Assembly: GCF_000735345.1 (NCBI RefSeq) | Contig: NZ_JMPJ01000069.1 | Location: 59,817-123,816, forward strand | Length of the DNA stretch: 64,000 nt | Origin: Ewingella americana ATCC 33852 | GTDB taxonomy: Bacteria; Pseudomonadota; Gammaproteobacteria; Enterobacterales; Enterobacteriaceae | Direction: 5' to 3' | In this document: positions 1 through 64,000 of the stretch, in pieces | Layout of the letters: each line of letters begins with the position of its first letter | Position numbering within the stretch: the first letter of the stretch is position 1 | Notes under the pieces: generated by a model | Database searches by the model: none | Seen by the model: the letters and a program-made list of their open reading frames with translations, nothing else | What the model was told of the DNA's origin: nothing | Position numbers and translations under genes: made by a program

Positions 1-763
1 CGACCACACACTGAGCCCGTACGCCAAAGAGACGCTGAAGATGTTAACCCAGCGCGGCGTGCATTTCGTCTTTGCCACTGGCCGTCACCATATCGACGTG
101 GCGCAAATCCGCGACAACCTTGAGATCAGCGCCTACATGATCACCTCTAACGGTGCGCGGGTGCATAACACCGAAGGCGAGCTGATCTTCTCGCACAATC
201 TGGACGAAGACATCGCCGGTGACCTGTTTGGCATCGTTCATGACAATCCAAATATCCTGACCAACGTGTATCGCAACGATGAGTGGTTTATGAATCACGA
301 TCGCGACGATCAGGATCAGTTCTTCCGCGAGTCGGTCTTCAAATACAAGCTGTATCAGCCGGGCCTGCTGGAGACTGACGGCATCTGCAAAGTCTATTTC
401 ACCTGCGACAGTCATGAAGAGTTACTGCCGTTGGAAGAGGCGATCAATGCTCGCTGGGGCGACCGCGTGAACGTCAGCTTCTCGCTGCCGACTTGTCTGG
501 AAGTGATGGCGGGAGGCGTCTCTAAGGGCCACGCGCTGGAGCAGGTTTCTAAGCTGATGGGGTATTCGCTGCAAGACTGTATCGCCTTTGGCGATGGCTT
601 GAATGACTTGGAAATGCTGACCATGTCCGGCAAAGGTTGCCTGATGAGTGGTTCGCTGCCGCGCCTGAAAGCCGCCATGCCGGATGCTGAAATCATTGGC
701 TCCAACGCCGATGACGCCGTGCCGCACTATCTGCGCAAAATGTATCTGTCCGAACCAGCGTAA
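1..763 (+). CDS. yigL: HAD-family sugar phosphatase YigL, 5' truncated by window edge
   Basis: Cytoplasmic Cof-type HAD phosphatase acting on sugar phosphates and, in E. coli, pyridoxal phosphate. The reading frame is open from base 2; the start codon and the first HAD motif (DLDGT) lie outside the window. Visible parts include the second-motif region (VFATGRHH), the cap domain, and the late motif GDGLND near the C-terminus that binds magnesium. The sequence follows E. coli YigL closely to the ending LRKMYLS. In E. coli the gene is followed by yigM; here it is followed by a terminator and the convergent glpTQ operon, so synteny breaks at this point. Confidence 0.93.
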   Translation, partial: DHTLSPYAKETLKMLTQRGVHFVFATGRHHIDVAQIRDNLEISAYMITSNGARVHNTEGELIFSHNLDEDIAGDLFGIVHDNPNILTNVYRNDEWFMNHDRDDQDQFFRESVFKYKLYQPGLLETDGICKVYFTCDSHEELLPLEEAINARWGDRVNVSFSLPTCLEVMAGGVSKGHALEQVSKLMGYSLQDCIAFGDGLNDLEMLTMSGKGCLMSGSLPRLKAAMPDAEIIGSNADDAVPHYLRKMYLSEPA

Positions 764-786
764 ATTCGGTTCTGCGAAAGCAAAAA

Positions 787-820
787 AAAGCGGGCAGGGT
801 GAAAACCTTGCCCGCTTTTT
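787..820. terminator. Bidirectional intrinsic terminator between yigL and glpQ
   Basis: A 13-bp stem (AAAGCGGGCAGGG with CCTTGCCCGCTTT, one G-U pair) has an A-run on the left and a T-run on the right. It can therefore stop transcription from yigL on the plus strand and from glpTQ on the minus strand. Confidence 0.85.
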
Positions 821-829
821 AATGGCGTT

Positions 830-1912
830 TTACTGCTGTGGCTGAGTCTGCTGGTGTTCTAAATAACTCACCGCTTTGTCCGGGAAGTCAGTGAACAGGC
901 CGTCGACGTGGGCTTGCTGATAAAGGATCTTATACAGCGAGTCGACGTTTTTGGCGTACTTTGGCAGATCATCGGCGCGAACGGTAAACGGATGCACCAC
1001 CATGTTGCTGGCGTGCGCTTCCGCCGTCATTGGCGTCAGCTTCACGTTGTCCGGCGTGGAGTCGGTTTCCACCAGCATGTGGTAGTCAGGCCCGATACCG
1101 TCGGCGTACTCGGCAATCTTCTTCATCGCGCCCGGCTTGAACATCCAATCGTAATTGTAGTTCACCCACTTGCCGTCTTTCTGCTCCTGCGTCTCATCCC
1201 ACTTGGTGTAGGCGATCAGCTGAACCAGCTTCAGGTCCATGCCCATTTTCGGCTCAAGCTCATTCTTAATGCGTTTCAGCTCGTTCGGGTCGAAGCATTG
1301 CAGATAGACATTGCTGCTTTTGCTGGTGTAGCCGTACTGTTTGAGCACTTCAAGCACCTTGGCGGAGATGTCCTTACCTTCCTGACGGTGGAACCACGGC
1401 GCTTTGATCTCGGTGTAAATCCCGACGTTTTTGCCGGTTGAATGGTTCAGACCCTGAACGAATTCAATCTCTTCCTGGAAGGTGTGGACGCGGAAATCAG
1501 ACTTGCCCATCGGGAAACGCCCCGGATAGGTTTGCACCTGCTTGCCGTCTTTAATATCAAAGCCTTCGGTGAATTTCAGCGATTTGATTTCCGCCAGCGT
1601 GAAGTCGATGGCGTAGTAGCGGCCATCTTTACGCGCCCGGTTCGGGAAGCGCTGGGCGACATCAGTGACGCGATCCAAATAGTGGTCATGTAAGACGACC
1701 AGCTGGTCGTCTTTAGTCATTACCAAGTCCTGCTCAAGGAAGTTAGCGCCCTGTGCGTAAGCCATGGCTTTCGCTGGCAGGGTATGTTCCGGCAGATAGC
1801 CGCTGGCACCGCGATGCGCGATAACAATCGGCTCGGCCGCGCTGGCGTAACAAGACGTGGCAATCAAACTCGCCAACAGGGTGCCTTTTACTATCTTAGT
1901 TAAACGGTTCAT
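830..1912 (-). CDS. glpQ: Periplasmic glycerophosphodiester phosphodiesterase GlpQ
   Basis: Hydrolyses glycerophosphodiesters to glycerol-3-phosphate and an alcohol in the periplasm, feeding the GlpT antiporter. The protein has 360 residues and starts with a Sec signal peptide (basic NRLTK, hydrophobic core, cleavage near SA|AEP at about residue 25). Mature sequence begins with the family motif IAHRG, followed by an acidic metal ligand in EQDLV and the LHD motif, all typical of GDPD enzymes. It lies 3 bp downstream of glpT in the same operon, as in E. coli. Expression should follow the GlpR-controlled promoter upstream of glpT. Confidence 0.96.
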   Translation of the reverse strand: MNRLTKIVKGTLLASLIATSCYASAAEPIVIAHRGASGYLPEHTLPAKAMAYAQGANFLEQDLVMTKDDQLVVLHDHYLDRVTDVAQRFPNRARKDGRYYAIDFTLAEIKSLKFTEGFDIKDGKQVQTYPGRFPMGKSDFRVHTFQEEIEFVQGLNHSTGKNVGIYTEIKAPWFHRQEGKDISAKVLEVLKQYGYTSKSSNVYLQCFDPNELKRIKNELEPKMGMDLKLVQLIAYTKWDETQEQKDGKWVNYNYDWMFKPGAMKKIAEYADGIGPDYHMLVETDSTPDNVKLTPMTAEAHASNMVVHPFTVRADDLPKYAKNVDSLYKILYQQAHVDGLFTDFPDKAVSYLEHQQTQPQQ

Positions 1913-1915
1913 CCG

Positions 1916-3268
1916 TTATGCTCCTTTTGCTAGGTTTGCTTTGTGTTTGTTCTCGCTCAACATAGTCATAATCAACAGGATAACCGCCAGCACGCAGCCG
2001 CCAATCATCACCATAAAGCCGCCATCCCAGCCGAAGTAGTCAACGGTATAGCCAACAATCGCGCTCGCCGCCACTGAACCTCCCAGATAACCGAACAGGC
2101 CGGTGAAGCCCGCCGCGGTACCCGCCGCTTTCTTCGGAGCCAGTTCCAGCGCGTGCAGACCAATCAACATCACCGGGCCGTAAATCAGGAAGCCGATGGT
2201 GATCATACAGGCCATGTCGATGCCCGGGTTGCCCACTGGGTTCAGCCAGTACACCACGGTGGCGATAGTCACCAGCACCATGAAGAACACGCCGGTCGCG
2301 CCACGGTTGCCTTTAAACACTTTGTCCGACATCCAGCCGCAAAGCAGGGTGCCCGGAATACCGGCATATTCGTAGAGGAAGTAGGCCCAAGAGGACTTAT
2401 CCAGCGCGAAGTGCTTCACCTCTTTCAGATAGGTCGGTGACCAGTCGAGGATGCCGTAGCGCAGCAGGTAAACGAACACGTTGGCGAGGGCGATGTACCA
2501 CAGCAGCTTGTTCGGCAAGATGTACTGCATGAAGATCTGCTTGGTGGTCAGCTCTTCCTCGGACTTCTCTTTGTCGTAGTCCGGCGGATAGTCGTTTTTG
2601 TATTCTTCAATCGGCGGCAGGCCGCAGGATTGCGGGGTGTCTCGCATAGTGATGAAAGCGAAAACCGCCAGCGCGATAGCCGCGAAAGCAGGCATATACA
2701 GCGCGGCTTTCCAGTCGTTAAACCACGCCATACCCAGCAGGAACAGCAGCGGAGGGATACCACCACCGACGTTATGCGCGCAGTTCCACACCGACACAAT
2801 CTGCCCGCGCTCTTTCTGAGACCACCAGTGAACCATGGTGCGCCCGCACGGCGGCCAGCCCATACCTTGGAACCATCCACAAAGGAACAGCAGCACAAAC
2901 ATAATGGCGATACTGGAAGTAGCCCAAGGCACGAAGCCCATGAACAGCATCACCGCCGCCGCCAGTATCAGGCCCGCTGGCAGGAAAACGCGCGGGTTGG
3001 AACGGTCAGAAACCGAACCCATGATGAATTTCGAAATACCGTAGGCGATGGAGATACCGGACAGGGCAAAACCGAGGTCACCACGGGTGAAACCTTGATC
3101 AATCAGATAAGGCATGGCCAGCGCGAAGTTTTTGCGCACCAGATAGTACGCGGCGTAGCCGAAGAAAATCCCCATGAAGATCTGCCAACGCAGGCGGCGG
3201 TAAAGGGGATCAACATGGTCGTCTGCCACGGGAGCCTTATGGGCTGCGGGCTTAAAGATACTGAGCAT
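1916..3268 (-). CDS. glpT: Glycerol-3-phosphate:phosphate antiporter GlpT
   Basis: Inner-membrane major facilitator transporter of the organophosphate:Pi antiporter family; it imports glycerol-3-phosphate in exchange for phosphate and also carries fosfomycin. The 450-residue protein matches E. coli GlpT almost throughout. The substrate-binding arginines (VRKNFAL and LLRYGILDW) and the histidine in MVHWW are kept. The start MLSIFKP was chosen because it matches the E. coli N-terminus and has GGAGG six bases upstream; an in-frame ATG six codons earlier lacks this support. First gene of glpT-glpQ. Confidence 0.96.
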
Positions 3269-3333
3269 AAACGCCTCCAATGGCATAGATCAGAGCCACT
3301 CTCATGAGCGACTGGCGATAAAACTGAACCTTT

Positions 3334-3353
3334 CATGTTCTATAACGAACGCC
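3334..3353 (-). promoter_or_regulatory. Candidate GlpR operator upstream of glpT
   Basis: The sequence CATGTTCTATAACGAACGCC matches 15 of 20 positions of the GlpR operator TATGTTCGATAACGAACATT as I remember it. It lies about 65 bases upstream of the glpT start, where the repressor of the glycerol-3-phosphate regulon is expected. The surrounding gap 3269-3617 has no other gene; it is A/T-rich and contains only a weak CRP-like sequence (TGTGATAGATGACAGA, near 3380). Confidence 0.65.
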
Positions 3354-3617
3354 ATGCTAGCGATATGCGCGTATGCGAACTGTGATAGATGACAGAATTG
3401 TTACAGTTTTATGAAACAGGAGGCGGATTTTGCGGGATTGATTAACAATTGGAAATACGTAATAGCCCATTTTAGCCGACGAAGATCACATTTCTGGGTT
3501 TTAAGCTGCGCAGAAATTCACCGTGGCGCGGTTTTATTCGTTTTTGCGCGAATAAGTCCATAGAGAGGGTAATGTTTTAGTGTGAGGAGGGGTGACAGGA
3601 ACTCGGGAGCTGGAAAG

Positions 3618-3645
3618 TAAAAAGCGGGGCAATAAGCCCCGCTCT
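3618..3645 (-). terminator. Intrinsic terminator after dcrB
   Basis: On the minus strand an AGCGGGGC/GCCCCGCT stem with a short loop is followed by TTTTTAC, 19-46 bases after the dcrB stop codon. Confidence 0.75.
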
Positions 3646-3663
3646 GGCAATTCTCAATCTGAC

Positions 3664-4230
3664 TTACTGGACTTTCAGCGTATTGATAATAGCTTCAGCG
3701 TCGGTTTGCGCCTGCTGCTGGTTATCGGCTGGCAGAGAGATTTGAATGGTCAGCAGATGGTCGTCTACTTTGCCCAAAATGATGGAAGAGTAGGCTTGCT
3801 GACCTGCTGAAGAGATGATGCTGTCGTACTGCTGCAACGTCTGCCCGTTGACCTGAATCGACTTATTGGTCACCACTTGCAGGTTGGTATCACGCGCGCG
3901 CTGCTGGTCTTGCAGGCGAGTTGCCAGCACTTCCAGCGACTCAGTGGTGTTGTCGCCAAGAATAACAATCACCGCTTTCTGGCCAGTTTTGTCAGCGTAA
4001 ACGTGCATATTGTTGGCCTGACTGCCGAGCTTGCCGCTCTGGTCACTCATTCCCTGTGGCAGGGAGAAGGTCACTTTGCCGTCGAGCAGGCTTACCGGCA
4101 CCGCCGTGGTGCTGGCAGCCGCCGCAGGCGCGCCCTTGTCGGCAGCGGCTTTATCGCTGGTATTTCCATCGCAAGCCGCAAGACCTGCAATCAGCACCGC
4201 CATTCCTGCAAATTTCACTAAGTTACGCAT
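3664..4230 (-). CDS. dcrB: Inner-membrane lipoprotein DcrB
   Basis: DcrB is a cell-envelope lipoprotein needed in E. coli for infection by phages C1 and C6 and linked to lipoprotein maturation. The 188-residue protein has a lipobox LAAC with the lipidated cysteine at residue 20 and aspartate at +2, a signal for retention in the inner membrane. An Ala-rich linker (about 27-45) precedes the conserved domain ([11 protein letters not shown] onward) that is collinear with E. coli DcrB. It is followed on the same strand by its own terminator. In E. coli it is also close to yhhQ and tusA. Confidence 0.92.
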
Positions 4231-4343
4231 AAGGCATCCTTTGATTTTAACGCGCCATAGATTCTTGATTTAACTATATGTATGGCAACCCATTCCCTTG
4301 ATAAATGCAAGTCAGATTATGCCTTGATTTGTGTCGCTTGCGA

Positions 4344-5015
4344 TTAGTGTGAACTCAGTGGAAATCGCGCGTCATGGCCGCTCTGCGACAGGCGTTTGAG
4401 CAGCATATTGAGCAGCACGCCGTACATTGGCAAGAAGAACACCAGACAGATCAGCACTTTGAAGGCGTAATCCACCATCGCGATCTCCACCCAGTGGTCG
4501 GCCATAAAAGCATTGCTGCTTTTGTAGAAGGCGATAAAGAAGAACGACAGGGTGTCGCTGATGTTGCCCAAGAACATGGCGGCGGCGGGCGCAATCCACC
4601 AGCGGCGCATCTGGCGCAGACGGTTGAAGACGTGCACGTCGAGGATCTGCCCCAGCACGTAAGCCATAAAGCTGGCGGTGGCGATACGGGCAACCATGAT
4701 GTTGACGCTGCTCAAGGCTTCAAACCCTTGCCACTGTGCTTCAAAGAACAGGGCGGAAATCACGTAGGAGATCACCAGCGCGGGCATCATGACCGACAAA
4801 ATAATGCGACGAGCCAGCGGCGCGCCAAAAATACGCACGGTCAGGTCGGTTGCCAGAAAGATGAACGGGAAGGTGAAAGCACCCCAAGTGGTGTGCAGGC
4901 CGAAAGCGGAAACCGGCAGCTGTACCAGATAGTTACTGGAAGTGATGATGGCGATATGGAATAAAGATAGCCATATCAACGCATTAAAGCGCTGTTGCTC
5001 TGTGAACGAATACAT
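4344..5015 (-). CDS. yhhQ: Queuosine precursor transporter YhhQ
   Basis: Inner-membrane vitamin-transporter family protein that takes up queuosine precursors (preQ0/preQ1) in E. coli. The 223 residues are mostly hydrophobic with about six membrane segments. The family signatures TSSNYLVQLP, FPFIFLATDLTVRIFG and GQILDVHVFNRLR are intact. The start MYSFTEQQRF was chosen by alignment to E. coli (MNVFSQTQRY); an in-frame ATG nine codons upstream exists. It is divergent from tusA, which acts in tRNA thiolation. Confidence 0.93.
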   Translation of the reverse strand: MYSFTEQQRFNALIWLSLFHIAIITSSNYLVQLPVSAFGLHTTWGAFTFPFIFLATDLTVRIFGAPLARRIILSVMMPALVISYVISALFFEAQWQGFEALSSVNIMVARIATASFMAYVLGQILDVHVFNRLRQMRRWWIAPAAAMFLGNISDTLSFFFIAFYKSSNAFMADHWVEIAMVDYAFKVLICLVFFLPMYGVLLNMLLKRLSQSGHDARFPLSSH

Positions 5016-5246
5016 AGATTGTGGCCTTTTTATACCCTGCATCTGCTCGCTGACGCCTTTGGCGGCAACGCATGATGTCGAGTGTTGTTGATTGGGGTGA
5101 GGGAACCCAATGTTTTTCGGTTATAGGTGCGCGACTGTTTTGTGAATTCACTCTGTCAATGAACTCATAATAAAGCGCGCGGCGCGCATGTTAACTGTTT
5201 AGGCAGCTAATGCAATGGTTAATTTTAGCGCAATCGTTGGCGCAGG

Positions 5247-5274
5247 TTGCTCCTGAAAATCTGCGGCGTATACT
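5247..5274 (+). promoter_or_regulatory. Candidate sigma-70 promoter for tusA
   Basis: TTGCTC and TATACT are separated by 16 bases and end 54 bases before the tusA start. The rest of the 313-bp gap between yhhQ and tusA (5016-5328) holds a small hairpin at 5091-5111 and otherwise nothing I recognise. Confidence 0.45.
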
Positions 5275-5328
5275 CGTCATCCTTCAAAGCGCGGCGGCGT
5301 TGGCCGTGCCCAAGACGTGAGACAGACC

Positions 5329-5586
5329 ATGAATGATCCCTTTTTGAATCCTGACCACCAGTTAGATGCGTTAGGTTTGCGCTGCCCCGAGCCCGTGATG
5401 ATGGTGCGTAAAACGGTGCGTGGCATGAAAGACGGCGAAACCCTGCTGGTGATCGCGGATGACCCCGCGACCACCCGCGACATTCCGGGTTTCTGCCGTT
5501 TTATGGAACATACTTTGCTAGCGGCCGACACCGAACAACTGCCGTACCGCTATTTGCTGGCGAAAGGGCTTCTCCTGCCGGAGTAA
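5329..5586 (+). CDS. tusA: Sulfur carrier protein TusA
   Basis: Cytoplasmic sulfur carrier that takes persulfide sulfur from IscS and passes it to TusBCD for 2-thiouridine formation in tRNA wobble positions. The 85-residue protein carries the family motif LGLRCPEP with the active-site cysteine at residue 19, then [14 protein letters not shown]. The ATG at 5329 matches the E. coli start better than the in-frame GTG at 5317. It stands alone and ends 5 bp before the zntA stop on the opposite strand. Confidence 0.95.
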
Positions 5587-5590
5587 CTGC

Positions 5591-7960
5591 TTACTGTTTC
5601 TGCTTGCGCAGTAGGCGCAACGCGTTGGCGGTGACCAGCGCGGTTGCCCCAGAGTCAGCCAGCACCGCCAGCCACAGTCCGGTTAACCCCATCAGTGTCG
5701 TCACTAGGAAAATCGCCTTCAGCCCAAGTGCAATGGTGATGTTCTGGCGAATATTGGCGCGGGTGGCGCGCGACAGCTTAATCATCTCCGCCAGACCACT
5801 CAGGCGATTGTGGGTTAGCGCGGCATCTGCCGTTTCCAGCGCCACGTCGGTCCCGCTGCCCATCGCAATACCAATCCGCGCCGCCTTCATGGCCGGTGCG
5901 TCATTGATACCATCCCCCACCATTGCTGTCGGGTACTTGGCGTTCAGCGCGGTCACCGCGTCGACTTTATCGGCTGGCAGCAGCCCGGCGCGATAATCAA
6001 TGCCCAGTCGAACGGCAATGGTTTTGGCGGCACGCGGGTTATCGCCGGTCAGCATGACGGCAGAGACTCCCAGCGCTTTCAGCTCGGCCAGCGCGCTCAC
6101 GGCGTCGTCGCGCAGCTTGTCCTGCATGGCGATCAGGCCGATAGCCTTACCCTCTTGCAGCACGGCAACCACGGTTTTGCCCGCTGATTCCCATTCGGCG
6201 ATTTGGCGCAGGCGCTCTTCGGTGACGTTTTCACTCGCCAGATGCTTCGGCGCTAAAACCTGAACCTTCTTGCCGGAAACGACCCCTTCGACACCAGATC
6301 CCGCCAAGGCGCGACGGTCTTGCGCGTTGAGCGTCAGGGAGTTCTCCTCAGCCGCGCGGTTGATAATGGCCAGTGCCAGCGGGTGATGCGAACCCGCTTC
6401 CACTGCTGCCGCCAGACTCAGCATCTCGTTATCGCTCACGCCGTCGAACGTCTGAACGTCGGTGACTTCTGGCTTACCTTCGGTCAGGGTGCCGGTTTTA
6501 TCCAGCGCCACGGCTTGAATCACGGCTAACTGCTCCAGCGCCGCGCCGCCTTTAATCAGCGCGCCCTGTCGAGTGGCCGCCGCCAACCCGGAGGTAATGG
6601 CCGCCGGAGTGGAGATCACCAGCGCGCACGGGCAACCAATCAATAGCAGCGTCAGGCCGCGATAAATCCAGGTTTCCCACGGCAGACCCATCGCCAGCGG
6701 CGGGATCAAAATCACCAGCAGCGACATCAGCATGATGGCTGGCGTGTAGTAACGGCTGAAGGTGTCGAGGAAGCGTTCAATGGGCGCGCGGCGCTCGTCG
6801 GCTTCTTCAATCAGTTGCAGAATACGGTCAATGGCGCTGGCACCCGGCGCTGACGCCACGCTCAGCCTTGCTACGCGGTCGACGCACAGGCTACCGGCGG
6901 GGATTTTCTCGCCGGGCTGGCGTTCGACCGGAACGGACTCGCCGGTCAGGGCGCTTTCATCAAAGCTGGCCGCGCTGTCGAGCAGCAGGGCGTCGGTCGG
7001 CAAGCGCCCACCTGCGGCAACTTCAATCACATCGCCGGGGCGCAGTTCGCTTACCGGAACGCTGACGGGCGTGCCTGCGACCACTTTCATCGCGCTATCG
7101 GGGATCAGCGCCATCAGCGATTTCACACCGCTGCGCGCGCGATTCGCGGCAAATCCTTCCAGCCGCTCGCCAATCATAAACAGCAGCAGCACCATCGCGG
7201 CTTCGGCCGTCGCGCCGATAAACAACGCGCCGAGCGCGGCGACGCTCATCAGGGTTTCAATGGTAAAAGGCGAGCCGGAGCGCGTGGAGCGAATCGCCTG
7301 ACGCAGCACTGGCCACAGTCCGACCAGCGTAGTGGCGACGAAGGCTATCTCTCCCAGACGCGGACTGGCTTTGCTCAAGGCCCAGCTCACTGCCATCAGG
7401 ACGACCAGCACCAGCAGTGGCGCATACTCTTTTAAGAAAGAGGGGGTTTTCTCCGGGGCGGCTTGGGCCGACGCAGACTGTGAATTCAGGGATTGCAGGG
7501 TAAAACCGGCATCCGTCACGGCTTGTTGGACTTGCGGGGAGATGTCCGTGGTGGCGTTCACCAGCAGTTTTTCGGTAGAGAATTGAACCTTAACGCTATT
7601 CACGCCGGTTATCTTATTCACTGCGGTTTCAATGGTGCGGGCGCAGGCAGGGCAGTCCATGCCGGACACTTTCCAGCTTAATTGCTGGCCTAGCCCGCTG
7701 GGATCGCTCTCTTCGTCGGCCGTTCCGCCGCCGTCGTCTGTAGAAGTTGGTGAGTGCTCACTGGGTTGTGTTGCACAGCTTTCTGATGCGCAGCAAGCCG
7801 AGGCCGCGAGCGGCGCTTTATCGCTACAGCAGTTCGCCGGGTGCGGCTCGCTGTGGGCTTTTTCACTGATTTTATTAATGCGCAGCATGGTTGTTGGCTT
7901 GCCGCATTTGTCAGACGCGCAGCCGCAACGGCTGGTGGCGTGTTTTTGTGGTTGTAACAT
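5591..7960 (-). CDS. zntA: Zinc/cadmium/lead-exporting P1B-type ATPase ZntA
   Basis: Inner-membrane ATPase that pumps Zn(II), Cd(II) and Pb(II) out of the cytoplasm. The protein has 789 residues, longer than E. coli ZntA (732). Residues 1-90 form a Cys/His-rich extension with eight cysteines before the usual heavy-metal-associated domain (GMDCPACA, about 100-107). The core has the transmembrane metal motif CPC (LLIGCPCALVIS), the phosphorylation motif DKTGT, and GDGINDAPA in the hinge. The start has AGGAGG just upstream. Transcription is expected from the ZntR-type promoter directly upstream. Confidence 0.96.
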   Translation of the reverse strand: MLQPQKHATSRCGCASDKCGKPTTMLRINKISEKAHSEPHPANCCSDKAPLAASACCASESCATQPSEHSPTSTDDGGGTADEESDPSGLGQQLSWKVSGMDCPACARTIETAVNKITGVNSVKVQFSTEKLLVNATTDISPQVQQAVTDAGFTLQSLNSQSASAQAAPEKTPSFLKEYAPLLVLVVLMAVSWALSKASPRLGEIAFVATTLVGLWPVLRQAIRSTRSGSPFTIETLMSVAALGALFIGATAEAAMVLLLFMIGERLEGFAANRARSGVKSLMALIPDSAMKVVAGTPVSVPVSELRPGDVIEVAAGGRLPTDALLLDSAASFDESALTGESVPVERQPGEKIPAGSLCVDRVARLSVASAPGASAIDRILQLIEEADERRAPIERFLDTFSRYYTPAIMLMSLLVILIPPLAMGLPWETWIYRGLTLLLIGCPCALVISTPAAITSGLAAATRQGALIKGGAALEQLAVIQAVALDKTGTLTEGKPEVTDVQTFDGVSDNEMLSLAAAVEAGSHHPLALAIINRAAEENSLTLNAQDRRALAGSGVEGVVSGKKVQVLAPKHLASENVTEERLRQIAEWESAGKTVVAVLQEGKAIGLIAMQDKLRDDAVSALAELKALGVSAVMLTGDNPRAAKTIAVRLGIDYRAGLLPADKVDAVTALNAKYPTAMVGDGINDAPAMKAARIGIAMGSGTDVALETADAALTHNRLSGLAEMIKLSRATRANIRQNITIALGLKAIFLVTTLMGLTGLWLAVLADSGATALVTANALRLLRKQKQ

Positions 7961-7995
7961 ACTGCCTCCTGTCGAAACAGAGTGGGATTGCCGAC

Positions 7996-8027
7996 AGTCT
8001 AATCCTTGGAGTCAACTCCAAGGTCAA
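7996..8027 (-). promoter_or_regulatory. ZntR-type promoter/operator of zntA
   Basis: On the minus strand TTGACC and TAGACT are separated by 20 bases, the over-long spacer typical of promoters activated by MerR-family DNA distortion. The spacer holds the dyad CCTTGGAGTTGACTCCAAGG (8003-8022), very similar to the E. coli zntA operator. ZntR would bind here and activate with zinc. No zntR gene is in the window. Confidence 0.85.
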
Positions 8028-8108
8028 GAAGAAAAAGCGTAGGAAGTTACAGGGCAGGAAGTTACAGGAGAAGTGAAAAGGCGGAGCCAAGCGGCCCCGC
8101 GCAGAGGA

Positions 8109-8735
8109 TTAGAGGTAGAGCGAGCGAACAATCAGGAAGTGACCGCCGAAATAGCAGGCTGCGACCAGCGCGTCCGCCGCTTTGAACTTGAAGCGATAGC
8201 GGCTCACCAGCCAGAACACGTTGCCGAGTAACAGCAGCATGGTGCCGCACAGCAGTGAGAAAGCCAGATCGGTGCTGCGCGCGAAATACTGCTCGCCCGC
8301 CAGCCACACCATTAACAGCGTCATGGCGATGTAGGTCGACACCGCCCAGCGCAGCTCCGCCAGCCGCGACCAGATAACCGCCAGCAGCACCACGCCAATC
8401 ACAATCAGCGCCAACGGCAGCGGCCAGAAGAAGGTCAGCGTCATCTGGCTAGCAAAGCTCAGGGTATAGAGCAGATGCGACAGGAAGAAGGCGCCGATGG
8501 CGTAGAGGAATCGCTCCTCTGGCAGCAGCAACAGGCCGTCTGCCACCAGCGTGGCCGCCAGACCCAGTAAGATCAGATAGCTATAAACATTCAGCTCCGG
8601 CGCTTGCCAGGCTAAAAGCAGCAGCAGTAATAAGGTGACGGGTTTGAACAGCCAGCGCTGCCAGCGCGGACCACGATAGCTGGCATCAACGTATAACCAG
8701 CCAGAGAAAAATACGGCAAGAAATGGCCAACTCAT
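8109..8735 (-). CDS. yhhN: YhhN family membrane protein (lysoplasmalogenase-like)
   Basis: Integral inner-membrane protein of 208 residues with about eight hydrophobic segments. It aligns along its whole length with E. coli YhhN, including the first loop [16 protein letters not shown], and the C-terminal [17 protein letters not shown]. Mammalian relatives (TMEM86) are lysoplasmalogenases; the bacterial role is not settled, so activity is inference. It lies upstream of zntA on the same strand, 148 bp away, and the zntA promoter falls in that gap, so the two are probably separate units. Confidence 0.88.
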
Positions 8736-8929
8736 TGTTTATCCTTTTTTTAAATAAAACTCAGGCTAACATCTGCCTGTCAGGAAACCGTCCTGTGTTG
8801 ATTTCAGTGTAGGAGACAGCGCGCCTCGCCGACAATCAGAATCCACCGCGCATTAGTGCAATTGCCCTACATTTGCCGCTAAAGTGACGGAACAAAACTG
8901 TTCCCATCATCAGAGAAGAAACCTGAACC

Positions 8930-9301
8930 ATGAGCAAACCGCCGATGATTTTCCTGCTGGTTTTGGTGGTGATTGCCTTTTTCGCCACCCGCCAATACCT
9001 GCACCAGCGCCGTGAAAATGCGGATAACGATGCGGCTCCGCTGAAAGAAATTGCCGTGGAAGTGACGGCTAAACGGGACTATCTCTCCCCTAATCGTCGT
9101 TCGCGCCAGAGGGAGGAGATCCCGGTGGAAGACCGCAACTATGAAGCCTACTTCAAGCCTCTGGCCGGTGGCAGTGAGATAAAGTTAAAAATCGAAATGA
9201 AAGATTACGACGGCTTGGCGAAGGGCCAGAAGGGAGTCTTGCAGGTGAAAGGGACAAGGTTTATCGCTTTCGCGGCAGATGATGGCACACAAAAGCGATA
9301 A
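8930..9301 (+). CDS. yhhM: DUF2500 membrane-anchored protein YhhM
   Basis: Small protein of 123 residues with one N-terminal membrane segment (about 5-21) and a polar domain, probably facing the periplasm. It matches E. coli YhhM (DUF2500), with the conserved stretch EVTAKRDYL and a late IAFAAD. Function unknown. It is a single gene, divergent from yhhN and convergent with yhhL-rsmD; the gap to yhhL is 13 bp. Confidence 0.85.
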   Translation: MSKPPMIFLLVLVVIAFFATRQYLHQRRENADNDAAPLKEIAVEVTAKRDYLSPNRRSRQREEIPVEDRNYEAYFKPLAGGSEIKLKIEMKDYDGLAKGQKGVLQVKGTRFIAFAADDGTQKR

Positions 9302-9314
9302 CCTGTTGAAATGA

Positions 9315-9593
9315 TTACTTCTTCGGCGGCAGCGGTGGCTGCTTTTTCTGCCATGCCAGCAGCTCGAACACGCCAAACAGGAAGATGCGCAGCTGGAGCC
9401 AGCCACCAATCTTGTTCTGATCTTTACCTTGGGTGGCTTTCAGCAGCATGATTTGCAGGCCGTGCATGAAGAACATGAACACCATGGCGACGTCGAGGAA
9501 ATACTTCATCGGTTTTGGAAACGGATGAATGATATTCATCAGCAAAAATGCCCAGATGCACAGCATCAACAAGCGACCCACGTTAATTAACAT
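9315..9593 (-). CDS. yhhL: DUF1145 membrane protein YhhL
   Basis: Protein of 92 residues with two or three membrane segments and the YhhL signatures IHPFPKPMKYF, FMHGLQIMLLK and FGVFELLAWQKK. The start ATG at 9593 is one base after the rsmD stop codon (TAATATG), and its Shine-Dalgarno sequence AGGAG lies within the end of rsmD, so translation is probably coupled. Longer in-frame readings upstream lie inside rsmD in another frame and are not credible. Function unknown. Confidence 0.88.
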   Translation of the reverse strand: MLINVGRLLMLCIWAFLLMNIIHPFPKPMKYFLDVAMVFMFFMHGLQIMLLKATQGKDQNKIGGWLQLRIFLFGVFELLAWQKKQPPLPPKK

Positions 9594-9594
9594 A

Positions 9595-10212
9595 TTACTG
9601 CTCCTGTTCAGAATCTTCTTCGCCAGCGTTCGGCGTAATATCTCGATGGTACAAACGGTAAGCCACTTGCCCGGCGACTTTTTCACGATGCAGACGCCAG
9701 CCCGCAGGCACTGGGATTGCACCGTGCTCGACTTCCGCTTCGACATAAATCCAGGCTTCATCAGCCAGCCAGCCCTGCTGTTCCAGCAAGGTCAACGTTT
9801 CTAGCAAAATGCCTTTGCGGAAAGGCGGGTCGATAAACACGATATCAAAGGGCGTGCCGCTCCTAGCCAGCCAATTCAACGCGTTGGTGTTCACCACCGT
9901 GGCGTCTTTGGCATTGAGCACTGCCAAGTTCTTCTCCAATTGCTGAGCAACCGGGCGTTCGAACTCCAGCAGGGTGGCGCTTCCTGCATAGCGGGAGAGG
10001 GCTTCGATACCCAGCGCGCCGCTGCCTGCGAAGCAGTCCAGACAGCGTGCTCCTTGAATCATCGGCGCCAGCCAGTTAAATAACGTTTCGCGCACGCGAT
10101 CGGTAGTCGGACGCAGGCCGGGGCTGTTCGGCACCGGTAATTTGCGCCCGCGCCACTGGCCGCCAATCAGTCGAATTTGACCTGCGGCGGCGGTATTAGG
10201 TTTTTTCGCCAT
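9595..10212 (-). CDS. rsmD: 16S rRNA (guanine966-N2)-methyltransferase RsmD
   Basis: SAM-dependent enzyme that methylates G966 of 16S rRNA during 30S assembly. The 205-residue protein has GGQWRGRKLPVP at the N-terminus, the SAM-binding loop DCFAGSGALG and the catalytic motif DPPF. The start MAKKPN matches the E. coli N-terminus; an in-frame ATG 29 codons earlier lacks homology. It is divergent from ftsY, as in E. coli, and coupled to yhhL downstream. Confidence 0.95.
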   Translation of the reverse strand: MAKKPNTAAAGQIRLIGGQWRGRKLPVPNSPGLRPTTDRVRETLFNWLAPMIQGARCLDCFAGSGALGIEALSRYAGSATLLEFERPVAQQLEKNLAVLNAKDATVVNTNALNWLARSGTPFDIVFIDPPFRKGILLETLTLLEQQGWLADEAWIYVEAEVEHGAIPVPAGWRLHREKVAGQVAYRLYHRDITPNAGEEDSEQEQ

Positions 10213-10437
10213 ATTTCGCTTCAGTATTACGCCGTCAGTGCAGCGCGCTAGTAAATCAGTTGCCGCTATTCTACTGGTGTGCCGCCGTTGGGGAAACATT
10301 TAACATTCCTGATTGAATACTCTCCGTAAATCAATACGCGGGTGTGTAGGGGGCGGGTGGAAAGTGATAGACTGCAAGGTATTATCCTATTAACAATCCG
10401 TTCGCCCTGAATTAACGGCGAGGAGTGAAGTTGTAAA

Positions 10438-11991
10438 ATGGCAAAAGATAAAAAACGCGGTTTTTTCTCCTGGTTCGGGCGTGGCCGTCAGGAAGAAGAG
10501 CAGCAAAAAACCGAAACGCAGGAACAAGAAGCTCACATTGAACAGCCGGAACCGGTTGTTGAATCCCCTTCCTCAGACAGCTTGCCGCATGAAGAACCTC
10601 TGCATGAAGACGTTCAGCAAGAAGAAGCTCAGCCAGCAGAAGCGCAATCGGTAGAAGCGCCCGGCGTTCCGGTCGAAGAGCATCCCGGCGAGTGGGACAC
10701 CACCACCAGCGCCGAAGCTGCGGTGGAAATCGAACCTATCTATGAGCCAGTGCATGAACTCCCTGCCGAGCCGGTTCTTGATGAAGTGTCCGCAGAAGAA
10801 GCCGTTGCCAAAGATTTAGCCGCCGAAGAACTGGCAGAAGAGATTGTTGCCGTCACCGAGCAGGTTGCCGTCGAGCAGCATGCAGAGTTGGTGGAAGACG
10901 AATTCGTTGAATCTGCTGAAGAAATCGCCGCTGACCAGCATCAAGACGATATCGACACCATCGACGATGCCGTCGTTGCCAAAGAGCTGGCGGAAGAAGA
11001 GCCGCTGCCTGTCGCGCTGGAACCTATCATCACCCTGCCAGCCAGCGAAACCGAGCAAGATCGCCCGACCAAAGAGGGCTTCTTCGCCCGTCTTAAGCGC
11101 AGTCTGGTCAAAACTAAGCAAAATCTTGGCTCAGGCTTTATCAGCCTGTTCCGCGGCAAGAAGATCGATGACGATCTGTTCGAGGAGCTGGAAGAGCAGC
11201 TGATCGTCGCCGACGTGGGTGTCGAAACCACACGAAAAATCATCACTTCGCTGACCGAACACGCCAGCCGCAAGCAGTTGAAAGACGCGGACGCGCTGTA
11301 CGGCAAGCTGAAGGAAGAAATGTCCGAAATTCTCGCCAAAGTTGATCAACCGCTGGATGTCAGTGGCAAAAGCCCGTATGTCATTCTGATGGTTGGCGTA
11401 AACGGCGTCGGCAAAACCACCACTATCGGTAAATTGGCGCGCCAGTTTGAAGCCGAAGGCAAATCGGTGATGCTGGCGGCGGGCGACACCTTCCGCGCGG
11501 CGGCAGTTGAACAGCTGCAAGTGTGGGGCCAGCGCAACAAGATCCCGGTGATTGCTCAGCACACTGGCGCAGATTCCGCCTCGGTGATTTTCGACGCCAT
11601 TCAGGCCGCCAAGGCCCGTGGGATCGACGTTTTGATCGCCGACACCGCCGGGCGTTTGCAGAATAAATCGCACCTGATGGAAGAGCTGAAGAAGATTGTC
11701 CGCGTCATGAAAAAACTGGACGAAGACGCCCCTCATGAGGTTATGCTGACGCTCGATGCCAGCACCGGCCAGAATGCGGTAAGTCAGGCAAAATTATTCA
11801 ATGAAGCCGTGGGTCTGACCGGTATTACTTTGACTAAACTGGACGGTACTGCCAAAGGCGGGGTTATCTTCGCTATCGCCGATCAGTTTGAAATTCCTAT
11901 CCGATACATCGGGGTAGGTGAAGGCATCGAAGATTTACGGCCATTTAAGGCTGACGATTTTATTGAGGCACTTTTTGCCCGAGAGGATTAA
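10438..11991 (+). CDS. ftsY: Signal recognition particle receptor FtsY
   Basis: GTPase that docks SRP-ribosome complexes at the inner membrane. The 517-residue protein starts with a basic patch (KDKKRGFFSWF) that binds lipid, then a long acidic Glu/Ala-rich A domain to about residue 215, then the NG domain. GTPase motifs are GVNGVGKTTT (about 321), DTAGR, and TKLDG. It is slightly longer than the E. coli protein (497) because of the variable A domain. First gene of ftsYEX, with 5 bp to ftsE. Confidence 0.97.
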   Translation: MAKDKKRGFFSWFGRGRQEEEQQKTETQEQEAHIEQPEPVVESPSSDSLPHEEPLHEDVQQEEAQPAEAQSVEAPGVPVEEHPGEWDTTTSAEAAVEIEPIYEPVHELPAEPVLDEVSAEEAVAKDLAAEELAEEIVAVTEQVAVEQHAELVEDEFVESAEEIAADQHQDDIDTIDDAVVAKELAEEEPLPVALEPIITLPASETEQDRPTKEGFFARLKRSLVKTKQNLGSGFISLFRGKKIDDDLFEELEEQLIVADVGVETTRKIITSLTEHASRKQLKDADALYGKLKEEMSEILAKVDQPLDVSGKSPYVILMVGVNGVGKTTTIGKLARQFEAEGKSVMLAAGDTFRAAAVEQLQVWGQRNKIPVIAQHTGADSASVIFDAIQAAKARGIDVLIADTAGRLQNKSHLMEELKKIVRVMKKLDEDAPHEVMLTLDASTGQNAVSQAKLFNEAVGLTGITLTKLDGTAKGGVIFAIADQFEIPIRYIGVGEGIEDLRPFKADDFIEALFARED

Positions 11992-11996
11992 TACGG

Positions 11997-12668
11997 ATGA
12001 TTCGCTTTGAACAGGTCAGTAAAGCTTATCTAGGCGGGCGACAGGCGCTGCAAGGCGTCGATTTTCACATCCAGCAAGCTGAGATGGCTTTCCTGACAGG
12101 TCATTCCGGCGCGGGTAAAAGTACCCTGCTGAAATTGATATGTGGGATTGAACGCCCGAGCGCCGGACACATTTTGTTTGGCGGCCACGACATTAGCCGC
12201 CTTAGAGCCAGCGAAGTGCCGTTTTTGCGTCGCCAGATTGGCATGATTTTTCAGGACCACCACCTGCTGATGGACCGCACGGTGTATGACAATGTGGCGA
12301 TGCCGCTGATCATCGCCGGAGCCAGCAGTGAAGATATTCGCCGTCGCGTCTCTGCCGCTTTGGACAAAGTGGGGCTGCTCGACAAAGCGAAGAACTTCCC
12401 GATCCAACTCTCCGGTGGTGAACAGCAGCGCGTCGGCATTGCCCGCGCCGTGGTAAATAAACCTGCGGTATTACTGGCCGATGAACCGACCGGTAACCTC
12501 GACGATGCGCTGTCTGAAGGCATTTTGCGTTTGTTTGAAGAATTCAACCGTGTAGGCGTGACCGTTTTAATGGCAACTCATGATATGGCACTGATTGCCC
12601 GTCGTAACTACCGTACTCTGACCCTGAGTCAGGGGCGTATGGCGGGAGGCACGCATTATGGCCAATAG
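11997..12668 (+). CDS. ftsE: Cell division ATP-binding protein FtsE
   Basis: ATPase subunit of the FtsEX complex, which sits at the divisome and activates periplasmic amidases through EnvC. The 223 residues contain Walker A (GHSGAGKST), the ABC signature LSGGEQQR, and Walker B ([12 protein letters not shown]). Its 3' end overlaps the ftsX start by 11 bp, consistent with translational coupling. Confidence 0.97.
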
Positions 12669-13638
12669 CCCTAATCCGACCAAAACAGCCAAAAGCGCAC
12701 GCGCCGCGAAAAGCAAAGCCCTACAGGGCGGCTGGCGCGAGCAGTGGCGCTATGCGTGGATGAACGCCTTGGCCGATATGATGCGCCAGCCGCTGGCAAC
12801 ACTGCTGACTATCATGGTGATCGCGATTTCCCTGACGCTGCCGAGCGTCTGCTACTTAGTATGGAAGAACGTCAGTACCGCCGCCGAGCAGTGGTACCCG
12901 ACGCCGCAACTGACGGTTTACCTCGACAAAGCGCTGGATGACAACGCGGCCGAGAATGTCATTAAGGCATTGAAAGCTGAGGCGGGCGTCGACAAGGTCA
13001 ACTACTTGTCACGCGATGAAGCCATGGGCGAGTTCCGCAACTGGTCTGGCTTTGGCGGCGCGATGGACATGCTGGAGCAGAATCCACTGCCTGCCGTGGC
13101 GATCATCACGCCGAAGATGAACTTCCAAGACTCCAACACGCTCAACACCTTACGCGACCGCGTGGCGGCCGTGCAGGGCGTTGATGAAGTGCGAATGGAT
13201 GACAGCTGGTTTGCAAGGCTGGCAGCCCTCACCGGCCTTGTCGGGCAGGTGGCGGCGATGATTGGCGTGCTGATGATTGTTGCGGTGTTCTTGGTTATCG
13301 GCAATAGCGTGCGGTTAAGCATCTTCAGCCGCCGCGACACCATCAACGTGATGAAGCTTATCGGCGCGACCGACGGCTTTATCCTGCGGCCTTTCCTTAA
13401 CGGCGGCGCGATGCTTGGCTTCTGCGGTGCCTTGCTGTCACTGATCCTTTCCGAAGCCTTGGTCTTGCGCTTAGAAAGCGTGGTGACGCAGGTGGCGAAA
13501 GTGTTCGGCACCACCTTTGACCTGCACGGCCTCGCGTGGGATGAAAGCCTGCTGTTACTGCTGATTTCCGCGATGATTGGCTGGATCGCCGCGTGGCTGG
13601 CGACCGTACAACATTTACGGCGATTTACACCACAATAG
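12658..13638 (+). CDS. ftsX: Cell division protein FtsX
   Basis: Membrane subunit of FtsEX. The 326 residues have a basic cytoplasmic N-terminus, a first membrane segment (about 42-65), a periplasmic domain that recruits EnvC, and three C-terminal membrane segments. Conserved stretches include [21 protein letters not shown], shortened here as NWSGFGG, and [20 protein letters not shown]. Unlike FtsE it has no ATP-binding motifs. The N-terminal tail is somewhat shorter than in E. coli. Confidence 0.96.
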
Positions 13639-13807
13639 TGATTTTTTGATATACTCTTCTCCTGCTGCAAAGGATCCTGTGCAGGGGAAGAGCTGATTTA
13701 GCGTTCCAACATCTTGTCTTACATCTCTTCCTCCCCTGAAAGCACGAATTCCCTATCCGGTAGCCGGTTCGTCACATAAAGTCGCTAAGCTGCAATTGCG
13801 CAGATTA

Positions 13808-13835
13808 GGAACTTTACGTGCAATTCGCGGTCTTA
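13808..13835 (+). promoter_or_regulatory. Sigma-E (RpoE) promoter of rpoH
   Basis: GGAACTT and TCTTA are separated by the same 16 bases as the -35 and -10 parts of E. coli rpoH P3 (GAACTT, TCTGA). The site lies about 215 bases upstream of rpoH in a 411-bp gap (13639-14049) that otherwise contains only A/T-rich sequence with weaker sigma-70-like hexamers, for example TATAAA near 14014. Confidence 0.7.
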
Positions 13836-14049
13836 GAGTGTGGTAAAAATTTACCCGCTGGTGGTGAATTGACGCACTGACTCTCGCCAGGCTTGCAGCA
13901 AAGATGAGTGAGAAAAGAAGTATTCAGAAAAGCAGTAAATATGAAGGGCTCTGCGTTGTTTTTGTTAGTACGCCGTTAGGGCAATGCGGTATTCACTCCG
14001 CAGCAACGCATTATAAAACCTGCATAACGTCATACATGAGAGGCTTTGA

Positions 14050-14907
14050 ATGACAAAAGAAATGCAAACTTTAGCATTAGTTCCCCAAGGTAGTCTGGAA
14101 GCCTATATTCGGGCCGCCAACACTTATCCTATGCTCACCGCAGAGGAAGAACGGGCGCTGGCTGAACGGCTGCATTACGATGGTGATCTGGAAGCAGCGA
14201 AACATCTGATCCTGTCTCACCTGCGCTTTGTTGCTCACATCGCCCGTAACTATTCAGGCTACGGTCTGCCACAGGCTGACCTTATCCAAGAAGGTAACAT
14301 CGGCCTGATGAAAGCGGTTCGCCGCTTCAACCCAGAAGTGGGCGTGCGTCTGGTCTCCTTCGCGGTGCACTGGATCAAAGCAGAGATTCACGAATACGTG
14401 CTGCGTAACTGGCGTATCGTGAAAGTCGCTACCACTAAGGCGCAGCGCAAGTTGTTCTTCAACCTGCGTAAAAACAAACAGCGTCTGGGCTGGTTCAGCC
14501 ATGACGAAGTGGAGCACGTTGCTCGCGAGCTGGGTGTGACCAGCAAAGACGTTCTGGAAATGGAATCACGCATGGCCGCACAGGACATGACGTTTGACCC
14601 GACTCCTGACGATGAACCACGCGACGGTGCCGCGATGGCTCCGATGCTTTACCTGCAAGATAAGAGTTCAGACTTCGCAGAAAGCATTGAGGAAGATAAC
14701 TGGGATCGCGACGCAACCGACAAACTGACCTATGCAATGGAAGGTTTGGACGAGCGCAGCCAGGACATCATCCGCGCTCGCTGGTTAGATGACGACAACA
14801 AAACCACCTTGCAGGAGCTGGCCGACAAGTACGGCGTTTCCGCAGAGCGTGTTCGTCAGCTTGAGAAGAACGCGATGAAGAAACTGCGTCTGGCAATTGA
14901 AGCCTAA
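14050..14907 (+). CDS. rpoH: RNA polymerase heat-shock sigma factor RpoH (sigma-32)
   Basis: Directs transcription of chaperone and protease genes after heat shock. The 285-residue protein aligns with E. coli RpoH throughout. Region 2 includes [17 protein letters not shown] and the -10 recognition helix; the RpoH box is QRKLFFNLR; region 4 carries the helix-turn-helix ending [16 protein letters not shown]. The first codons (ATGACAAAAGAAATGCAAAC) resemble the E. coli downstream box that takes part in the mRNA thermosensor, so heat-controlled translation is likely by homology. A separate unit after ftsYEX with its own promoters. Confidence 0.97.
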
Positions 14908-14944
14908 GCAGCACTTCAGCAGCTGGACTCCAGCAAATAAAGAA

Positions 14945-14971
14945 AAAGCGACCTGCGGGTCGCTTTTTTTA
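14945..14971 (+). terminator. Intrinsic terminator after rpoH
   Basis: AAAGCGACC and GGTCGCTTT pair around a TGCG loop and are followed by eight T's, 38 bases after the rpoH stop. Confidence 0.92.
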
Positions 14972-14997
14972 TGCCTAAATTTCAGCTTTCAAGCCGC

Positions 14998-15381
14998 TTA
15001 GCGATTGCGTTCCCAGCCATCGGCGGTTTTATGGAATTTGCAGGCCAGCATAAAGGCATCAAGCACCGGCTCGGCGGCAGCTTTCATCGTCCAGTGGCTG
15101 ATTTCTGGCATCTGCGCCAGCGTATCCTCTACCAGATATAAGCCCACGCCCCGGCGACGCGTCACTTCGCGCACCAGTAAGTCCTGCATTTCGGCACTTT
15201 CACCCTCCAGACTGACTTTAACCGCCGCCAGCAGACGCTCATTAAATTTTGCAGCGAACAGGGCGCGGTTGCCGCTGAGCCAGCTCTGCCACTCGGCTGG
15301 GGATTGCTCCGGCCAGATTTTTTCCAGATCTAACACGTCTTGTGGACTAAGCGAATCGAGTTTTTGAATGGTTAATTTCAT
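14998..15381 (-). CDS. panM: PanD maturation and regulatory factor PanM
   Basis: GNAT-fold protein that triggers self-cleavage of the aspartate decarboxylase proenzyme PanD and senses CoA, controlling pantothenate synthesis. The 127 residues include the acetyl-CoA-binding stretch VREVTRRRGVGLYL shared with E. coli PanM and the opening MKLTI. The start at 15381 was chosen for this match; an ATG five codons upstream is possible. In E. coli the gene lies between livJ and livK; here no livJ is present and the gene is convergent with rpoH. Confidence 0.9.
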   Translation of the reverse strand: MKLTIQKLDSLSPQDVLDLEKIWPEQSPAEWQSWLSGNRALFAAKFNERLLAAVKVSLEGESAEMQDLLVREVTRRRGVGLYLVEDTLAQMPEISHWTMKAAAEPVLDAFMLACKFHKTADGWERNR

Positions 15382-15657
15382 GAGGCAAACAGGCAAATAA
15401 ACAGGCGCACATTATAGCGGATTGCCCGCCAGCGGGGCGCGTAACTTTTTTTGTACAGTAACAGAGCAAAAACTTTTTCGGCGATCCAACTATAAGCGAT
15501 AAATGTTGGCTTTAATCAATAAAGGCAGCGTTAACCGCTGTCGCTGAGTTGCATTGCCGCATTTACACCCAAATAAAATTCTGTTTACACCTCTTGTTTC
15601 TGACTGTGACATTTGATTTGCAGCAGAATATTCCTGTTTAATGGCATGAAAAATAAA

Positions 15658-15677
15658 GTCTTATTTAAAAATAAGAC
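15658..15677. repeat. Near-perfect palindrome in the livK leader
   Basis: GTCTTATTTAAAAATAAGAC is an inverted repeat with 9-bp arms and a 2-base centre, 130 bases before livK. It could bind a dimeric regulator. The 426-bp gap 15382-15807 is strongly A/T-rich and shows no gene; Lrp-like control is known for E. coli liv genes but cannot be read here. Confidence 0.5.
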
Positions 15678-15807
15678 CCTATAAGCCGCTAACATATTAT
15701 AACTTATAATAAATTTCTAAAGTGACGATATTTTAAGCAGGCGAGAAGTGCCAAAACAACACAACAAACACACATCACAAATCATTAGATGGGGTAGCAG
15801 GATGAAT

Positions 15808-16914
15808 ATGAAATCAGGAAAAGTATTGCTGGCTGGCTGTATCGCACTGGCAATGAGCCAAGCCGCCGTGGCGAAAGACATCAAAGTCGCCATCGTTGGC
15901 GCCATGTCAGGCCCGGTAGCGCAATACGGCGACATGGAGTTCACCGGCGCAAAACAAGCTATCGCTGATATCAATGCTAAAGGTGGCATCAAGGGTGACA
16001 AACTGGTTGGCGTGGAATATGACGACGCCTGTGACCCGAAACAAGCCGTGGCCGTGGCCAACAAAGTGATTAACGACGGTATCCGCTACGTTATCGGTCA
16101 CCTCTGCTCTTCTTCTACTCAGCCTGCTTCTGACATCTATGAAGATGAAGGCGTGCTGATGATCACCCCGGCGGCAACCAACGCTGACCTGACTACCCGT
16201 GGCTACAAGCTGATTATGCGCACCACCGGTCTGGACTCCGACCAGGGTCCAACGGCGGCGAAATACATCCTCAATACTATCAAGCCGCAGCGCATTGCCG
16301 TGGTTCATGACAAGCAGCAGTACGGCGAAGGTCTGGCGCGCTCTGTGCAAGATAGCCTGAAGAAAAATGGCGGCAACGTCGTGCTGTTCGAAGGTATCAC
16401 CGCAGGCGACAAAGACTTCTCCACGCTGGTGGCGCGTCTGAAGAAAGAGAACGTCGATTTCGTTTATTTCGGCGGCTACTACCCGGAAATGGGCCAGATC
16501 CTGCGCCAGTCAAAACAAGCGGGCCTGAATGCTAAATTCATGGGCCCGGAAGGCGTGGGTAACTCCTCTCTGTCGAACATCGCCGGTGACGCTTCTGAAG
16601 GCATGCTGGTGACGCTGCCAAAACGCTATGACCAAGTTCCCGCTAACCAGCCAATCGTTGATGCGCTGAAAGCCAAGAAACTGGACCCAACTGGCCCATT
16701 CGTCTGGACTACTTACGCCGCTCTGCAAGCTCTGACTACCGGTATGGAACGCAGCGGAAGTATGGAACCAGCTGACATCGCCAAAAACCTGAAATCTCAA
16801 TCTGTGGATACCGTGATGGGCCCGCTGAGCTGGGATGAGAAGGGCGACCTGAAAGGCTTCGAGTTCGGCGTATTCGAATGGCACAAAGACGGCACTTCTA
16901 CCCCAATTAAATAA
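15808..16914 (+). CDS. livK: Leucine-specific/branched-chain amino acid-binding protein LivK
   Basis: Periplasmic binding protein of the high-affinity branched-chain amino acid ABC importer. The 368-residue protein has a signal peptide cleaved near AVA|KDIK (about residue 22) and matches E. coli LivK and LivJ, including [18 protein letters not shown] and GGYYPEMGQ. The ATG at 15808 has AGGA at proper spacing; an ATG two codons earlier is too close to it. The leader contains LAGC, which looks like a lipobox, but the hydrophobic stretch before it is too short. Only one binding protein gene is present, so it may serve leucine, isoleucine and valine. Confidence 0.93.
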
Positions 16915-16938
16915 TAACCGCAGCAAAGTGGTTCTTCG

Positions 16939-16964
16939 CTCCCTCCCCCTCGCCGGGGAGGGAG
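16939..16964 (+). repeat. GC-rich hairpin between livK and livH
   Basis: CTCCCTCCCC and GGGGAGGGAG form a 10-bp stem with a six-base loop and no T-run. Such a hairpin can protect the 3' end of the livK message and lower expression of the downstream membrane genes, a common arrangement for binding proteins. Confidence 0.65.
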
Positions 16965-17004
16965 TTGCACCAGTCATCAAACCCTTGAAGTAAAAGGATA
17001 GGGT

Positions 17005-17931
17005 ATGTCAGAGCAGTTCCTATATTTCATTCAGCAGATGTTCAACGGCGTGACGTTGGGCAGCACCTATGCGCTGATCGCCATTGGCTACACCATGGTT
17101 TACGGCATTATCGGCATGATCAACTTCGCCCACGGCGAGGTGTATATGATCGGCAGCTATGTCTCCTTTATTGTCATCGCCGCGTTAATGATGATGGGGA
17201 TCGATGCCAGCTGGTTGCTGATCGGCGCCGGATTCATCGCTGCGATTGTGATCTCCAGTGCCTACGGCTGGAGTATTGAGCGCGTGGCCTATAAGCCAGT
17301 GCGAAATTCTAAACGCCTGATTGCGCTGATCTCCGCCATCGGGATGTCGATATTCCTGCAAAACTACGTCAGCCTGACCCAAGGTTCGCGCGACCTCGCG
17401 CTGCCAAGCTTGGTCACCGGCCAGTGGACGCTCGGCGTCGCCAACGGCTTTGCCGCGACTATCAGCACCATGCAGCTCATCATCTGGATTGTGACTTTTG
17501 TCGCCATGCTAGCCCTGACGCTGTTTATCCGCTATTCCCGCATGGGCCGCGCCTGTCGCGCCTGCGCCGAAGATTTGAAAATGGCCAGCCTGCTGGGTAT
17601 TAGCACTGACCGCGTGATCTCCCTGACCTTTGTTATCGGCGCATTGATGGCGGCGGTGGCGGGGGTTCTGCTGGGGCAATTCTACGGCGTGATTAACCCG
17701 TACATTGGCTTTATGGCGGGGATGAAAGCCTTTACTGCTGCGGTCCTCGGCGGCATTGGTAGCATTCCGGGCGCGATGATTGGCGGCCTGATTTTAGGCG
17801 TGGCCGAAGCCCTGACCTCGGCCTATCTCAGCACCGAATACAAGGACGTGGTGTCGTTTGCCCTGCTGATCGTGGTGTTGCTGGTGCTGCCAACGGGCAT
17901 CTTGGGTCGCCCGGAGGTTGAGAAAGTATGA
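17005..17931 (+). CDS. livH: Branched-chain amino acid ABC transporter permease LivH
   Basis: Inner-membrane permease of 308 residues with about eight membrane segments. LivH signatures include [20 protein letters not shown] at the start and the permease loop [16 protein letters not shown] that contacts the ATPases. It pairs with LivM to form the channel. The gene overlaps livM by 4 bp (ATGA), showing translational coupling within livHMGF. Confidence 0.96.
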
Positions 17932-19217
17932 AGCATCTCAACCTGTTTAACGCGCTGCTCTCCGCCTTCGTTTTACTGGTTTTAGCCTCCTTTATCATGG
18001 GGCTGCAACTGAGCCTTGATGGCACCAAGCTGGTGGTGAACGGCGCAGGAGAAGTGCGCTGGACGTGGATTGCCATCGGCTGCGCCGTGGTGTTCGTCTT
18101 CCAACTGTTCCGCCCGCTGATGAGCAGCGGCCTGAAGAAAATCTCTGGTCCAAGCTTCGTCTTGCCGAGCTTTGATGGTTCAACGCCGAAGCAGAAACTG
18201 CTGGCGCTGGTACTGATTATTGCCGCCATCGCGTGGCCTTTTATTGTCTCGCGCGGCACGGTGGACATCGCCACTCTGACCCTCATCTACATCATGCTTG
18301 GCCTCGGCCTGAACGTGGTGGTTGGGCTGTCCGGCCTGCTGGTACTGGGCTACGGCGGTTTTTACGCCATTGGTGCCTACACCTACGCGCTGCTCAACCA
18401 CTATTACGGCATCGGTTTTTGGGAAGCGCTGCCGCTGGCCGGTCTGGTTTCCGCCGCCTTTGGTTTCTTGCTCGGTTTCCCGGTGCTTAGGCTGCGCGGC
18501 GACTATCTGGCGATCGTCACCCTCGGCTTTGGGGAGATTGTCCGCATCCTGCTGCTGAACAACACCTCCATTACCGGCGGGCCGAACGGCATTAGCCAAA
18601 TTCCAAAACCGACGCTGTTTGGGCTGGAGTTTAGCCGCACCGCGCGCGACGGAGGCTGGGACACCTTCAGCAACTTCTTCGGCGTGGCCTATGACCCGAG
18701 CGACCGCATCATCTTCTTATATATGGTGGCGCTGCTGTTGGTGGTCCTGACTTTGTTTGTCATTAATCGCCTGCTGCGCATGCCGCTGGGCCGCGCGTGG
18801 GAAGCTCTGCGCGAAGATGAAATCGCCTGCCGCTCTCTGGGCCTTAACCCGACGCGCATCAAGCTCACCGCCTTTACTATCAGCGCCGCGTTTGCCGGTT
18901 TCGCCGGAACGCTGTTCGCCGCGCGTCAGGGCTTCGTCAGCCCGGAATCCTTCACCTTCGTCGAGTCGGCCTTCGTGCTGGCTATCGTGGTGTTGGGCGG
19001 CATGGGCTCGCAGTTTGCGGTGATTCTGGCGGCTATCCTGCTGGTGGTGTCGCGCGAACTGATGCGTGATTTGAACGAATACAGCATGTTGCTGCTCGGT
19101 GCATTGATGGTTCTGATGATGATCTGGCGTCCACAGGGCCTGTTGCCGATGAAACGCCCGCAATTGAAATTGAAGTTGTCGAAAAGACAAATCGCCGACA
19201 AAGGAGAGCAAGCATGA
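17928..19217 (+). CDS. livM: Branched-chain amino acid ABC transporter permease LivM
   Basis: Second inner-membrane permease of the importer, 429 residues, with about ten hydrophobic segments. The long N-terminal part (1-110) precedes the conserved core [20 protein letters not shown] and the ATPase-contact loop [14 protein letters not shown]. It overlaps livH and livG by 4 bp each. Confidence 0.96.
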
Positions 19218-19984
19218 GTAAGCAACCTCTCTTGTCAGTTGAAGGGTTGATGATGCGTTTTGGCGGCCTGCTGGCGGTGAACAACGTGGCGTTAAACCTC
19301 AATCAGGGCGAAATCGTCTCGCTGATTGGCCCGAACGGTGCCGGTAAAACCACGGTGTTTAACTGCCTGACCGGTTTTTATAAGCCAAGCGGCGGCACCA
19401 TCAAGCTGCGCGACCAGCATCTTGAAGGTTTGCCGGGCCAGAAGATTGCCCGCATGGGCGTGGTGCGGACTTTCCAGCACGTGCGCCTGTTCCGCGAAAT
19501 GACCGTGATTGAAAACTTGCTGGTGGCACAGCATCAGCATCTTAAGAGCGGCATGTTGGCTGGCCTGTTTAAAACGCCGGGCTTTCGTAAAGCCGAGGCC
19601 GAAGCATTGGACCGCGCCGCCGACTGGCTGGAGCGCGTCGGTTTGCTCGAACTGGCTAACCGCCAGGCGGGGAATCTGGCCTATGGTCAGCAGCGCCGAC
19701 TGGAAATCGTCCGTTGCATGGTGACGCGCCCGGAGATCCTAATGCTCGACGAACCCGCCGCTGGGCTTAACCCGCGCGAAACGGAAGAGCTAAACCAGCT
19801 GATCGCCGAGCTGCGTAACCAGCACAAGGTGTCAGTTTTGTTAATTGAACATGACATGAAGTTGGTGATGGGGATTTCAGACCGCATTTACGTGGTGAAT
19901 CAGGGAACGCCGCTGGCACAGGGTACTCCGGCAGAAATTCGTAATAACCCAGACGTCATTCGTGCGTACTTGGGCGAAGGGTAA
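19214..19984 (+). CDS. livG: Branched-chain amino acid ABC transporter ATP-binding protein LivG
   Basis: Cytoplasmic ATPase subunit of 256 residues. Walker A is GPNGAGKTT, the signature motif is the LivG-type [12 protein letters not shown], and Walker B is [12 protein letters not shown]. The start overlaps the livM stop by 4 bp. It works as a heterodimer with LivF. Confidence 0.96.
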
Positions 19985-19997
19985 GGGGCAGAACGCG

Positions 19998-20699
19998 ATG
20001 TTGTCATTTAATCAGGTATCCGCCCATTACGGCAAAATTCAGGCGCTGCATGAAGTCAGCCTGCACATTAATAAAGGTGAGATTGTTACCCTTATCGGTG
20101 CCAACGGCGCGGGGAAAACCACGCTGCTGGGTAGCCTGTGCGGCGAGCCGCGAGCCAGCCACGGCTCCATTGTTTTTGAAGGTCAGGACATCACCCAGTG
20201 GCCGACCGCCAAAATCATGCGTGGCGATATCGCCATCGTGCCGGAAGGGCGTCGGGTGTTTTCGCGCATGACGGTGGAAGAAAATCTGGCGATGGGCGGC
20301 TTCTTCGCTACCCGCGAGCAGTATCAGCAGCGCCTCCAGCGCGTGTTCGAGCTGTTCCCGCGTTTGAAAGAGCGTCGCGCTCAGCGTTCCGGCACCATGT
20401 CCGGCGGTGAGCAGCAGATGCTGGCGATTGGTCGTGCGCTGATGAGCCAGCCGCGCCTGCTGCTGCTCGACGAACCTTCGCTCGGTTTAGCGCCGATCAT
20501 CATTCAGCAGATTTTCGACACCATCCAACAGCTGCGCGAGGAGGGAATGACTATCTTCCTGGTCGAGCAAAACGCCAATCAGGCCTTGAAGCTGGCGGAC
20601 CGTGGCTATGTGCTGGAAAACGGCCACGTGGTGCTGGAGGACAGTGGCGCAGCTCTGTTAGCCAACGAAGCGGTACGCTCTGCCTATCTCGGCGCCTAG
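19998..20699 (+). CDS. livF: Branched-chain amino acid ABC transporter ATP-binding protein LivF
   Basis: Second ATPase subunit, 233 residues, with Walker A GANGAGKTT, signature TMSGGEQQM and Walker B LLLDEPSLGLAP. The start MLSFNQVSAHYG matches E. coli LivF and has AAGGGG nine bases upstream. Last gene of the liv operon; an ERIC repeat and a terminator follow. Confidence 0.96.
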   Translation: MLSFNQVSAHYGKIQALHEVSLHINKGEIVTLIGANGAGKTTLLGSLCGEPRASHGSIVFEGQDITQWPTAKIMRGDIAIVPEGRRVFSRMTVEENLAMGGFFATREQYQQRLQRVFELFPRLKERRAQRSGTMSGGEQQMLAIGRALMSQPRLLLLDEPSLGLAPIIIQQIFDTIQQLREEGMTIFLVEQNANQALKLADRGYVLENGHVVLEDSGAALLANEAVRSAYLGA

Positions 20700-20702
20700 C
20701 TT

Positions 20703-20822
20703 ACCCTGCATCCTTCACGCTGCCTCTGCGTTGGCTGCCTTCATTCACCCCAGTCACTTACCTGTGTAAGCTCCTGGGGATTCATTCAGTTGCCGCCTGG
20801 ATGCAACGCAAATGATTTTGAG
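20703..20822. repeat. ERIC element downstream of livF
   Basis: The segment contains both conserved ERIC cores, CACCCCAGTCACTTAC and TGTAAGCTCCTGGGGATTCA, in the inverted arrangement used by ERIC-PCR primers, with GTTGGCTGCC and TTGCCGCCTGGATGCA in the flanks. About 120 bp, transcribed with the liv mRNA and able to fold into a long hairpin. Two relatives lie at 56.1-56.35 kb. Confidence 0.85.
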
Positions 20823-20846
20823 TAAGTAGTAGAAGGCTTAAATCTT

Positions 20847-20871
20847 AAGGACATCTTCGGATGTCCTTTTT
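20847..20871 (+). terminator. Intrinsic terminator of the liv operon
   Basis: AAGGACATC, a TTCG tetraloop and GATGTCCTT are followed by T's. It lies about 150 bases after livF, beyond the ERIC repeat. Confidence 0.92.
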
Positions 20872-20901
20872 ACTTTTATTTTTTTCCCTTCCGTAATGCT
20901 G

Positions 20902-20954
20902 CTGTCACCTGCCTGTAACCAAAGCATTATTTTTCTGTCATTTATGCATGTCAT
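20902..20954 (+). promoter_or_regulatory. Pho boxes upstream of ugpB
   Basis: CTGTCAC-N4-CTGTAAC at 20902-20919 fits the PhoB box (two CTGTCAT-like 7-mers spaced by four bases). A second, looser pair, CTGTCAT and ATGTCAT, lies at 20935-20954. PhoB control of ugp under phosphate starvation is established in E. coli. Confidence 0.72.
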
Positions 20955-21019
20955 GTTAGCTCCCGAATAAGAAGATCCTTACGACACCGTCACTACACAG
21001 CCCTCTTCAGGAGACAAGC

Positions 21020-22336
21020 ATGCTTAAGCACGCTGTTACAAAAACGACACTTTGCATTGCACTGGCATTCGCGTTCAGCACCCAGGCGATGGCGGTAACG
21101 GAAATACCTTTCTGGCATTCAATGGACGGCGAGTTGGGCAAAGAGGTTAACTCTCTGGCCGACCGTTTTAACCAGGCTCATCCAGACGTCAAAATCGTGC
21201 CAGTTTACAAAGGCAAGTATGACGAAAGTCTGGCAGCAGGCATCGCGGCTTACCGTAGCGGCAAAGCCCCTGCGATTCTGCAAGTTTATGAAGTAGGTAC
21301 GGCGACCATGATGGCGAGTAAAGCTATCAAGCCGGTCTACGAAGTCTTTTCCGACGCGGGCATCAAAGAAGACGTTTCCCAGTTCGTTCCGACTGTCTCG
21401 GGTTATTACTCGGATTCTAAAGGGCGCCTGCTGTCACAGCCTTTCAACAGCTCCACGCCGGTGCTGTACTACAACAAAGACGCCTTTAAGAAGGCTGGCC
21501 TGAACCCTGACCAACCGCCAAAAACGTGGCAGGACATGGCGGCTTACACCGAGAAGCTGCGTCAGTCAGGCGTGAAGTGTGGTTACGCCAGCGGCTGGCA
21601 GGGTTGGATTCAGATTGAGAACTTCAGCGCATGGCATGCTCTGCCAATCGCCACCAAAAACAACGGTTTCGATGGCACTGACGCGGTTCTGGAATTCAAC
21701 AAACCGTTGCAGGTCAAGCACATCCAGATGCTGGAAGACATGAACAAGAAAGGTGATTTCACCTACTTGGGTCGTAAAGACGAGTCCACCGCCAAGTTCT
21801 ACAACGGTGACTGCGCGATGACCACCGCGTCTTCAGGTTCACTGGCTGACATCCGTCAGTACGCTAAATTCAACTACGGCGTGGGCATGATGCCTTACGA
21901 CGCAGACGTGAAAGAAGCGCCACAGAACGCCATCATCGGCGGTGCAAGCCTGTGGGTGATGAACGGTAAAGATAAAGAAACCTACAAAGGTGTTGCGGAG
22001 TTCCTGCAATTCCTGACGACTCCGGCTATCGCCGCTGAATGGCACCAGAAAACCGGTTACCTGCCAGTGACGACCGCGGCTTATGAGCTGACGAAGCAAC
22101 AAGGCTTCTACGAGAAGAACCCAGGTTCTGACGTAGCGACTCGCCAGATGCTGAACAAGCCACCATTACCGTTCACTAAAGGTCTGCGTCTGGGCAACAT
22201 GCCACAGATTCGTACCATCGTAGACGAAGAGTTGGAAAGCGTGTGGAGCGGCAAGAAGACGGCTCAGCAGGCTCTGGATTCAGCTGTAGAGCGCGGTAAT
22301 CTGTTATTGCGTCGCTTTGAGGCTTCCACTAAGTAA
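21020..22336 (+). CDS. ugpB: sn-Glycerol-3-phosphate-binding periplasmic protein UgpB
   Basis: Substrate-binding protein of the Ugp ABC importer for sn-glycerol-3-phosphate and glycerophosphodiesters. The 438-residue protein has a signal peptide cleaved near AMA|VTEIP (residue 25) and the mature start [11 protein letters not shown] shared with E. coli UgpB. Family 1 solute-binding features such as [11 protein letters not shown] and [11 protein letters not shown] are present. First gene of ugpBAECQ and preceded by Pho boxes. Confidence 0.96.
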
Positions 22337-22342
22337 CTATCG

Positions 22343-22455
22343 GCTACTGCGCTTCGCCAGTCTGGGATTGGGCAGTGCTCGAAATCCTCATGGACTCAAT
22401 GTCCACTGCGGTTTCTGCGCGCTGTCCGCACCCAGTCTGGCTTTGCTCGCTACGC
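22343..22455. repeat. Long imperfect palindrome between ugpB and ugpA
   Basis: Two arms of about 45-50 bases (left CGCCAGTCTGGG and following; right CCCAGTCTGG and preceding) can pair imperfectly around a GGAC...GTCC centre near 22399. It fills most of the 183-bp gap inside the operon. It resembles dispersed intergenic palindromes of enterobacteria that carry a similar GGTTTCTGCGCGCTGTCC stretch; the family name is unknown to me. Confidence 0.55.
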
Positions 22456-22519
22456 CTCGTACCGAGTTGCCTTTCTTCGATTCTATCTCTTGTCTTTTCG
22501 CTTTAACGAGTAACCCACT

Positions 22520-23407
22520 ATGAGTTCACATCGCCCCGGTTTTGGTTGTAGCTGGCTGCCTTACGCGCTGGTGTTGCCGCAACTGCTGATCACTGTGATT
22601 TTCTTTTTATGGCCTGCCGGTCAAGCCTTGTGGTATTCGGTGCAAACGCTGGATCCTTTCGGTTTATCGAGTGAGTTTGTCGGGCTGAGCAACTTCAAAC
22701 AGTTGTTTCAGGACTCCTACTACCTCGACTCTTTCTACACCACGCTGAAATTCAGTTTCCTCGTGGCGTTTATCGGACTCGCTGTTTCGCTGTTTTTTGC
22801 CGCGCTGGTGGACCACGTGGTGCGCGCCAGCCGTATTTACCAGACGCTAATGATCCTGCCGTACGCCGTCGCGCCCGCCGTGGCAGCCGTGCTCTGGATG
22901 TTCCTGTTTAGCCCCGGCCTCGGCCTTATCACCCACTTCCTTGGGTCAATCGGCTATGACTGGAACCACGCACAGAACAGCGGACAGGCGATGTTCTTGG
23001 TGGTGTTGGCCTCGGTCTGGAAACAGGTCAGCTACAACTTCCTGTTCTTCCTCGCCGCGCTGCAATCTATTCCTAAATCTCTGGTTGAAGCCGCCGCCAT
23101 TGACGGCGCGGGCCCGGTGCGCCGCTTCTTCAATCTGGTGCTGCCGCTGATTTCGCCGGTGAGCTTCTTCCTGCTGGTGGTTAACTTGGTTTACGCCTTC
23201 TTCGACACCTTCCCGGTGATTGATGCGGCGACCGCGGGTGGCCCGGTTCAGGCGACCACCACCTTGATTTATAAGGTTTACCGCGAAGGTTTCTCCGGTC
23301 TAGATCTCTCCAGTTCCGCCGCGCAGTCAGTGGTGTTGATGGTGCTGGTATGCGGCCTGACGTTTATTCAGTTCCGCTTTGTCGAGCGTAAGGTGCGTTA
23401 CCAATGA
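22520..23407 (+). CDS. ugpA: Glycerol-3-phosphate ABC transporter permease UgpA
   Basis: Inner-membrane permease of 295 residues with six membrane segments and the EAA loop [17 protein letters not shown] that docks onto UgpC. It forms the channel together with UgpE and overlaps it by 4 bp. The long palindromic spacer after ugpB suggests that ugpB is expressed at higher level than the permeases. Confidence 0.96.
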
Positions 23408-24249
23408 TTGAGAACCGTAGAGGGCTGGATATCTTCAGCCACACCATGCTTATCCTCGGCGTGCTGGTGATCCTGTTCCCGCTGTACGTGGCTTTTGTCG
23501 CGGCAACGCTGGATAACAAACAGATTTTTGAAGTGCCGATGTCGCTTATTCCGGGTTCACACCTGTGGGACAACATCCGCACTATCTGGACGCAGGGCGT
23601 GGGCGACGGCAGCCCGGCCTTTGGTCGCATGCTGGTGAACAGCTTTATCATGGCGATGGTCATCACCATCGGCAAAATTTCGGTGTCGATGCTGTCGGCT
23701 TACGCCATCGTCTACTTCCGTTTCCCGCTGCGTAACCTGTTCTTCTGGCTGATTTTCTTGACGCTAATGCTGCCAGTTGAAGTGCGTATCTTCCCAACCA
23801 TTCAGGTGATTTCTAACCTGAACATGATGGACAGCTACACCGGCCTGACGCTGCCGCTGATGGCCTCGGCCACCGCCACCTTCCTGTTCCGCCAGTTCTT
23901 TATGACCTTGCCGGACGAACTGCTGGAAGCCGCGCGTATCGACGGCGCAAGCGCCATGCGCTTCTTCTGGGACATCGTCCTGCCGTTATCGAAAACCAAT
24001 CTGGCGGCGCTGTTTGTTATCACCTTTATCTACGGCTGGAACCAGTATCTGTGGCCGATCCTCATCACCAGCGACGCCTCGATGGGCACGGCGGTGGCGG
24101 GGATTAAAAGCATGATCTCTTCCGGCGACGGTTCCACCCAGTGGAATCAGGTAATGGCAGCGATGATTTTGACTTTATTGCCCCCGCTTGCGGTGGTGCT
24201 CCTGATGCAGCGCTGGTTTGTGCGCGGTCTGGTAGACAGTGAGAAGTAA
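23404..24249 (+). CDS. ugpE: Glycerol-3-phosphate ABC transporter permease UgpE
   Basis: Partner permease of UgpA, 281 residues, six membrane segments, EAA loop [21 protein letters not shown]. It starts within the ugpA stop (ATGA overlap) and ends six bases before ugpC. Confidence 0.96.
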
Positions 24250-24255
24250 TACGAC

Positions 24256-25329
24256 ATGGCAAATTTAAAACTACAGGCAGTCACCAAGTCCTACGACGGT
24301 AAAAATCAGATTATTAAAAGCATCGACCTGAACGTCGCCGATGGCGAATTCATCGTGATGGTCGGTCCGTCGGGCTGCGGGAAATCCACTCTGCTGCGCA
24401 TGGTCGCGGGTTTAGAGCGCACCACCAGCGGCGATATTTACATTAATGATCAGCGTGTTACTGAGCTGGAGCCAAAAGATCGCGGCATCGCGATGGTGTT
24501 CCAGAACTACGCGCTCTACCCACACATGAGCGTGTACGACAACATGGCCTATGGCCTGAAAATTCGTGGCTTCGGCAAGGCGCAGATTCAAGCGCGAGTT
24601 GAAGAAGCGGCGCGTATTCTGGAACTCGGCCCGCTGCTCAAACGCAAGCCGCGCGAGCTCTCCGGCGGTCAGCGTCAGCGCGTCGCCATGGGCCGCGCCA
24701 TCGTGCGTGAACCGGCGGTATTCCTGTTCGACGAACCGCTGTCGAACCTTGATGCCAAGCTGCGCGTGCAGATGCGTCTCGAGCTGCAACAGCTGCACCG
24801 CCGCCTGCGCACCACTAGCCTGTACGTGACTCACGATCAGGTTGAGGCGATGACGCTGGCCGAGCGGGTTATCGTGATGAACAAAGGCATTGCCGAGCAG
24901 ATTGGCACGCCTTCAGAGGTCTATCGCCGCCCGGCGACGCTGTTTGTTGCCAGCTTCATTGGCTCTCCGGCCATGAACCTGCTGCCGGGCACGCTAGCCA
25001 GCAATGGCAGTTCTCTGGTGATGGAAGGCGGTTTCGAGCTGCCACTCAGCCAGCCGCGCCCGGAGTGGGGCGGACGAGAGTTGACGGTAGGCATTCGACC
25101 GGAGCATATTCAGCTGACTGACGACCCGCAGGCCGGTATTCCAATGAACCTCAATACCTTGGAACTGCTGGGCGCGGACAATCTGGCGCACGGCAAATGG
25201 GCCGGCGCGGGCGTGGTTGTGCGCCTGAATCACGAAGTTTGCCCCGAGCCGGGCACGCAGTTACGTTTGGTTTTGCCGACGAACGCGCTACACTTTTTCG
25301 ATACCCACAGCGGTTCAAGAATGGAGTAA
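24256..25329 (+). CDS. ugpC: Glycerol-3-phosphate ABC transporter ATPase UgpC
   Basis: ATPase of the MalK type, 357 residues. Walker A is GPSGCGKST, the signature is LSGGQRQR, Walker B is [11 protein letters not shown], and a C-terminal OB-like regulatory domain follows (about 240-357, with [11 protein letters not shown]). In E. coli UgpC interacts with UgpQ; here ugpQ begins two bases after the ugpC stop. Confidence 0.95.
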
Positions 25330-25331
25330 AC

Positions 25332-26072
25332 ATGACAGTTTGGCCTTATCCACGGATTGTGGCGCATCGGGGCGGCGGTTCTCTGGCCCCGGAAAACACC
25401 CTTGCCGCGATTGATGTCGGCGCGAAGTACGGCCACACCATGATTGAGTTCGACGCCAAGCTGGCGCAGGACGGTGAGATCTTCCTGTTGCACGACGACA
25501 CTCTGAACCGCACCAGCAATGGCTGGGGCGTGGCGGGCGAGCTGAGCTGGGAAAAGCTGCACCAGTTGGATGCGGGCGGCTGGTATAGCGCGGCGTTCAA
25601 AGGCGAAAAACTGCCCTTGTTGGCAGAAGTGGCCGAGCGCTGCGCGCGCCACAACATGATGGCGAACATTGAGATTAAGCCAACCACCGGCACGGATACC
25701 GAGACGGGCAGCAAAGTGGCGCTGGCGGCCAAAGAGTTATGGCGCGACCATCCCGCGCCGCCGCTGCTCTCCTCTTTCGAGTTTGACGCCTTGCTGGCGG
25801 CCAAGCAGGCTGTTCCCGAGCTGCCGCGCGGTTTGCTGCTCGACGAATGGCGTGATGACTGGAAAACGCTGACGGACCAACTGGAGTGCGTTTCCCTGCA
25901 TATCAACCATAAAGAGCTGACCGAAGCGCGTGTGAAAGCCTTGAAAGACGCCGGTTTGCACATTCTGGTCTACACCGTTAACTCGCCAGACCGCGCCCGC
26001 ACCCTGCTGGCATGGGGCGTTGACTGCATCTGTACCGACAAGATTGACATTATTGGTCCAGACTTCGCGTAA
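25332..26072 (+). CDS. ugpQ: Cytoplasmic glycerophosphodiester phosphodiesterase UgpQ
   Basis: Hydrolyses glycerophosphodiesters as they enter through Ugp. The 246 residues show the GDPD motifs [20 protein letters not shown] and [12 protein letters not shown]. There is no signal peptide, which separates it from GlpQ. The ATG at 25332 matches E. coli and follows GGAGTAAAC. Last gene of the ugp operon. Confidence 0.95.
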
Positions 26073-26091
26073 GAATTAAGTCCGAAAACAG

Positions 26092-26123
26092 GGGGATATC
26101 TGCACTGCGGATATCCCCTTATT
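26092..26123. terminator. Terminator after ugpQ
   Basis: GGGGATATC and GATATCCCC form a 9-bp stem with a 9-base loop, followed by TTATT. The convergent gene at 26128 ends within a few bases, so the hairpin may serve both strands. Confidence 0.75.
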
Positions 26124-26127
26124 CATT

Positions 26128-26517
26128 TTATTGGCGGGCTTGAGACTGGGCTAGCGCGGCACGATAAGCGGTGATCGCATTCATGCAGGCGGGCACTCCG
26201 GCGTAGATTGCCATCTGAATCACGATCTCCAGCAGCTCCTCCTTAGTCACGCCAACATTCATCGCGCAGCGCATGTGCAGCTCCAGTTGAGGCTGGGCAT
26301 GGCCGAGCGTGATAAGCGACGCCACGGTCAGCATTTCACGCGTTTTCAAATCAATGCCCGGCCGCCCGACCACCGCGCCAAAGGCGTAGTCAGTGATCAG
26401 GCGCGGCAGGTCGGCGTCCAGCTCGCCCAAACGCGCACTCACCGCGTCTGCCAAACCCGGCTCCAGTTTTTCCATAATCGTACGGCCATACTCGGTGAGC
26501 TCGTTACCTGATTTCAT
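26128..26517 (-). CDS. Carboxymuconolactone decarboxylase-family protein
   Basis: Protein of 129 residues of the PcaC-type CMD family (AhpD-like helical fold). Family features include REMLTVASLITLGH, a conserved ELHMRCAMNVGVTKEELLE region and YAGVPACMNA near the C-terminus. No other protocatechuate genes are near, so a role in aromatic breakdown is not supported; many single CMD proteins act in redox or unknown reactions. AGGAG lies seven bases upstream of the start. It is divergent from a LysR regulator 172 bp away, which probably controls it. The pair interrupts the ugpQ-yhhA neighbourhood known from E. coli. Confidence 0.82.
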   Translation of the reverse strand: MKSGNELTEYGRTIMEKLEPGLADAVSARLGELDADLPRLITDYAFGAVVGRPGIDLKTREMLTVASLITLGHAQPQLELHMRCAMNVGVTKEELLEIVIQMAIYAGVPACMNAITAYRAALAQSQARQ

Positions 26518-26689
26518 GCTGCTTCTCCTGATAAGTGGGAAATGTTGGATTGGTTTTCACCTCCCACCATACGCAGCATGATTTTTTAGAGAATTGTTAG
26601 TTTTGTAATATCAATTAGGTATCACCAAAGTCGAGACAAGTGCTAATTTGGGGGCATTGATTTGCAGTGAATAACAGCGGGAGCCACAC

Positions 26690-27601
26690 GTGAATGATTT
26701 CAGCGTAAACCTGCCAACGATTAAGCAGTTACAGTGCTTTATCGCCGTGGCGCATGAATTGAATTTTCGCCGTGCCGCCGAGCAGATGAAGATGAGCCAG
26801 CCGCCGCTGACCCGGCAGATTCAGACCTTCGAAGCCCTTCTTGGTCAGCCGCTATTTATTCGCAATACCCATCAGGTGCAGCTAACCGAGGCCGGTAAGC
26901 AGCTGCAAAGACAGGCCAAGCCTTTGATTGAACAGCTTTCACGTTTGGTAAAAGAGCTTAAAGTCGAAAGTGAAAAGCTGAGAGTCGGCGTGACGCGCGC
27001 GCTGGATTTCACCCTCATCCCCTCGATTCATGCCCATCTGGCTACCCTGATGGATATCGACGAGGTGCTCTCATACCATCTCAATTCCCGCCAGCTGTTG
27101 AAAATGCTCGACAGCCAGAATCTGGACATTGTCTTTACGGGGGAAAAGTCCTCGGGGCATGACGATGAGTTCAACTTCTTCTGGCTGCACCGGGAGCCGC
27201 TGATGCTGGCTTTACCTGCTTCGCACCCTGCAGCACTTCAGGATCGCGTGTCGCTCAAAGATGTCGCCGACTTAGCCCTGTTTTGGTTTTCGCGCAGTGC
27301 AAATCCGAGTTTTTACGACAAATGCGAGCAGGTTTTTAACGCGCTGCCTTTTGCTTTGCAGTTCAAGCCGGAGTCCGAGGATTCGCTGCTCACGTTAGCC
27401 AACGTGGCGCGGGGAAATGGCATGGCGCTGATGCCGCAATCAATGTGTTTATCGACCAGAGAAGGCCTTTGTTATCGCAAGTTGGATGAGCAGACTTCAA
27501 GTCACTTGAATATTGATGTCTATTTAGCGACGCGCAAAAATGAGCGGCGGGAACATGTGCTGGAGGCGGTAAACGTATTCTTGCCAGAGAAAAAGGGATA
27601 A
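26690..27601 (+). CDS. LysR-family transcriptional regulator
   Basis: DNA-binding regulator of 303 residues. The N-terminal winged helix-turn-helix (about 10-70) contains FIAVAHELNFRRAAEQMKMSQ and PPLTRQIQTFE; the rest is a periplasmic-binding-protein-like effector domain. The start is GTG with GGGAG seven bases upstream. It is divergent from the CMD-family gene, the classical LysR layout, so that gene is the likely target. The effector cannot be inferred. Confidence 0.88.
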   Translation: MNDFSVNLPTIKQLQCFIAVAHELNFRRAAEQMKMSQPPLTRQIQTFEALLGQPLFIRNTHQVQLTEAGKQLQRQAKPLIEQLSRLVKELKVESEKLRVGVTRALDFTLIPSIHAHLATLMDIDEVLSYHLNSRQLLKMLDSQNLDIVFTGEKSSGHDDEFNFFWLHREPLMLALPASHPAALQDRVSLKDVADLALFWFSRSANPSFYDKCEQVFNALPFALQFKPESEDSLLTLANVARGNGMALMPQSMCLSTREGLCYRKLDEQTSSHLNIDVYLATRKNERREHVLEAVNVFLPEKKG

Positions 27602-27611
27602 TAAAAATAAC

Positions 27612-27634
27612 AAAAGGCGCGGAAGCCGCGCCTT
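27612..27634 (-). terminator. Terminator after the lipoprotein gene
   Basis: AAGGCGCGG/CCGCGCCTT, a 9-bp stem with a 3-base loop, is followed on the minus strand by TTTTGTTATTTTTATT. On the plus strand it lies 10 bases after the LysR gene and may serve it as well. Confidence 0.8.
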
Positions 27635-27646
27635 AATACTTTAGGA

Positions 27647-28324
27647 TCAATGCTTGAGTAGGCGTGGTAACTGGTTATCCAATTCCAACAGGCAAGAGTC
27701 CATATATTTTTCGGTGGTTTTCTTCACCAGCGCATAACCATTTGCCTGCCAGTCAGCAAGGGTGGCTGTTTCTGGTTTTGGTGTACAATCGGCAATAACA
27801 AACGCGGTAAATAAACCGGCATCTTCAGGCATTTTATAGAATTTCACCGAGTAGCGTAATTCATAGTTTGAGTTATCAGCCCCTAAGTCCTGATACACCA
27901 ACAGCCATTGAGAAGCACCAATTTCCAGATCCTTTTTATATTGGAAACCATTGCCATTCTTCTCCAACCAGGCTGCGATAATAGGCTTGGCTTTTGGCGT
28001 CAGATAAGCTTTGGTGGGTTCTGGCAAGGCATCAATAGTGTTGCCTTTCAGGCCCTCTTTACTGAAAGTACTGGCTGAGATCCCGCCAGACAGCACAGAG
28101 GCCAGCACGTTGATACCTACACCAACGCCGGTATGGGCTGGCGTAACTTCACGTAATTTAACATCCGCATATTGGTTATTGTTCATTTCTGCTGGGAAAA
28201 AGCCTGTATAAAGAGAAATACTGCTGCCGTTAGCGGCGGTAATTTTCTCTGATTTCGGTGCAGAAGCACAAGCTGTTAACAATAACGCACCGAAAGCAAT
28301 TCCTATTCCTTTAAACTTATCCAT
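27647..28324 (-). CDS. Unrecognised outer-membrane-type lipoprotein
   Basis: Protein of 225 residues with a lipoprotein signal peptide: hydrophobic stretch, lipobox LTAC with the lipidated cysteine at residue 19 and Ala at +2, which favours transfer to the outer membrane. A Gly-rich hydrophobic stretch (GVGVGINVLASVLSGGIS, about 66-83) may contact the membrane. The rest is polar with two cysteines late in the chain (SDTPK region and CLLELDNQLP). I do not recognise the family. It stands alone between the LysR gene and the YhhA-like gene, and its base composition is more A/T-rich than the flanks. Confidence 0.8.
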   Translation of the reverse strand: MDKFKGIGIAFGALLLTACASAPKSEKITAANGSSISLYTGFFPAEMNNNQYADVKLREVTPAHTGVGVGINVLASVLSGGISASTFSKEGLKGNTIDALPEPTKAYLTPKAKPIIAAWLEKNGNGFQYKKDLEIGASQWLLVYQDLGADNSNYELRYSVKFYKMPEDAGLFTAFVIADCTPKPETATLADWQANGYALVKKTTEKYMDSCLLELDNQLPRLLKH

Positions 28325-28522
28325 CTCAACGTTTTTCCTATACCCAATTATATTTTTTATTTCATCCCCTCATTAATCCCCTGCAGGCCGGGAATAATGA
28401 ACCGCAAGAAGTTAGTCAAGATAGACTGAGAGATCAATACATTAATTAATTAGAAAAGTATTTATATACAGGGCAAGGGAAACGCGTTCAGGATGGGGGA
28501 AATAGGGCGTCATATTAAATTG

Positions 28523-28545
28523 TCCCGCTGCGTTAAACAGCGGGA
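28523..28545 (-). terminator. Hairpin after the YhhA-like gene
   Basis: TCCCGCTG/CAGCGGGA form an 8-bp stem with a 7-base loop 12 bases after the stop codon. The following minus-strand sequence (CAATTTAAT) is only moderately T-rich, so termination may be weak. Confidence 0.4.
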
Positions 28546-28557
28546 TAAAAAACTGAC

Positions 28558-28857
28558 TTAATTCTGCTGCAACGGCTGGCCCGGACGATTTAGCTGCTGG
28601 GTCTGCAAGCGCTGCTGGTTGCTTTGAATTTGCGAGCGCAGTCTCAGCTGTTGCTGCTGCTGGTTATTGCGCAAGTCTTGCTGCAATTTCTGCTGCTGGA
28701 TTTGCGAATTGGTTTGTTGCTGCTGTTGCATCCGTTCTTGCGAAGGGTTGCTCAGCAATTGTTGGTTGCGGTCAGGCACCGTGACAGTATTTGCCGTGGC
28801 GGCCTGAACAGCGAAAAGCAGGGGAATAGCGGCTACAAGCCCATAACAACGTTTCAT
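28558..28857 (-). CDS. Gln-rich exported protein, YhhA/DUF2756-like
   Basis: Small protein of 99 residues with a signal peptide (cleavage near ATA|NTVT at about 22) and a low-complexity, Gln- and Asn-rich mature part (runs such as MQQQQQTNSQIQQQKLQQ) likely to be helical. E. coli has a similar Gln-rich protein, YhhA (DUF2756), just downstream of ugpQ; the location 2.5 kb after ugpQ supports orthology, although composition bias makes the match uncertain. Function unknown. Confidence 0.65.
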   Translation of the reverse strand: MKRCYGLVAAIPLLFAVQAATANTVTVPDRNQQLLSNPSQERMQQQQQTNSQIQQQKLQQDLRNNQQQQQLRLRSQIQSNQQRLQTQQLNRPGQPLQQN

Positions 28858-29057
28858 CAGGTGATCCTCCAGTCAGTCATAATTTAAGTCTACGCCATAT
28901 CACCGGGTTGTGTGCTCCCCCATGGCACGGAACGCTCAAAGCGTGTGTTAGGTCTCGTTAGGTCGATAAATGAACAGTAGTCAACCTACTTTCAGGTTTT
29001 CTACTTTGCAACATCCGTTACAATCAGCTTATCTTTTACTTTTTCAGGCTGAACTTC

Positions 29058-29957
29058 GTGCCGTTACTCGTTATTACCACCATTTTGTGGGCTTTTTCAT
29101 TCAGCCTGATCGGCGTTTATCTGGCAGGCCAGGTTGATAGCGTCTTCTCCGTGTTGGTCCGGCTGAGCCTCGCCGCGCTGGTCTTTTTGCCGTTTTTGCG
29201 CTGGAAAGGCTATCCAATCAAAACCTTGCTGATGTACATGGCGGTCGGCGCGATGCAGCTCGGCATCATGTATTTGATCAGCTTCGAAGCCTATTTATAC
29301 CTGTCGGTGCCGGAATTCCTGCTGTTCACGGTGATGACGCCGCTGTACGTGACGCTGATTTATGACCTGATCAGCGGCCGCAAAATCCGCAAAGGCTATG
29401 CCCTGTGCGCGCTGCTGGCGGTGGTCGGCGCGGCTATCATTCGCTACGACCATATCAGCGAACATTTCATTATTGGCCTGCTGCTGGTGCAGGCGGCCAA
29501 CATCTGCTTCGCCATTGGTCAAGTCGGCTATAAACGCCTGATGGAAACCCACCCGATGCCGCAGCACACGGCGTTTTCATGGTTCTACATTGGTGCGCTG
29601 ATTTGCGCCGTGGTGGCGTGGTTCCTGTGGGGAAATCCGCAAAAGCTGCCAACCACCGGCCTGCAATGGGGCATTCTGATCTGGCTAGGCGTGGGGGCTT
29701 CGGCGTTAGGTTATTTCATGTGGAACTACGGGGCGACGCAGGTTGACGCGGGAACCTTGGGGATTATGAACAACTTCCACGTCCCGGCCGGGCTGCTGGT
29801 TAACCTTGCGATTTGGCAACAGCAGCCGCACTGGCCGAGCTTTATTATTGGTGCGGCAGTGATAACGGCTTCACTGTGGGTGCACCGGCGTTGGGTTTTA
29901 GGGCATCACGGACAAACGGCAGATGGTCGCACGCGTGCTGCCGGGTCGAACGAATAA
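29058..29957 (+). CDS. yigM: EamA-family biotin transporter YigM
   Basis: Inner-membrane transporter of the drug/metabolite superfamily; E. coli YigM (BioP) takes up biotin. The 299 residues contain about ten membrane segments and match E. coli YigM closely ([38 protein letters not shown]). The start is GTG at 29058. The 3' end overlaps the convergent metR gene by 113 bp. In E. coli yigM follows yigL; here they are 28 kb apart. Confidence 0.92.
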
Positions 29958-30798
29958 AAGCTTCCACAATAGGTTGGCGCTGCTCGCCATCGCGCACGGC
30001 GGCGTACAACCTGCTCCACAAGCCATCTCCCAGCGTTTTAGTCACTACCAGTCCCTGACGTTCAAAGCTCTCCACCACCCAGTGCGGCAGCGCAGCAATA
30101 CCCATGCGGGCCGACACCATCTGAATCAATAACAGCGTGTTATCGACGCTTTTCAGCGCCGGGCTAACCCCTGCCGGTTGCAGGAAGTGACGCCAGATAT
30201 CCAAGCGTTGGCGCTGAACCGGGTAGATCATCAAGGTCTCGGCGCTTAAATCTTCCGGCGTGATAATCGCCTGATTGGCCAGCGGGTGATCCGGCGCCAG
30301 CACCAGACGCACTTCGAAATCAAACATTGGCGAGTAGTGCAGACCACTGCGCGGCAGGATGTCCGAGGTCAGCACCAAGTCTAGCTCGCCCTGCTGTAGC
30401 GCGGGCTGCGGGTCGAAAGTGACACCAGATTTGAAATCCATCAACACATTCGGGAAGCGCAGGCGGAAGTTATCCAACGCCGGGGTCAGCCACTGAATGC
30501 AGCTATGACACTCAATCGCGATACGCAATGACGCCTGATGCGGCTCGCTGCAAGCCTGTAGCGCCTGCTGGATTTGCGGCAGCACTTGTTCAGCCAAGTT
30601 AAGCATGATCTCACCCTGCGGCGTAAAGCGGAGCGGCTGGCTTTTACGCACGAATAGGCGGAAACCCAGACGCTGCTCCAAATCGCTGAACTGATGCGAT
30701 AAGGCAGACTGTGTCTGGTGAAGCTGCGCGGCGGCAGCGGCCAGCGACCCGGTATTACGTAGAGCTTGTAGGGTCCGCAGGTGTTTCAGTTCAATCAT
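29845..30798 (-). CDS. metR: LysR-family methionine biosynthesis regulator MetR
   Basis: Activator of metE, metH and related genes with homocysteine as co-regulator. The 317 residues match E. coli MetR in length and sequence; the helix-turn-helix is in [24 protein letters not shown], and the effector domain contains [17 protein letters not shown]-like sequence. It is divergent from metE with a 103-bp shared promoter region, as in E. coli, and its end overlaps yigM. Confidence 0.96.
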
Positions 30799-30861
30799 GA
30801 GAGTCCTTCACCGTGTCATGAATTATTTGCGCTTGTGCAATATACAGTACCTGCGGATTAT

Positions 30862-30885
30862 GGATGTGTAAACATCTGGACGGCT
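30862..30885 (+). promoter_or_regulatory. Tandem MetJ met boxes upstream of metE
   Basis: Three adjacent 8-mers, GGATGTGT, AAACATCT and GGACGGCT, match the met box AGACGTCT at 5, 6 and 6 positions. They lie 17-40 bases before metE, where MetJ with S-adenosylmethionine would repress. The same gap includes a half MetR site (TGAATTATT). Confidence 0.62.
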
Positions 30886-30901
30886 AAACAGGAAGATAAA
30901 G

Positions 30902-33178
30902 ATGACCATATTGAACCATACCCTCGGTTTCCCTCGTGTCGGTCTGCGTCGTGAACTGAAAAAAGCACAAGAGAGTTACTGGGCTGGCAACAGCACTCAG
31001 CAAGAATTACTGGCCACCGGCCGCGAACTGCGCGCCCGTCACTGGAAACAACAGGCCGACGCTGGCGTGGATTTAGTCCCTGTCGGCGACTTCGCATGGT
31101 ACGACCACGTTCTTACCACCAGCCTGCTGCTCGGCAACGTCCCAGCTCGCCATCAAAACGCCGATGGCTCAGTCGACCTCGATACTCTGTTCCGTCTGGG
31201 ACGTGGCCGCGCACCCACGGGGAAACCCGCCGCCGCCGCTGAAATGACCAAATGGTTCAATACCAACTACCACTATATGGTTCCTGAATTCGTGAAGGGT
31301 CAGCAATTCAAACTGACCTGGACCCAACTACTGGATGAAGTGGACGAAGCGCTGGCGCTCGGCCACAAAGTGAAACCAGTGCTCCTCGGTCCCCTGACTT
31401 ACCTGTGGCTGGGCAAGGTAAAAGGCGAGCACTTCGACCGTCTTTCCCTGATTAACGACATTCTGCCGGTCTATCAGCAAGTGCTGGCTGAACTGGCAAA
31501 ACGCGGCATCGAGTGGGTACAAATCGACGAACCCGCGCTGGTTCTGGAACTGCCGAAAGCTTGGCTGGATGCTTACAAGCCAGCCTACGAGCAGCTTCAG
31601 GGCAAAACCAAACTGCTGCTGACCACCTATTTCGACAGCGTGGGCCACAACATTGATACCATTCGCCAACTGCCGGTGCAGGGGCTGCACATCGACGCCG
31701 TTGCCGGTCGCGATGATCTGGCTGCCGTGGCTGACCAGTTGCCAAAAGAGTGGCTGCTGTCTCTGGGGGTGATCAATGGCCGTAACGTCTGGCGCGCCGA
31801 CCTCAGCGCGTGGTTCGAGCGCCTCAAACCGCTGGTTGCTGGCCGCAACGTCTGGCTAGGCAGCTCCTGTTCGCTGCTGCACAGCCCAATCGACCTGAGC
31901 GTGGAATCGCGTCTGGATGAAGAGGTGAAAAGCTGGTTCGCCTTCGGCCTGCAAAAATGTGCCGAGCTGGCGCTGCTGACTTCTGCTCTCAATGACCCGA
32001 AACCAGAGACGCTGGATAAATTGGCCCAATACAGCGCGCCAATCCGCGCCCGCCGTGACTCTAAACGGGTAAATAACGCCGCCGTTGGCAAACGCGTTGC
32101 CGCCATCACTGCCGCAGACATTGAGCGCCCAAGCGTTTACACAAAACGCGCCGAAGCCCAGCGGGCGCGCTTCAAACTGCCTTTATGGCCAACCACCACC
32201 ATCGGCTCATTCCCGCAAACCACTGAAATTCGTGGCCTGCGTCTGGACTTCAAACAGGGCCGTTTGGACAATGCTAATTACCGCACCGGCATCAGCGAGC
32301 ACATCAAGCAGGCGATTAAAGAACAAGAGCGTCTGGGCATCGACGTTCTGGTTCACGGTGAAGCCGAACGCAACGACATGGTGGAATACTTCGGTGAGCA
32401 TCTGGACGGTTTCGTCTTCACCCAAAACGGCTGGGTGCAGAGCTACGGCTCACGCTGCGTTAAGCCGCCGGTGATTATTGGCGACGTTAGCCGCCCGGAG
32501 GCCATCACCGTCGAGTGGGCCAAGTACGCCCAGTCGCTGACCGAACGCCCAGTGAAAGGCATGCTGACCGGCCCTATCACCATTCTCTGCTGGTCCTTCC
32601 CGCGTGAAGATGTCAGCCGCGAAACCATTGCCAAGCAGATTGGTTTGGCGCTGCGCGATGAAGTGGAAGATTTGGAAAAAGCCGGTATTGGCATCATCCA
32701 GATTGACGAACCCGCGCTGCGCGAAGGACTGCCACTGCGCCAGTCAGAGTGGAATGCCTACCTGCGTTGGGCCGTCGACGCCTTCAAACTCAACGCCGCG
32801 ATTGCCAAAGATGACACGCAGATCCACACCCACATGTGTTACTGCGAGTTCAACGACATCATGGATTCCATCGCCGCGCTGGATGCCGACGTTATCACCA
32901 TCGAGACGTCGCGTTCAGATATGGAGCTGATCGAAACCTTCAAAGAGTTCGATTATCCCAACGAAATCGGGCCGGGAGTTTATGACATTCACTCGCCAAA
33001 CGTGCCAAGCGTCGAGTGGATTGAGAACCTGCTACGCAAAGCCGCCGACAGCATTCCGGCCGACCGCCTGTGGGTTAACCCGGACTGCGGCCTAAAAACC
33101 CGCGGCTGGGACGAAACCCGCGAGTCACTGGAAAACATGGTGAAAGCCGCCAAACGCCTGCGCGCCGAGCAGATCTAA
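30902..33178 (+). CDS. metE: Cobalamin-independent methionine synthase MetE
   Basis: Transfers a methyl group from 5-methyltetrahydropteroyltriglutamate to homocysteine. The 758 residues match E. coli MetE (753). N-terminal folate-binding barrel opens with [15 protein letters not shown]; the C-terminal barrel has the zinc ligands in HTHMCYCEF and [11 protein letters not shown]. Single gene, divergent from metR and followed by a strong terminator. To its right begins an accessory island. Confidence 0.97.
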
Positions 33179-33208
33179 TCTGCCACTCAAACTGTCCAGA
33201 TGAATGTT

Positions 33209-33234
33209 AAGGAGCACTTCGGTGCTCCTTTTTT
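33209..33234 (+). terminator. Intrinsic terminator of metE
   Basis: AAGGAGCAC, TTCG loop and GTGCTCCTT are followed by T's, 30 bases after the metE stop. Confidence 0.93.
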
Positions 33235-33375
33235 CCTGTGTGTTTAACCTCTCGGTTAATCGTCATATGCCGAATGACTTCTCCCTTTTCTTATTAATAC
33301 AGCGATACTCTTAAAGCGAAGGTTTTTCTTTCGCCAATACACACGCAATTAATTTTTGAATTGGAGAGTTTTACA

Positions 33376-33975
33376 ATGAATATACTTATCGTTGATCAAC
33401 TATCCATTTTCATTCAAGGTATGTCAGTGGGCCTAAAAAATATAATGCCTGATTTAAATGTTAAGGGCGTAAATGATTTAGATACCATGAAGCAAGCTCT
33501 GGATGAAAATCTAATATCGATTGTATTACTCGATGGGGAAATGGCTCGAGATAGATGTGTTTCTCTATTGGATGATATTACTCTTGACCATCCTAAGGTT
33601 CGGGTTGTGGTCATGCTCAATAAAATAAAAAAGAGTACATTGCGTTTTTACCTTAGGCATCATGCCATTGGTGTTATATCCAAAAATGCGTCGCTGGAAA
33701 CTATCGGACAGGTGTTAAGGACCGCATCCTGCGGAATGGTTTGTGTCCCTGATGAGAATTTTGAAGACATTGCCGAAGATCAATCTCTAACTAAACTCAG
33801 CCAGCGCCAAAGAGAAATATTACGACTGATTGCTGCTGGAGAATCCAATAAGCAAATCAGTCGTGTATTAAATATTAGCGCGGGCACAGTGAAATCTCAT
33901 CTCGAATCTATATATCGGCGACTTAACGTTAAAAATAGAACTCAGGCCGCTATGATGCTTTCTCTTGATGAGTAA
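33376..33975 (+). CDS. NarL/FixJ-type LuxR response regulator of the accessory island
   Basis: Regulator of 199 residues: receiver-like domain (1-125) and LuxR helix-turn-helix (about 138-195, LSQRQREILRLIAAGESNKQ, then GTVKSHLESIYRRL). The phosphoacceptor Asp53 and Lys103 are kept, but the acidic pair is D7-Q8 instead of two acids and the switch Thr/Ser after strand 4 is Asn82, so phosphorylation may be altered or absent. The ATG at 33376 has GGAGAG seven bases upstream. The gene is A/T-rich compared with metE. It is convergent with the seven-gene operon 34035-37883 and is its likely regulator; no sensor kinase is near. Confidence 0.82.
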   Translation: MNILIVDQLSIFIQGMSVGLKNIMPDLNVKGVNDLDTMKQALDENLISIVLLDGEMARDRCVSLLDDITLDHPKVRVVVMLNKIKKSTLRFYLRHHAIGVISKNASLETIGQVLRTASCGMVCVPDENFEDIAEDQSLTKLSQRQREILRLIAAGESNKQISRVLNISAGTVKSHLESIYRRLNVKNRTQAAMMLSLDE

Positions 33976-34034
33976 TAAACTATGATATTTGGCAGTTGAT
34001 ATCTACCTTTCCACCAGGGAATGTAATTTATATA

Positions 34035-34397
34035 TTAGTCTTTTAGGTTTTTCTCTTTGCGGAGTTTATTTCTTTCAGCTGATGGAAAGCGCAGACGCAG
34101 CTTTTGCTTATCACGAATTATTTGCCAGAAGTAGTGGCAGGCAACCATCGCTATCCCCACATCTTTTAAGATCCAGATTGGGAATGCGTGGGCATAGAGC
34201 TGAATACCGTGGATTAAGTAAGGTAGATTCAAGGCGCCTTGAGAGGCAAAACCAAAGGCGGCAGCAATTAACGAGATTTTATACCAAGCTGGTTGCTGTA
34301 ACATTCGCTCGTTTAGCGAGCAGAGGAAGATAATCAGCGCGGTTGCGAAATCCATAATAGTAAGTGCAAAAAATCCCCACCATTCAATCATGTGCAT
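34035..34397 (-). CDS. Small holin-like membrane protein, last gene of lysis-like operon
   Basis: Protein of 120 residues with three hydrophobic segments (about 4-27, 36-58 and 67-88) and a strongly basic C-terminal tail (RDKQKLRLRF and onward), the layout of class I phage holins. The start MHMIEWW was chosen because GGAGATGA lies eight bases upstream; three other in-frame ATGs are near. It overlaps the preceding gene by 14 bp. I recognise no named holin family, so the role is inferred from size, topology and the lysozyme in the same operon. Confidence 0.6.
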   Translation of the reverse strand: MHMIEWWGFFALTIMDFATALIIFLCSLNERMLQQPAWYKISLIAAAFGFASQGALNLPYLIHGIQLYAHAFPIWILKDVGIAMVACHYFWQIIRDKQKLRLRFPSAERNKLRKEKNLKD

Positions 34398-34845
34398 TTT
34401 CGTCATCTCCATTGGTTTTATTTACAGCGCGAGTGCGTGGTGCTTTTAGCTGACCTGAAGGCGTCCGCGTTTTTATACCCCGAGCAACACGTTTAAGTTC
34501 ACCGGCAACTTCGAGAATGTCGGAGTCTTCTCGGCGGTTGAAGAAATTGGCTAGCCAGGCAATAACACCTACGCTGACAGCGCCGACGACATATCCCAGC
34601 CCCATTGCTGTATCTGCTTCGTTGAAGTTCATTCCCAGCCAGCGGGAGACAATGCCACCGAGGGCTGATGTTGCGCCGACGCTAATACTGCCAATGATCA
34701 AACCCGCTGAGAATCGGCCATGACGGTGTAGCTTTTTTGGCTGCCAGAAGAATGAAATGCTCAATCCTCCAAACAAACCTGCAAATGCCGCCAGCACCTG
34801 ACTAATGAAAAAGTTGCCTACGGGATCAACAATCACATTTGTCAT
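34384..34845 (-). CDS. Second small membrane protein, holin-like
   Basis: Protein of 153 residues with three hydrophobic segments (about 12-34, 46-68 and 80-102), rich in Gly and Ser (FAGLFGGLSIS, GLIIGSISVGATSALGG), and a charged cytoplasmic tail (about 103-153). AAGGGGG lies five bases before the ATG. The layout suits a holin or a holin partner. The overlap with the next gene suggests that the two membrane proteins are made in fixed ratio. No named family recognised. Confidence 0.58.
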   Translation of the reverse strand: MTNVIVDPVGNFFISQVLAAFAGLFGGLSISFFWQPKKLHRHGRFSAGLIIGSISVGATSALGGIVSRWLGMNFNEADTAMGLGYVVGAVSVGVIAWLANFFNRREDSDILEVAGELKRVARGIKTRTPSGQLKAPRTRAVNKTNGDDENAHD

Positions 34846-34916
34846 GAGTCCCCCTTATTGGTGAGAAGTAGCGCCACGGCGACATGGCGCTGTAAAACAA
34901 CTTATGGGTTTTGTTC

Positions 34917-35483
34917 TCACAGACAGATCAATATTCCGGCGAAAATGTAGTCTTGTGTGCGGAACGTCAGCCTGTTATCAACTAAAGCCGTTGGAACGCC
35001 ATGCTCTCCAGTTGCGGGATCATAGGCATAAAATCCATGGGCATTTCTTCCCAAAGCTATCCAGTGAGTCCCACCTGCAACCAGCACAAGATAAAAGCCT
35101 GCTGCTTGCACCATGCCTTGCAGATAAGCCTCGCTGGCGATGACGGTGGCACTCTGTCCAATAAGCGCCCGCTGAGGCGCAACCAATGGATCAAGCTCAA
35201 CAGGTAACGCTGGCGTGGTCATGACTTGAATGCCGTCATTGAACCCATGCTGAATAGCCAGTGTGACCAGCGTCGAAGGTAATGAAAGGGGTGTGTCATT
35301 AGTGAAGGCATCAGGATAGTCAGTTAAGTCATGCTGTAATTGAATAACTGACGCGTAAATAGTATTTCCCAAAGGGGCATTCGCAGGTGTGCCTAAATTT
35401 CGGGCGTTAATTAATGCTCCCAATGAATAAGCACCGCAGGAATTGCTATTATCAGGTTGTTGCAGGTTGTAATTTTGGAACAT
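34917..35483 (-). CDS. Putative papain-fold (C39-like) cysteine protease
   Basis: Protein of 188 residues with the clan CA order Cys-His-Asp: Cys16 at the start of a helix (SNSCGAYSLGALINARN, with Gln8/Gln9 before it as possible oxyanion-hole residue), His140 (GGTHWIALGRN) and Asp155 (YAYDPATGEHG). This arrangement fits C39/C70-like papain-fold proteases. It has no signal peptide, Gly-Gly processing context or transporter nearby. GAGAGG eight bases before the ATG at 35483 supports the start. It lies between the barnase-like and holin-like genes. Substrate unknown; it could be released cargo, a processing enzyme, or a toxin. Confidence 0.62.
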   Translation of the reverse strand: MFQNYNLQQPDNSNSCGAYSLGALINARNLGTPANAPLGNTIYASVIQLQHDLTDYPDAFTNDTPLSLPSTLVTLAIQHGFNDGIQVMTTPALPVELDPLVAPQRALIGQSATVIASEAYLQGMVQAAGFYLVLVAGGTHWIALGRNAHGFYAYDPATGEHGVPTALVDNRLTFRTQDYIFAGILICL

Positions 35484-35578
35484 AATATATCCTCTCAATT
35501 GACTTATGGATTTACTAAGCATCTTTTAAGATTAATGCTTAATAGGTTGGGCTTGAAATTGTTGATGTTACTTACTGA

Positions 35579-36100
35579 TTATTGGCATTCTTGGATCTTA
35601 ACAAGTGACCGGTAGGTATTGTTGGTCAAATAGCGATAGGGATCATCAGTGCTATATATCAGCCTTTTCGAGCTTCGCAGGCCACGAACGGATTCTATAT
35701 CTGCGCTATACCAGCGGACTGACTTGGGGAGTGCAGCATTTTGTATAGGATCACCACCGATGGACTTTTTGTTCAAAGTCCAAGAGGCTTCCCACAGAGA
35801 ATCAGTATCTGCACCGCTCCAGCCGGCCTGTTTGGCTTTGGCACTGGTTACATAAGTATTAGGTAAGGCATCGTCACGATTGATTTTTTGCAACAGACTT
35901 ACCAGCGCCTTTTCATCTTTTAAGCTTTTATTACCTCCTTTTATTAATTCCTCATTTGCCTGACTAACCGCCTCTCTACAGGAAATAATGCTCTGTGCAT
36001 AAACAGAACAAATAGGCGAAATAAAAGAGACTAAAATTGTTCCAATGGATATCGGCTTAATAAAATTTGAGAATGAAATTAGAGGTTGATTTTGGTGCAT
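35579..36100 (-). CDS. Secreted barnase-fold protein lacking catalytic residues
   Basis: Protein of 173 residues with a signal peptide (cleavage near VYA|QS, about 36). Residues about 82-170 follow the barnase (ribonuclease N1/T1/U2 family) pattern: LPNTYVTSAKAKQAGW, KSIGGD, RWYSADIESVRGLRSSKRLIYS, TYRSLVKIQ. By hand alignment barnase Lys27, Glu73 and His102 are replaced by Ser, Ser and Thr, whereas Arg83 and Arg87 remain. RNA hydrolysis is therefore doubtful. No barstar gene is adjacent, which fits a non-toxic protein. Cysteines near residues 41 and 172 could form a disulfide in the periplasm. GAGGG lies eight bases before the ATG. Confidence 0.68.
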   Translation of the reverse strand: MHQNQPLISFSNFIKPISIGTILVSFISPICSVYAQSIISCREAVSQANEELIKGGNKSLKDEKALVSLLQKINRDDALPNTYVTSAKAKQAGWSGADTDSLWEASWTLNKKSIGGDPIQNAALPKSVRWYSADIESVRGLRSSKRLIYSTDDPYRYLTNNTYRSLVKIQECQ

Positions 36101-36130
36101 TGAAATACCCTCATGGATATAAATGAGTAT

Positions 36131-36580
36131 TTAGGCCTGTAAGAATAAATTCCTTTCGGCTATACGACGGCGAGTGAGGCCGGACACTTCTTTACCGCCT
36201 GCTTTATTCCAGCGGAGAAATTGATCCGCAGCTTCCTGCATTAATCCTTGGTTCAATAATTTAAGTAGGGTAGAGGTTTGTAGATTGCCAACACCCAAGT
36301 TGAAGGTAAATGACACCAATGCGTCAAACTGGTTTTGCGTCAGCATCACGTTGACCCATCGATTGACCCCGGCTTCGCTGGTCGCGAGATCTTTACGCAG
36401 TAACGCTTCCGCCTCTTTATCTGAAATGGCCGCGGGAAAGCTTTCCGATGGCAAAATCAAATGACCATAGCCAATTGTCCATTTCCCTACGACGTCCTGA
36501 TACTTCTTCAGCTCCTTGCCTTCGAAATCTTTAATCAAGGCGATACCTTTTGCGCCGGTACTTAATATGACATTACTCAT
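36131..36580 (-). CDS. T4-type (GH24) lysozyme / endolysin without signal peptide
   Basis: Protein of 149 residues of glycoside hydrolase family 24, cutting the glycan strands of peptidoglycan. The catalytic set is complete: Glu20 (KDFEGKEL), Asp29 (KYQDVVGKW) and Thr35 (WTIGYGH). There is no signal peptide or signal-anchor, so export would need a holin, and two holin-like genes lie downstream in the same operon. The start ATG overlaps the stop of the DUF2589 gene by 8 bp (ATGAGTAA), which indicates translational coupling. A longer reading from 36634 would lie inside the upstream gene and lacks homology. Confidence 0.88.
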   Translation of the reverse strand: MSNVILSTGAKGIALIKDFEGKELKKYQDVVGKWTIGYGHLILPSESFPAAISDKEAEALLRKDLATSEAGVNRWVNVMLTQNQFDALVSFTFNLGVGNLQTSTLLKLLNQGLMQEAADQFLRWNKAGGKEVSGLTRRRIAERNLFLQA

Positions 36581-37178
36581 TTTCCGACTCCTCAACGTTA
36601 GGTTTAGGCACCACACGATTGGTGTATTCTTCAATCAATCGCATGACACTTTCTGGTGGTTCCAACACGGTAAATTGCATTTCGATATCTACATGGCGGC
36701 TATCTCGGCCATCATTGTCTTTGCTGGTGGGCGATAGGCTGACGTGAAAACGGCTGACGTTATCCTGAAGACTTGGCGTCCCGGCAGACAGTTGCTCTAC
36801 GCCGTCGGTGCGCACGGTCAGATGCACTTTCATTTTTTCCAACATCAGGCCACGAGGCGTCGCGAGTGCTACCAGCGGCAGCTCAAAATGGTTCTTCTCA
36901 TCAAGATGCATAATTAAAGTGCGTGGCGTTAGGCTGCCATCATCCATATGGTCAAAGAACGGATCTAATGCCTGCATATACTGATGAGCAATCAATTGGT
37001 TAGCCGATGATGCGGCCAGTTGCATTCCGCGAGTTATATCCTCCAGTGTGACAGGAGTGGGCGGGACCCCCGTGCCTTCTGGTATAGGCTGTGGCTCAGC
37101 AGAAGAAGGCTCTGAGGCTGCTTCATTAGGTTGCTGCGGAGGGCGTTTCCCACCGCCAAACCAATTTTTTAATGACAT
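36573..37178 (-). CDS. DUF2589-type protein A
   Basis: Protein of 201 residues. A Pro/Ser-rich N-terminal tail (about 1-40, including a Gly-Gly-Gly patch) is followed by a region that I recognise as DUF2589: DITRGMQLAASSANQLIAHQY, LPLVALATPRGLMLEKMKV, SRFHVSLSP, GRDSRHVDIEMQF, and PPESVMRLIEEYTN. Family function is unknown. No signal peptide or membrane segment. AGGAG lies six bases before the ATG. An intrinsic terminator stands between this gene and the upstream relative, and the next gene (lysozyme) overlaps it by 8 bp. Confidence 0.7.
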   Translation of the reverse strand: MSLKNWFGGGKRPPQQPNEAASEPSSAEPQPIPEGTGVPPTPVTLEDITRGMQLAASSANQLIAHQYMQALDPFFDHMDDGSLTPRTLIMHLDEKNHFELPLVALATPRGLMLEKMKVHLTVRTDGVEQLSAGTPSLQDNVSRFHVSLSPTSKDNDGRDSRHVDIEMQFTVLEPPESVMRLIEEYTNRVVPKPNVEESENE

Positions 37179-37190
37179 AACTGACTCCTG

Positions 37191-37217
37191 AAAAAGGCCG
37201 TCACCTTCACGGCCTTT
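37191..37217 (-). terminator. Terminator inside the lysis-like operon
   Basis: On the minus strand AAAGGCCGT and ACGGCCTTT pair over 9 bp around a 7-base loop, and the stem is followed by further T's (five T's in all). It lies 31 bases after the stop of DUF2589 protein B and before protein A. Partial read-through would let B be made in excess over the lysozyme and the downstream genes. Confidence 0.75.
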
Positions 37218-37247
37218 GGTTTACAAAGCCTGGATTGAAGGAGTGAA

Positions 37248-37883
37248 TCAGCCCACGGTTTCAGGTTCTTTCGCCGCAGATGTTGGCGTTACTGGGAAAG
37301 TATCGAGTTTTTCTTTGTTAGCTTCGGCAGGGAGCACTGCCGGCTTGGTGGCTGCATCGGTCAGGAAATCAATCACGCGCATTAATGCTTCAGGTGGCTG
37401 CTGGCGCTTGATTTGGGTGTGAATACTGTATTTTGCGCGAGTATCTGATTTACGAGTTTGCTCAGCTTTGTGTGAAACGCGGCCTGAGACTTTCACTTTT
37501 ACTGGGCCCCAGCCGAGAGTGGCTTCAAATGAACCCTCTGCATCGTCGCTGCTGGAGCTGGCTTCGCTTTGAGTGACTTCCAACTCGAAATCAATCGTAC
37601 CTTCTTCAATACAGATGATCGGATGGGTGATGGCCGCCAGCAGAGGAATTCGCATGGTTTTTTTAACCACGCCCTGAATCACTCCGGCCTGATCGACTAC
37701 GGTTTCGTCGTAATCGAACTGCACCGATTCGGCCTTACCATCTTTAATACACACGGACAGTAAGAAGTCGGCATAGGCTTTACTGGCCTGAACCTGTGCT
37801 TTGATCATGGCTTGCAGCGGGCCGCCAATCATATTTTCTAACGGTAGAGCATTGATAACGGAACCAATAAATTGCGTATCCAT
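37248..37883 (-). CDS. DUF2589-type protein B, first gene of the operon
   Basis: Protein of 211 residues, second DUF2589 subtype: LPLENMIGGPLQAMIKAQVQ at about residues 12-31, RIPLLAAITHPIICIEEGTIDFE in the middle, a Ser-rich acidic stretch (SEASSSSDDAEGS), then LGWGPVKVKVSGRVSHK and PPEALMRVIDFL. In many genomes the two DUF2589 subtypes are neighbours, to my memory. No signal peptide. AGGAG lies eight bases before the ATG at 37883; the apparent longer reading upstream is not supported. Function unknown. The promoter must lie in the 270-bp gap shared with the divergent SDR gene. Confidence 0.68.
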   Translation of the reverse strand: MDTQFIGSVINALPLENMIGGPLQAMIKAQVQASKAYADFLLSVCIKDGKAESVQFDYDETVVDQAGVIQGVVKKTMRIPLLAAITHPIICIEEGTIDFELEVTQSEASSSSDDAEGSFEATLGWGPVKVKVSGRVSHKAEQTRKSDTRAKYSIHTQIKRQQPPEALMRVIDFLTDAATKPAVLPAEANKEKLDTFPVTPTSAAKEPETVG

Positions 37884-38153
37884 AATGCGTACTCCTGTGA
37901 GATGAAAGTGATGACGAAGTGCGAGCTCGCAGGGATAACGTAAGTCGAAAGTTACCTGTGAAAAATCGGGTACGCGGCGGATGCGAAGTAGGTGATTGGC
38001 TGATGAATGAATCTGATAGATGGCAGAGGTGAGGGGTTGGAATCTTATTTCGACGGGCAAGAATGCTCCCAAAATCCGCCGATCTCCCTCGCGTTGTGTG
38101 ATTCCCCACTAGGCTTAGTACAGACATTACTGAGACTAACCAAGGAGAGAACA

Positions 38154-38918
38154 ATGAGCAGATTCACAGACAAAGTTGTCGTTGTGACCGGGGCGGGTTC
38201 AGGGATGGGGGCCGCCACGGCAAGGCGTTTTGCCAGTGAGGGCGCGATTGTGGTGCTGGTCGGGCGCACCAAAGAGAAGCTGGAAAAAGTGGCCCAGTCG
38301 CTGAGCAGCACGCAGTACTACATTCATATTGCAGACGTGTCGAAAGCGCAAGACGTCGAGCGCATGGCGGCGGTCATCACCGACAAATTTGGCCGGGTTG
38401 ACGTGTTGGTCAACGGCGCGGGCGTGGTGGCGCAGGGCAAGGTCACCGAGGCGAGCCTTGAAGATTGGCATAAAGTGATTGAAATCGACCTGAGCGGCGT
38501 CTTTTATTGCACTCGATTCTTCATGCCAGCGCTGATCAAAAGCAAAGGCAACATTGTGAACATTTCGTCGGTATCCGGCATGGGCGGCGATTGGGGCATG
38601 AGCTTCTATAATGCAGCAAAGGGCGGGGTGAGCAACTTCACGCGCTCAATTGCGATGGACCACGGCAAAGACGGCGTGCGAGTCAACGCGGTTTGCCCGT
38701 CACTGACCTTTACTAAAATGGCTGAGGATATTAAAGACAACCAGCCGCTGTTGGATAAGTTTGCAGAACGCATTCCGATGGGGCGCGGTGCCGAACCTGA
38801 AGAGATTGCTGACGTGATTGCCTTTCTGGCCAGCCACGATGCGCGCTTTGTTACCGGGGTTAACCTGCCGGTCGATGGTGGCCTGATGGCCTCCAACGGC
38901 CAGCCGCAGCAGGCTTAA
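38154..38918 (+). CDS. Short-chain dehydrogenase/reductase
   Basis: Classical SDR oxidoreductase of 254 residues. Cofactor motif TGAGSGMG at 12-19, the structural NGAG variant of NNAG, and the catalytic Ser-Tyr-Lys set with Tyr152 and Lys156 (SFYNAAKGG). Arg after the second beta strand (VLVGRTKEK) suggests NADP(H). The C-terminal VTGVNLPVDGGLMAS is typical. AAGGAG five bases before the ATG. It is divergent from the lysis-like operon and convergent with ysgA. Substrate unknown; it is part of the material inserted between metE and ysgA. Confidence 0.88.
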   Translation: MSRFTDKVVVVTGAGSGMGAATARRFASEGAIVVLVGRTKEKLEKVAQSLSSTQYYIHIADVSKAQDVERMAAVITDKFGRVDVLVNGAGVVAQGKVTEASLEDWHKVIEIDLSGVFYCTRFFMPALIKSKGNIVNISSVSGMGGDWGMSFYNAAKGGVSNFTRSIAMDHGKDGVRVNAVCPSLTFTKMAEDIKDNQPLLDKFAERIPMGRGAEPEEIADVIAFLASHDARFVTGVNLPVDGGLMASNGQPQQA

Positions 38919-38943
38919 TCGGGTTACTTAATCAGGTTAATAG

Positions 38944-38962
38944 GGCTGCCCGGCGGGCAGCC
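38944..38962. terminator. Hairpin between SDR gene and ysgA
   Basis: GGCTGCCC/GGGCAGCC, 8-bp stem with GGC loop, in the 55-bp space between two convergent genes. A T-run (TTTTTA) begins only 10 bases later, so strength is uncertain. Confidence 0.5.
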
Positions 38963-38973
38963 TTCACTCGTTT

Positions 38974-39813
38974 TTACTTAATTCCGTATTGCTCAAACCA
39001 CTGCAACATACGCTGCCAGCCATCGGCGGCGGCTTCTGGGTTGTAGCTTGGGCGATAGTCGGCGTGGAAAGCGTGACCTGCTTCCGGGTAAACCACGATT
39101 TCAGCCGTGGCGTTTGCCGCGCGCAGTGCCTGACGCATGGTTTCTACGCTTTCGAGTGGAATACCTGCATCCGCGCCGCCGTACAAGCCCAGCACCGGCG
39201 CACTCAAATCTACTGCTTTATCAACTGGATGGCTCGGACTGGTCAGGGTTTTATCGCCCACCAGCTTGCCATACCACGCCACGCCAGCTTTTAGCTGCGG
39301 GTTGTGCGCGGCATACAGCCAAGTGATGCGGCCGCCCCAGCAGAAGCCCGTAATAGCCAGTTTTGACTTGTCGCCGCCGTGCTGAGTGGCCCAGTGCGCG
39401 GTGTGGTCGAGGTCAGCTAGCACCTGTTTGTCCGGCACTTTGCCAACCACTTTGCTGATAATATCGCTGACTTCGGTGTAGTCACGCGGGTCGCCCTGAC
39501 GGAAATAGAGCTCGGGCGCGATCGCCATATAGCCCTGTTTCGCCAGTCGGCGGCAAATATCTTGAATATGCTCGTGGACGCCAAAGATCTCTTGTACCAC
39601 CAACACGATAGGTAATTTTCCGGTGTAGTTTTCCGGGCGCGCCAGATAGGCAGGCATGTCCTCGCCTTGCGATGGAATAGTGGTTTGCCCGGCGTGCAGA
39701 CCTTCAGTATCTGTGTGTAGCGTGGTGCTTGCCACGGGAGTTACGGCAGGTGCGAAGCTTGTTGGAGCCTGTTTTACTTGTGGAGTGGGTACAGGTAAAT
39801 CGTCGTTCTTCAT
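38974..39813 (-). CDS. ysgA: Dienelactone hydrolase-family protein YsgA
   Basis: Alpha/beta hydrolase of 279 residues, orthologous to E. coli YsgA (VVQEIFGVHEHIQDICRRLA, ITGFCWGGRITWLYAAHNPQL). The Cys-Asp-His triad is visible as Cys in GFCWGG, Asp in GGADAGIP and His in AGHAFHADY. The ATG at 39813 has GGAG six bases upstream, better than the ATG four codons earlier. In E. coli ysgA lies directly between metE and udp; here about 5.8 kb separates it from metE and a catalase gene separates it from udp. Natural substrate unknown. Confidence 0.9.
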   Translation of the reverse strand: MKNDDLPVPTPQVKQAPTSFAPAVTPVASTTLHTDTEGLHAGQTTIPSQGEDMPAYLARPENYTGKLPIVLVVQEIFGVHEHIQDICRRLAKQGYMAIAPELYFRQGDPRDYTEVSDIISKVVGKVPDKQVLADLDHTAHWATQHGGDKSKLAITGFCWGGRITWLYAAHNPQLKAGVAWYGKLVGDKTLTSPSHPVDKAVDLSAPVLGLYGGADAGIPLESVETMRQALRAANATAEIVVYPEAGHAFHADYRPSYNPEAAADGWQRMLQWFEQYGIK

Positions 39814-39861
39814 CTCGGTCTCCATGCATTTCTTATCTAATGAGTGGCGCTATTGTTTTTA

Positions 39862-39912
39862 AACTATAGCTGCAAACCTACGACGGCAAGGTACTAGACA
39901 TATCCTATAGTT
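39862..39912. promoter_or_regulatory. Divergent -10-like elements between ysgA and katE
   Basis: AACTATAG (39862-39869) and CTATAGTT (39905-39912) are exact inverted copies, so each strand carries CTATAGTT pointing towards ysgA or katE. CCTATAGTTAG resembles the sigma-S extended -10 CTATACTTAA. E. coli katE depends on RpoS. Confidence 0.42.
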
Positions 39913-39997
39913 AGAGATTGAGCAAAAAAAAGTCTCAAGACAGGTGCTCAATACCTTCAGAACGAATGAAGCCGAATAATTAAAGGAGTCATGTTCA

Positions 39998-42274
39998 ATG
40001 TCGAAATCTACACCTAATAAAAAGAGTGAGAAGAAACAGGTCAGCCGCGCCCCCGCCACGGGCATCGAATCTTCACAACCCGGTCTAGGAAACCTTGCCC
40101 CCGCTGACGGCTCACAAAAGCCCAGCGCTAAACCTACGCCGCCAGGAAAAGAACCCACTGCTCCAGGCAGTGCCAAAAGCCCTGAGAATTCCAACGCCAA
40201 AGTTGACGCGCTCGAAGTCCACCGTAAGAACGGTGAAAAACGCGCCCTGACCACCAATCAGGGGACCAAAATCTCTGACGATCAGAACTCATTGACGGCG
40301 GGTTCGCGCGGGCCGACGCTGCTCGAAGACTTTATTCTGCGCGAGAAAATTACCCATTTTGACCATGAACGCATCCCTGAGCGTATCGTTCACGCGCGCG
40401 GCGCGGCGGCTCACGGCTATTTCCAGCCCTATCGCAGCCTTGCCGATATCACCAAGGCGGATTTCCTCTCCGACCCAAATAAGAAAACCCCGGTATTTGT
40501 CCGTTTCTCCACGGTACAAGGCTCGCGCGGCTCGGCGGACTCCGTGCGTGATATTCGTGGCTGGGCCACCAAGTTTTATACCGACGAAGGCGTCTATGAT
40601 TTGGTCGGCAACAACACGCCTGTGTTCTTCATTCAGGACGCGCATAAATTTCCTGATTTCGTCCACGCGGTAAAACCCGAGCCGCACAATGAGATCCCAC
40701 AAGGCGCCAGCGCCCACGACAGCTTCTGGGACTACGTCTCTCTGCAACCTGAAACCCTGCATAACGTGTTCTGGGCGATGTCAGATCGCGGCATTCCGCG
40801 CAGCTATCGCACCATGGAAGGCTTCGGCATTCACACCTTCCGCTTCGTCAATGGCGAAGGGAAGTCGACCTTCGTGCGTTTCCACTGGAAGCCGCTGGCC
40901 GGAAAAGCCTCGCTGCTGTGGGATGAAGCGCAGAAGCTGGCGGGCAAAGACGCTGATTTCCACCGTCGGGATTTATGGGAAGCGATTGAAGCCGGAGATT
41001 ATCCAGAGTACGAGCTGGGCGTGCAGCTGATCCCGGAAGAGGATGAATTCAAATTTGATTTTGACTTGCTCGACGCCACCAAGCTGATCCCTGAGAAGCT
41101 GGTGCCGGTCGAAATCGTCGGCAAAATGGTGCTGAACCGTAACCCGGACAACTACTTTGCAGAAACCGAGCAGGTGGCGTTCCATCCGGGCCACGTGGTG
41201 CCGGGCATCGATTTCAGCAATGACCCACTGCTGCAAGGGCGTCTGTTCTCTTATACCGACACCCAAATCAGCCGACTGGGCGGGCCGAATTTCCACGAAA
41301 TCCCGATTAACCGCCCAACCTGCCCGTATCACAACTTCCAGCGCGACGGCATGCATCGGCAGGACATCGATACCAATCCGGCCAACTACGAGCCGAATTC
41401 ACTCAATGACAACTGGCCGCGCGAAACGCCACCGGCGGCAAAAGGCGGCGGATTTGAGAGCTACCATGAGCGAGTCGATGGTGACAAAGTGCGCCAGCGC
41501 AGCGACTCTTTTGGCGAGTTTTACTCACAGCCGCGCCTGTTCTGGCTTAGCCAGACGCCAACCGAGCAGGACCACATTGTCGCGGCGTTCTCCTTTGAGC
41601 TGTCCAAAGTGGCTCGGCCTTACATCCGTGAACGCGTGGTCGATTTACTGACTCACATTGATGTCACGCTGGCGCAGAAAGTGGCGAAAAATCTGGGTAT
41701 CGCGCTGTCTGACGATGCGCTGAACACCAAGCCGCCGAAGCCAGTTAATGGCTTAGATAAAGATGAATCTCTCAGCCTGTATGCCAGCGGCAAAGGGGTG
41801 ATTAAGGGGCGTCAGGTGGCAATTCTGCTCAGCGATGGCGTGAATGCCGCCGACGTGCTCAATGCGTTGCAGGCGCTTCAGGCGGAAGGTGTTCACCCGA
41901 AACTGTTAGCCAGCCACTTAGGTAATGTGGTGGCGGACGACGGCTCAACCCTGCCGATTGACGCCACCTTCGCCGGTTCGCCGTCGATCACCGTTGACGC
42001 CGTGCTGGTGCCACATGGGCATATTGATGCGCTGCTGATGAGTGGCGATGCGCGACATTATGTCCTCGAGGCTTACAAGCACCTGAAAGTCATAGGCTTA
42101 AGTGGTGATGCTCGTCGCTTCAAACCTTTACTGGGTCTGGAAGATAAGGCGGCGGAGGAGGGGCTGATCGAAGCCGATAAAGCAGAAGGGGCGTTACTGA
42201 AAAGCTTCCTGCAAGAGATGGCGAAGCACCGGATTTGGTCGCGCAGCGCCAAGGCGGAAAGTGTGCCAGCCTGA
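39998..42274 (+). CDS. katE: Large-subunit catalase, KatE (HPII) type
   Basis: Monofunctional heme catalase that splits hydrogen peroxide. The 758 residues match E. coli KatE (753) from the polar N-terminal extension to the C-terminal flavodoxin-like domain (about 600-750). Essential residues are visible: His in [12 protein letters not shown], Asn in [10 protein letters not shown], and the heme-ligand Tyr in [19 protein letters not shown] lies nine bases before the ATG. The gene is inserted between ysgA and udp relative to E. coli, where katE is far away. Stationary-phase (RpoS) control is likely by family knowledge. Confidence 0.95.
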
Positions 42275-42316
42275 TTTTTGGCATTAACCTCTCTATACTC
42301 TCTGTTTTACAAGGAC

Positions 42317-42345
42317 AAGGCATTGGCGGTTAACGCCAATGCCTT
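42317..42345 (+). terminator. Hairpin terminator of katE
   Basis: AAGGCATTGGCG/CGCCAATGCCTT, a perfect 12-bp stem with 5-base loop, 43 bases after the katE stop; the tail AATTGTTTG is only partly T-rich. Confidence 0.7.
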
Positions 42346-42406
42346 AATTGTTTGTCTCGACGCAGTTTTGGCTGCCGGTTGAAAAATCGTCAAATCGGCC
42401 TTCTAT

Positions 42407-42501
42407 TGTGATTTTCATCACACTTTGAATGTACGCGGTGACTTGGTTATTACATCAAGGTGACCTTTGTCACGAAAAAGCGTCACAATGAACGGTAGAG
42501 T
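42407..42501 (+). promoter_or_regulatory. Tandem CRP sites and promoter of udp
   Basis: CRP site 1 is TGTGATTTTCATCACA (42407-42422), a perfect TGTGA-N6-TCACA. Site 2 is GGTGACCTTTGTCACG (42459-42474). Their centres are 52 bases apart. TAGAGT at 42496-42501 is a suitable -10, placing the sites at about -41.5 and -93.5. This is the CRP/CytR arrangement of nucleoside promoters such as deoP2 and udp in E. coli. Confidence 0.82.
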
Positions 42502-42551
42502 AGCTGGGTGTCCTCCTGCGAAAAGATGACCTTAAATAAGAGGAGTTTGTT

Positions 42552-43313
42552 ATGTCTCAGTCTGATGTTTTCCACCTTGGCCTGACCAAAAAAGATTTAA
42601 ATGGCGCGACCTTGGCAATTGTCCCGGGTGACCCTGAGCGCGTTGAAAGAATCGCCAACCTGATGGAGAACCCTGTGCGTCTGGCTTCTCATCGCGAATT
42701 TACTTCATGGCGTGCCGAGCTGGATGGCAAGTCAGTGATCGTGTGTTCTACTGGTATCGGTGGCCCGTCCACTTCTATCGCGGTTGAAGAGTTGGCCCAG
42801 CTGGGTATCCGTACTTTCCTGCGTGTCGGTACTACCGGTGCCATTCAGCCACACATCAATGTTGGCGACGTTCTGGTGACTACCGCCGCCGTGCGCCTTG
42901 ATGGCGCGAGCCTGCACTTCGCACCAATGGAATTCCCAGCGGTTGCTGATTTCGCCTGTACCACCGCGCTGGTGGCAGCAGCCAAAGAAGTGGGCGCTGA
43001 ACCTCACATTGGCGTGACGGCTTCTTCTGACACCTTCTATCCGGGTCAAGAACGTTACGACACCTTCTCCGGCCGCGTGGTTCGTCGCTTTAAAGAGTCG
43101 ATGAAAGAGTGGCAGGAAATGGGCGTGATGAACTACGAAATGGAATCAGCCACCTTGCTGACCATGTGTGCAAGTCAGGGCTTACGTGCTGGTATGGTGG
43201 CGGGCGTTATCGTCAACCGTACCCAGCAAGAGATCCCAAATGCTGAGACCATGAAAAAGACCGAGAGCCACGCGGTTAAAATCGTTGTTGAAGCTGCACG
43301 TCGCCTGATCTAA
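42552..43313 (+). CDS. udp: Uridine phosphorylase
   Basis: Cytoplasmic enzyme that splits uridine with phosphate to uracil and ribose-1-phosphate. The 253 residues match E. coli Udp (253): [11 protein letters not shown], the phosphate-binding [21 protein letters not shown], and the substrate motif [19 protein letters not shown] precedes the ATG. Single gene under CRP/CytR-type control with its own terminator. Confidence 0.97.
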
Positions 43314-43331
43314 GCGAAATGTAACACTTCT

Positions 43332-43359
43332 ATGGGCTGCTTCGGCGGCCCATTTTTTT
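43332..43359 (+). terminator. Intrinsic terminator of udp
   Basis: ATGGGCTGC, TTCG loop and GCGGCCCAT (one G-U pair) are followed by seven T's. Confidence 0.92.
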
Positions 43360-43418
43360 ATCTTATAAACTGAATCTGTTAAGGTCTTGGAAGAAAAACT
43401 CCAACAAAAGGGCCTGTT

Positions 43419-44201
43419 ATGACAGCAACTATCCTGCTTCATCCTTCGCTGACTCCTCTTGAAAGAGGCATTAATTTTCGCGAACTCGGCGGCAACACGG
43501 CTGCTGATGGTCGGCGCATCAAGCGCGGCTGGCTCTATCGCTCAGGCTCCCTCGACTCGCTCACGCCGAAAGATTGCGACTTCTTAAGCAAGGTGCCGGT
43601 GGCCCATATTCTCGACTACCGCGACGCCGACGAAGTGGCGGCCAAGCCCGACGTGCTGTGGCAAGGTGTCCAGTACCACCATGCGCCAGCCAACCCTCTC
43701 AGCCATGAAGTGAGCGCCAACCTCGAACACCTGACCCAGCAGACTATCGACGCCTTCGACCCTGAAACCTTTATGCTCGAGTTGTATCGCCGCCTGCCGT
43801 TTAATAATCCGGCTTACCAACAGTTGGCAAAGTTGCTGACTCAGCCAAACGGCGGCGCCATTGTTCAGCACTGCGCCGTGGGCAAAGATCGCACCGGGAT
43901 AGGCTCGGCGCTGGTGTTGTTCGCGCTGGGTGCCGATCGCAACACGGTGCTAGAAGATTACCTGCTGACAGAAACCACCCTCGCGCCTTTTCGCGCCTAC
44001 ATGCTCAACAAAATGTCGATAAAACTGAACGACAAGGCGCTGGAGAAGTTCGGTTATGTCCTCTCCGTGCGGGAAGCGTTTATGAACACGGCGTTAAAAT
44101 CCATTGATGACCTCTATGGTTCAACCGATCTTTGGTTAGAGAAAGAGTACGGATTAACGGCAGAGTTGCGCCAAAACCTGCGCGACCGTTATCTCGAGTA
44201 A
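43419..44201 (+). CDS. Tyrosine-protein phosphatase family protein
   Basis: Protein of 260 residues of the bacterial Tyr/Ser phosphatase family (Y_phosphatase3 type). The N-terminal NFRELGG motif and the active-site loop HCAVGKDRTG (Cys near residue 152) are both clear. It is not present between udp and rmuC in E. coli K-12. No signal peptide. Relatives include lipid- and protein-phosphatases such as LipA of Listeria, so the substrate is open. Confidence 0.88.
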   Translation: MTATILLHPSLTPLERGINFRELGGNTAADGRRIKRGWLYRSGSLDSLTPKDCDFLSKVPVAHILDYRDADEVAAKPDVLWQGVQYHHAPANPLSHEVSANLEHLTQQTIDAFDPETFMLELYRRLPFNNPAYQQLAKLLTQPNGGAIVQHCAVGKDRTGIGSALVLFALGADRNTVLEDYLLTETTLAPFRAYMLNKMSIKLNDKALEKFGYVLSVREAFMNTALKSIDDLYGSTDLWLEKEYGLTAELRQNLRDRYLE

Positions 44202-44259
44202 CTGCCTCTATTTTGCTGATATTATTGATATTGCCTGACGATTTTCACAAGGAAGCCCT

Positions 44260-44787
44260 TTGACCATAAATGACGTAATTCACCTCACTACTGAGTTTGT
44301 TCGGGCGCACGAAGCCTGGGCCATACCCATTGTCTTCATTCTGGCATTTGGTGAGTCATTGGCCTTCCTCTCACTGCTTCTGCCAGCCACGGTGATTTTG
44401 CTCGGGCTTGGCGCGCTGATTGGCGAAAGTGGCATTCCTTTCTGGCCGATTTGGGCCGCAGCGGCCGCCGGTGCTTTCTTCGGCGATTGGCTCTCCTATT
44501 GGGTTGGCGCGCATTTTCAGGATCGCGTCGGCAACTTCTGGCCTTTCTCCAAGCACCCGCAAATGCTAGTGCGTGGTCACGCCTTCTTTGAAAAATGGGG
44601 CATGCCGGGAGCCTTTATTGGCCGTTTCTTCGGACCACTGCGCGCCGTCGTGCCGCTAGTGGCGGGGATTTGCGGCATGCCGCAACGCTATTTTCAAATC
44701 GCCAATCTGTCATCAGCACTGATTTGGGCCTTTGGTGTACTGGCACCGGGCGCTTTCGGCATCCAGTGGCTGAGTCGTTGGTTCTAA
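44260..44787 (+). CDS. DedA-family membrane protein
   Basis: Inner-membrane protein of 175 residues with four or five hydrophobic segments. DedA signatures are FGESLAFLSLLLPATV, GDWLSYWVGAHF and FIGRFFGPLRAVVPLVAGI. DedA proteins are lipid scramblase-like flippases with roles in envelope maintenance and polymyxin tolerance; exact substrate cannot be inferred. The start codon is TTG at 44260, with AAGGAA six bases upstream. It lies 58 bp after the phosphatase gene and may share its message. Confidence 0.9.
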   Translation: MTINDVIHLTTEFVRAHEAWAIPIVFILAFGESLAFLSLLLPATVILLGLGALIGESGIPFWPIWAAAAAGAFFGDWLSYWVGAHFQDRVGNFWPFSKHPQMLVRGHAFFEKWGMPGAFIGRFFGPLRAVVPLVAGICGMPQRYFQIANLSSALIWAFGVLAPGAFGIQWLSRWF

Positions 44788-44881
44788 TCCTGCCGTCGGG
44801 AAGGCTTGGGTACAAGAGGAAAGGGCGGGAGAAATCCACTCTTGCGAGACGCCTCGCAAAGCTTCCCACTGATGCATAATA

Positions 44882-44901
44882 TGCTGGACATGCATACAGT
44901 G
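44882..44901 (+). promoter_or_regulatory. LexA-like SOS box upstream of rmuC
   Basis: TGCTGGACATGCATACAGTG matches 14 of 20 bases of TACTGTATATATATACAGTA, with a full right half-site ACAG and a left CTGG. It ends 44 bases before the rmuC start, a suitable place for repression of a DNA-metabolism gene. Confidence 0.5.
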
Positions 44902-44944
44902 TGACATTACCTTGACCGCAAGAATCGATTGAGATGGAGAACGC

Positions 44945-46501
44945 GTGGATATCAGCATCTTATACCTCGTGGGCGGGGCTTTGGCGGGCTTGCTATTAGG
45001 CTGGTTGATTGCCAGCTTGCGCCAACAAAAAAATCAAAGTGAACATGAGACTCAGCGTCGGCTGATTCAGCAAACCGTTGAACAGCAAAAGGCGGAGATT
45101 GACCAGTTGAAGGCCGATCGCCAGCAGTCGCAGCAGCAACAGCGCGAAGCCGAGCTTGAGCTTCGCCAACTGCACAGCGAAGTGGCGGCTAACCGTGAAA
45201 AGCTGCAAGGGCTGGCTCATTGGCAAAGTGAGTGTGAACAGCTTAATCAGGAGCTGCGCGCCCAGCGCGAGATTAACAGCGCCCAAGAGGCGGAGCTGCG
45301 CGAGGTGTCGACCCGTCTGGATGAAACCCGCATGGCCGCCGAGGATAAACAGCGTCTGCTGATCAACAGCGAGCAGCGCCTGACCAGCCAGTTTGAAAAC
45401 TTGGCTAACCGCATCTTTGAACACAGCGGGCGTCGGGCCGATGAGCAAAATAAGCAAAGCCTCGACAAGCTTCTGCTGCCGCTGCGCGAACAGCTCGACG
45501 GTTTCCGCCGTCAGGTGCAGGACAGCTTTGGGCAGGAAGCGCGCGAGCGCCACACCCTTTCCCATGAAATCCGCAACCTCCAGCAGCTAAATGAACAGAT
45601 GGCGCGCGAAGCCATCAACCTCACCAAAGCTTTGAAAGGCGACAATAAAACCCAAGGCAACTGGGGCGAAGTGGTGCTCAGTCGGGTGCTCGAAGCCTCT
45701 GGCCTGCGCGAAGGCTATGAGTACCAAACGCAGGTCAGCGTGCAGGTGGATACCAACAGCCGCATGCAGCCCGACGTGATTGTCCGTTTGCCACAAAACA
45801 AAGACGTGGTGATCGACGCCAAAATGACGCTGGTGGCCTATGAGCGCTACTTCAACAGTCAGGATGATACCGAGCGCGAAATCGCGCTGAATGAGCACAT
45901 TGCCTCGGTTCGCGGGCATATTCGCCTGCTGGGCCGCAAAGATTACCAGCAGCTGCCGGGCTTACGCAGTCTGGATTACGTCCTGATGTTTATCCCGGTG
46001 GAGCCCGCCTTCTTGCTGGCGATTGACCGCGAGCCGGAGCTTATCAGCGAGGCGCTCAAGCACAATATCATGCTGGTCAGCCCGACAACCTTGCTGGTGG
46101 CGCTGCGCACCATTAGCAATTTATGGCGCTATGAGCATCAAAGTCAGAATGCCAAACGCATTGCCGACCGCGCCGCCAAGCTTTACGACAAATTACGGCT
46201 ATTTGTCGATGACATGGAGTCTATTGGCCAAAGCCTTGAGAAAGCGCAGGGCAGTTATCGGCTGGCTATGAATAAATTGGCGCAGGGCCGGGGGAATCTG
46301 GTCGGGCAGGTGGAAAGCTTCCGCGCCTTGGGTGTTGAAGTTAAGCGCCCTATCAGCCCTACGCTGGCTGAACAGGCTATTTCTGAGCATGAGCCCGAAG
46401 CGGCGGACACGCTCGACGAGCCGCTGGCCGACGACGAAAACACTCTTCAACTGAGTGGTTCAGACCCACAGCCGGAGGAGAACTTCCCGGCGCGCAAATA
46501 A
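44945..46501 (+). CDS. rmuC: DNA recombination protein RmuC
   Basis: Protein of 518 residues with an N-terminal membrane segment (about 5-22), a long coiled coil (about 25-200, rich in Gln, Glu, Arg) and the RmuC nuclease-like domain (GNWGEVVLSRVLEASGLREG, DVVIDAKMTLVAYERY). RmuC limits inversions at short inverted repeats in E. coli. The start is GTG with TGGAGA upstream, preceded by a LexA-like box. The acidic C-terminal tail is variable. Confidence 0.93.
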   Translation: MDISILYLVGGALAGLLLGWLIASLRQQKNQSEHETQRRLIQQTVEQQKAEIDQLKADRQQSQQQQREAELELRQLHSEVAANREKLQGLAHWQSECEQLNQELRAQREINSAQEAELREVSTRLDETRMAAEDKQRLLINSEQRLTSQFENLANRIFEHSGRRADEQNKQSLDKLLLPLREQLDGFRRQVQDSFGQEARERHTLSHEIRNLQQLNEQMAREAINLTKALKGDNKTQGNWGEVVLSRVLEASGLREGYEYQTQVSVQVDTNSRMQPDVIVRLPQNKDVVIDAKMTLVAYERYFNSQDDTEREIALNEHIASVRGHIRLLGRKDYQQLPGLRSLDYVLMFIPVEPAFLLAIDREPELISEALKHNIMLVSPTTLLVALRTISNLWRYEHQSQNAKRIADRAAKLYDKLRLFVDDMESIGQSLEKAQGSYRLAMNKLAQGRGNLVGQVESFRALGVEVKRPISPTLAEQAISEHEPEAADTLDEPLADDENTLQLSGSDPQPEENFPARK

Positions 46502-46639
46502 CGGCTTCACCCACTGCGATTAGCCAAGGATGCGATTAGTGAATATCTTTGGCTTTTCTATCAGCATCGGTGATGGGGCTTTCCTTGGGGTTCTGGTACA
46601 CTTTCCCCAATAGTTTGACTGACTAAGCAGGCATAAAAT

Positions 46640-47395
46640 ATGGAAAAGCAGACGCAGGAAACCACCCATTTCGGTTTTCGTACCGTAGCCAAAGATGAAA
46701 AAGCAGAAATGGTCGCAGAGGTTTTTCACTCCGTTGCCGCTAAATATGACTTGATGAATGACCTGATGTCCTTCGGCATTCACCGTATCTGGAAGCGTTT
46801 CACCATTGATAGCAGCGGCGTTCGTCGCGGCCAGCGCGTGTTGGACTTAGCGGGCGGTACGGGCGATCTGACGGCTAAATTCTCGCGTTTAGTGGGCGAG
46901 CAGGGCGAAGTCGTGCTGGCTGATATCAATGACTCCATGCTGAAAATGGGCCGTGAAAAGCTGCGCAATTTGGGCATCGTCGGCAACGTCAACTACGTGC
47001 AGGCCAACGCCGAAGCTTTACCTTTCCCAGACAACTACTTTGACTGCATCACCATCTCTTTCGGCTTGCGTAACGTGACCGAAAAAGAAAAAGCCCTGCG
47101 CTCGATGTTCCGCGTGCTCAAGCCGGGTGGCCGTCTGCTGGTGCTGGAATTCTCCAAGCCTCTGCTGGCGCCTCTGAGCAAAGCCTACGACAGCTACTCA
47201 TTCCACATCTTACCGCGCATTGGCGGCTGGGTTGCTCAGGACGAAGAGAGCTATCGCTATCTGGCCGAATCCATCCGTATGCACCCTGATCAAGAAACCC
47301 TGAAAGGGATGATGGCGGACGCCGGCTTTGAGAATGTCACCTACAGCAACATGACTGGCGGTATCGTAGCCCTGCACCGTGGTTTCAAGTTCTAA
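46640..47395 (+). CDS. ubiE: Ubiquinone/menaquinone methyltransferase UbiE
   Basis: SAM-dependent C-methyltransferase used in both ubiquinone and menaquinone synthesis. The 251 residues contain the SAM-binding [12 protein letters not shown] and the family signatures [18 protein letters not shown] and [17 protein letters not shown]. First gene of ubiE-ubiJ-ubiB, whose products work with the Ubi complex. Confidence 0.97.
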
Positions 47396-47408
47396 GATGG
47401 AAAAGCCG

Positions 47409-48017
47409 ATGTTGTTAACGCCGTTACTGACCGCCGCGATTGAAACCTCGCTGAATTACCTGCTGTTTAGAGAGCGTGGCCTGAAGGCTGCGCGCACTCG
47501 TCTGGTAGGCAAAGTGCTGCGAATTGAGTTACAGGAGCTCAATGCTCCGCTGACCTTCGTGTTTAGCGAGCAGAAAATCGACGTGCTCGGGCAGTGGGAC
47601 GGCGAGGCGGATTGCACCGTGACAACAAAGCTCTCCGTCCTGCGCAAACTGCGCGACAGACAGCAGCTTTCTCCTCTTATGCGCAGCGGCGAACTTATCG
47701 TTGAAGGCGATATCTCCGTCGTGCAGCAATTTTCTGCGCTGTTTGAACTGGTCGAGTGGGAGCCTGCTGAGCTGCTGGCCCCTTATCTGGGGGATGTCGC
47801 TGCTCAGGGGATCTCACAAGCTATCACTGGTGGATTCCGCTTCCTGACTCAGGGCGTGAAGCAGCAGCAAAGCTATGTCGCCCAGACCCTGACAGAAGAG
47901 TGGAAGCTGGCTCCTGGCCCGCTAGAAGTGGTCTGGTTTAGTGAAGAAGTCTCTGCGTTAACTCGCGAACTTGATGCACTGGATAAACGTTTCGAAAAAC
48001 TGGAGGACAAGCTATGA
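47409..48017 (+). CDS. ubiJ: Ubiquinone biosynthesis accessory factor UbiJ
   Basis: Lipid-binding scaffold protein with an SCP2 domain that helps assemble the soluble Ubi complex. The 202 residues match E. coli Ubi[32 protein letters not shown], and [16 protein letters not shown]. The ATG at 47409 aligns with E. coli; an in-frame ATG at 47397, two bases after the ubiE stop, is also possible. The end overlaps ubiB by 4 bp. E. coli has the sRNA EsrE in this gene; I could not confirm it here. Confidence 0.92.
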
Positions 48018-49645
48018 CTCCAGGTGAAATGCGACGCCTGTACCTGATCATTCGCATGTTTCTGACTTATGGCCTTGATGAGCTGATCCCCAAGATTCGC
48101 CTCACGCTGCCACTCCGTTTAGGCAGATACCTGTTTTTCTGGCTGCCGCATCGCCACAAAGATAAGCCGTTGGGCACGCGTCTGCGCATGGCGCTGGAGC
48201 AGCTTGGCCCGGTGTGGATCAAGTTCGGTCAGATGCTCTCGACCCGTCGCGACCTTTTCCCTCCTAACATCGCTGACCAGTTGGCGCTATTGCAAGACCA
48301 CGTCGCGCCGTTCGACGGGGCCTTGGCCCGTAAGCAGATTGAGGAAGCCTTGGGCGGCCCGCTGGAAAAGTGGTTTGACGATTTCGACCAAACCCCTTTG
48401 GCATCAGCGTCTATTGCTCAGGTTCACACCGCTACGCTTAAAGAGAACGGCAAGCCGGTGGTGTTGAAAGTGATTCGCCCGGATATCTTACCTATCATCA
48501 AGGCCGATATTCGCCTGATGTCGCGCTTAGCGGGCTGGGTGCCGGTGCTGCTACCTGATGGCCGCCGCCTCAAGCCGCGTGAAGTGGTGCGTGAATATGA
48601 AAAGACGCTGCTGGATGAGTTAAACCTGCTGCGCGAGTCTGCTAACGCCATTCAATTACGCCGTAATTTCAGCGGCAGCCCGATGCTCTATGTGCCGGAA
48701 GTCTACCCGGATTATTGCAGCGAGCGCCTGATGGTGATGGAGCGTATTTACGGTATTCCAGTTTCTGACGTTGCCGCGTTGGAAAAGCAGGGTACCAACA
48801 TGAAATTGCTGGCAGAACGCGGCGTTCAGGTCTTCTTTACCCAAGTTTTCCGCGACAGTTTCTTCCATGCGGATATGCATCCCGGTAACATTTTCGTTAG
48901 CTATGACACGCCGGAAGATCCTTGCTACATAGGCATTGATTGCGGCATAGTTGGTTCTTTGAACAAAGATGACAAACGTTATCTGGCCGAGAACTTTATC
49001 GCGTTCTTTAACCGCGACTATCGCAAAGTGGCTGAGTTACATGTCGATTCCGGCTGGGTTCCTCGTGATACCAATGTCGAAGAGTTCGAGTTCGCTATTC
49101 GTACCGTTTGTGAACCTATCTTCGAAAAGCCGCTGGCGGAAATCTCTTTCGGTAATGTCTTGTTAAACCTGTTTAACACGGCGCGCCGCTTTAATATGGA
49201 AGTGCAGCCGCAGCTGGTTCTGCTGCAAAAAACACTGCTTTATGTTGAAGGCTTAGGGCGTCAGCTTTATCCTCAGCTCGATCTTTGGACCACGGCAAAA
49301 CCCTTCCTTGAAAGTTGGGTGAAAGACCAGGTTGGTTTGCCAGCCATGCTGCGAGCGTTCAAAGAGAAAGCGCCATTCTGGATAGAGAAAATGCCGGAAC
49401 TTCCAGACTTGGTGTATCAAAGCCTCCAGCAGCACAAGCTTTTGCAGTTCAACCTCGAAAAGCTCTCTACGCAGATGCAACAGCAGGGAGTGAGGCAGGG
49501 GCAATCAAGATACCTGTTTGGTATTGGTGCCACGCTGCTGCTTAGCGGCACTGCGTTGTTGCTGGGAAAAGTTGAGGTTTATCCTGCTTGGCTTATCGCC
49601 GCAGGAGTCGTTTCATGGATTATCGGCTGGAGACGCAGCCGCTAA
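48014..49645 (+). CDS. ubiB: Ubiquinone biosynthesis kinase-like protein UbiB
   Basis: Atypical UbiB/ADCK-family ATPase required for ubiquinone synthesis. The 543 residues show the family KxGQ motif ([15 protein letters not shown]), the Ala-rich nucleotide loop ([11 protein letters not shown]), [11 protein letters not shown], and two C-terminal membrane segments (about 495-540). ATGA overlap with ubiJ. Confidence 0.96.
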
Positions 49646-49754
49646 CTGAGTTTAGCGCGCCGTAACTCTTCGATTTTGAAATTCATTGATTTCGAAATTA
49701 AGCGCCGCCACTGGCGGTAATGGATGTAGTTCCCTTCATATTGAGGTGAAGAAA

Positions 49755-50024
49755 ATGGGCGGTATTAGCATTACACAACTTCTGATCATCGCGGTGATCG
49801 TGGTACTTCTGTTCGGTACCAAAAAACTGCGTGGCTTGGGCTCGGATCTGGGTTCTTCAATCAAAGGCTTTAAGAAGGCCATGAGTGAAGATGACACCAC
49901 CACCAAAGCGCCAAAAGAGAGCGACATTAAGAGTACTGATGCTGACTTCACGGCAAAACCTATCGAGGTAAAACCGGAAGTTAAAGCAGAAGAGACCAAG
50001 AGCCAAAACAAAGAGCAGGTATAA
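49755..50024 (+). CDS. tatA: Twin-arginine translocase subunit TatA
   Basis: Pore-forming subunit of the Tat pathway for folded proteins. The 89 residues have an N-terminal membrane segment ([16 protein letters not shown]), the hinge [24 protein letters not shown] and a polar tail. The start MGGISI has GAGGTG seven bases upstream; longer readings are not supported. First gene of tatABC, 3 bp before tatB. Confidence 0.96.
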
Positions 50025-50027
50025 GCC

Positions 50028-50696
50028 GTGTTCGACATTGGATTTAGTGAACTGTTACTGGTATTGGTGATTGGCCTGGTAGTACTGGGGCCGGAACGTT
50101 TACCTGTGGCCGTCAGAACAGTGGCTGGCTGGATCCGCGCTCTGCGCGCCATGGCCGCCTCTGTGCAGAATGAGTTATCGCAAGAACTGAAACTTCAGGA
50201 ATTGCAGGATAGCCTTAAGAAAGCCGAAGAATCCGGTCTTAAGAATCTGACGCCAGAAATCAAAGCCTCAATGGATGAGCTGAAAGAAGCCGCTGAGTCA
50301 ATGAAACGCTCTTTCGCTACAGAAAAGAGCGAGCTGGAGCAATCTATCGAGGCCGCTAAGTCCGCAGGCAATACCATTCACAATCCGGCAGTTCAGGAAG
50401 CAGAAGCGCTGCATGACGAAGGTATCTCACCTGCGACGGCGGAACACATGGCTTCTGCTCCGGCACAGGCTCCAAGCAATGCCGTTGAAGCTGCCGTAGC
50501 CTCGCACAAACCTGTACAACAGGCTGAGGCGGCGCATGCCGCGCAGGCTGCGGAACCTCAGGTGGCTCACGCACCGGAAACTTCACCAGAAGCCTCTGCG
50601 GATAAGCCAAAAACGGTTGAAACCCCTGTAGCTACTGAAGAAGTGGCCGCCACGGTTAAACCGGCTCCTTCAACTCAATCTACAGGCGAACGTTAA
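50028..50696 (+). CDS. tatB: Twin-arginine translocase subunit TatB
   Basis: Forms the substrate receptor with TatC. The 222 residues start (GTG codon) with [26 protein letters not shown], the TatB membrane segment and conserved Glu/Pro hinge, then an amphipathic helix and a long Ala/Glu-rich tail. The tail (about 120-222) is longer than in E. coli (171 residues in total) and low in complexity. Confidence 0.95.
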
Positions 50697-50699
50697 AAC

Positions 50700-51464
50700 A
50701 TGGCTGTTGAAGATACCCAACCGCTTATCAGCCATCTGATAGAACTGCGTAAGCGTCTGCTGAACTCCATCATCTGTGTTCTGGTGGTGTTCTTGGCGTT
50801 GGCCTACTTTGCTAACGACATCTACTATCTGGTTTCTGCTCCACTGATCAAACAAATGCCGCTGGGCGCCAGCATGATTGCTACCGACGTGGCATCGCCA
50901 TTCTTCACGCCAATTAAATTGACGATGATTGTGTCGGTATTCGTGTCTGCACCGTTTATCTTGTATCAGGTGTGGGGCTTTGTTGCGCCCGCGCTGTATA
51001 AGCATGAACGCCGCCTGATGATGCCGCTGCTGTTTTCCAGCTCCGCGCTGTTCTATCTCGGTATGGCTTTCGCTTACTTTATCGTCTTCCCGCTGGCTTT
51101 CGCCTTCTTTGCGAAAACGGCTCCGGCCGGCGTACAGATAGCGACCGACATCAACAACTACCTTGATTTCGTTATGGCGATATTCATGGCCTTTGGCGTG
51201 TCGTTTGAAGTGCCGATTGCCATCGTGTTGCTGTGCTGGAGCGGCGTGACCACGCCTGAAGATCTGAAGAAAAAGCGCCCGTACGTGCTGGTAGGCGCGT
51301 TCGTGGTCGGCATGTTGCTGACTCCGCCTGACGTTTTCTCGCAAACGCTGCTGGCGATCCCAATGTACCTGCTGTTTGAAATCGGCGTGTTCTTCGCCCG
51401 TTTCTACGTGGGTAAACGCCGTCGTCCAGAAGTCGAAGATGATGAGCAAGACTCAGCGTCGTAA
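50700..51464 (+). CDS. tatC: Twin-arginine translocase subunit TatC
   Basis: Core receptor for twin-arginine signal peptides, 254 residues, six membrane segments. The N-terminal [13 protein letters not shown] and the first-loop [14 protein letters not shown] match the signal-peptide binding site; FGVSFEVPI holds a conserved Glu. Last gene of tatABC. Confidence 0.97.
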
Positions 51465-51482
51465 CAGAATCATTGCAGTAAA

Positions 51483-51511
51483 AAACCGCCCAGCAGGGCG
51501 GTTTCTTTTTT
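51483..51511 (+). terminator. Intrinsic terminator of tatABC
   Basis: AAACCGCCC, AGCA loop and GGGCGGTTT are followed by CTTTTTT. It ends 11 bases before tatD, so tatD starts beyond a terminator. Confidence 0.9.
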
Positions 51512-51521
51512 AGGACCATAT

Positions 51522-52301
51522 ATGTTTGAGATAGGCGTTAACCTGACCAGCAATCAGTTTGATAAAGACCGTCACGATGTGGTGACGCGGGCAAGGCTGG
51601 CTGGGCTTTCAGGGATGTTAATCACCGGGACATCGGCTGAAGAGAGCCTTGAGGCTCAAGGGCTCGCCGAGCAGTATCCTGACTTTTGCTGGTCGACGGC
51701 AGGAGTGCATCCCCATCAGGCCAGTGAATGGAATAGCCAAACCGAAGAAGCAATCAGAGAGCTGGCGGCGAAGCCTGAGGTCGTCGCCATCGGTGAGTGT
51801 GGTCTGGACTTCAACCGTAACTTCTCCCCTGTTGATCAGCAGGAGTCGGCCTTCAGCGCCCAGCTGGCGTTAGCCGCAGAACTGAGCATGCCGCTGTTTC
51901 TGCATTGCCGCGACGCCCATCCGCGCTTTGCTGATCTCTTGACCCCGTGGCTGAGTAAAATTCCGGGCGCGGTGGTTCACTGCTTTACCGGCAGCCAGCA
52001 AGAGCTGGAGCTCTACCTATCACTGGGGATGTATATTGGCATTACCGGTTGGGTGTGCGATGAGCGACGCGGCTTGGAATTGCGCGACATGCTCGGCTGC
52101 ATTCCTGCTGACCGGCTATTACTCGAGACCGACGCGCCTTATCTGTTACCTCGCGACATGCCGGAAAAGCCGAAGAACCGCCGCAACGAGCCGGCCTTCT
52201 TGCCGCATATCGTTAAGCAGGTCGCGACATGGCGTGGCGAAGACCCCGCATGGTTAGCTGAGAAAACTGAGAGTAACGCGCGTGGTCTGTTTGGCCTGTA
52301 A
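51522..52301 (+). CDS. tatD: TatD-family 3'-5' DNA exonuclease
   Basis: Metal-dependent nuclease of 259 residues; E. coli TatD degrades single-stranded DNA and is not needed for Tat export. Family motifs include [41 protein letters not shown] and [13 protein letters not shown], with the metal ligands His, Glu and Asp kept. Convergent with rfaH. Confidence 0.95.
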
Positions 52302-52309
52302 TTCGCAGC

Positions 52310-52331
52310 AAAGGCGCAATCATGCGCCTTT
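52310..52331. terminator. Bidirectional terminator between tatD and rfaH
   Basis: AAAGGCGCA, ATCA loop and TGCGCCTTT form a 9-bp perfect stem in the short gap between convergent genes. Confidence 0.75.
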
Positions 52332-52338
52332 GGGCTAG

Positions 52339-52827
52339 TTAGAGTTTTTGGAAGTGTTTGTTATCTAGACTTTGTTTGACTTGCTGATTAATCAAATTCA
52401 GCAACAGGTGCGAGCGGGCTTCGCCGTCCGGTTCCGTATAAATGGCTTCAAGACCTTCGAACATCCCTTCGGTGATAACCACCACGTCGCCGGGGTGAGG
52501 GGTATCAGGGTCCTGCACATCCGGCATAGGCTGGGTCATCAACTGTTTGATAACCTCGGGGTGTACCGTCGCCAGCCGGTTGCCAAAACGAACAAAGTGG
52601 CTAACGCCGCGCGTGGCGCTAATGGTCGTGGTATGGATGCTTTCTGGATCAAACTCGATGAACATGTAGTTTGGGAACAGGGGTTCACTGACCGGAGTAC
52701 GGCGCCCACGCACCATTTTTTCCAGTGTGATCATTGGAGTTAAACAGTTAACCTGTTGGCGCTCTAAATGTTCTTTAGCGCGAAGAAGCTGACCGCGTTT
52801 GCAATATAATAAGTACCAGGATTCCAT
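52339..52827 (-). CDS. rfaH: Transcription antiterminator RfaH
   Basis: NusG paralog recruited at ops elements to long operons for LPS core, O antigen, capsule and similar products. The 162 residues equal the E. coli length, start [12 protein letters not shown] and contain [13 protein letters not shown] and [16 protein letters not shown]; the C-terminal KOW domain includes [25 protein letters not shown]. The start MESWYL was chosen by homology over an upstream ATG. Confidence 0.96.
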
Positions 52828-52953
52828 AGTTTCATACGCCTTCAAACTTAGCCATGAAGCATAGCAAAAGTGGCTAGCGATAGACAGACGGCTCGCCAAC
52901 TCGCGAGGTCTGGTCTCTACATTCTGAATCTAATGACAATACGGAGAAGCATC

Positions 52954-53679
52954 ATGGAGTTGTTTTTGCTGAGTAACGGTAAGCTTTCAGATGAGTCAAC
53001 CCTGTTAGGTTACGCAAGCGAACACATTCAGGCGATGTTGAAAGCCCGCAAGATTTCCTCAGCTATTCTCATTCCTTACGCCCTAATCCGCAGCGATTAC
53101 GACGCCCGCGCTCAGGATCTCGAGCAGGCACTGGGTATCAAAGTGAAAAGCATTCACCACGCTGAGTCCCCGGCTGAAGCTATCGCCAGCGCGGAATGCA
53201 TTTTGATTAGCGGCGGGAATACTTGGATGCTGAACCATATGCTGCACGCCAACAGCCTGATCGTGCCTATCCAGCGCGCCGTGCGTGAGCGCAACGTGCC
53301 TTACATTGGCTGGAGCGCGGGCTGTAACGTGGCTACGCCAAGCATCCGCACCACCAATGATATGCCCGTCAGCAACTCAGTCGTGCTGCCCGCGCTGGGC
53401 CTGTTCCCGGTGCAAATCAACCCGCACTACATTGATGCCCACCTGAGTGGTCACATGGGCGAGACGCGCGACGAGCGCCTTGCTGAGTTCTGCGCGGTGA
53501 ATCCGAGCGAGTCAGTGGTGGCGCTGCGCGAAGGCAGCCTGCTGCACGTGTCGGGCAACCAACTGAGCTATTTCAGTGCCAAAGGTCAGGGCTTTAAAGT
53601 CTTCCGCCACGGCCACGAGACGCAGGAATATCAGGATACCAAGGCACTTAGCGCGCTGGTTCCGTTTGAATGTCGCTAA
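52954..53679 (+). CDS. pepE: Peptidase E-like (S51) aspartyl dipeptidase
   Basis: Cytoplasmic serine peptidase that cleaves Asp-X dipeptides in relatives. The 241 residues contain GGNTWMLNHML and the nucleophile elbow GWSAGCN, then PSIRTTNDMPV and INPHYIDA. Compared with E. coli PepE (229 residues) it is clearly diverged, so it may be a paralog with other specificity. ATG at 52954 has ACGGAG upstream. In E. coli pepE is not between rfaH and ubiD. Confidence 0.82.
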   Translation: MELFLLSNGKLSDESTLLGYASEHIQAMLKARKISSAILIPYALIRSDYDARAQDLEQALGIKVKSIHHAESPAEAIASAECILISGGNTWMLNHMLHANSLIVPIQRAVRERNVPYIGWSAGCNVATPSIRTTNDMPVSNSVVLPALGLFPVQINPHYIDAHLSGHMGETRDERLAEFCAVNPSESVVALREGSLLHVSGNQLSYFSAKGQGFKVFRHGHETQEYQDTKALSALVPFECR

Positions 53680-53709
53680 TTTTCTAGCCGCATGAAATTT
53701 TCGCACTGT

Positions 53710-53787
53710 CAGTTTAGCCAGCGTGCTGACTGACGGTTAAACTGCCTTTTTGTTATTACTTTTTACCTACTGATAACAAAAAGGCAG
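53710..53787 (+). terminator. Two overlapping hairpins between pepE and ubiD
   Basis: Hairpin 1: CAGTTTAGCC (53710-53719) with GGTTAAACTG (53735-53744), one G-U pair, followed by CCTTTTT, a good terminator for pepE. Hairpin 2: CTGCCTTTTTGTTAT (53742-53756) with ATAACAAAAAGGCAG (53773-53787), a perfect 15-bp stem with 16-base loop. The two share 53742-53744. Confidence 0.7.
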
Positions 53788-53844
53788 CAACAACCCTGGA
53801 GAGGCTCTATAATGCTCTCCTTCAATTTGGCGATAAAAATCAGC

Positions 53845-55353
53845 ATGAAATACCGTGATTTACGAGACTTCCTCTCGTTACTTGAAAAGCGAGGCGAGCT
53901 GAAACGCATCACTCAGCCTGTCGATACCTATCTGGAAATGACTGAAATTGCAGACCGCACCCTGCGTGCCGGTGGCCCTGCATTACTGTTCGAAAATCCA
54001 AAAGGCTACGACATGCCGGTGCTGTGCAACCTTTTCGGCACCCCTGAGCGCGTGGCGCTGGGTATGGGTCAGGAGGATGTCAGTGCGTTGCGTGAAGTCG
54101 GTGAATTATTGGCGTTTCTGAAAGAGCCTGAGCCGCCGCGCGGCTTCCGCGATTTCTACGACAAAATGCCCAAATTCAAACAAGTGATGAATATGCCGAC
54201 CAAGGTGTTGCACTCGGCACCTTGTCAGGAACAGGTTTGGGAAGGGGATGACGTTGATTTGACACGCATTCCAGTTATGCACTGCTGGCCAGAAGATGCC
54301 GCGCCGCTGATCACTTGGGGCCTGACGGTCACTCGCGGCCCGCACAAGCAGCGCCAAAACTTAGGTATTTATCGCCAGCAGGTGCTGGGTAAGAACAAAG
54401 TCATTATGCGTTGGCTGTCGCATCGCGGCGGCGCGTTGGACTTCCAAGAGTGGTGCCAGCAAAATCCGGGGCAGCGTTTCCCGGTTTCCGTCGCCTTGGG
54501 CGCGGACCCGGCCACCATTCTCGGCGCGGTCACGCCGGTGCCAGATACCCTGTCAGAATATGCTTTTGCAGGTCTGCTGCGCGGCAATAAAACCGAAGTT
54601 GTGAAGTGTATTTCCAACGACCTCGAAGTGCCCGCCAGTGCGGAAATCGTGCTTGAAGGCTATATCGACCCGGCCGAAACGGCTCCGGAAGGCCCGTATG
54701 GCGACCACACGGGCTACTATAATGAAGTAGACAGCTTCCCGGTCTTTACGATCACGCACATCACGCAGCGTAAAAACCCGATTTACCATTCGACTTATAC
54801 CGGCCGTCCGCCGGATGAGCCAGCAGTGCTGGGTGTGGCGCTAAACGAAGTCTTCGTGCCCATTCTGAAAAAGCAGTTCCCAGAAATTGTTGATTTTTAT
54901 CTGCCGCCAGAGGGTTGCTCTTACCGCCTTGCTGTCGTTACGATGAAGAAACAGTACGCAGGCCATGCCAAGCGCGTCATGATGGGCGTTTGGTCATTCT
55001 TGCGTCAGTTTATGTACACCAAGTTTGTTATCGTCTGTGATGACGATGTGAATGCCCGTGACTGGAATGATGTTATCTGGGCAATCACTACGCGGATGGA
55101 TCCTGCGCGCGACACGGTGCTCGTAGAAAATACGCCAATCGATTACCTCGACTTTGCGTCTCCGGTTTCCGGGCTCGGCTCCAAGATGGGGCTTGATGCC
55201 ACCAACAAGTGGCCGGGTGAGACGCAGCGCGAGTGGGGACGTCCGATTGTGAAAGATCCCGCAGTGACTGCGCGAGTAGACGCGATGTGGGATGACTTGG
55301 GTATTTTCGCTGACGAGAAATACGCGCATAAAGCGCCTAAGCCTAAAAAATAA
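53845..55353 (+). CDS. ubiD: 3-Octaprenyl-4-hydroxybenzoate decarboxylase UbiD
   Basis: Prenylated-FMN-dependent decarboxylase of ubiquinone synthesis. The 502 residues match E. coli Ubi[36 protein letters not shown], and [12 protein letters not shown] with the catalytic Glu region. The ATG at 53845 follows homology, but it has a poor ribosome site; an in-frame ATG at 53812 (11 codons earlier) has GGAGAGG seven bases upstream and may be the true start. Followed by fre, as in E. coli. Confidence 0.95.
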
Positions 55354-55428
55354 CGCAGGTCGCGGCCTGATAATTAATGCATCTCGCCGCATCCTTACGC
55401 TTTGCAAAATGACCCACAGAGGGAATGC

Positions 55429-56130
55429 ATGACCACATTGAGCTGTAAAGTCACCTCGGTTGAGGCCATTACCGATACGGTGTATCGGGTTCGGTTATCG
55501 CCGGAAACGCCTTTTTCTTTCCGTGCCGGTCAGTATCTGATGGTGGTGATGGACGAGCGCGACAAGCGCCCGTTCTCTCTGGCTTCTACGCCTGGCGAGG
55601 GTAGCGATATCGAGTTACACATCGGCGCCTCCGAGCTGAATTTGTATGCCATGGCAGTAATGGATCGCATCCTGAAAGAGAAATCTATCACCGTCGATAT
55701 TCCTCACGGCGATGCTTGGCTGCGTGAAGACGGCGAGCGCCCGCTGGTGCTGATTGCCGGCGGTACGGGCTTCTCTTACGCGCGCTCCATTCTGGTTGCC
55801 GCGCTTGAGCAGCAGCCTAACCGCGATATCTCCATCTACTGGGGCGGCCGCGAGCTGAAGCACCTTTATGACTTGGGCGAGCTGGAAGCGCTGAGCGTGA
55901 ATCACCCGAATCTGAAAGTGATCCCAGTGGTCGAGCAGCCAGAAGAGGGTTGGCAGGGCAGAAGCGGCACCGTGTTAAGCGCCGTTTTACAGGACTTCAC
56001 GTCGCTGGCGGGTCACGATATCTACATCGCCGGGCGTTTTGAAATGGCGAAAATTGCTCGCGAGCGTTTTGTTGCGGAGCGCGCAGCGCAGGAAGAACGG
56101 ATGTTTGGAGACGCTTTCTCCTTCATCTAA
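55429..56130 (+). CDS. fre: NAD(P)H-flavin reductase Fre
   Basis: Reduces free riboflavin, FMN and FAD with NAD(P)H. The 233 residues show the flavin-binding RPFSLAST motif, the pyridine-nucleotide [11 protein letters not shown] motif, and the C-terminal MFGDAFSFI found in E. coli Fre. AGAGGG precedes the ATG at 55429. Downstream are ERIC repeats and the convergent fadBA operon. Confidence 0.96.
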
Positions 56131-56135
56131 TTTTC

Positions 56136-56250
56136 CCGTCATCCTTCGTGTTGTCTCTACGTTGGCTGCCTTCACTCACCCCAGTCACTTACTTGTGTAA
56201 GCTCCTGGGGTTCACTCAGTTGCCGCCTTGATACATCACGAATGATTTAG
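56136..56250. repeat. ERIC element 1 downstream of fre
   Basis: CCGTCATCCTTC at the left end, GTTGGCTGCC, CACCCCAGTCACTTAC, TGTAAGCTCCTGGGG and TTGCCGCC follow in the same order as in the element at 20.7 kb. About 115 bp. Confidence 0.85.
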
Positions 56251-56264
56251 GGAAAAGGCTTGAG

Positions 56265-56347
56265 TCTTCCTTCGCGCTGTCTCGACGTTGGCTGCCTTCA
56301 CTCACCCCAGTCACTTACTAATGTAAGCTCCTGGGGTTCACAGCTAT
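56265..56347. repeat. Truncated ERIC element 2
   Basis: A second copy begins TCTTCCTTCGCGCTGTC, includes GTTGGCTGCC and both cores, and stops after GGGGTTCAC; the right arm (TTGCCGCC...) is missing. It is in direct orientation to element 1, 15 bases away. Confidence 0.8.
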
Positions 56348-56360
56348 CAAGTCGTCATTA

Positions 56361-56386
56361 AAAAAGCGGGCTATTGCCCGCTTTTT
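56361..56386. terminator. Bidirectional terminator between fre and fadA
   Basis: AAAAGCGGGC, TATT loop and GCCCGCTTTT with A-run on one side and T-run on the other, suited to the convergent fre and fadBA units. Confidence 0.9.
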
Positions 56387-56402
56387 GCTTTTCATCTGAT
56401 TA

Positions 56403-59758
<3,356 letters not shown>

Positions 59759-59784
59759 GTGTCTCTCCTGAATCATCTGGGATG

Positions 59785-59801
59785 ATCTGGTATGACCAGA
59801 T
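59785..59801 (-). promoter_or_regulatory. FadR operator of fadBA
   Basis: ATCTGGTATGACCAGAT is a near-perfect dyad and differs at one base from the E. coli fadBA operator ATCTGGTACGACCAGAT. It lies 27 bases before fadB. FadR would repress here and long-chain acyl-CoA would relieve it. The gap is shared with divergent pepQ. Confidence 0.88.
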
Positions 59802-59944
59802 GAATGGAGTGTGGTTTTTATGTTAATAATTTGCAAATGAGATGAGTGTAATTTGCTGGAGGGATCACAAACCTTCCGGGGCTACGACCTGTGCGCGGCT
59901 GTGATAAGATGCGCCATCGTTTTGCAGGAAAAAAGGACCGTTTG

Positions 59945-61276
59945 ATGGAATCGCTTACTACGCTTTACAAAGAACATATCGCCACGCTACAGCAACGTGC
60001 GCGTGAAATACTGCAACGTAATCAACTTGATGCGTTATTAATTCACTCCGGTGAGCTGATAACGACTTTCCTCGATGACCACAGCTATCCGTTCAAAGTG
60101 AACCCGCAATTCAAAGCTTGGGTGCCGGTCACCAAAGTGCCGAACTGCTGGCTGTGGGTCGATGGCGTTAACGCGCCGAAGCTCTGGTTCTACTCGCCGG
60201 TGGACTACTGGCATAACGTTGAGCCTCTGCCGGACTCCTTCTGGACGCACGAAGTGGCGCTGTCTCCGCTGGCCAAAGCCGACGACATCAAAAACCAACT
60301 TCCTGCTGATTTGAAGCGCGTGGCTTACATTGGCTCAAGCCCGCAGCGGGCGATTAATCTGGGCATGGCGGCAGATAACGTCAACCCGAAAGCCGTGCTG
60401 GACTACCTTCACTACCACCGCGCCTATAAGACTGACTATGAAATTGCCTGCATGCGCGAAGCGCAGAAGGTGGCAGTCAGTGGTCATCGCGCCGCGCAGG
60501 AAGCCTTTTTGTCCGGCATGAGCGAGTTCGACATCAACCTCGCTTACCTGACGGCAACCGGCCACCGCGACACCGACGTGCCTTACGACAACATCGTGGC
60601 ACTGAATGAGCACGCGGCGGTGCTGCATTACACCAAGCTTGACCACCAACCGCCTGCCGAAATGCGCAGTTTCCTGCTCGACGCCGGGGCTGAATACAAT
60701 GGCTACGCGGCTGACCTGACGCGCACCTACGCGGCCAAGCAGAACAACGACTTCGCCGATCTGATTAAAGATTTGAATACCGAAGAGTTGGCGCTGATTG
60801 ACTCGATCAAAGCCGGTGTCAGCTACACCGATTACCATGTGCAGATGCACCATCGCATTGCTAAGTTGCTGAAAGCGCACAAGCTGGTGGTCGATATCAG
60901 TGAAGAAGCCATGGTCGAGCAGAACCTGACGGGGCCTTTCCTGCCACATGGTTTGGGCCATCCGCTGGGCTTGCAAGTCCATGATGTCGCAGGCTTCATG
61001 CAGGATGAAACCGGCACTCATCTGGCCGCGCCGTCAAAATATCCATTCTTGCGCTGTACTCGCATTATTCAGCCAAAAATGGTGCTGACTATCGAGCCGG
61101 GTCTGTACTTCATCGAGTCTTTGCTTGCGCCTTGGCGCGACGGGCAGTTCAGCAAGCACTTTGCATGGGATCGCATTGAAGCGCTGAAACCTTATGGCGG
61201 CATTCGTATCGAAGACAATATTGTCATTCACGATAATCACATTGAAAATATGACGCGTGATTTGAAACTTGCCTGA
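59945..61276 (+). CDS. pepQ: Xaa-Pro dipeptidase PepQ
   Basis: Manganese-dependent prolidase that cleaves dipeptides with C-terminal proline. The 443 residues equal the E. coli length; metal ligands are visible as Asp in [17 protein letters not shown], His in [15 protein letters not shown], Glu in TIEPGLYFI and Glu in GGIRIEDN. The start [11 protein letters not shown] has AAGGAC upstream. The stop TGA overlaps the yigZ start (TGATG). Divergent from fadB. Confidence 0.96.
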
Positions 61277-61887
61277 TGCAGCCTTATCCCGTTCCCACTG
61301 AATCTGTCAGTTTCAGTGAAGAAATAAAGAAAAGCCGCTTTATTACCCTTTTGGCGCATACCGAAGGGGTAGAGGCGGCTAAGTCCTTTATTAATGACGT
61401 GAAAAGTCAGCATCCGACGGCCCGGCATCACTGCTGGGCTTTCGTCGCAGGCACGCCCACGGACTCCCAGCAGCTTGGCTTCTCCGATGACGGCGAACCA
61501 GCGGGCACGGCGGGCAAGCCGATTCTGGCCCAGTTGCTCGGCAGCGGCGTCGGTGAGATAACCGCCGTGGTCGTGCGTTACTATGGCGGCATTATGTTAG
61601 GCACCGGCGGCTTGGTGAAGGCCTACGGTGGCGGTGTGCAGCAGGCATTAAAGCTGCTTGCGACACATGAAAAAGTCCCGCTCACGGAATTTACGCTGCA
61701 ATGTGACTACGCTCAGTTAACGCTGGTGGAAAACCTGTTGCAGCAGGTGGGCGGACATATTTTACAAAGCAATTACGGGGCGGCAGTCGACATGCGTCTG
61801 GCCTTACCGGCCACAGAAGCCTCGGCTATTGTCACCCGTTTATACGATCTCAGTCGCGGCACGCTCAATTTGCAGCCGGTTTTATAA
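61276..61887 (+). CDS. yigZ: IMPACT-family protein YigZ
   Basis: Protein of 203 residues with the conserved UPF0029/Impact N-terminal domain (KKSRFITLLAHTEGV, FSDDGEPAGTAGKPIL, VVVRYYGGIMLGTGGLVKAY) and a ferredoxin-like C-terminal domain. The precise role is unknown; eukaryotic IMPACT regulates translation control. The start codon overlaps the pepQ stop by one base. Confidence 0.93.
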   Translation: MQPYPVPTESVSFSEEIKKSRFITLLAHTEGVEAAKSFINDVKSQHPTARHHCWAFVAGTPTDSQQLGFSDDGEPAGTAGKPILAQLLGSGVGEITAVVVRYYGGIMLGTGGLVKAYGGGVQQALKLLATHEKVPLTEFTLQCDYAQLTLVENLLQQVGGHILQSNYGAAVDMRLALPATEASAIVTRLYDLSRGTLNLQPVL

Positions 61888-61926
61888 CTATTCTCTAATG
61901 ACTCATTCGCTGAGGAACACGCCAGC

Positions 61927-63378
61927 ATGCATTTTCGTGCCATAACTCGCATCGTGGGGGTGCTTGTCATCCTGTTCTCCGGAACGATGATTATTCCCGG
62001 ATTGGTCGCACTGATTTACCGCGATGGCGCAGGGCGCGCGTTTAGCCAAACTTTCTTCGTGGCACTGGCTATTGGCCTGCTCCTCTGGCTCCCCAATAGA
62101 AAGCAAAAAAGCGAGCTAAAGCCGCGAGAGGGGTTCCTCATCGTGGTGCTTTTCTGGACCGTGCTGGGCAGCGTGGGGGCTCTGCCGTTCCTGTTCTCCG
62201 AGCGCCCGAACCTTTCGCTCACCGATGCCTTCTTTGAATCTTTCTCCGGCTTGACCACCACCGGCGCGACCACGCTGGTCGGGCTGGACTCACTGCCGAA
62301 AGCCATTCTGTTCTATCGGCAGATGCTGCAATGGTTTGGCGGTATGGGGATCATCGTGCTCGCCGTGGCTATCCTGCCTATATTGGGCGTCGGCGGCATG
62401 CAGCTTTATAGGGCAGAAATGCCGGGTCCGCTGAAAGATAACAAAATGCGCCCGCGCATCGCCGAGACGGCAAAAACCCTGTGGCTAATCTACGTCTTGC
62501 TCACTGTGGCCTGTGCTCTGTCACTGTGGGGAGCTGGGATGCCGGTGTTCGACGCCATCTCCCATAGCTTCTCTACCATCGCCATCGGCGGCTTCTCCAC
62601 CCATGACGCCAGCATTGGCTATTTCCACAGCGGCACTATTAACACCATTATCGCGGTCTTCCTGCTGATCTCCGGCTGTAACTACGGTTTACACTTCGCG
62701 ATGCTCAGCGGCCGCAACCTCAAGGTGTATTGGCGCGACCCGGAATTCCGTATGTTCATTGGCGTGCAGCTCACGCTGGTGATTGTCTGCACCTCGGTGC
62801 TGTGGCTGCATAATGTTTATAGCTCCGGCTTAGAGACGCTCAATCAGGCGTTCTTCCAAGTGGTGTCGATGGCGACCACCGCGGGTTACACCACGGACAG
62901 CATTTCGAAATGGCCGCTGTTCCTGCCAATCCTACTTCTCTGTTCTGCCTTTATCGGCGGCTGTGCGGGTTCGACTGGCGGCGGCTTGAAGGTTATCCGT
63001 ATCCTGCTGCTCTACTTACAGGGTTCGCGTGAACTGAAACGTCTGGTCCACCCGAACGCGGTCTACACCATTAAACTGGGCAACCGCGCGTTGCCGGAAC
63101 GTATTATCGAAGCGGTATGGGGCTTCTTCTCCGCCTACGCTTTGGTGTTTATCGTCAGCATGCTGGCTATCGTCGCGACGGGCGTGGATAACTTCTCTGC
63201 CTTCGCCGCCGTGACCGCCACCCTCAACAACCTCGGGCCGGGGCTGGGCGTGGTAGCTGACAACTTTGCTTCGATGAACTCCACCGCCAAGTGGGTTCTG
63301 ATTGTGACCATGCTGTTTGGTCGCCTTGAAGTCTTTACGCTGTTGGTTCTGTTTACGCCAACCTTCTGGCGTGAGTAA
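61927..63378 (+). CDS. trkH: Trk potassium transporter membrane subunit TrkH
   Basis: Inner-membrane potassium uptake protein that works with TrkA. The 483 residues equal the E. coli length. The four pore loops with filter glycines are visible: TTTGATTL, TIAIGGFST, TTAGYTTD and NNLGPGLG. It lies 39 bp after yigZ and 30 bp before hemG, as in E. coli. Confidence 0.96.
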   Translation: MHFRAITRIVGVLVILFSGTMIIPGLVALIYRDGAGRAFSQTFFVALAIGLLLWLPNRKQKSELKPREGFLIVVLFWTVLGSVGALPFLFSERPNLSLTDAFFESFSGLTTTGATTLVGLDSLPKAILFYRQMLQWFGGMGIIVLAVAILPILGVGGMQLYRAEMPGPLKDNKMRPRIAETAKTLWLIYVLLTVACALSLWGAGMPVFDAISHSFSTIAIGGFSTHDASIGYFHSGTINTIIAVFLLISGCNYGLHFAMLSGRNLKVYWRDPEFRMFIGVQLTLVIVCTSVLWLHNVYSSGLETLNQAFFQVVSMATTAGYTTDSISKWPLFLPILLLCSAFIGGCAGSTGGGLKVIRILLLYLQGSRELKRLVHPNAVYTIKLGNRALPERIIEAVWGFFSAYALVFIVSMLAIVATGVDNFSAFAAVTATLNNLGPGLGVVADNFASMNSTAKWVLIVTMLFGRLEVFTLLVLFTPTFWRE

Positions 63379-63408
63379 CGACCTGTCTTATTTAGGAAGG
63401 AACTTGAT

Positions 63409-63948
63409 ATGAAAGCACTGGTGCTCTATTCAACACGTGATGGGCAAACGCATGCCATTGCTTCTTATATAGCAAGTTGCATGAAAGAGAAGGCCGAGTG
63501 CGACGTGATTGACCTCACTCATGGTGAACACGTCAACCTTGCACAGTATGACCAAGTGCTGATTGGCGCTTCTATCCGTTATGGGCACTTCAACGCCGTG
63601 CTGGATAAATTCATCAAGCGTAACGTCGACCAGCTCAACAACATGCCTTCGGCTTTCTTCTGCGTGAACCTCACCGCGCGCAAACCTGAGAAGCGTACGC
63701 CGCAGACAAATCCTTATGTCCGCAAGTTCTTGTTGGCTACGCCTTGGCAACCAGCTTTATGTGGCGTCTTCGCCGGGGCACTGCGTTACCCGCGTTACCG
63801 CTGGATAGATAAGGTAATGATCCAACTTATTATGCGTATGACCGGCGGCGAAACGGATACCAGTAAAGAAGTGGAATACACCGATTGGGAGCAAGTGAAG
63901 AAGTTTGCTGAGGATTTTGCCAAGTTATCGTACAAAAAAGCGCTGTAA
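63409..63948 (+). CDS. hemG: Menaquinone-dependent protoporphyrinogen IX dehydrogenase HemG
   Basis: Flavodoxin-like membrane-associated enzyme for protoporphyrin IX formation. The 179 residues start with [17 protein letters not shown], the FMN phosphate loop, and contain [10 protein letters not shown] and the long-chain insertion around [17 protein letters not shown] that separates HemG from flavodoxins. AAGGAAGG lies upstream of the ATG. The last complete gene in the window; in E. coli an rRNA operon follows. Confidence 0.96.
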
Positions 63949-64000
63949 TGCTGGATCTCTGGGCATATCGTTGAAAAAAAAGACGGTTGAAAAGTTTTTT

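What the first reader, a model, noticed from the sequence alone, without database searches (positions are those of the whole stretch)
33376..37883. Lysis-like seven-gene operon with a convergent LuxR regulator between metE and ysgA
Seven minus-strand genes lie close together or overlap: DUF2589-B, DUF2589-A, GH24 lysozyme, barnase-fold protein, papain-like protease and two holin-like proteins. A NarL-type regulator is convergent with them. Seen: order, overlaps, motifs and an A/T-rich composition for several genes. Known: signal-less GH24 endolysins need holins, and type 10 secretion uses holin-endolysin cassettes to release cargo. Inferred: this is a domesticated lysis or release device whose cargo may be the protease, the barnase-fold protein or the DUF2589 proteins. 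No structural phage genes, integrase or spanin are present. I know of no described system with this gene set.
Basis: partly seen in the sequence, partly recalled or inferred. Interest (0 to 1): 0.88.

Follow-up and report, generated by a model that had tools for sequence, protein, structure and literature searches.

The report
Recurrent lysozyme release operon with DUF2589
A compact set of bacterial genes, built around two uncharacterised proteins and a cell-wall-cutting enzyme, recurs in unrelated bacteria outside recognisable prophages and looks like a borrowed device for opening some cells from within to release proteins, though nobody has tested what it does.

Summary
Seven minus-strand genes plus a convergent LuxR-type regulator form a discrete island (about 33235-38054) that a congeneric genome lacks at a near-precise empty site. 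A random prophage remnant is unlikely. Named genomes gave 73 DUF2589-B loci: 69 keep DUF2589-A, 51 GH24, 53 a similar regulator; a barnase-like gene accompanies GH24 in 33 of 51. Order is conserved across Enterobacterales and Burkholderiales at different sites.

New: cellular DUF2589 pairs sit beside peptidoglycan hydrolases of five Pfam families, in 16 of 29 groups. Cargo slots vary: C39-like, CdiA-type RNase A, NRPS genes. DUF2589-B is as conserved as MetE.

Best reading: a phage-derived, regulated self-lysis or release device, T10SS-like but failing the spanin criterion. DUF2589's role is open. Confidence 0.5.

The parts
33235..38054 (.). island present in the window, absent in a congeneric genome (near-precise empty site between metE and the SDR gene)
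   Evidence: blastn of the window to L260: 32801-33234 and 38055-38600 are adjacent there, 2 bp apart
33376..33975 (+). LuxR/NarL-type regulator, convergent with the operon; receiver-like N-terminus
   Evidence: Pfam GerE 2.9e-23, Response_reg 1.6e-7; a similar regulator in 53 of 73 named loci
34035..34412 (-). hol1: small membrane protein, one strong hydrophobic segment; holin-like by position only
   Evidence: no Pfam hit, one PHROG hit at 0.51 only; hydropathy; 13 of 73 named loci
34384..34845 (-). hol2: small protein with three hydrophobic segments; holin-like by position and topology
   Evidence: hydropathy; PHROG 1024 of unknown function, best 0.0029, 7 of 8 members at E <= 1; 24 of 73 named loci
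34917..35483 (-). C39/papain-like protein without a signal; variable cargo slot
   Evidence: Gln9, Cys16, His140 invariant in 6 of 6 aligned; no Pfam or credible PDB match; 5 of 73 named loci
35579..36100 (-). barnase-fold protein with a signal-like N-terminus, without the barnase catalytic Glu and His; Cys near both ends of the mature part
   Evidence: PDB match 7.9e-9; Glu73 and His102 positions 0 of 22 rows; N-terminal hydrophobic segment 17-35; Burkholderiales homologues after gh24
36131..36580 (-). GH24 lysozyme, no signal or SAR-like N-terminus
   Evidence: Phage_lysozyme 9.1e-46; endolysin PHROG 7 6.9e-58; E-x8-D/C-x5-T motif in 54 of 55 ORFs
36573..37178 (-). DUF2589-A
   Evidence: PF11655 9.4e-12
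37248..37883 (-). DUF2589-B, the most conserved product of the operon
   Evidence: PF11655 2.5e-26; 94.8% identity and dN/dS 0.023 within the genus
37920..37931 (-). dyad TGCGAGCTCGCA, 36 nt upstream of the dufB start; possible operator or 5' hairpin
   Evidence: 14 of 66 upstream regions have a hairpin at about -52 to -23 with p < 0.05, all Burkholderiales; the window copy is not significant alone (p 0.60); covariation in 12 Burkholderia/Paraburkholderia rows

Best explanation
A phage-derived, chromosomally fixed, regulated release operon. The orphan LuxR-type regulator switches the operon on, probably in a minority of cells. DUF2589-B and -A, the first genes, accumulate in the cytosol; the membrane proteins hol2 and hol1 then let the signal-less GH24 lysozyme reach the wall; the cell opens and releases the cytosolic contents (DUF2589 pair, C39-like protein) together with the periplasmic ones (pseudo-barnase and, in relatives, an RNase A-like protein). 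Shown: gene set, order, recurrence, conservation, intact lysozyme motif, lack of a lysozyme export signal, variable cargo slots, recurrent pairing of DUF2589 with hydrolases of different families. Inferred: holin function, lysis, regulation, and which product is cargo. My bet for DUF2589 is that the pair is the main passenger or assembly that the hydrolases serve (about 0.3 on that sub-step), rather than a control partner of the lysin (about 0.2).
For: Order dufB-dufA-gh24-barn with a regulator is conserved in Enterobacterales and Burkholderiales at different sites. GH24 is an endolysin by PHROG and keeps its motif without a signal. Cellular DUF2589 pairs have a hydrolase within 5 kb in 16 of 29 groups (36 of 57 at a looser collapse), from five Pfam families; hydrolase matches number 76 in 698 kb within 3 kb of DUF2589 and 3 in 754 kb elsewhere in the same loci (related loci not collapsed, and the queries were themselves taken from DUF2589 neighbours). 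Cargo positions vary: C39-like; an RNase A toxin domain above Pfam's cut-off in 3 of 4 proteins tested at one position; an unknown 178-aa protein in L114; NRPS-type genes in Pectobacterium/Brenneria. Membrane proteins with 3 and 1 hydrophobic segments follow. Discrete island.
Against: No holin family matches hol1 or hol2. tblastn of hol2, hol1 and the barnase-like protein against 50,697 phage records found nothing at E <= 1. No spanin. GH24 loci in Burkholderiales, Ochrobactrum and Cedecea lack hol1/hol2 homologues. 13 of 29 cellular groups and 16 of 16 viral groups show no hydrolase with my queries. A lone gh24 persists at the site in one congener (L262), so gh24 may act outside the device. 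No induction, lysis or release data.
Confidence: 0.5

Rival explanations
1. Antibacterial weapon: lysozyme, C39-like protein and RNase A-like proteins are effectors or bacteriocins, and the membrane proteins only release them.
For: RNase A domain of the CdiA toxin type in relatives; one distant locus has a Pesticin-type lysozyme; the barnase-like gene evolves fastest, 52% identity within the genus.
Against: No immunity gene was noticed (not searched for); the barnase-fold protein lacks the active site; the window has no RNase A-type gene among the ORFs listed; GH24 is a single 149-aa domain, so no uptake domain is visible.
Confidence: 0.15
2. Sub-lytic wall remodelling or vesicle formation: local lysozyme release makes vesicles rather than killing the producer.
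For: No spanin; a defective prophage lysis module in E. coli K-12 is reported to modulate OMV production (PMC7918800, title and start of abstract in the listing); a 2026 paper argues for non-lytic secretion by Salmonella T10SSs (PMC13284979, listing only).
Against: A GH24 lysozyme with an intact motif in 54 of 55 ORFs and variable cargo genes suggest more than housekeeping.
Confidence: 0.13
3. Anti-phage suicide: infection triggers the regulator and the host lyses early.
For: Patchy island distribution; DUF2589 proteins also occur in phages, so a phage signal is conceivable.
Against: PADLOC matches only the DNA-binding domain of the regulator (CARF3 and others) and, weakly, hol2 (TniQ_V, 7.8e-4); nothing for the other six proteins. 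No sensor gene was noticed.
Confidence: 0.08
4. Remnant of a prophage kept by chance.
For: GH24 resembles phage endolysins (2,851 records, best 58% identity); one Kosakonia locus has a phage-type integrase and tRNA-Leu beside it.
Against: Same gene order in many genera, low dN/dS, no structural genes in the flanks inspected.
Confidence: 0.04

Closest known systems
Type 10 secretion systems (Serratia ChiWXYZ, Yersinia YenLC)
   Same: signal-less peptidoglycan hydrolase, small membrane proteins, a regulator nearby, outside a prophage, plausible cargo
   Different: no spanins; GH24 lysozyme, where the described ones are a crosslink-cleaving endolysin; two membrane proteins without holin family matches; no DUF2589 pair or pseudo-barnase in the T10SS passages I saw
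Phage lysis cassette (holin, GH24 endolysin, spanins)
   Same: GH24 of endolysin type
   Different: no spanins found, not in a recognisable prophage, extra conserved genes
Pfam DUF2589 (PF11655)
   Same: both proteins are members above the cut-off
   Different: no known function; no PDB match to the profile searched; one incidental paper by that name
Barnase/binase RNases
   Same: sequence match over the fold
   Different: catalytic Glu and His replaced in all 22 rows; N-terminal extension and two Cys

Membership tests
Type 10 secretion system | signal-less peptidoglycan hydrolase | tested here: met
   GH24 9.1e-46, no hydrophobic N-terminus
Type 10 secretion system | holin | tested here: inconclusive
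   hydrophobic segments in hol1/hol2 but no holin family match
Type 10 secretion system | i- and o-spanin (described as holin/endolysin/spanin clusters outside phages, PMC10847048, passages) | tested here: not met
   no lipobox or i-spanin-like ORF in 33181-38155 by a simple scan
Type 10 secretion system | located outside a prophage | tested here: met
   no structural genes among ORFs 30500-41500 or in the relatives' flanks inspected
Type 10 secretion system | cargo leaves the cell only with the cassette, in a subpopulation | not testable with these tools
   needs expression data
Barnase-type RNase | catalytic Glu73 and His102 (numbering recalled) | tested here: not met
   0 of 22 rows at either position
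GH24 lysozyme (PF00959) | profile match and E-x8-D/C-x5-T motif (motif recalled) | tested here: met
DUF2589 (PF11655) | profile match over the cut-off | tested here: met
   93.3 and 46.0 bits, cut-off 23
Prophage remnant | phage structural or integration genes in the neighbourhood | tested here: not met
   none among ORFs 30500-41500 (by eye); one Kosakonia locus does carry an integrase
PADLOC defence systems | match to a defence family | tested here: not met
   only the regulator's DNA-binding domain and a weak TniQ_V hit for hol2

The most novel reading that the evidence does not exclude
The DUF2589-A/B pair is a two-subunit, phage-derived cytosolic assembly of a kind not yet described, which bacteria have captured and repeatedly coupled to whichever peptidoglycan hydrolase was at hand (GH24, GH19, Amidase_3, N-acetylmuramidase, Pesticin-type) to release it. 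The window operon is one branch that added a secreted pseudo-barnase, membrane proteins and exchangeable cargo.
Probability: 0.25. Interest if true: 0.9.

Novelty: new variant of a known kind. Interest (0 to 1): 0.72.

Why it matters
It would extend lysis-based protein release beyond the spanin-bearing T10SS to a spanin-less, recurrent operon in Enterobacterales and Burkholderiales, and give a first functional handle on DUF2589, an uncharacterised family that nearly always comes in pairs and is shared with uncultured phages. The variable cargo slots give a way to find new secreted effectors, and a small operon makes the idea testable in laboratory E. coli.

Tried and rejected
Profile searches of the PDB with DUF2589, C39-like and hol2 alignments found nothing credible. 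A regulator box seen by eye upstream of the regulator genes (13 rows taken from 18 upstream regions) was turned into a weight matrix; upstream of dufB it reached p < 0.05 in 8 of 21 loci and not in the window (p 0.32), so it is not used as evidence. A GCGA/TCGC dyad upstream of the window's regulator was not found at that place in the 17 relatives shown. Holin-like small ORFs near viral DUF2589 pairs: 28 of 119 small ORFs near against 24 of 151 far, too weak to use. Rfam found nothing in 33100-38200. Promoter-like sites are at the chance level (8 against 7.5 expected) and terminator-like ones nearly so (7 against 4.9). The dyad test used 12 of the 22 Burkholderiales rows listed (Ralstonia and Trinickia rows and one duplicate left out) and a structure that I named after seeing the rows; two of its five measures are unremarkable (pairs changed on both sides, 83 of 500 shuffles as high; further pair types, 430 of 500). 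The Enterobacterales rows were aligned but not counted. A prophage remnant and a known defence system were considered and rejected. My notebook says 23 barnase rows; the correct count of family rows is 22.
Full report
OBSERVATION. Pfam supports both DUF2589 proteins, the GH24 lysozyme and a GerE/Response_reg regulator; the other four have no family above a cut-off. The barnase-like protein matches barnase and binase chains (best 7.9e-9). The genes are poorer in GC (0.39-0.51) than the window (0.54). The right neighbour is an SDR gene, with ysgA after it.

A DISCRETE ISLAND. DUF2589 occurs in 2 of 6 held genomes of the genus, the window's own included. The other carrier, G004, has a contig of the same length as a record titled Ewingella americana E4, so the window is from a congener. 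In G001 the sequences flanking 33235-38054 are adjacent (2 bp apart), a near-precise empty site; G002 lacks the island too (133 bp between the flanks); G003 has only a gh24 gene at the site. Against G004 all eight genes are open. dN/dS could be computed for five: 0.023 (dufB), 0.040 (dufA), 0.061 (hol2), 0.075 (regulator), 0.118 (hol1); dS is above 1, so the values are rough; for gh24, C39-like and the barnase-like gene dS could not be computed. DUF2589-B is 94.8% identical, like MetE at 93.0%; the barnase-like protein is 52.0%.

RECURRENCE. In sampled genomes DUF2589 is patchy: 18 of 392 in the family, 9 of 398 in the phylum, 3 of 369 in the class; the samples overlap. Every positive genome of the family sample has two copies (18 of 18), and 8 of 9 in the phylum sample. 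A scan of named genomes gave 73 loci. With window proteins as queries: dufA 69 (the 4 without it are cut by contig ends), regulator 53, gh24 51, hol2 24, barn 15, hol1 13, C39-like 5 of 73. With a profile, barnase-like genes also appear after gh24 in 18 Burkholderiales loci, so 33 of 51 gh24 loci have one and none of the 73 has it without gh24. Orders: dufB-dufA-gh24-barn-C39-hol2-hol1 with convergent regulator in 4 (Ewingella, two Rahnella, Leminorella); the same without C39 in 8 (Kosakonia, Enterobacter and a relative); regulator divergent, then dufB-dufA-gh24-barn in 17 Burkholderiales; dufA-gh24-hol2 with dufB downstream in 10 Pectobacterium/Brenneria (9 with the regulator). In 9 of these 10 the two DUF genes are about 5 kb apart, in L103 1.9 kb; the large genes between and after them were seen in 4 loci (L056, L057, L058, L088) and tested as NRPS-type (A-PCP-C; A; PCP) in L088. 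Seventeen loci have the DUF pair without the other operon families; L109 among them has a Pesticin-type hydrolase and L098 a GH19 (tested on the same record as L153). Several loci are cut by contig ends. Flanks differ between genera: metE/SDR, adh/dhaK, ribH/nusB, uvrA/alr, speE/speD (names recognised by eye from translations). Of 9 loci scanned and the window, 4 have a tRNA nearby: tRNA-Leu in L047, L049, L052 and tRNA-Met in L056.

LYSOZYME. It matches phage endolysins (PHROG 7, 6.9e-58; 2,851 of 50,697 phage records, best 58% identity). The catalytic motif is present in 54 of 55 ORFs, the exception being one in L075, and no row has a signal or SAR-like segment by hydropathy. By established knowledge of endolysins it needs help to cross the inner membrane.

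MEMBRANE PROTEINS. hol2 has three hydrophobic segments and hol1 one by a simple scale. Neither matches a holin family: hol2 gives PHROG 1024 (unknown function) at 0.0029, and 7 of 8 members do at E <= 1; its NCBIfam and Pfam hits lie far below the cut-offs. Neither is found by tblastn in 50,697 phage records. 'Holin' is therefore inferred from position and topology. No spanin was found. In Yersinia entomophaga, uncoupled constructs lacking Rz or lacking Rz1 still lysed cells, although the native cassette lacking Rz1 did not (PMC10101115, passages), so absence of spanins does not settle the matter.

THE BARNASE-LIKE PROTEIN LACKS THE RNASE ACTIVE SITE. In 22 of 22 Enterobacterales rows the position of barnase Glu73 is Ser or Thr and that of His102 is another residue (numbering recalled). 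In the 14 Burkholderiales rows aligned, none has Glu there. The window copy keeps a hydrophobic signal-like N-terminus, and the 22 rows keep a Cys near each end. A secreted pseudo-enzyme that is never seen without gh24 suggests a lysozyme partner or safety factor, or a binding protein; this is inference.

CARGO SLOTS. The slot between barn and hol2 holds the C39-like gene, another 178-aa protein of no Pfam family (L114) or nothing. The C39-like family keeps Gln9, Cys16 and His140 in 6 of 6, a papain-like signature (recalled), without a family match. Between hol1 and the regulator, Kosakonia, Leminorella and a third genus carry proteins with a signal-like start (by eye); 3 of the 4 tested match the CdiA-CT RNase A domain above Pfam's cut-off, the fourth (L046) does not.

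DUF2589 BEYOND THIS OPERON. Distant cellular pairs often have an ~88-aa third gene and sit beside other hydrolases: GH19 in three loci, Amidase_3, N-acetylmuramidase and Pesticin-type, itself a lysozyme homologue by Pfam's description. Collapsing at 80% identity of DUF2589, 16 of 29 cellular groups have such a hydrolase within 5 kb and 13 do not; at 95%, 36 of 57. In 88 loci of at least 12 kb, hydrolase matches number 76 in 698 kb within 3 kb of DUF2589 and 3 in 754 kb outside, all three in Leminorella-type loci. Two cautions: related loci are not collapsed there, and the hydrolase queries were taken from DUF2589 neighbours, which favours the inside count. Regulators next to distant pairs are also LuxR-type (L061, L151) or Mor-type (L127, L060).

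PHAGE SIDE. Phage records hardly have DUF2589 (1 of 50,697, the same record with two queries), but 118 relatives were confirmed in viral contigs, of which 80 were returned, and a second scan added others. The first three (L159-L161) carry the Kosakonia-type operon and are probably chromosome (L160 shown). The 88 others fetched collapse to 16 groups at 80% (35 at 95%). Some are clearly phage, with portal, head, scaffolding, terminase and head-tail genes nearby (104 of 141 neighbours scanned). In L164 a PHROG holin adjoins the pair. No hydrolase was found near viral pairs (0 of 16 groups) with queries taken from bacteria, so this is a weak negative, and it is also the main fact against DUF2589 being a lysin partner in phages.

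REGULATION. Of 66 dufB upstream regions, 14 have a hairpin at about -52 to -23 that beats mononucleotide shuffles at p < 0.05, all of them Burkholderiales; the Enterobacterales ones, the window included (p 0.60), do not on their own. In 12 Burkholderia/Paraburkholderia rows all 84 cells pair, two pairs change on both sides, and no shuffle of 500 reaches the covariation score, though two of the five measures are unremarkable. It could be an operator or a 5' hairpin. Binding by the regulator is not shown.

COMPARISON. The T10SS is described as holin/endolysin/spanin clusters outside phages, and lytic release from subpopulations is reported for Yersinia and Serratia (PMC10847048, passages); a later paper argues for non-lytic secretion in Salmonella (PMC13284979, listing only). 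The window operon works plausibly like one but fails the spanin criterion and is inconclusive on the holin, so I do not file it as a T10SS. I found no paper describing DUF2589 function: one incidental paper (listing only), none for 'PF11655' or 'DUF2589 domain-containing'; barnase with holin, lysozyme and secretion gave one unrelated paper. Only the open-licence PMC library was searched.

VERDICT. A real, recurrent and, as far as these searches go, undescribed operon; lysis or release is the best reading at 0.5; the role of DUF2589 is the open and most interesting question.

Noticed in passing
L262:4877-5389: A congener (G003) keeps a lone gh24 gene at the same metE-SDR site where the rest of the island is missing.
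   Followed up: partly
L088:2915-10908; also L056, L057, L058: In Pectobacterium/Brenneria the DUF pair is split by and merged with large genes, NRPS-type where tested (L088), as if the release module had joined a natural-product cluster; nine of ten such loci have the 5-kb gap.
   Followed up: partly
L014:8287-10289, L250:1168-3067, L251:6706-9049: A three-gene DUF2589 variant with a middle ~240-270 aa protein.
   Followed up: no
L044:10020-10286, L149:7107-7373, L166:6618-6908 and others: A conserved ~88-aa protein without a Pfam match (L044 copy tested) travels with distant DUF2589 pairs in bacteria and a viral contig.
   Followed up: partly
L127:7355-7918, L060:7431-7850: Mor-type (phage Mu-like) regulators next to DUF2589 pairs in Pseudomonas and Vibrio.
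   Followed up: partly
L047:4681-6251: In Kosakonia oryziphila a phage-type integrase and tRNA-Leu lie beside the operon; hol2 is short there (69 aa) and hol1 was not found.
   Followed up: partly
window 33264-33278 and upstream of the regulator gene in relatives: A CTATGCCAAATG-like motif seen by eye in 13 rows from 18 upstream regions, possibly an autoregulatory site.
   Followed up: partly
L159-L161: IMG/VR contigs whose DUF2589-B is 81-82% like the window's; L160, the one displayed, carries the whole Kosakonia-type operon, so probably chromosome filed as virus.
   Followed up: no
L069:7284-7865, L160:1120-1710: A second GH24 gene just upstream of dufB in some Kosakonia-type operons.
   Followed up: no
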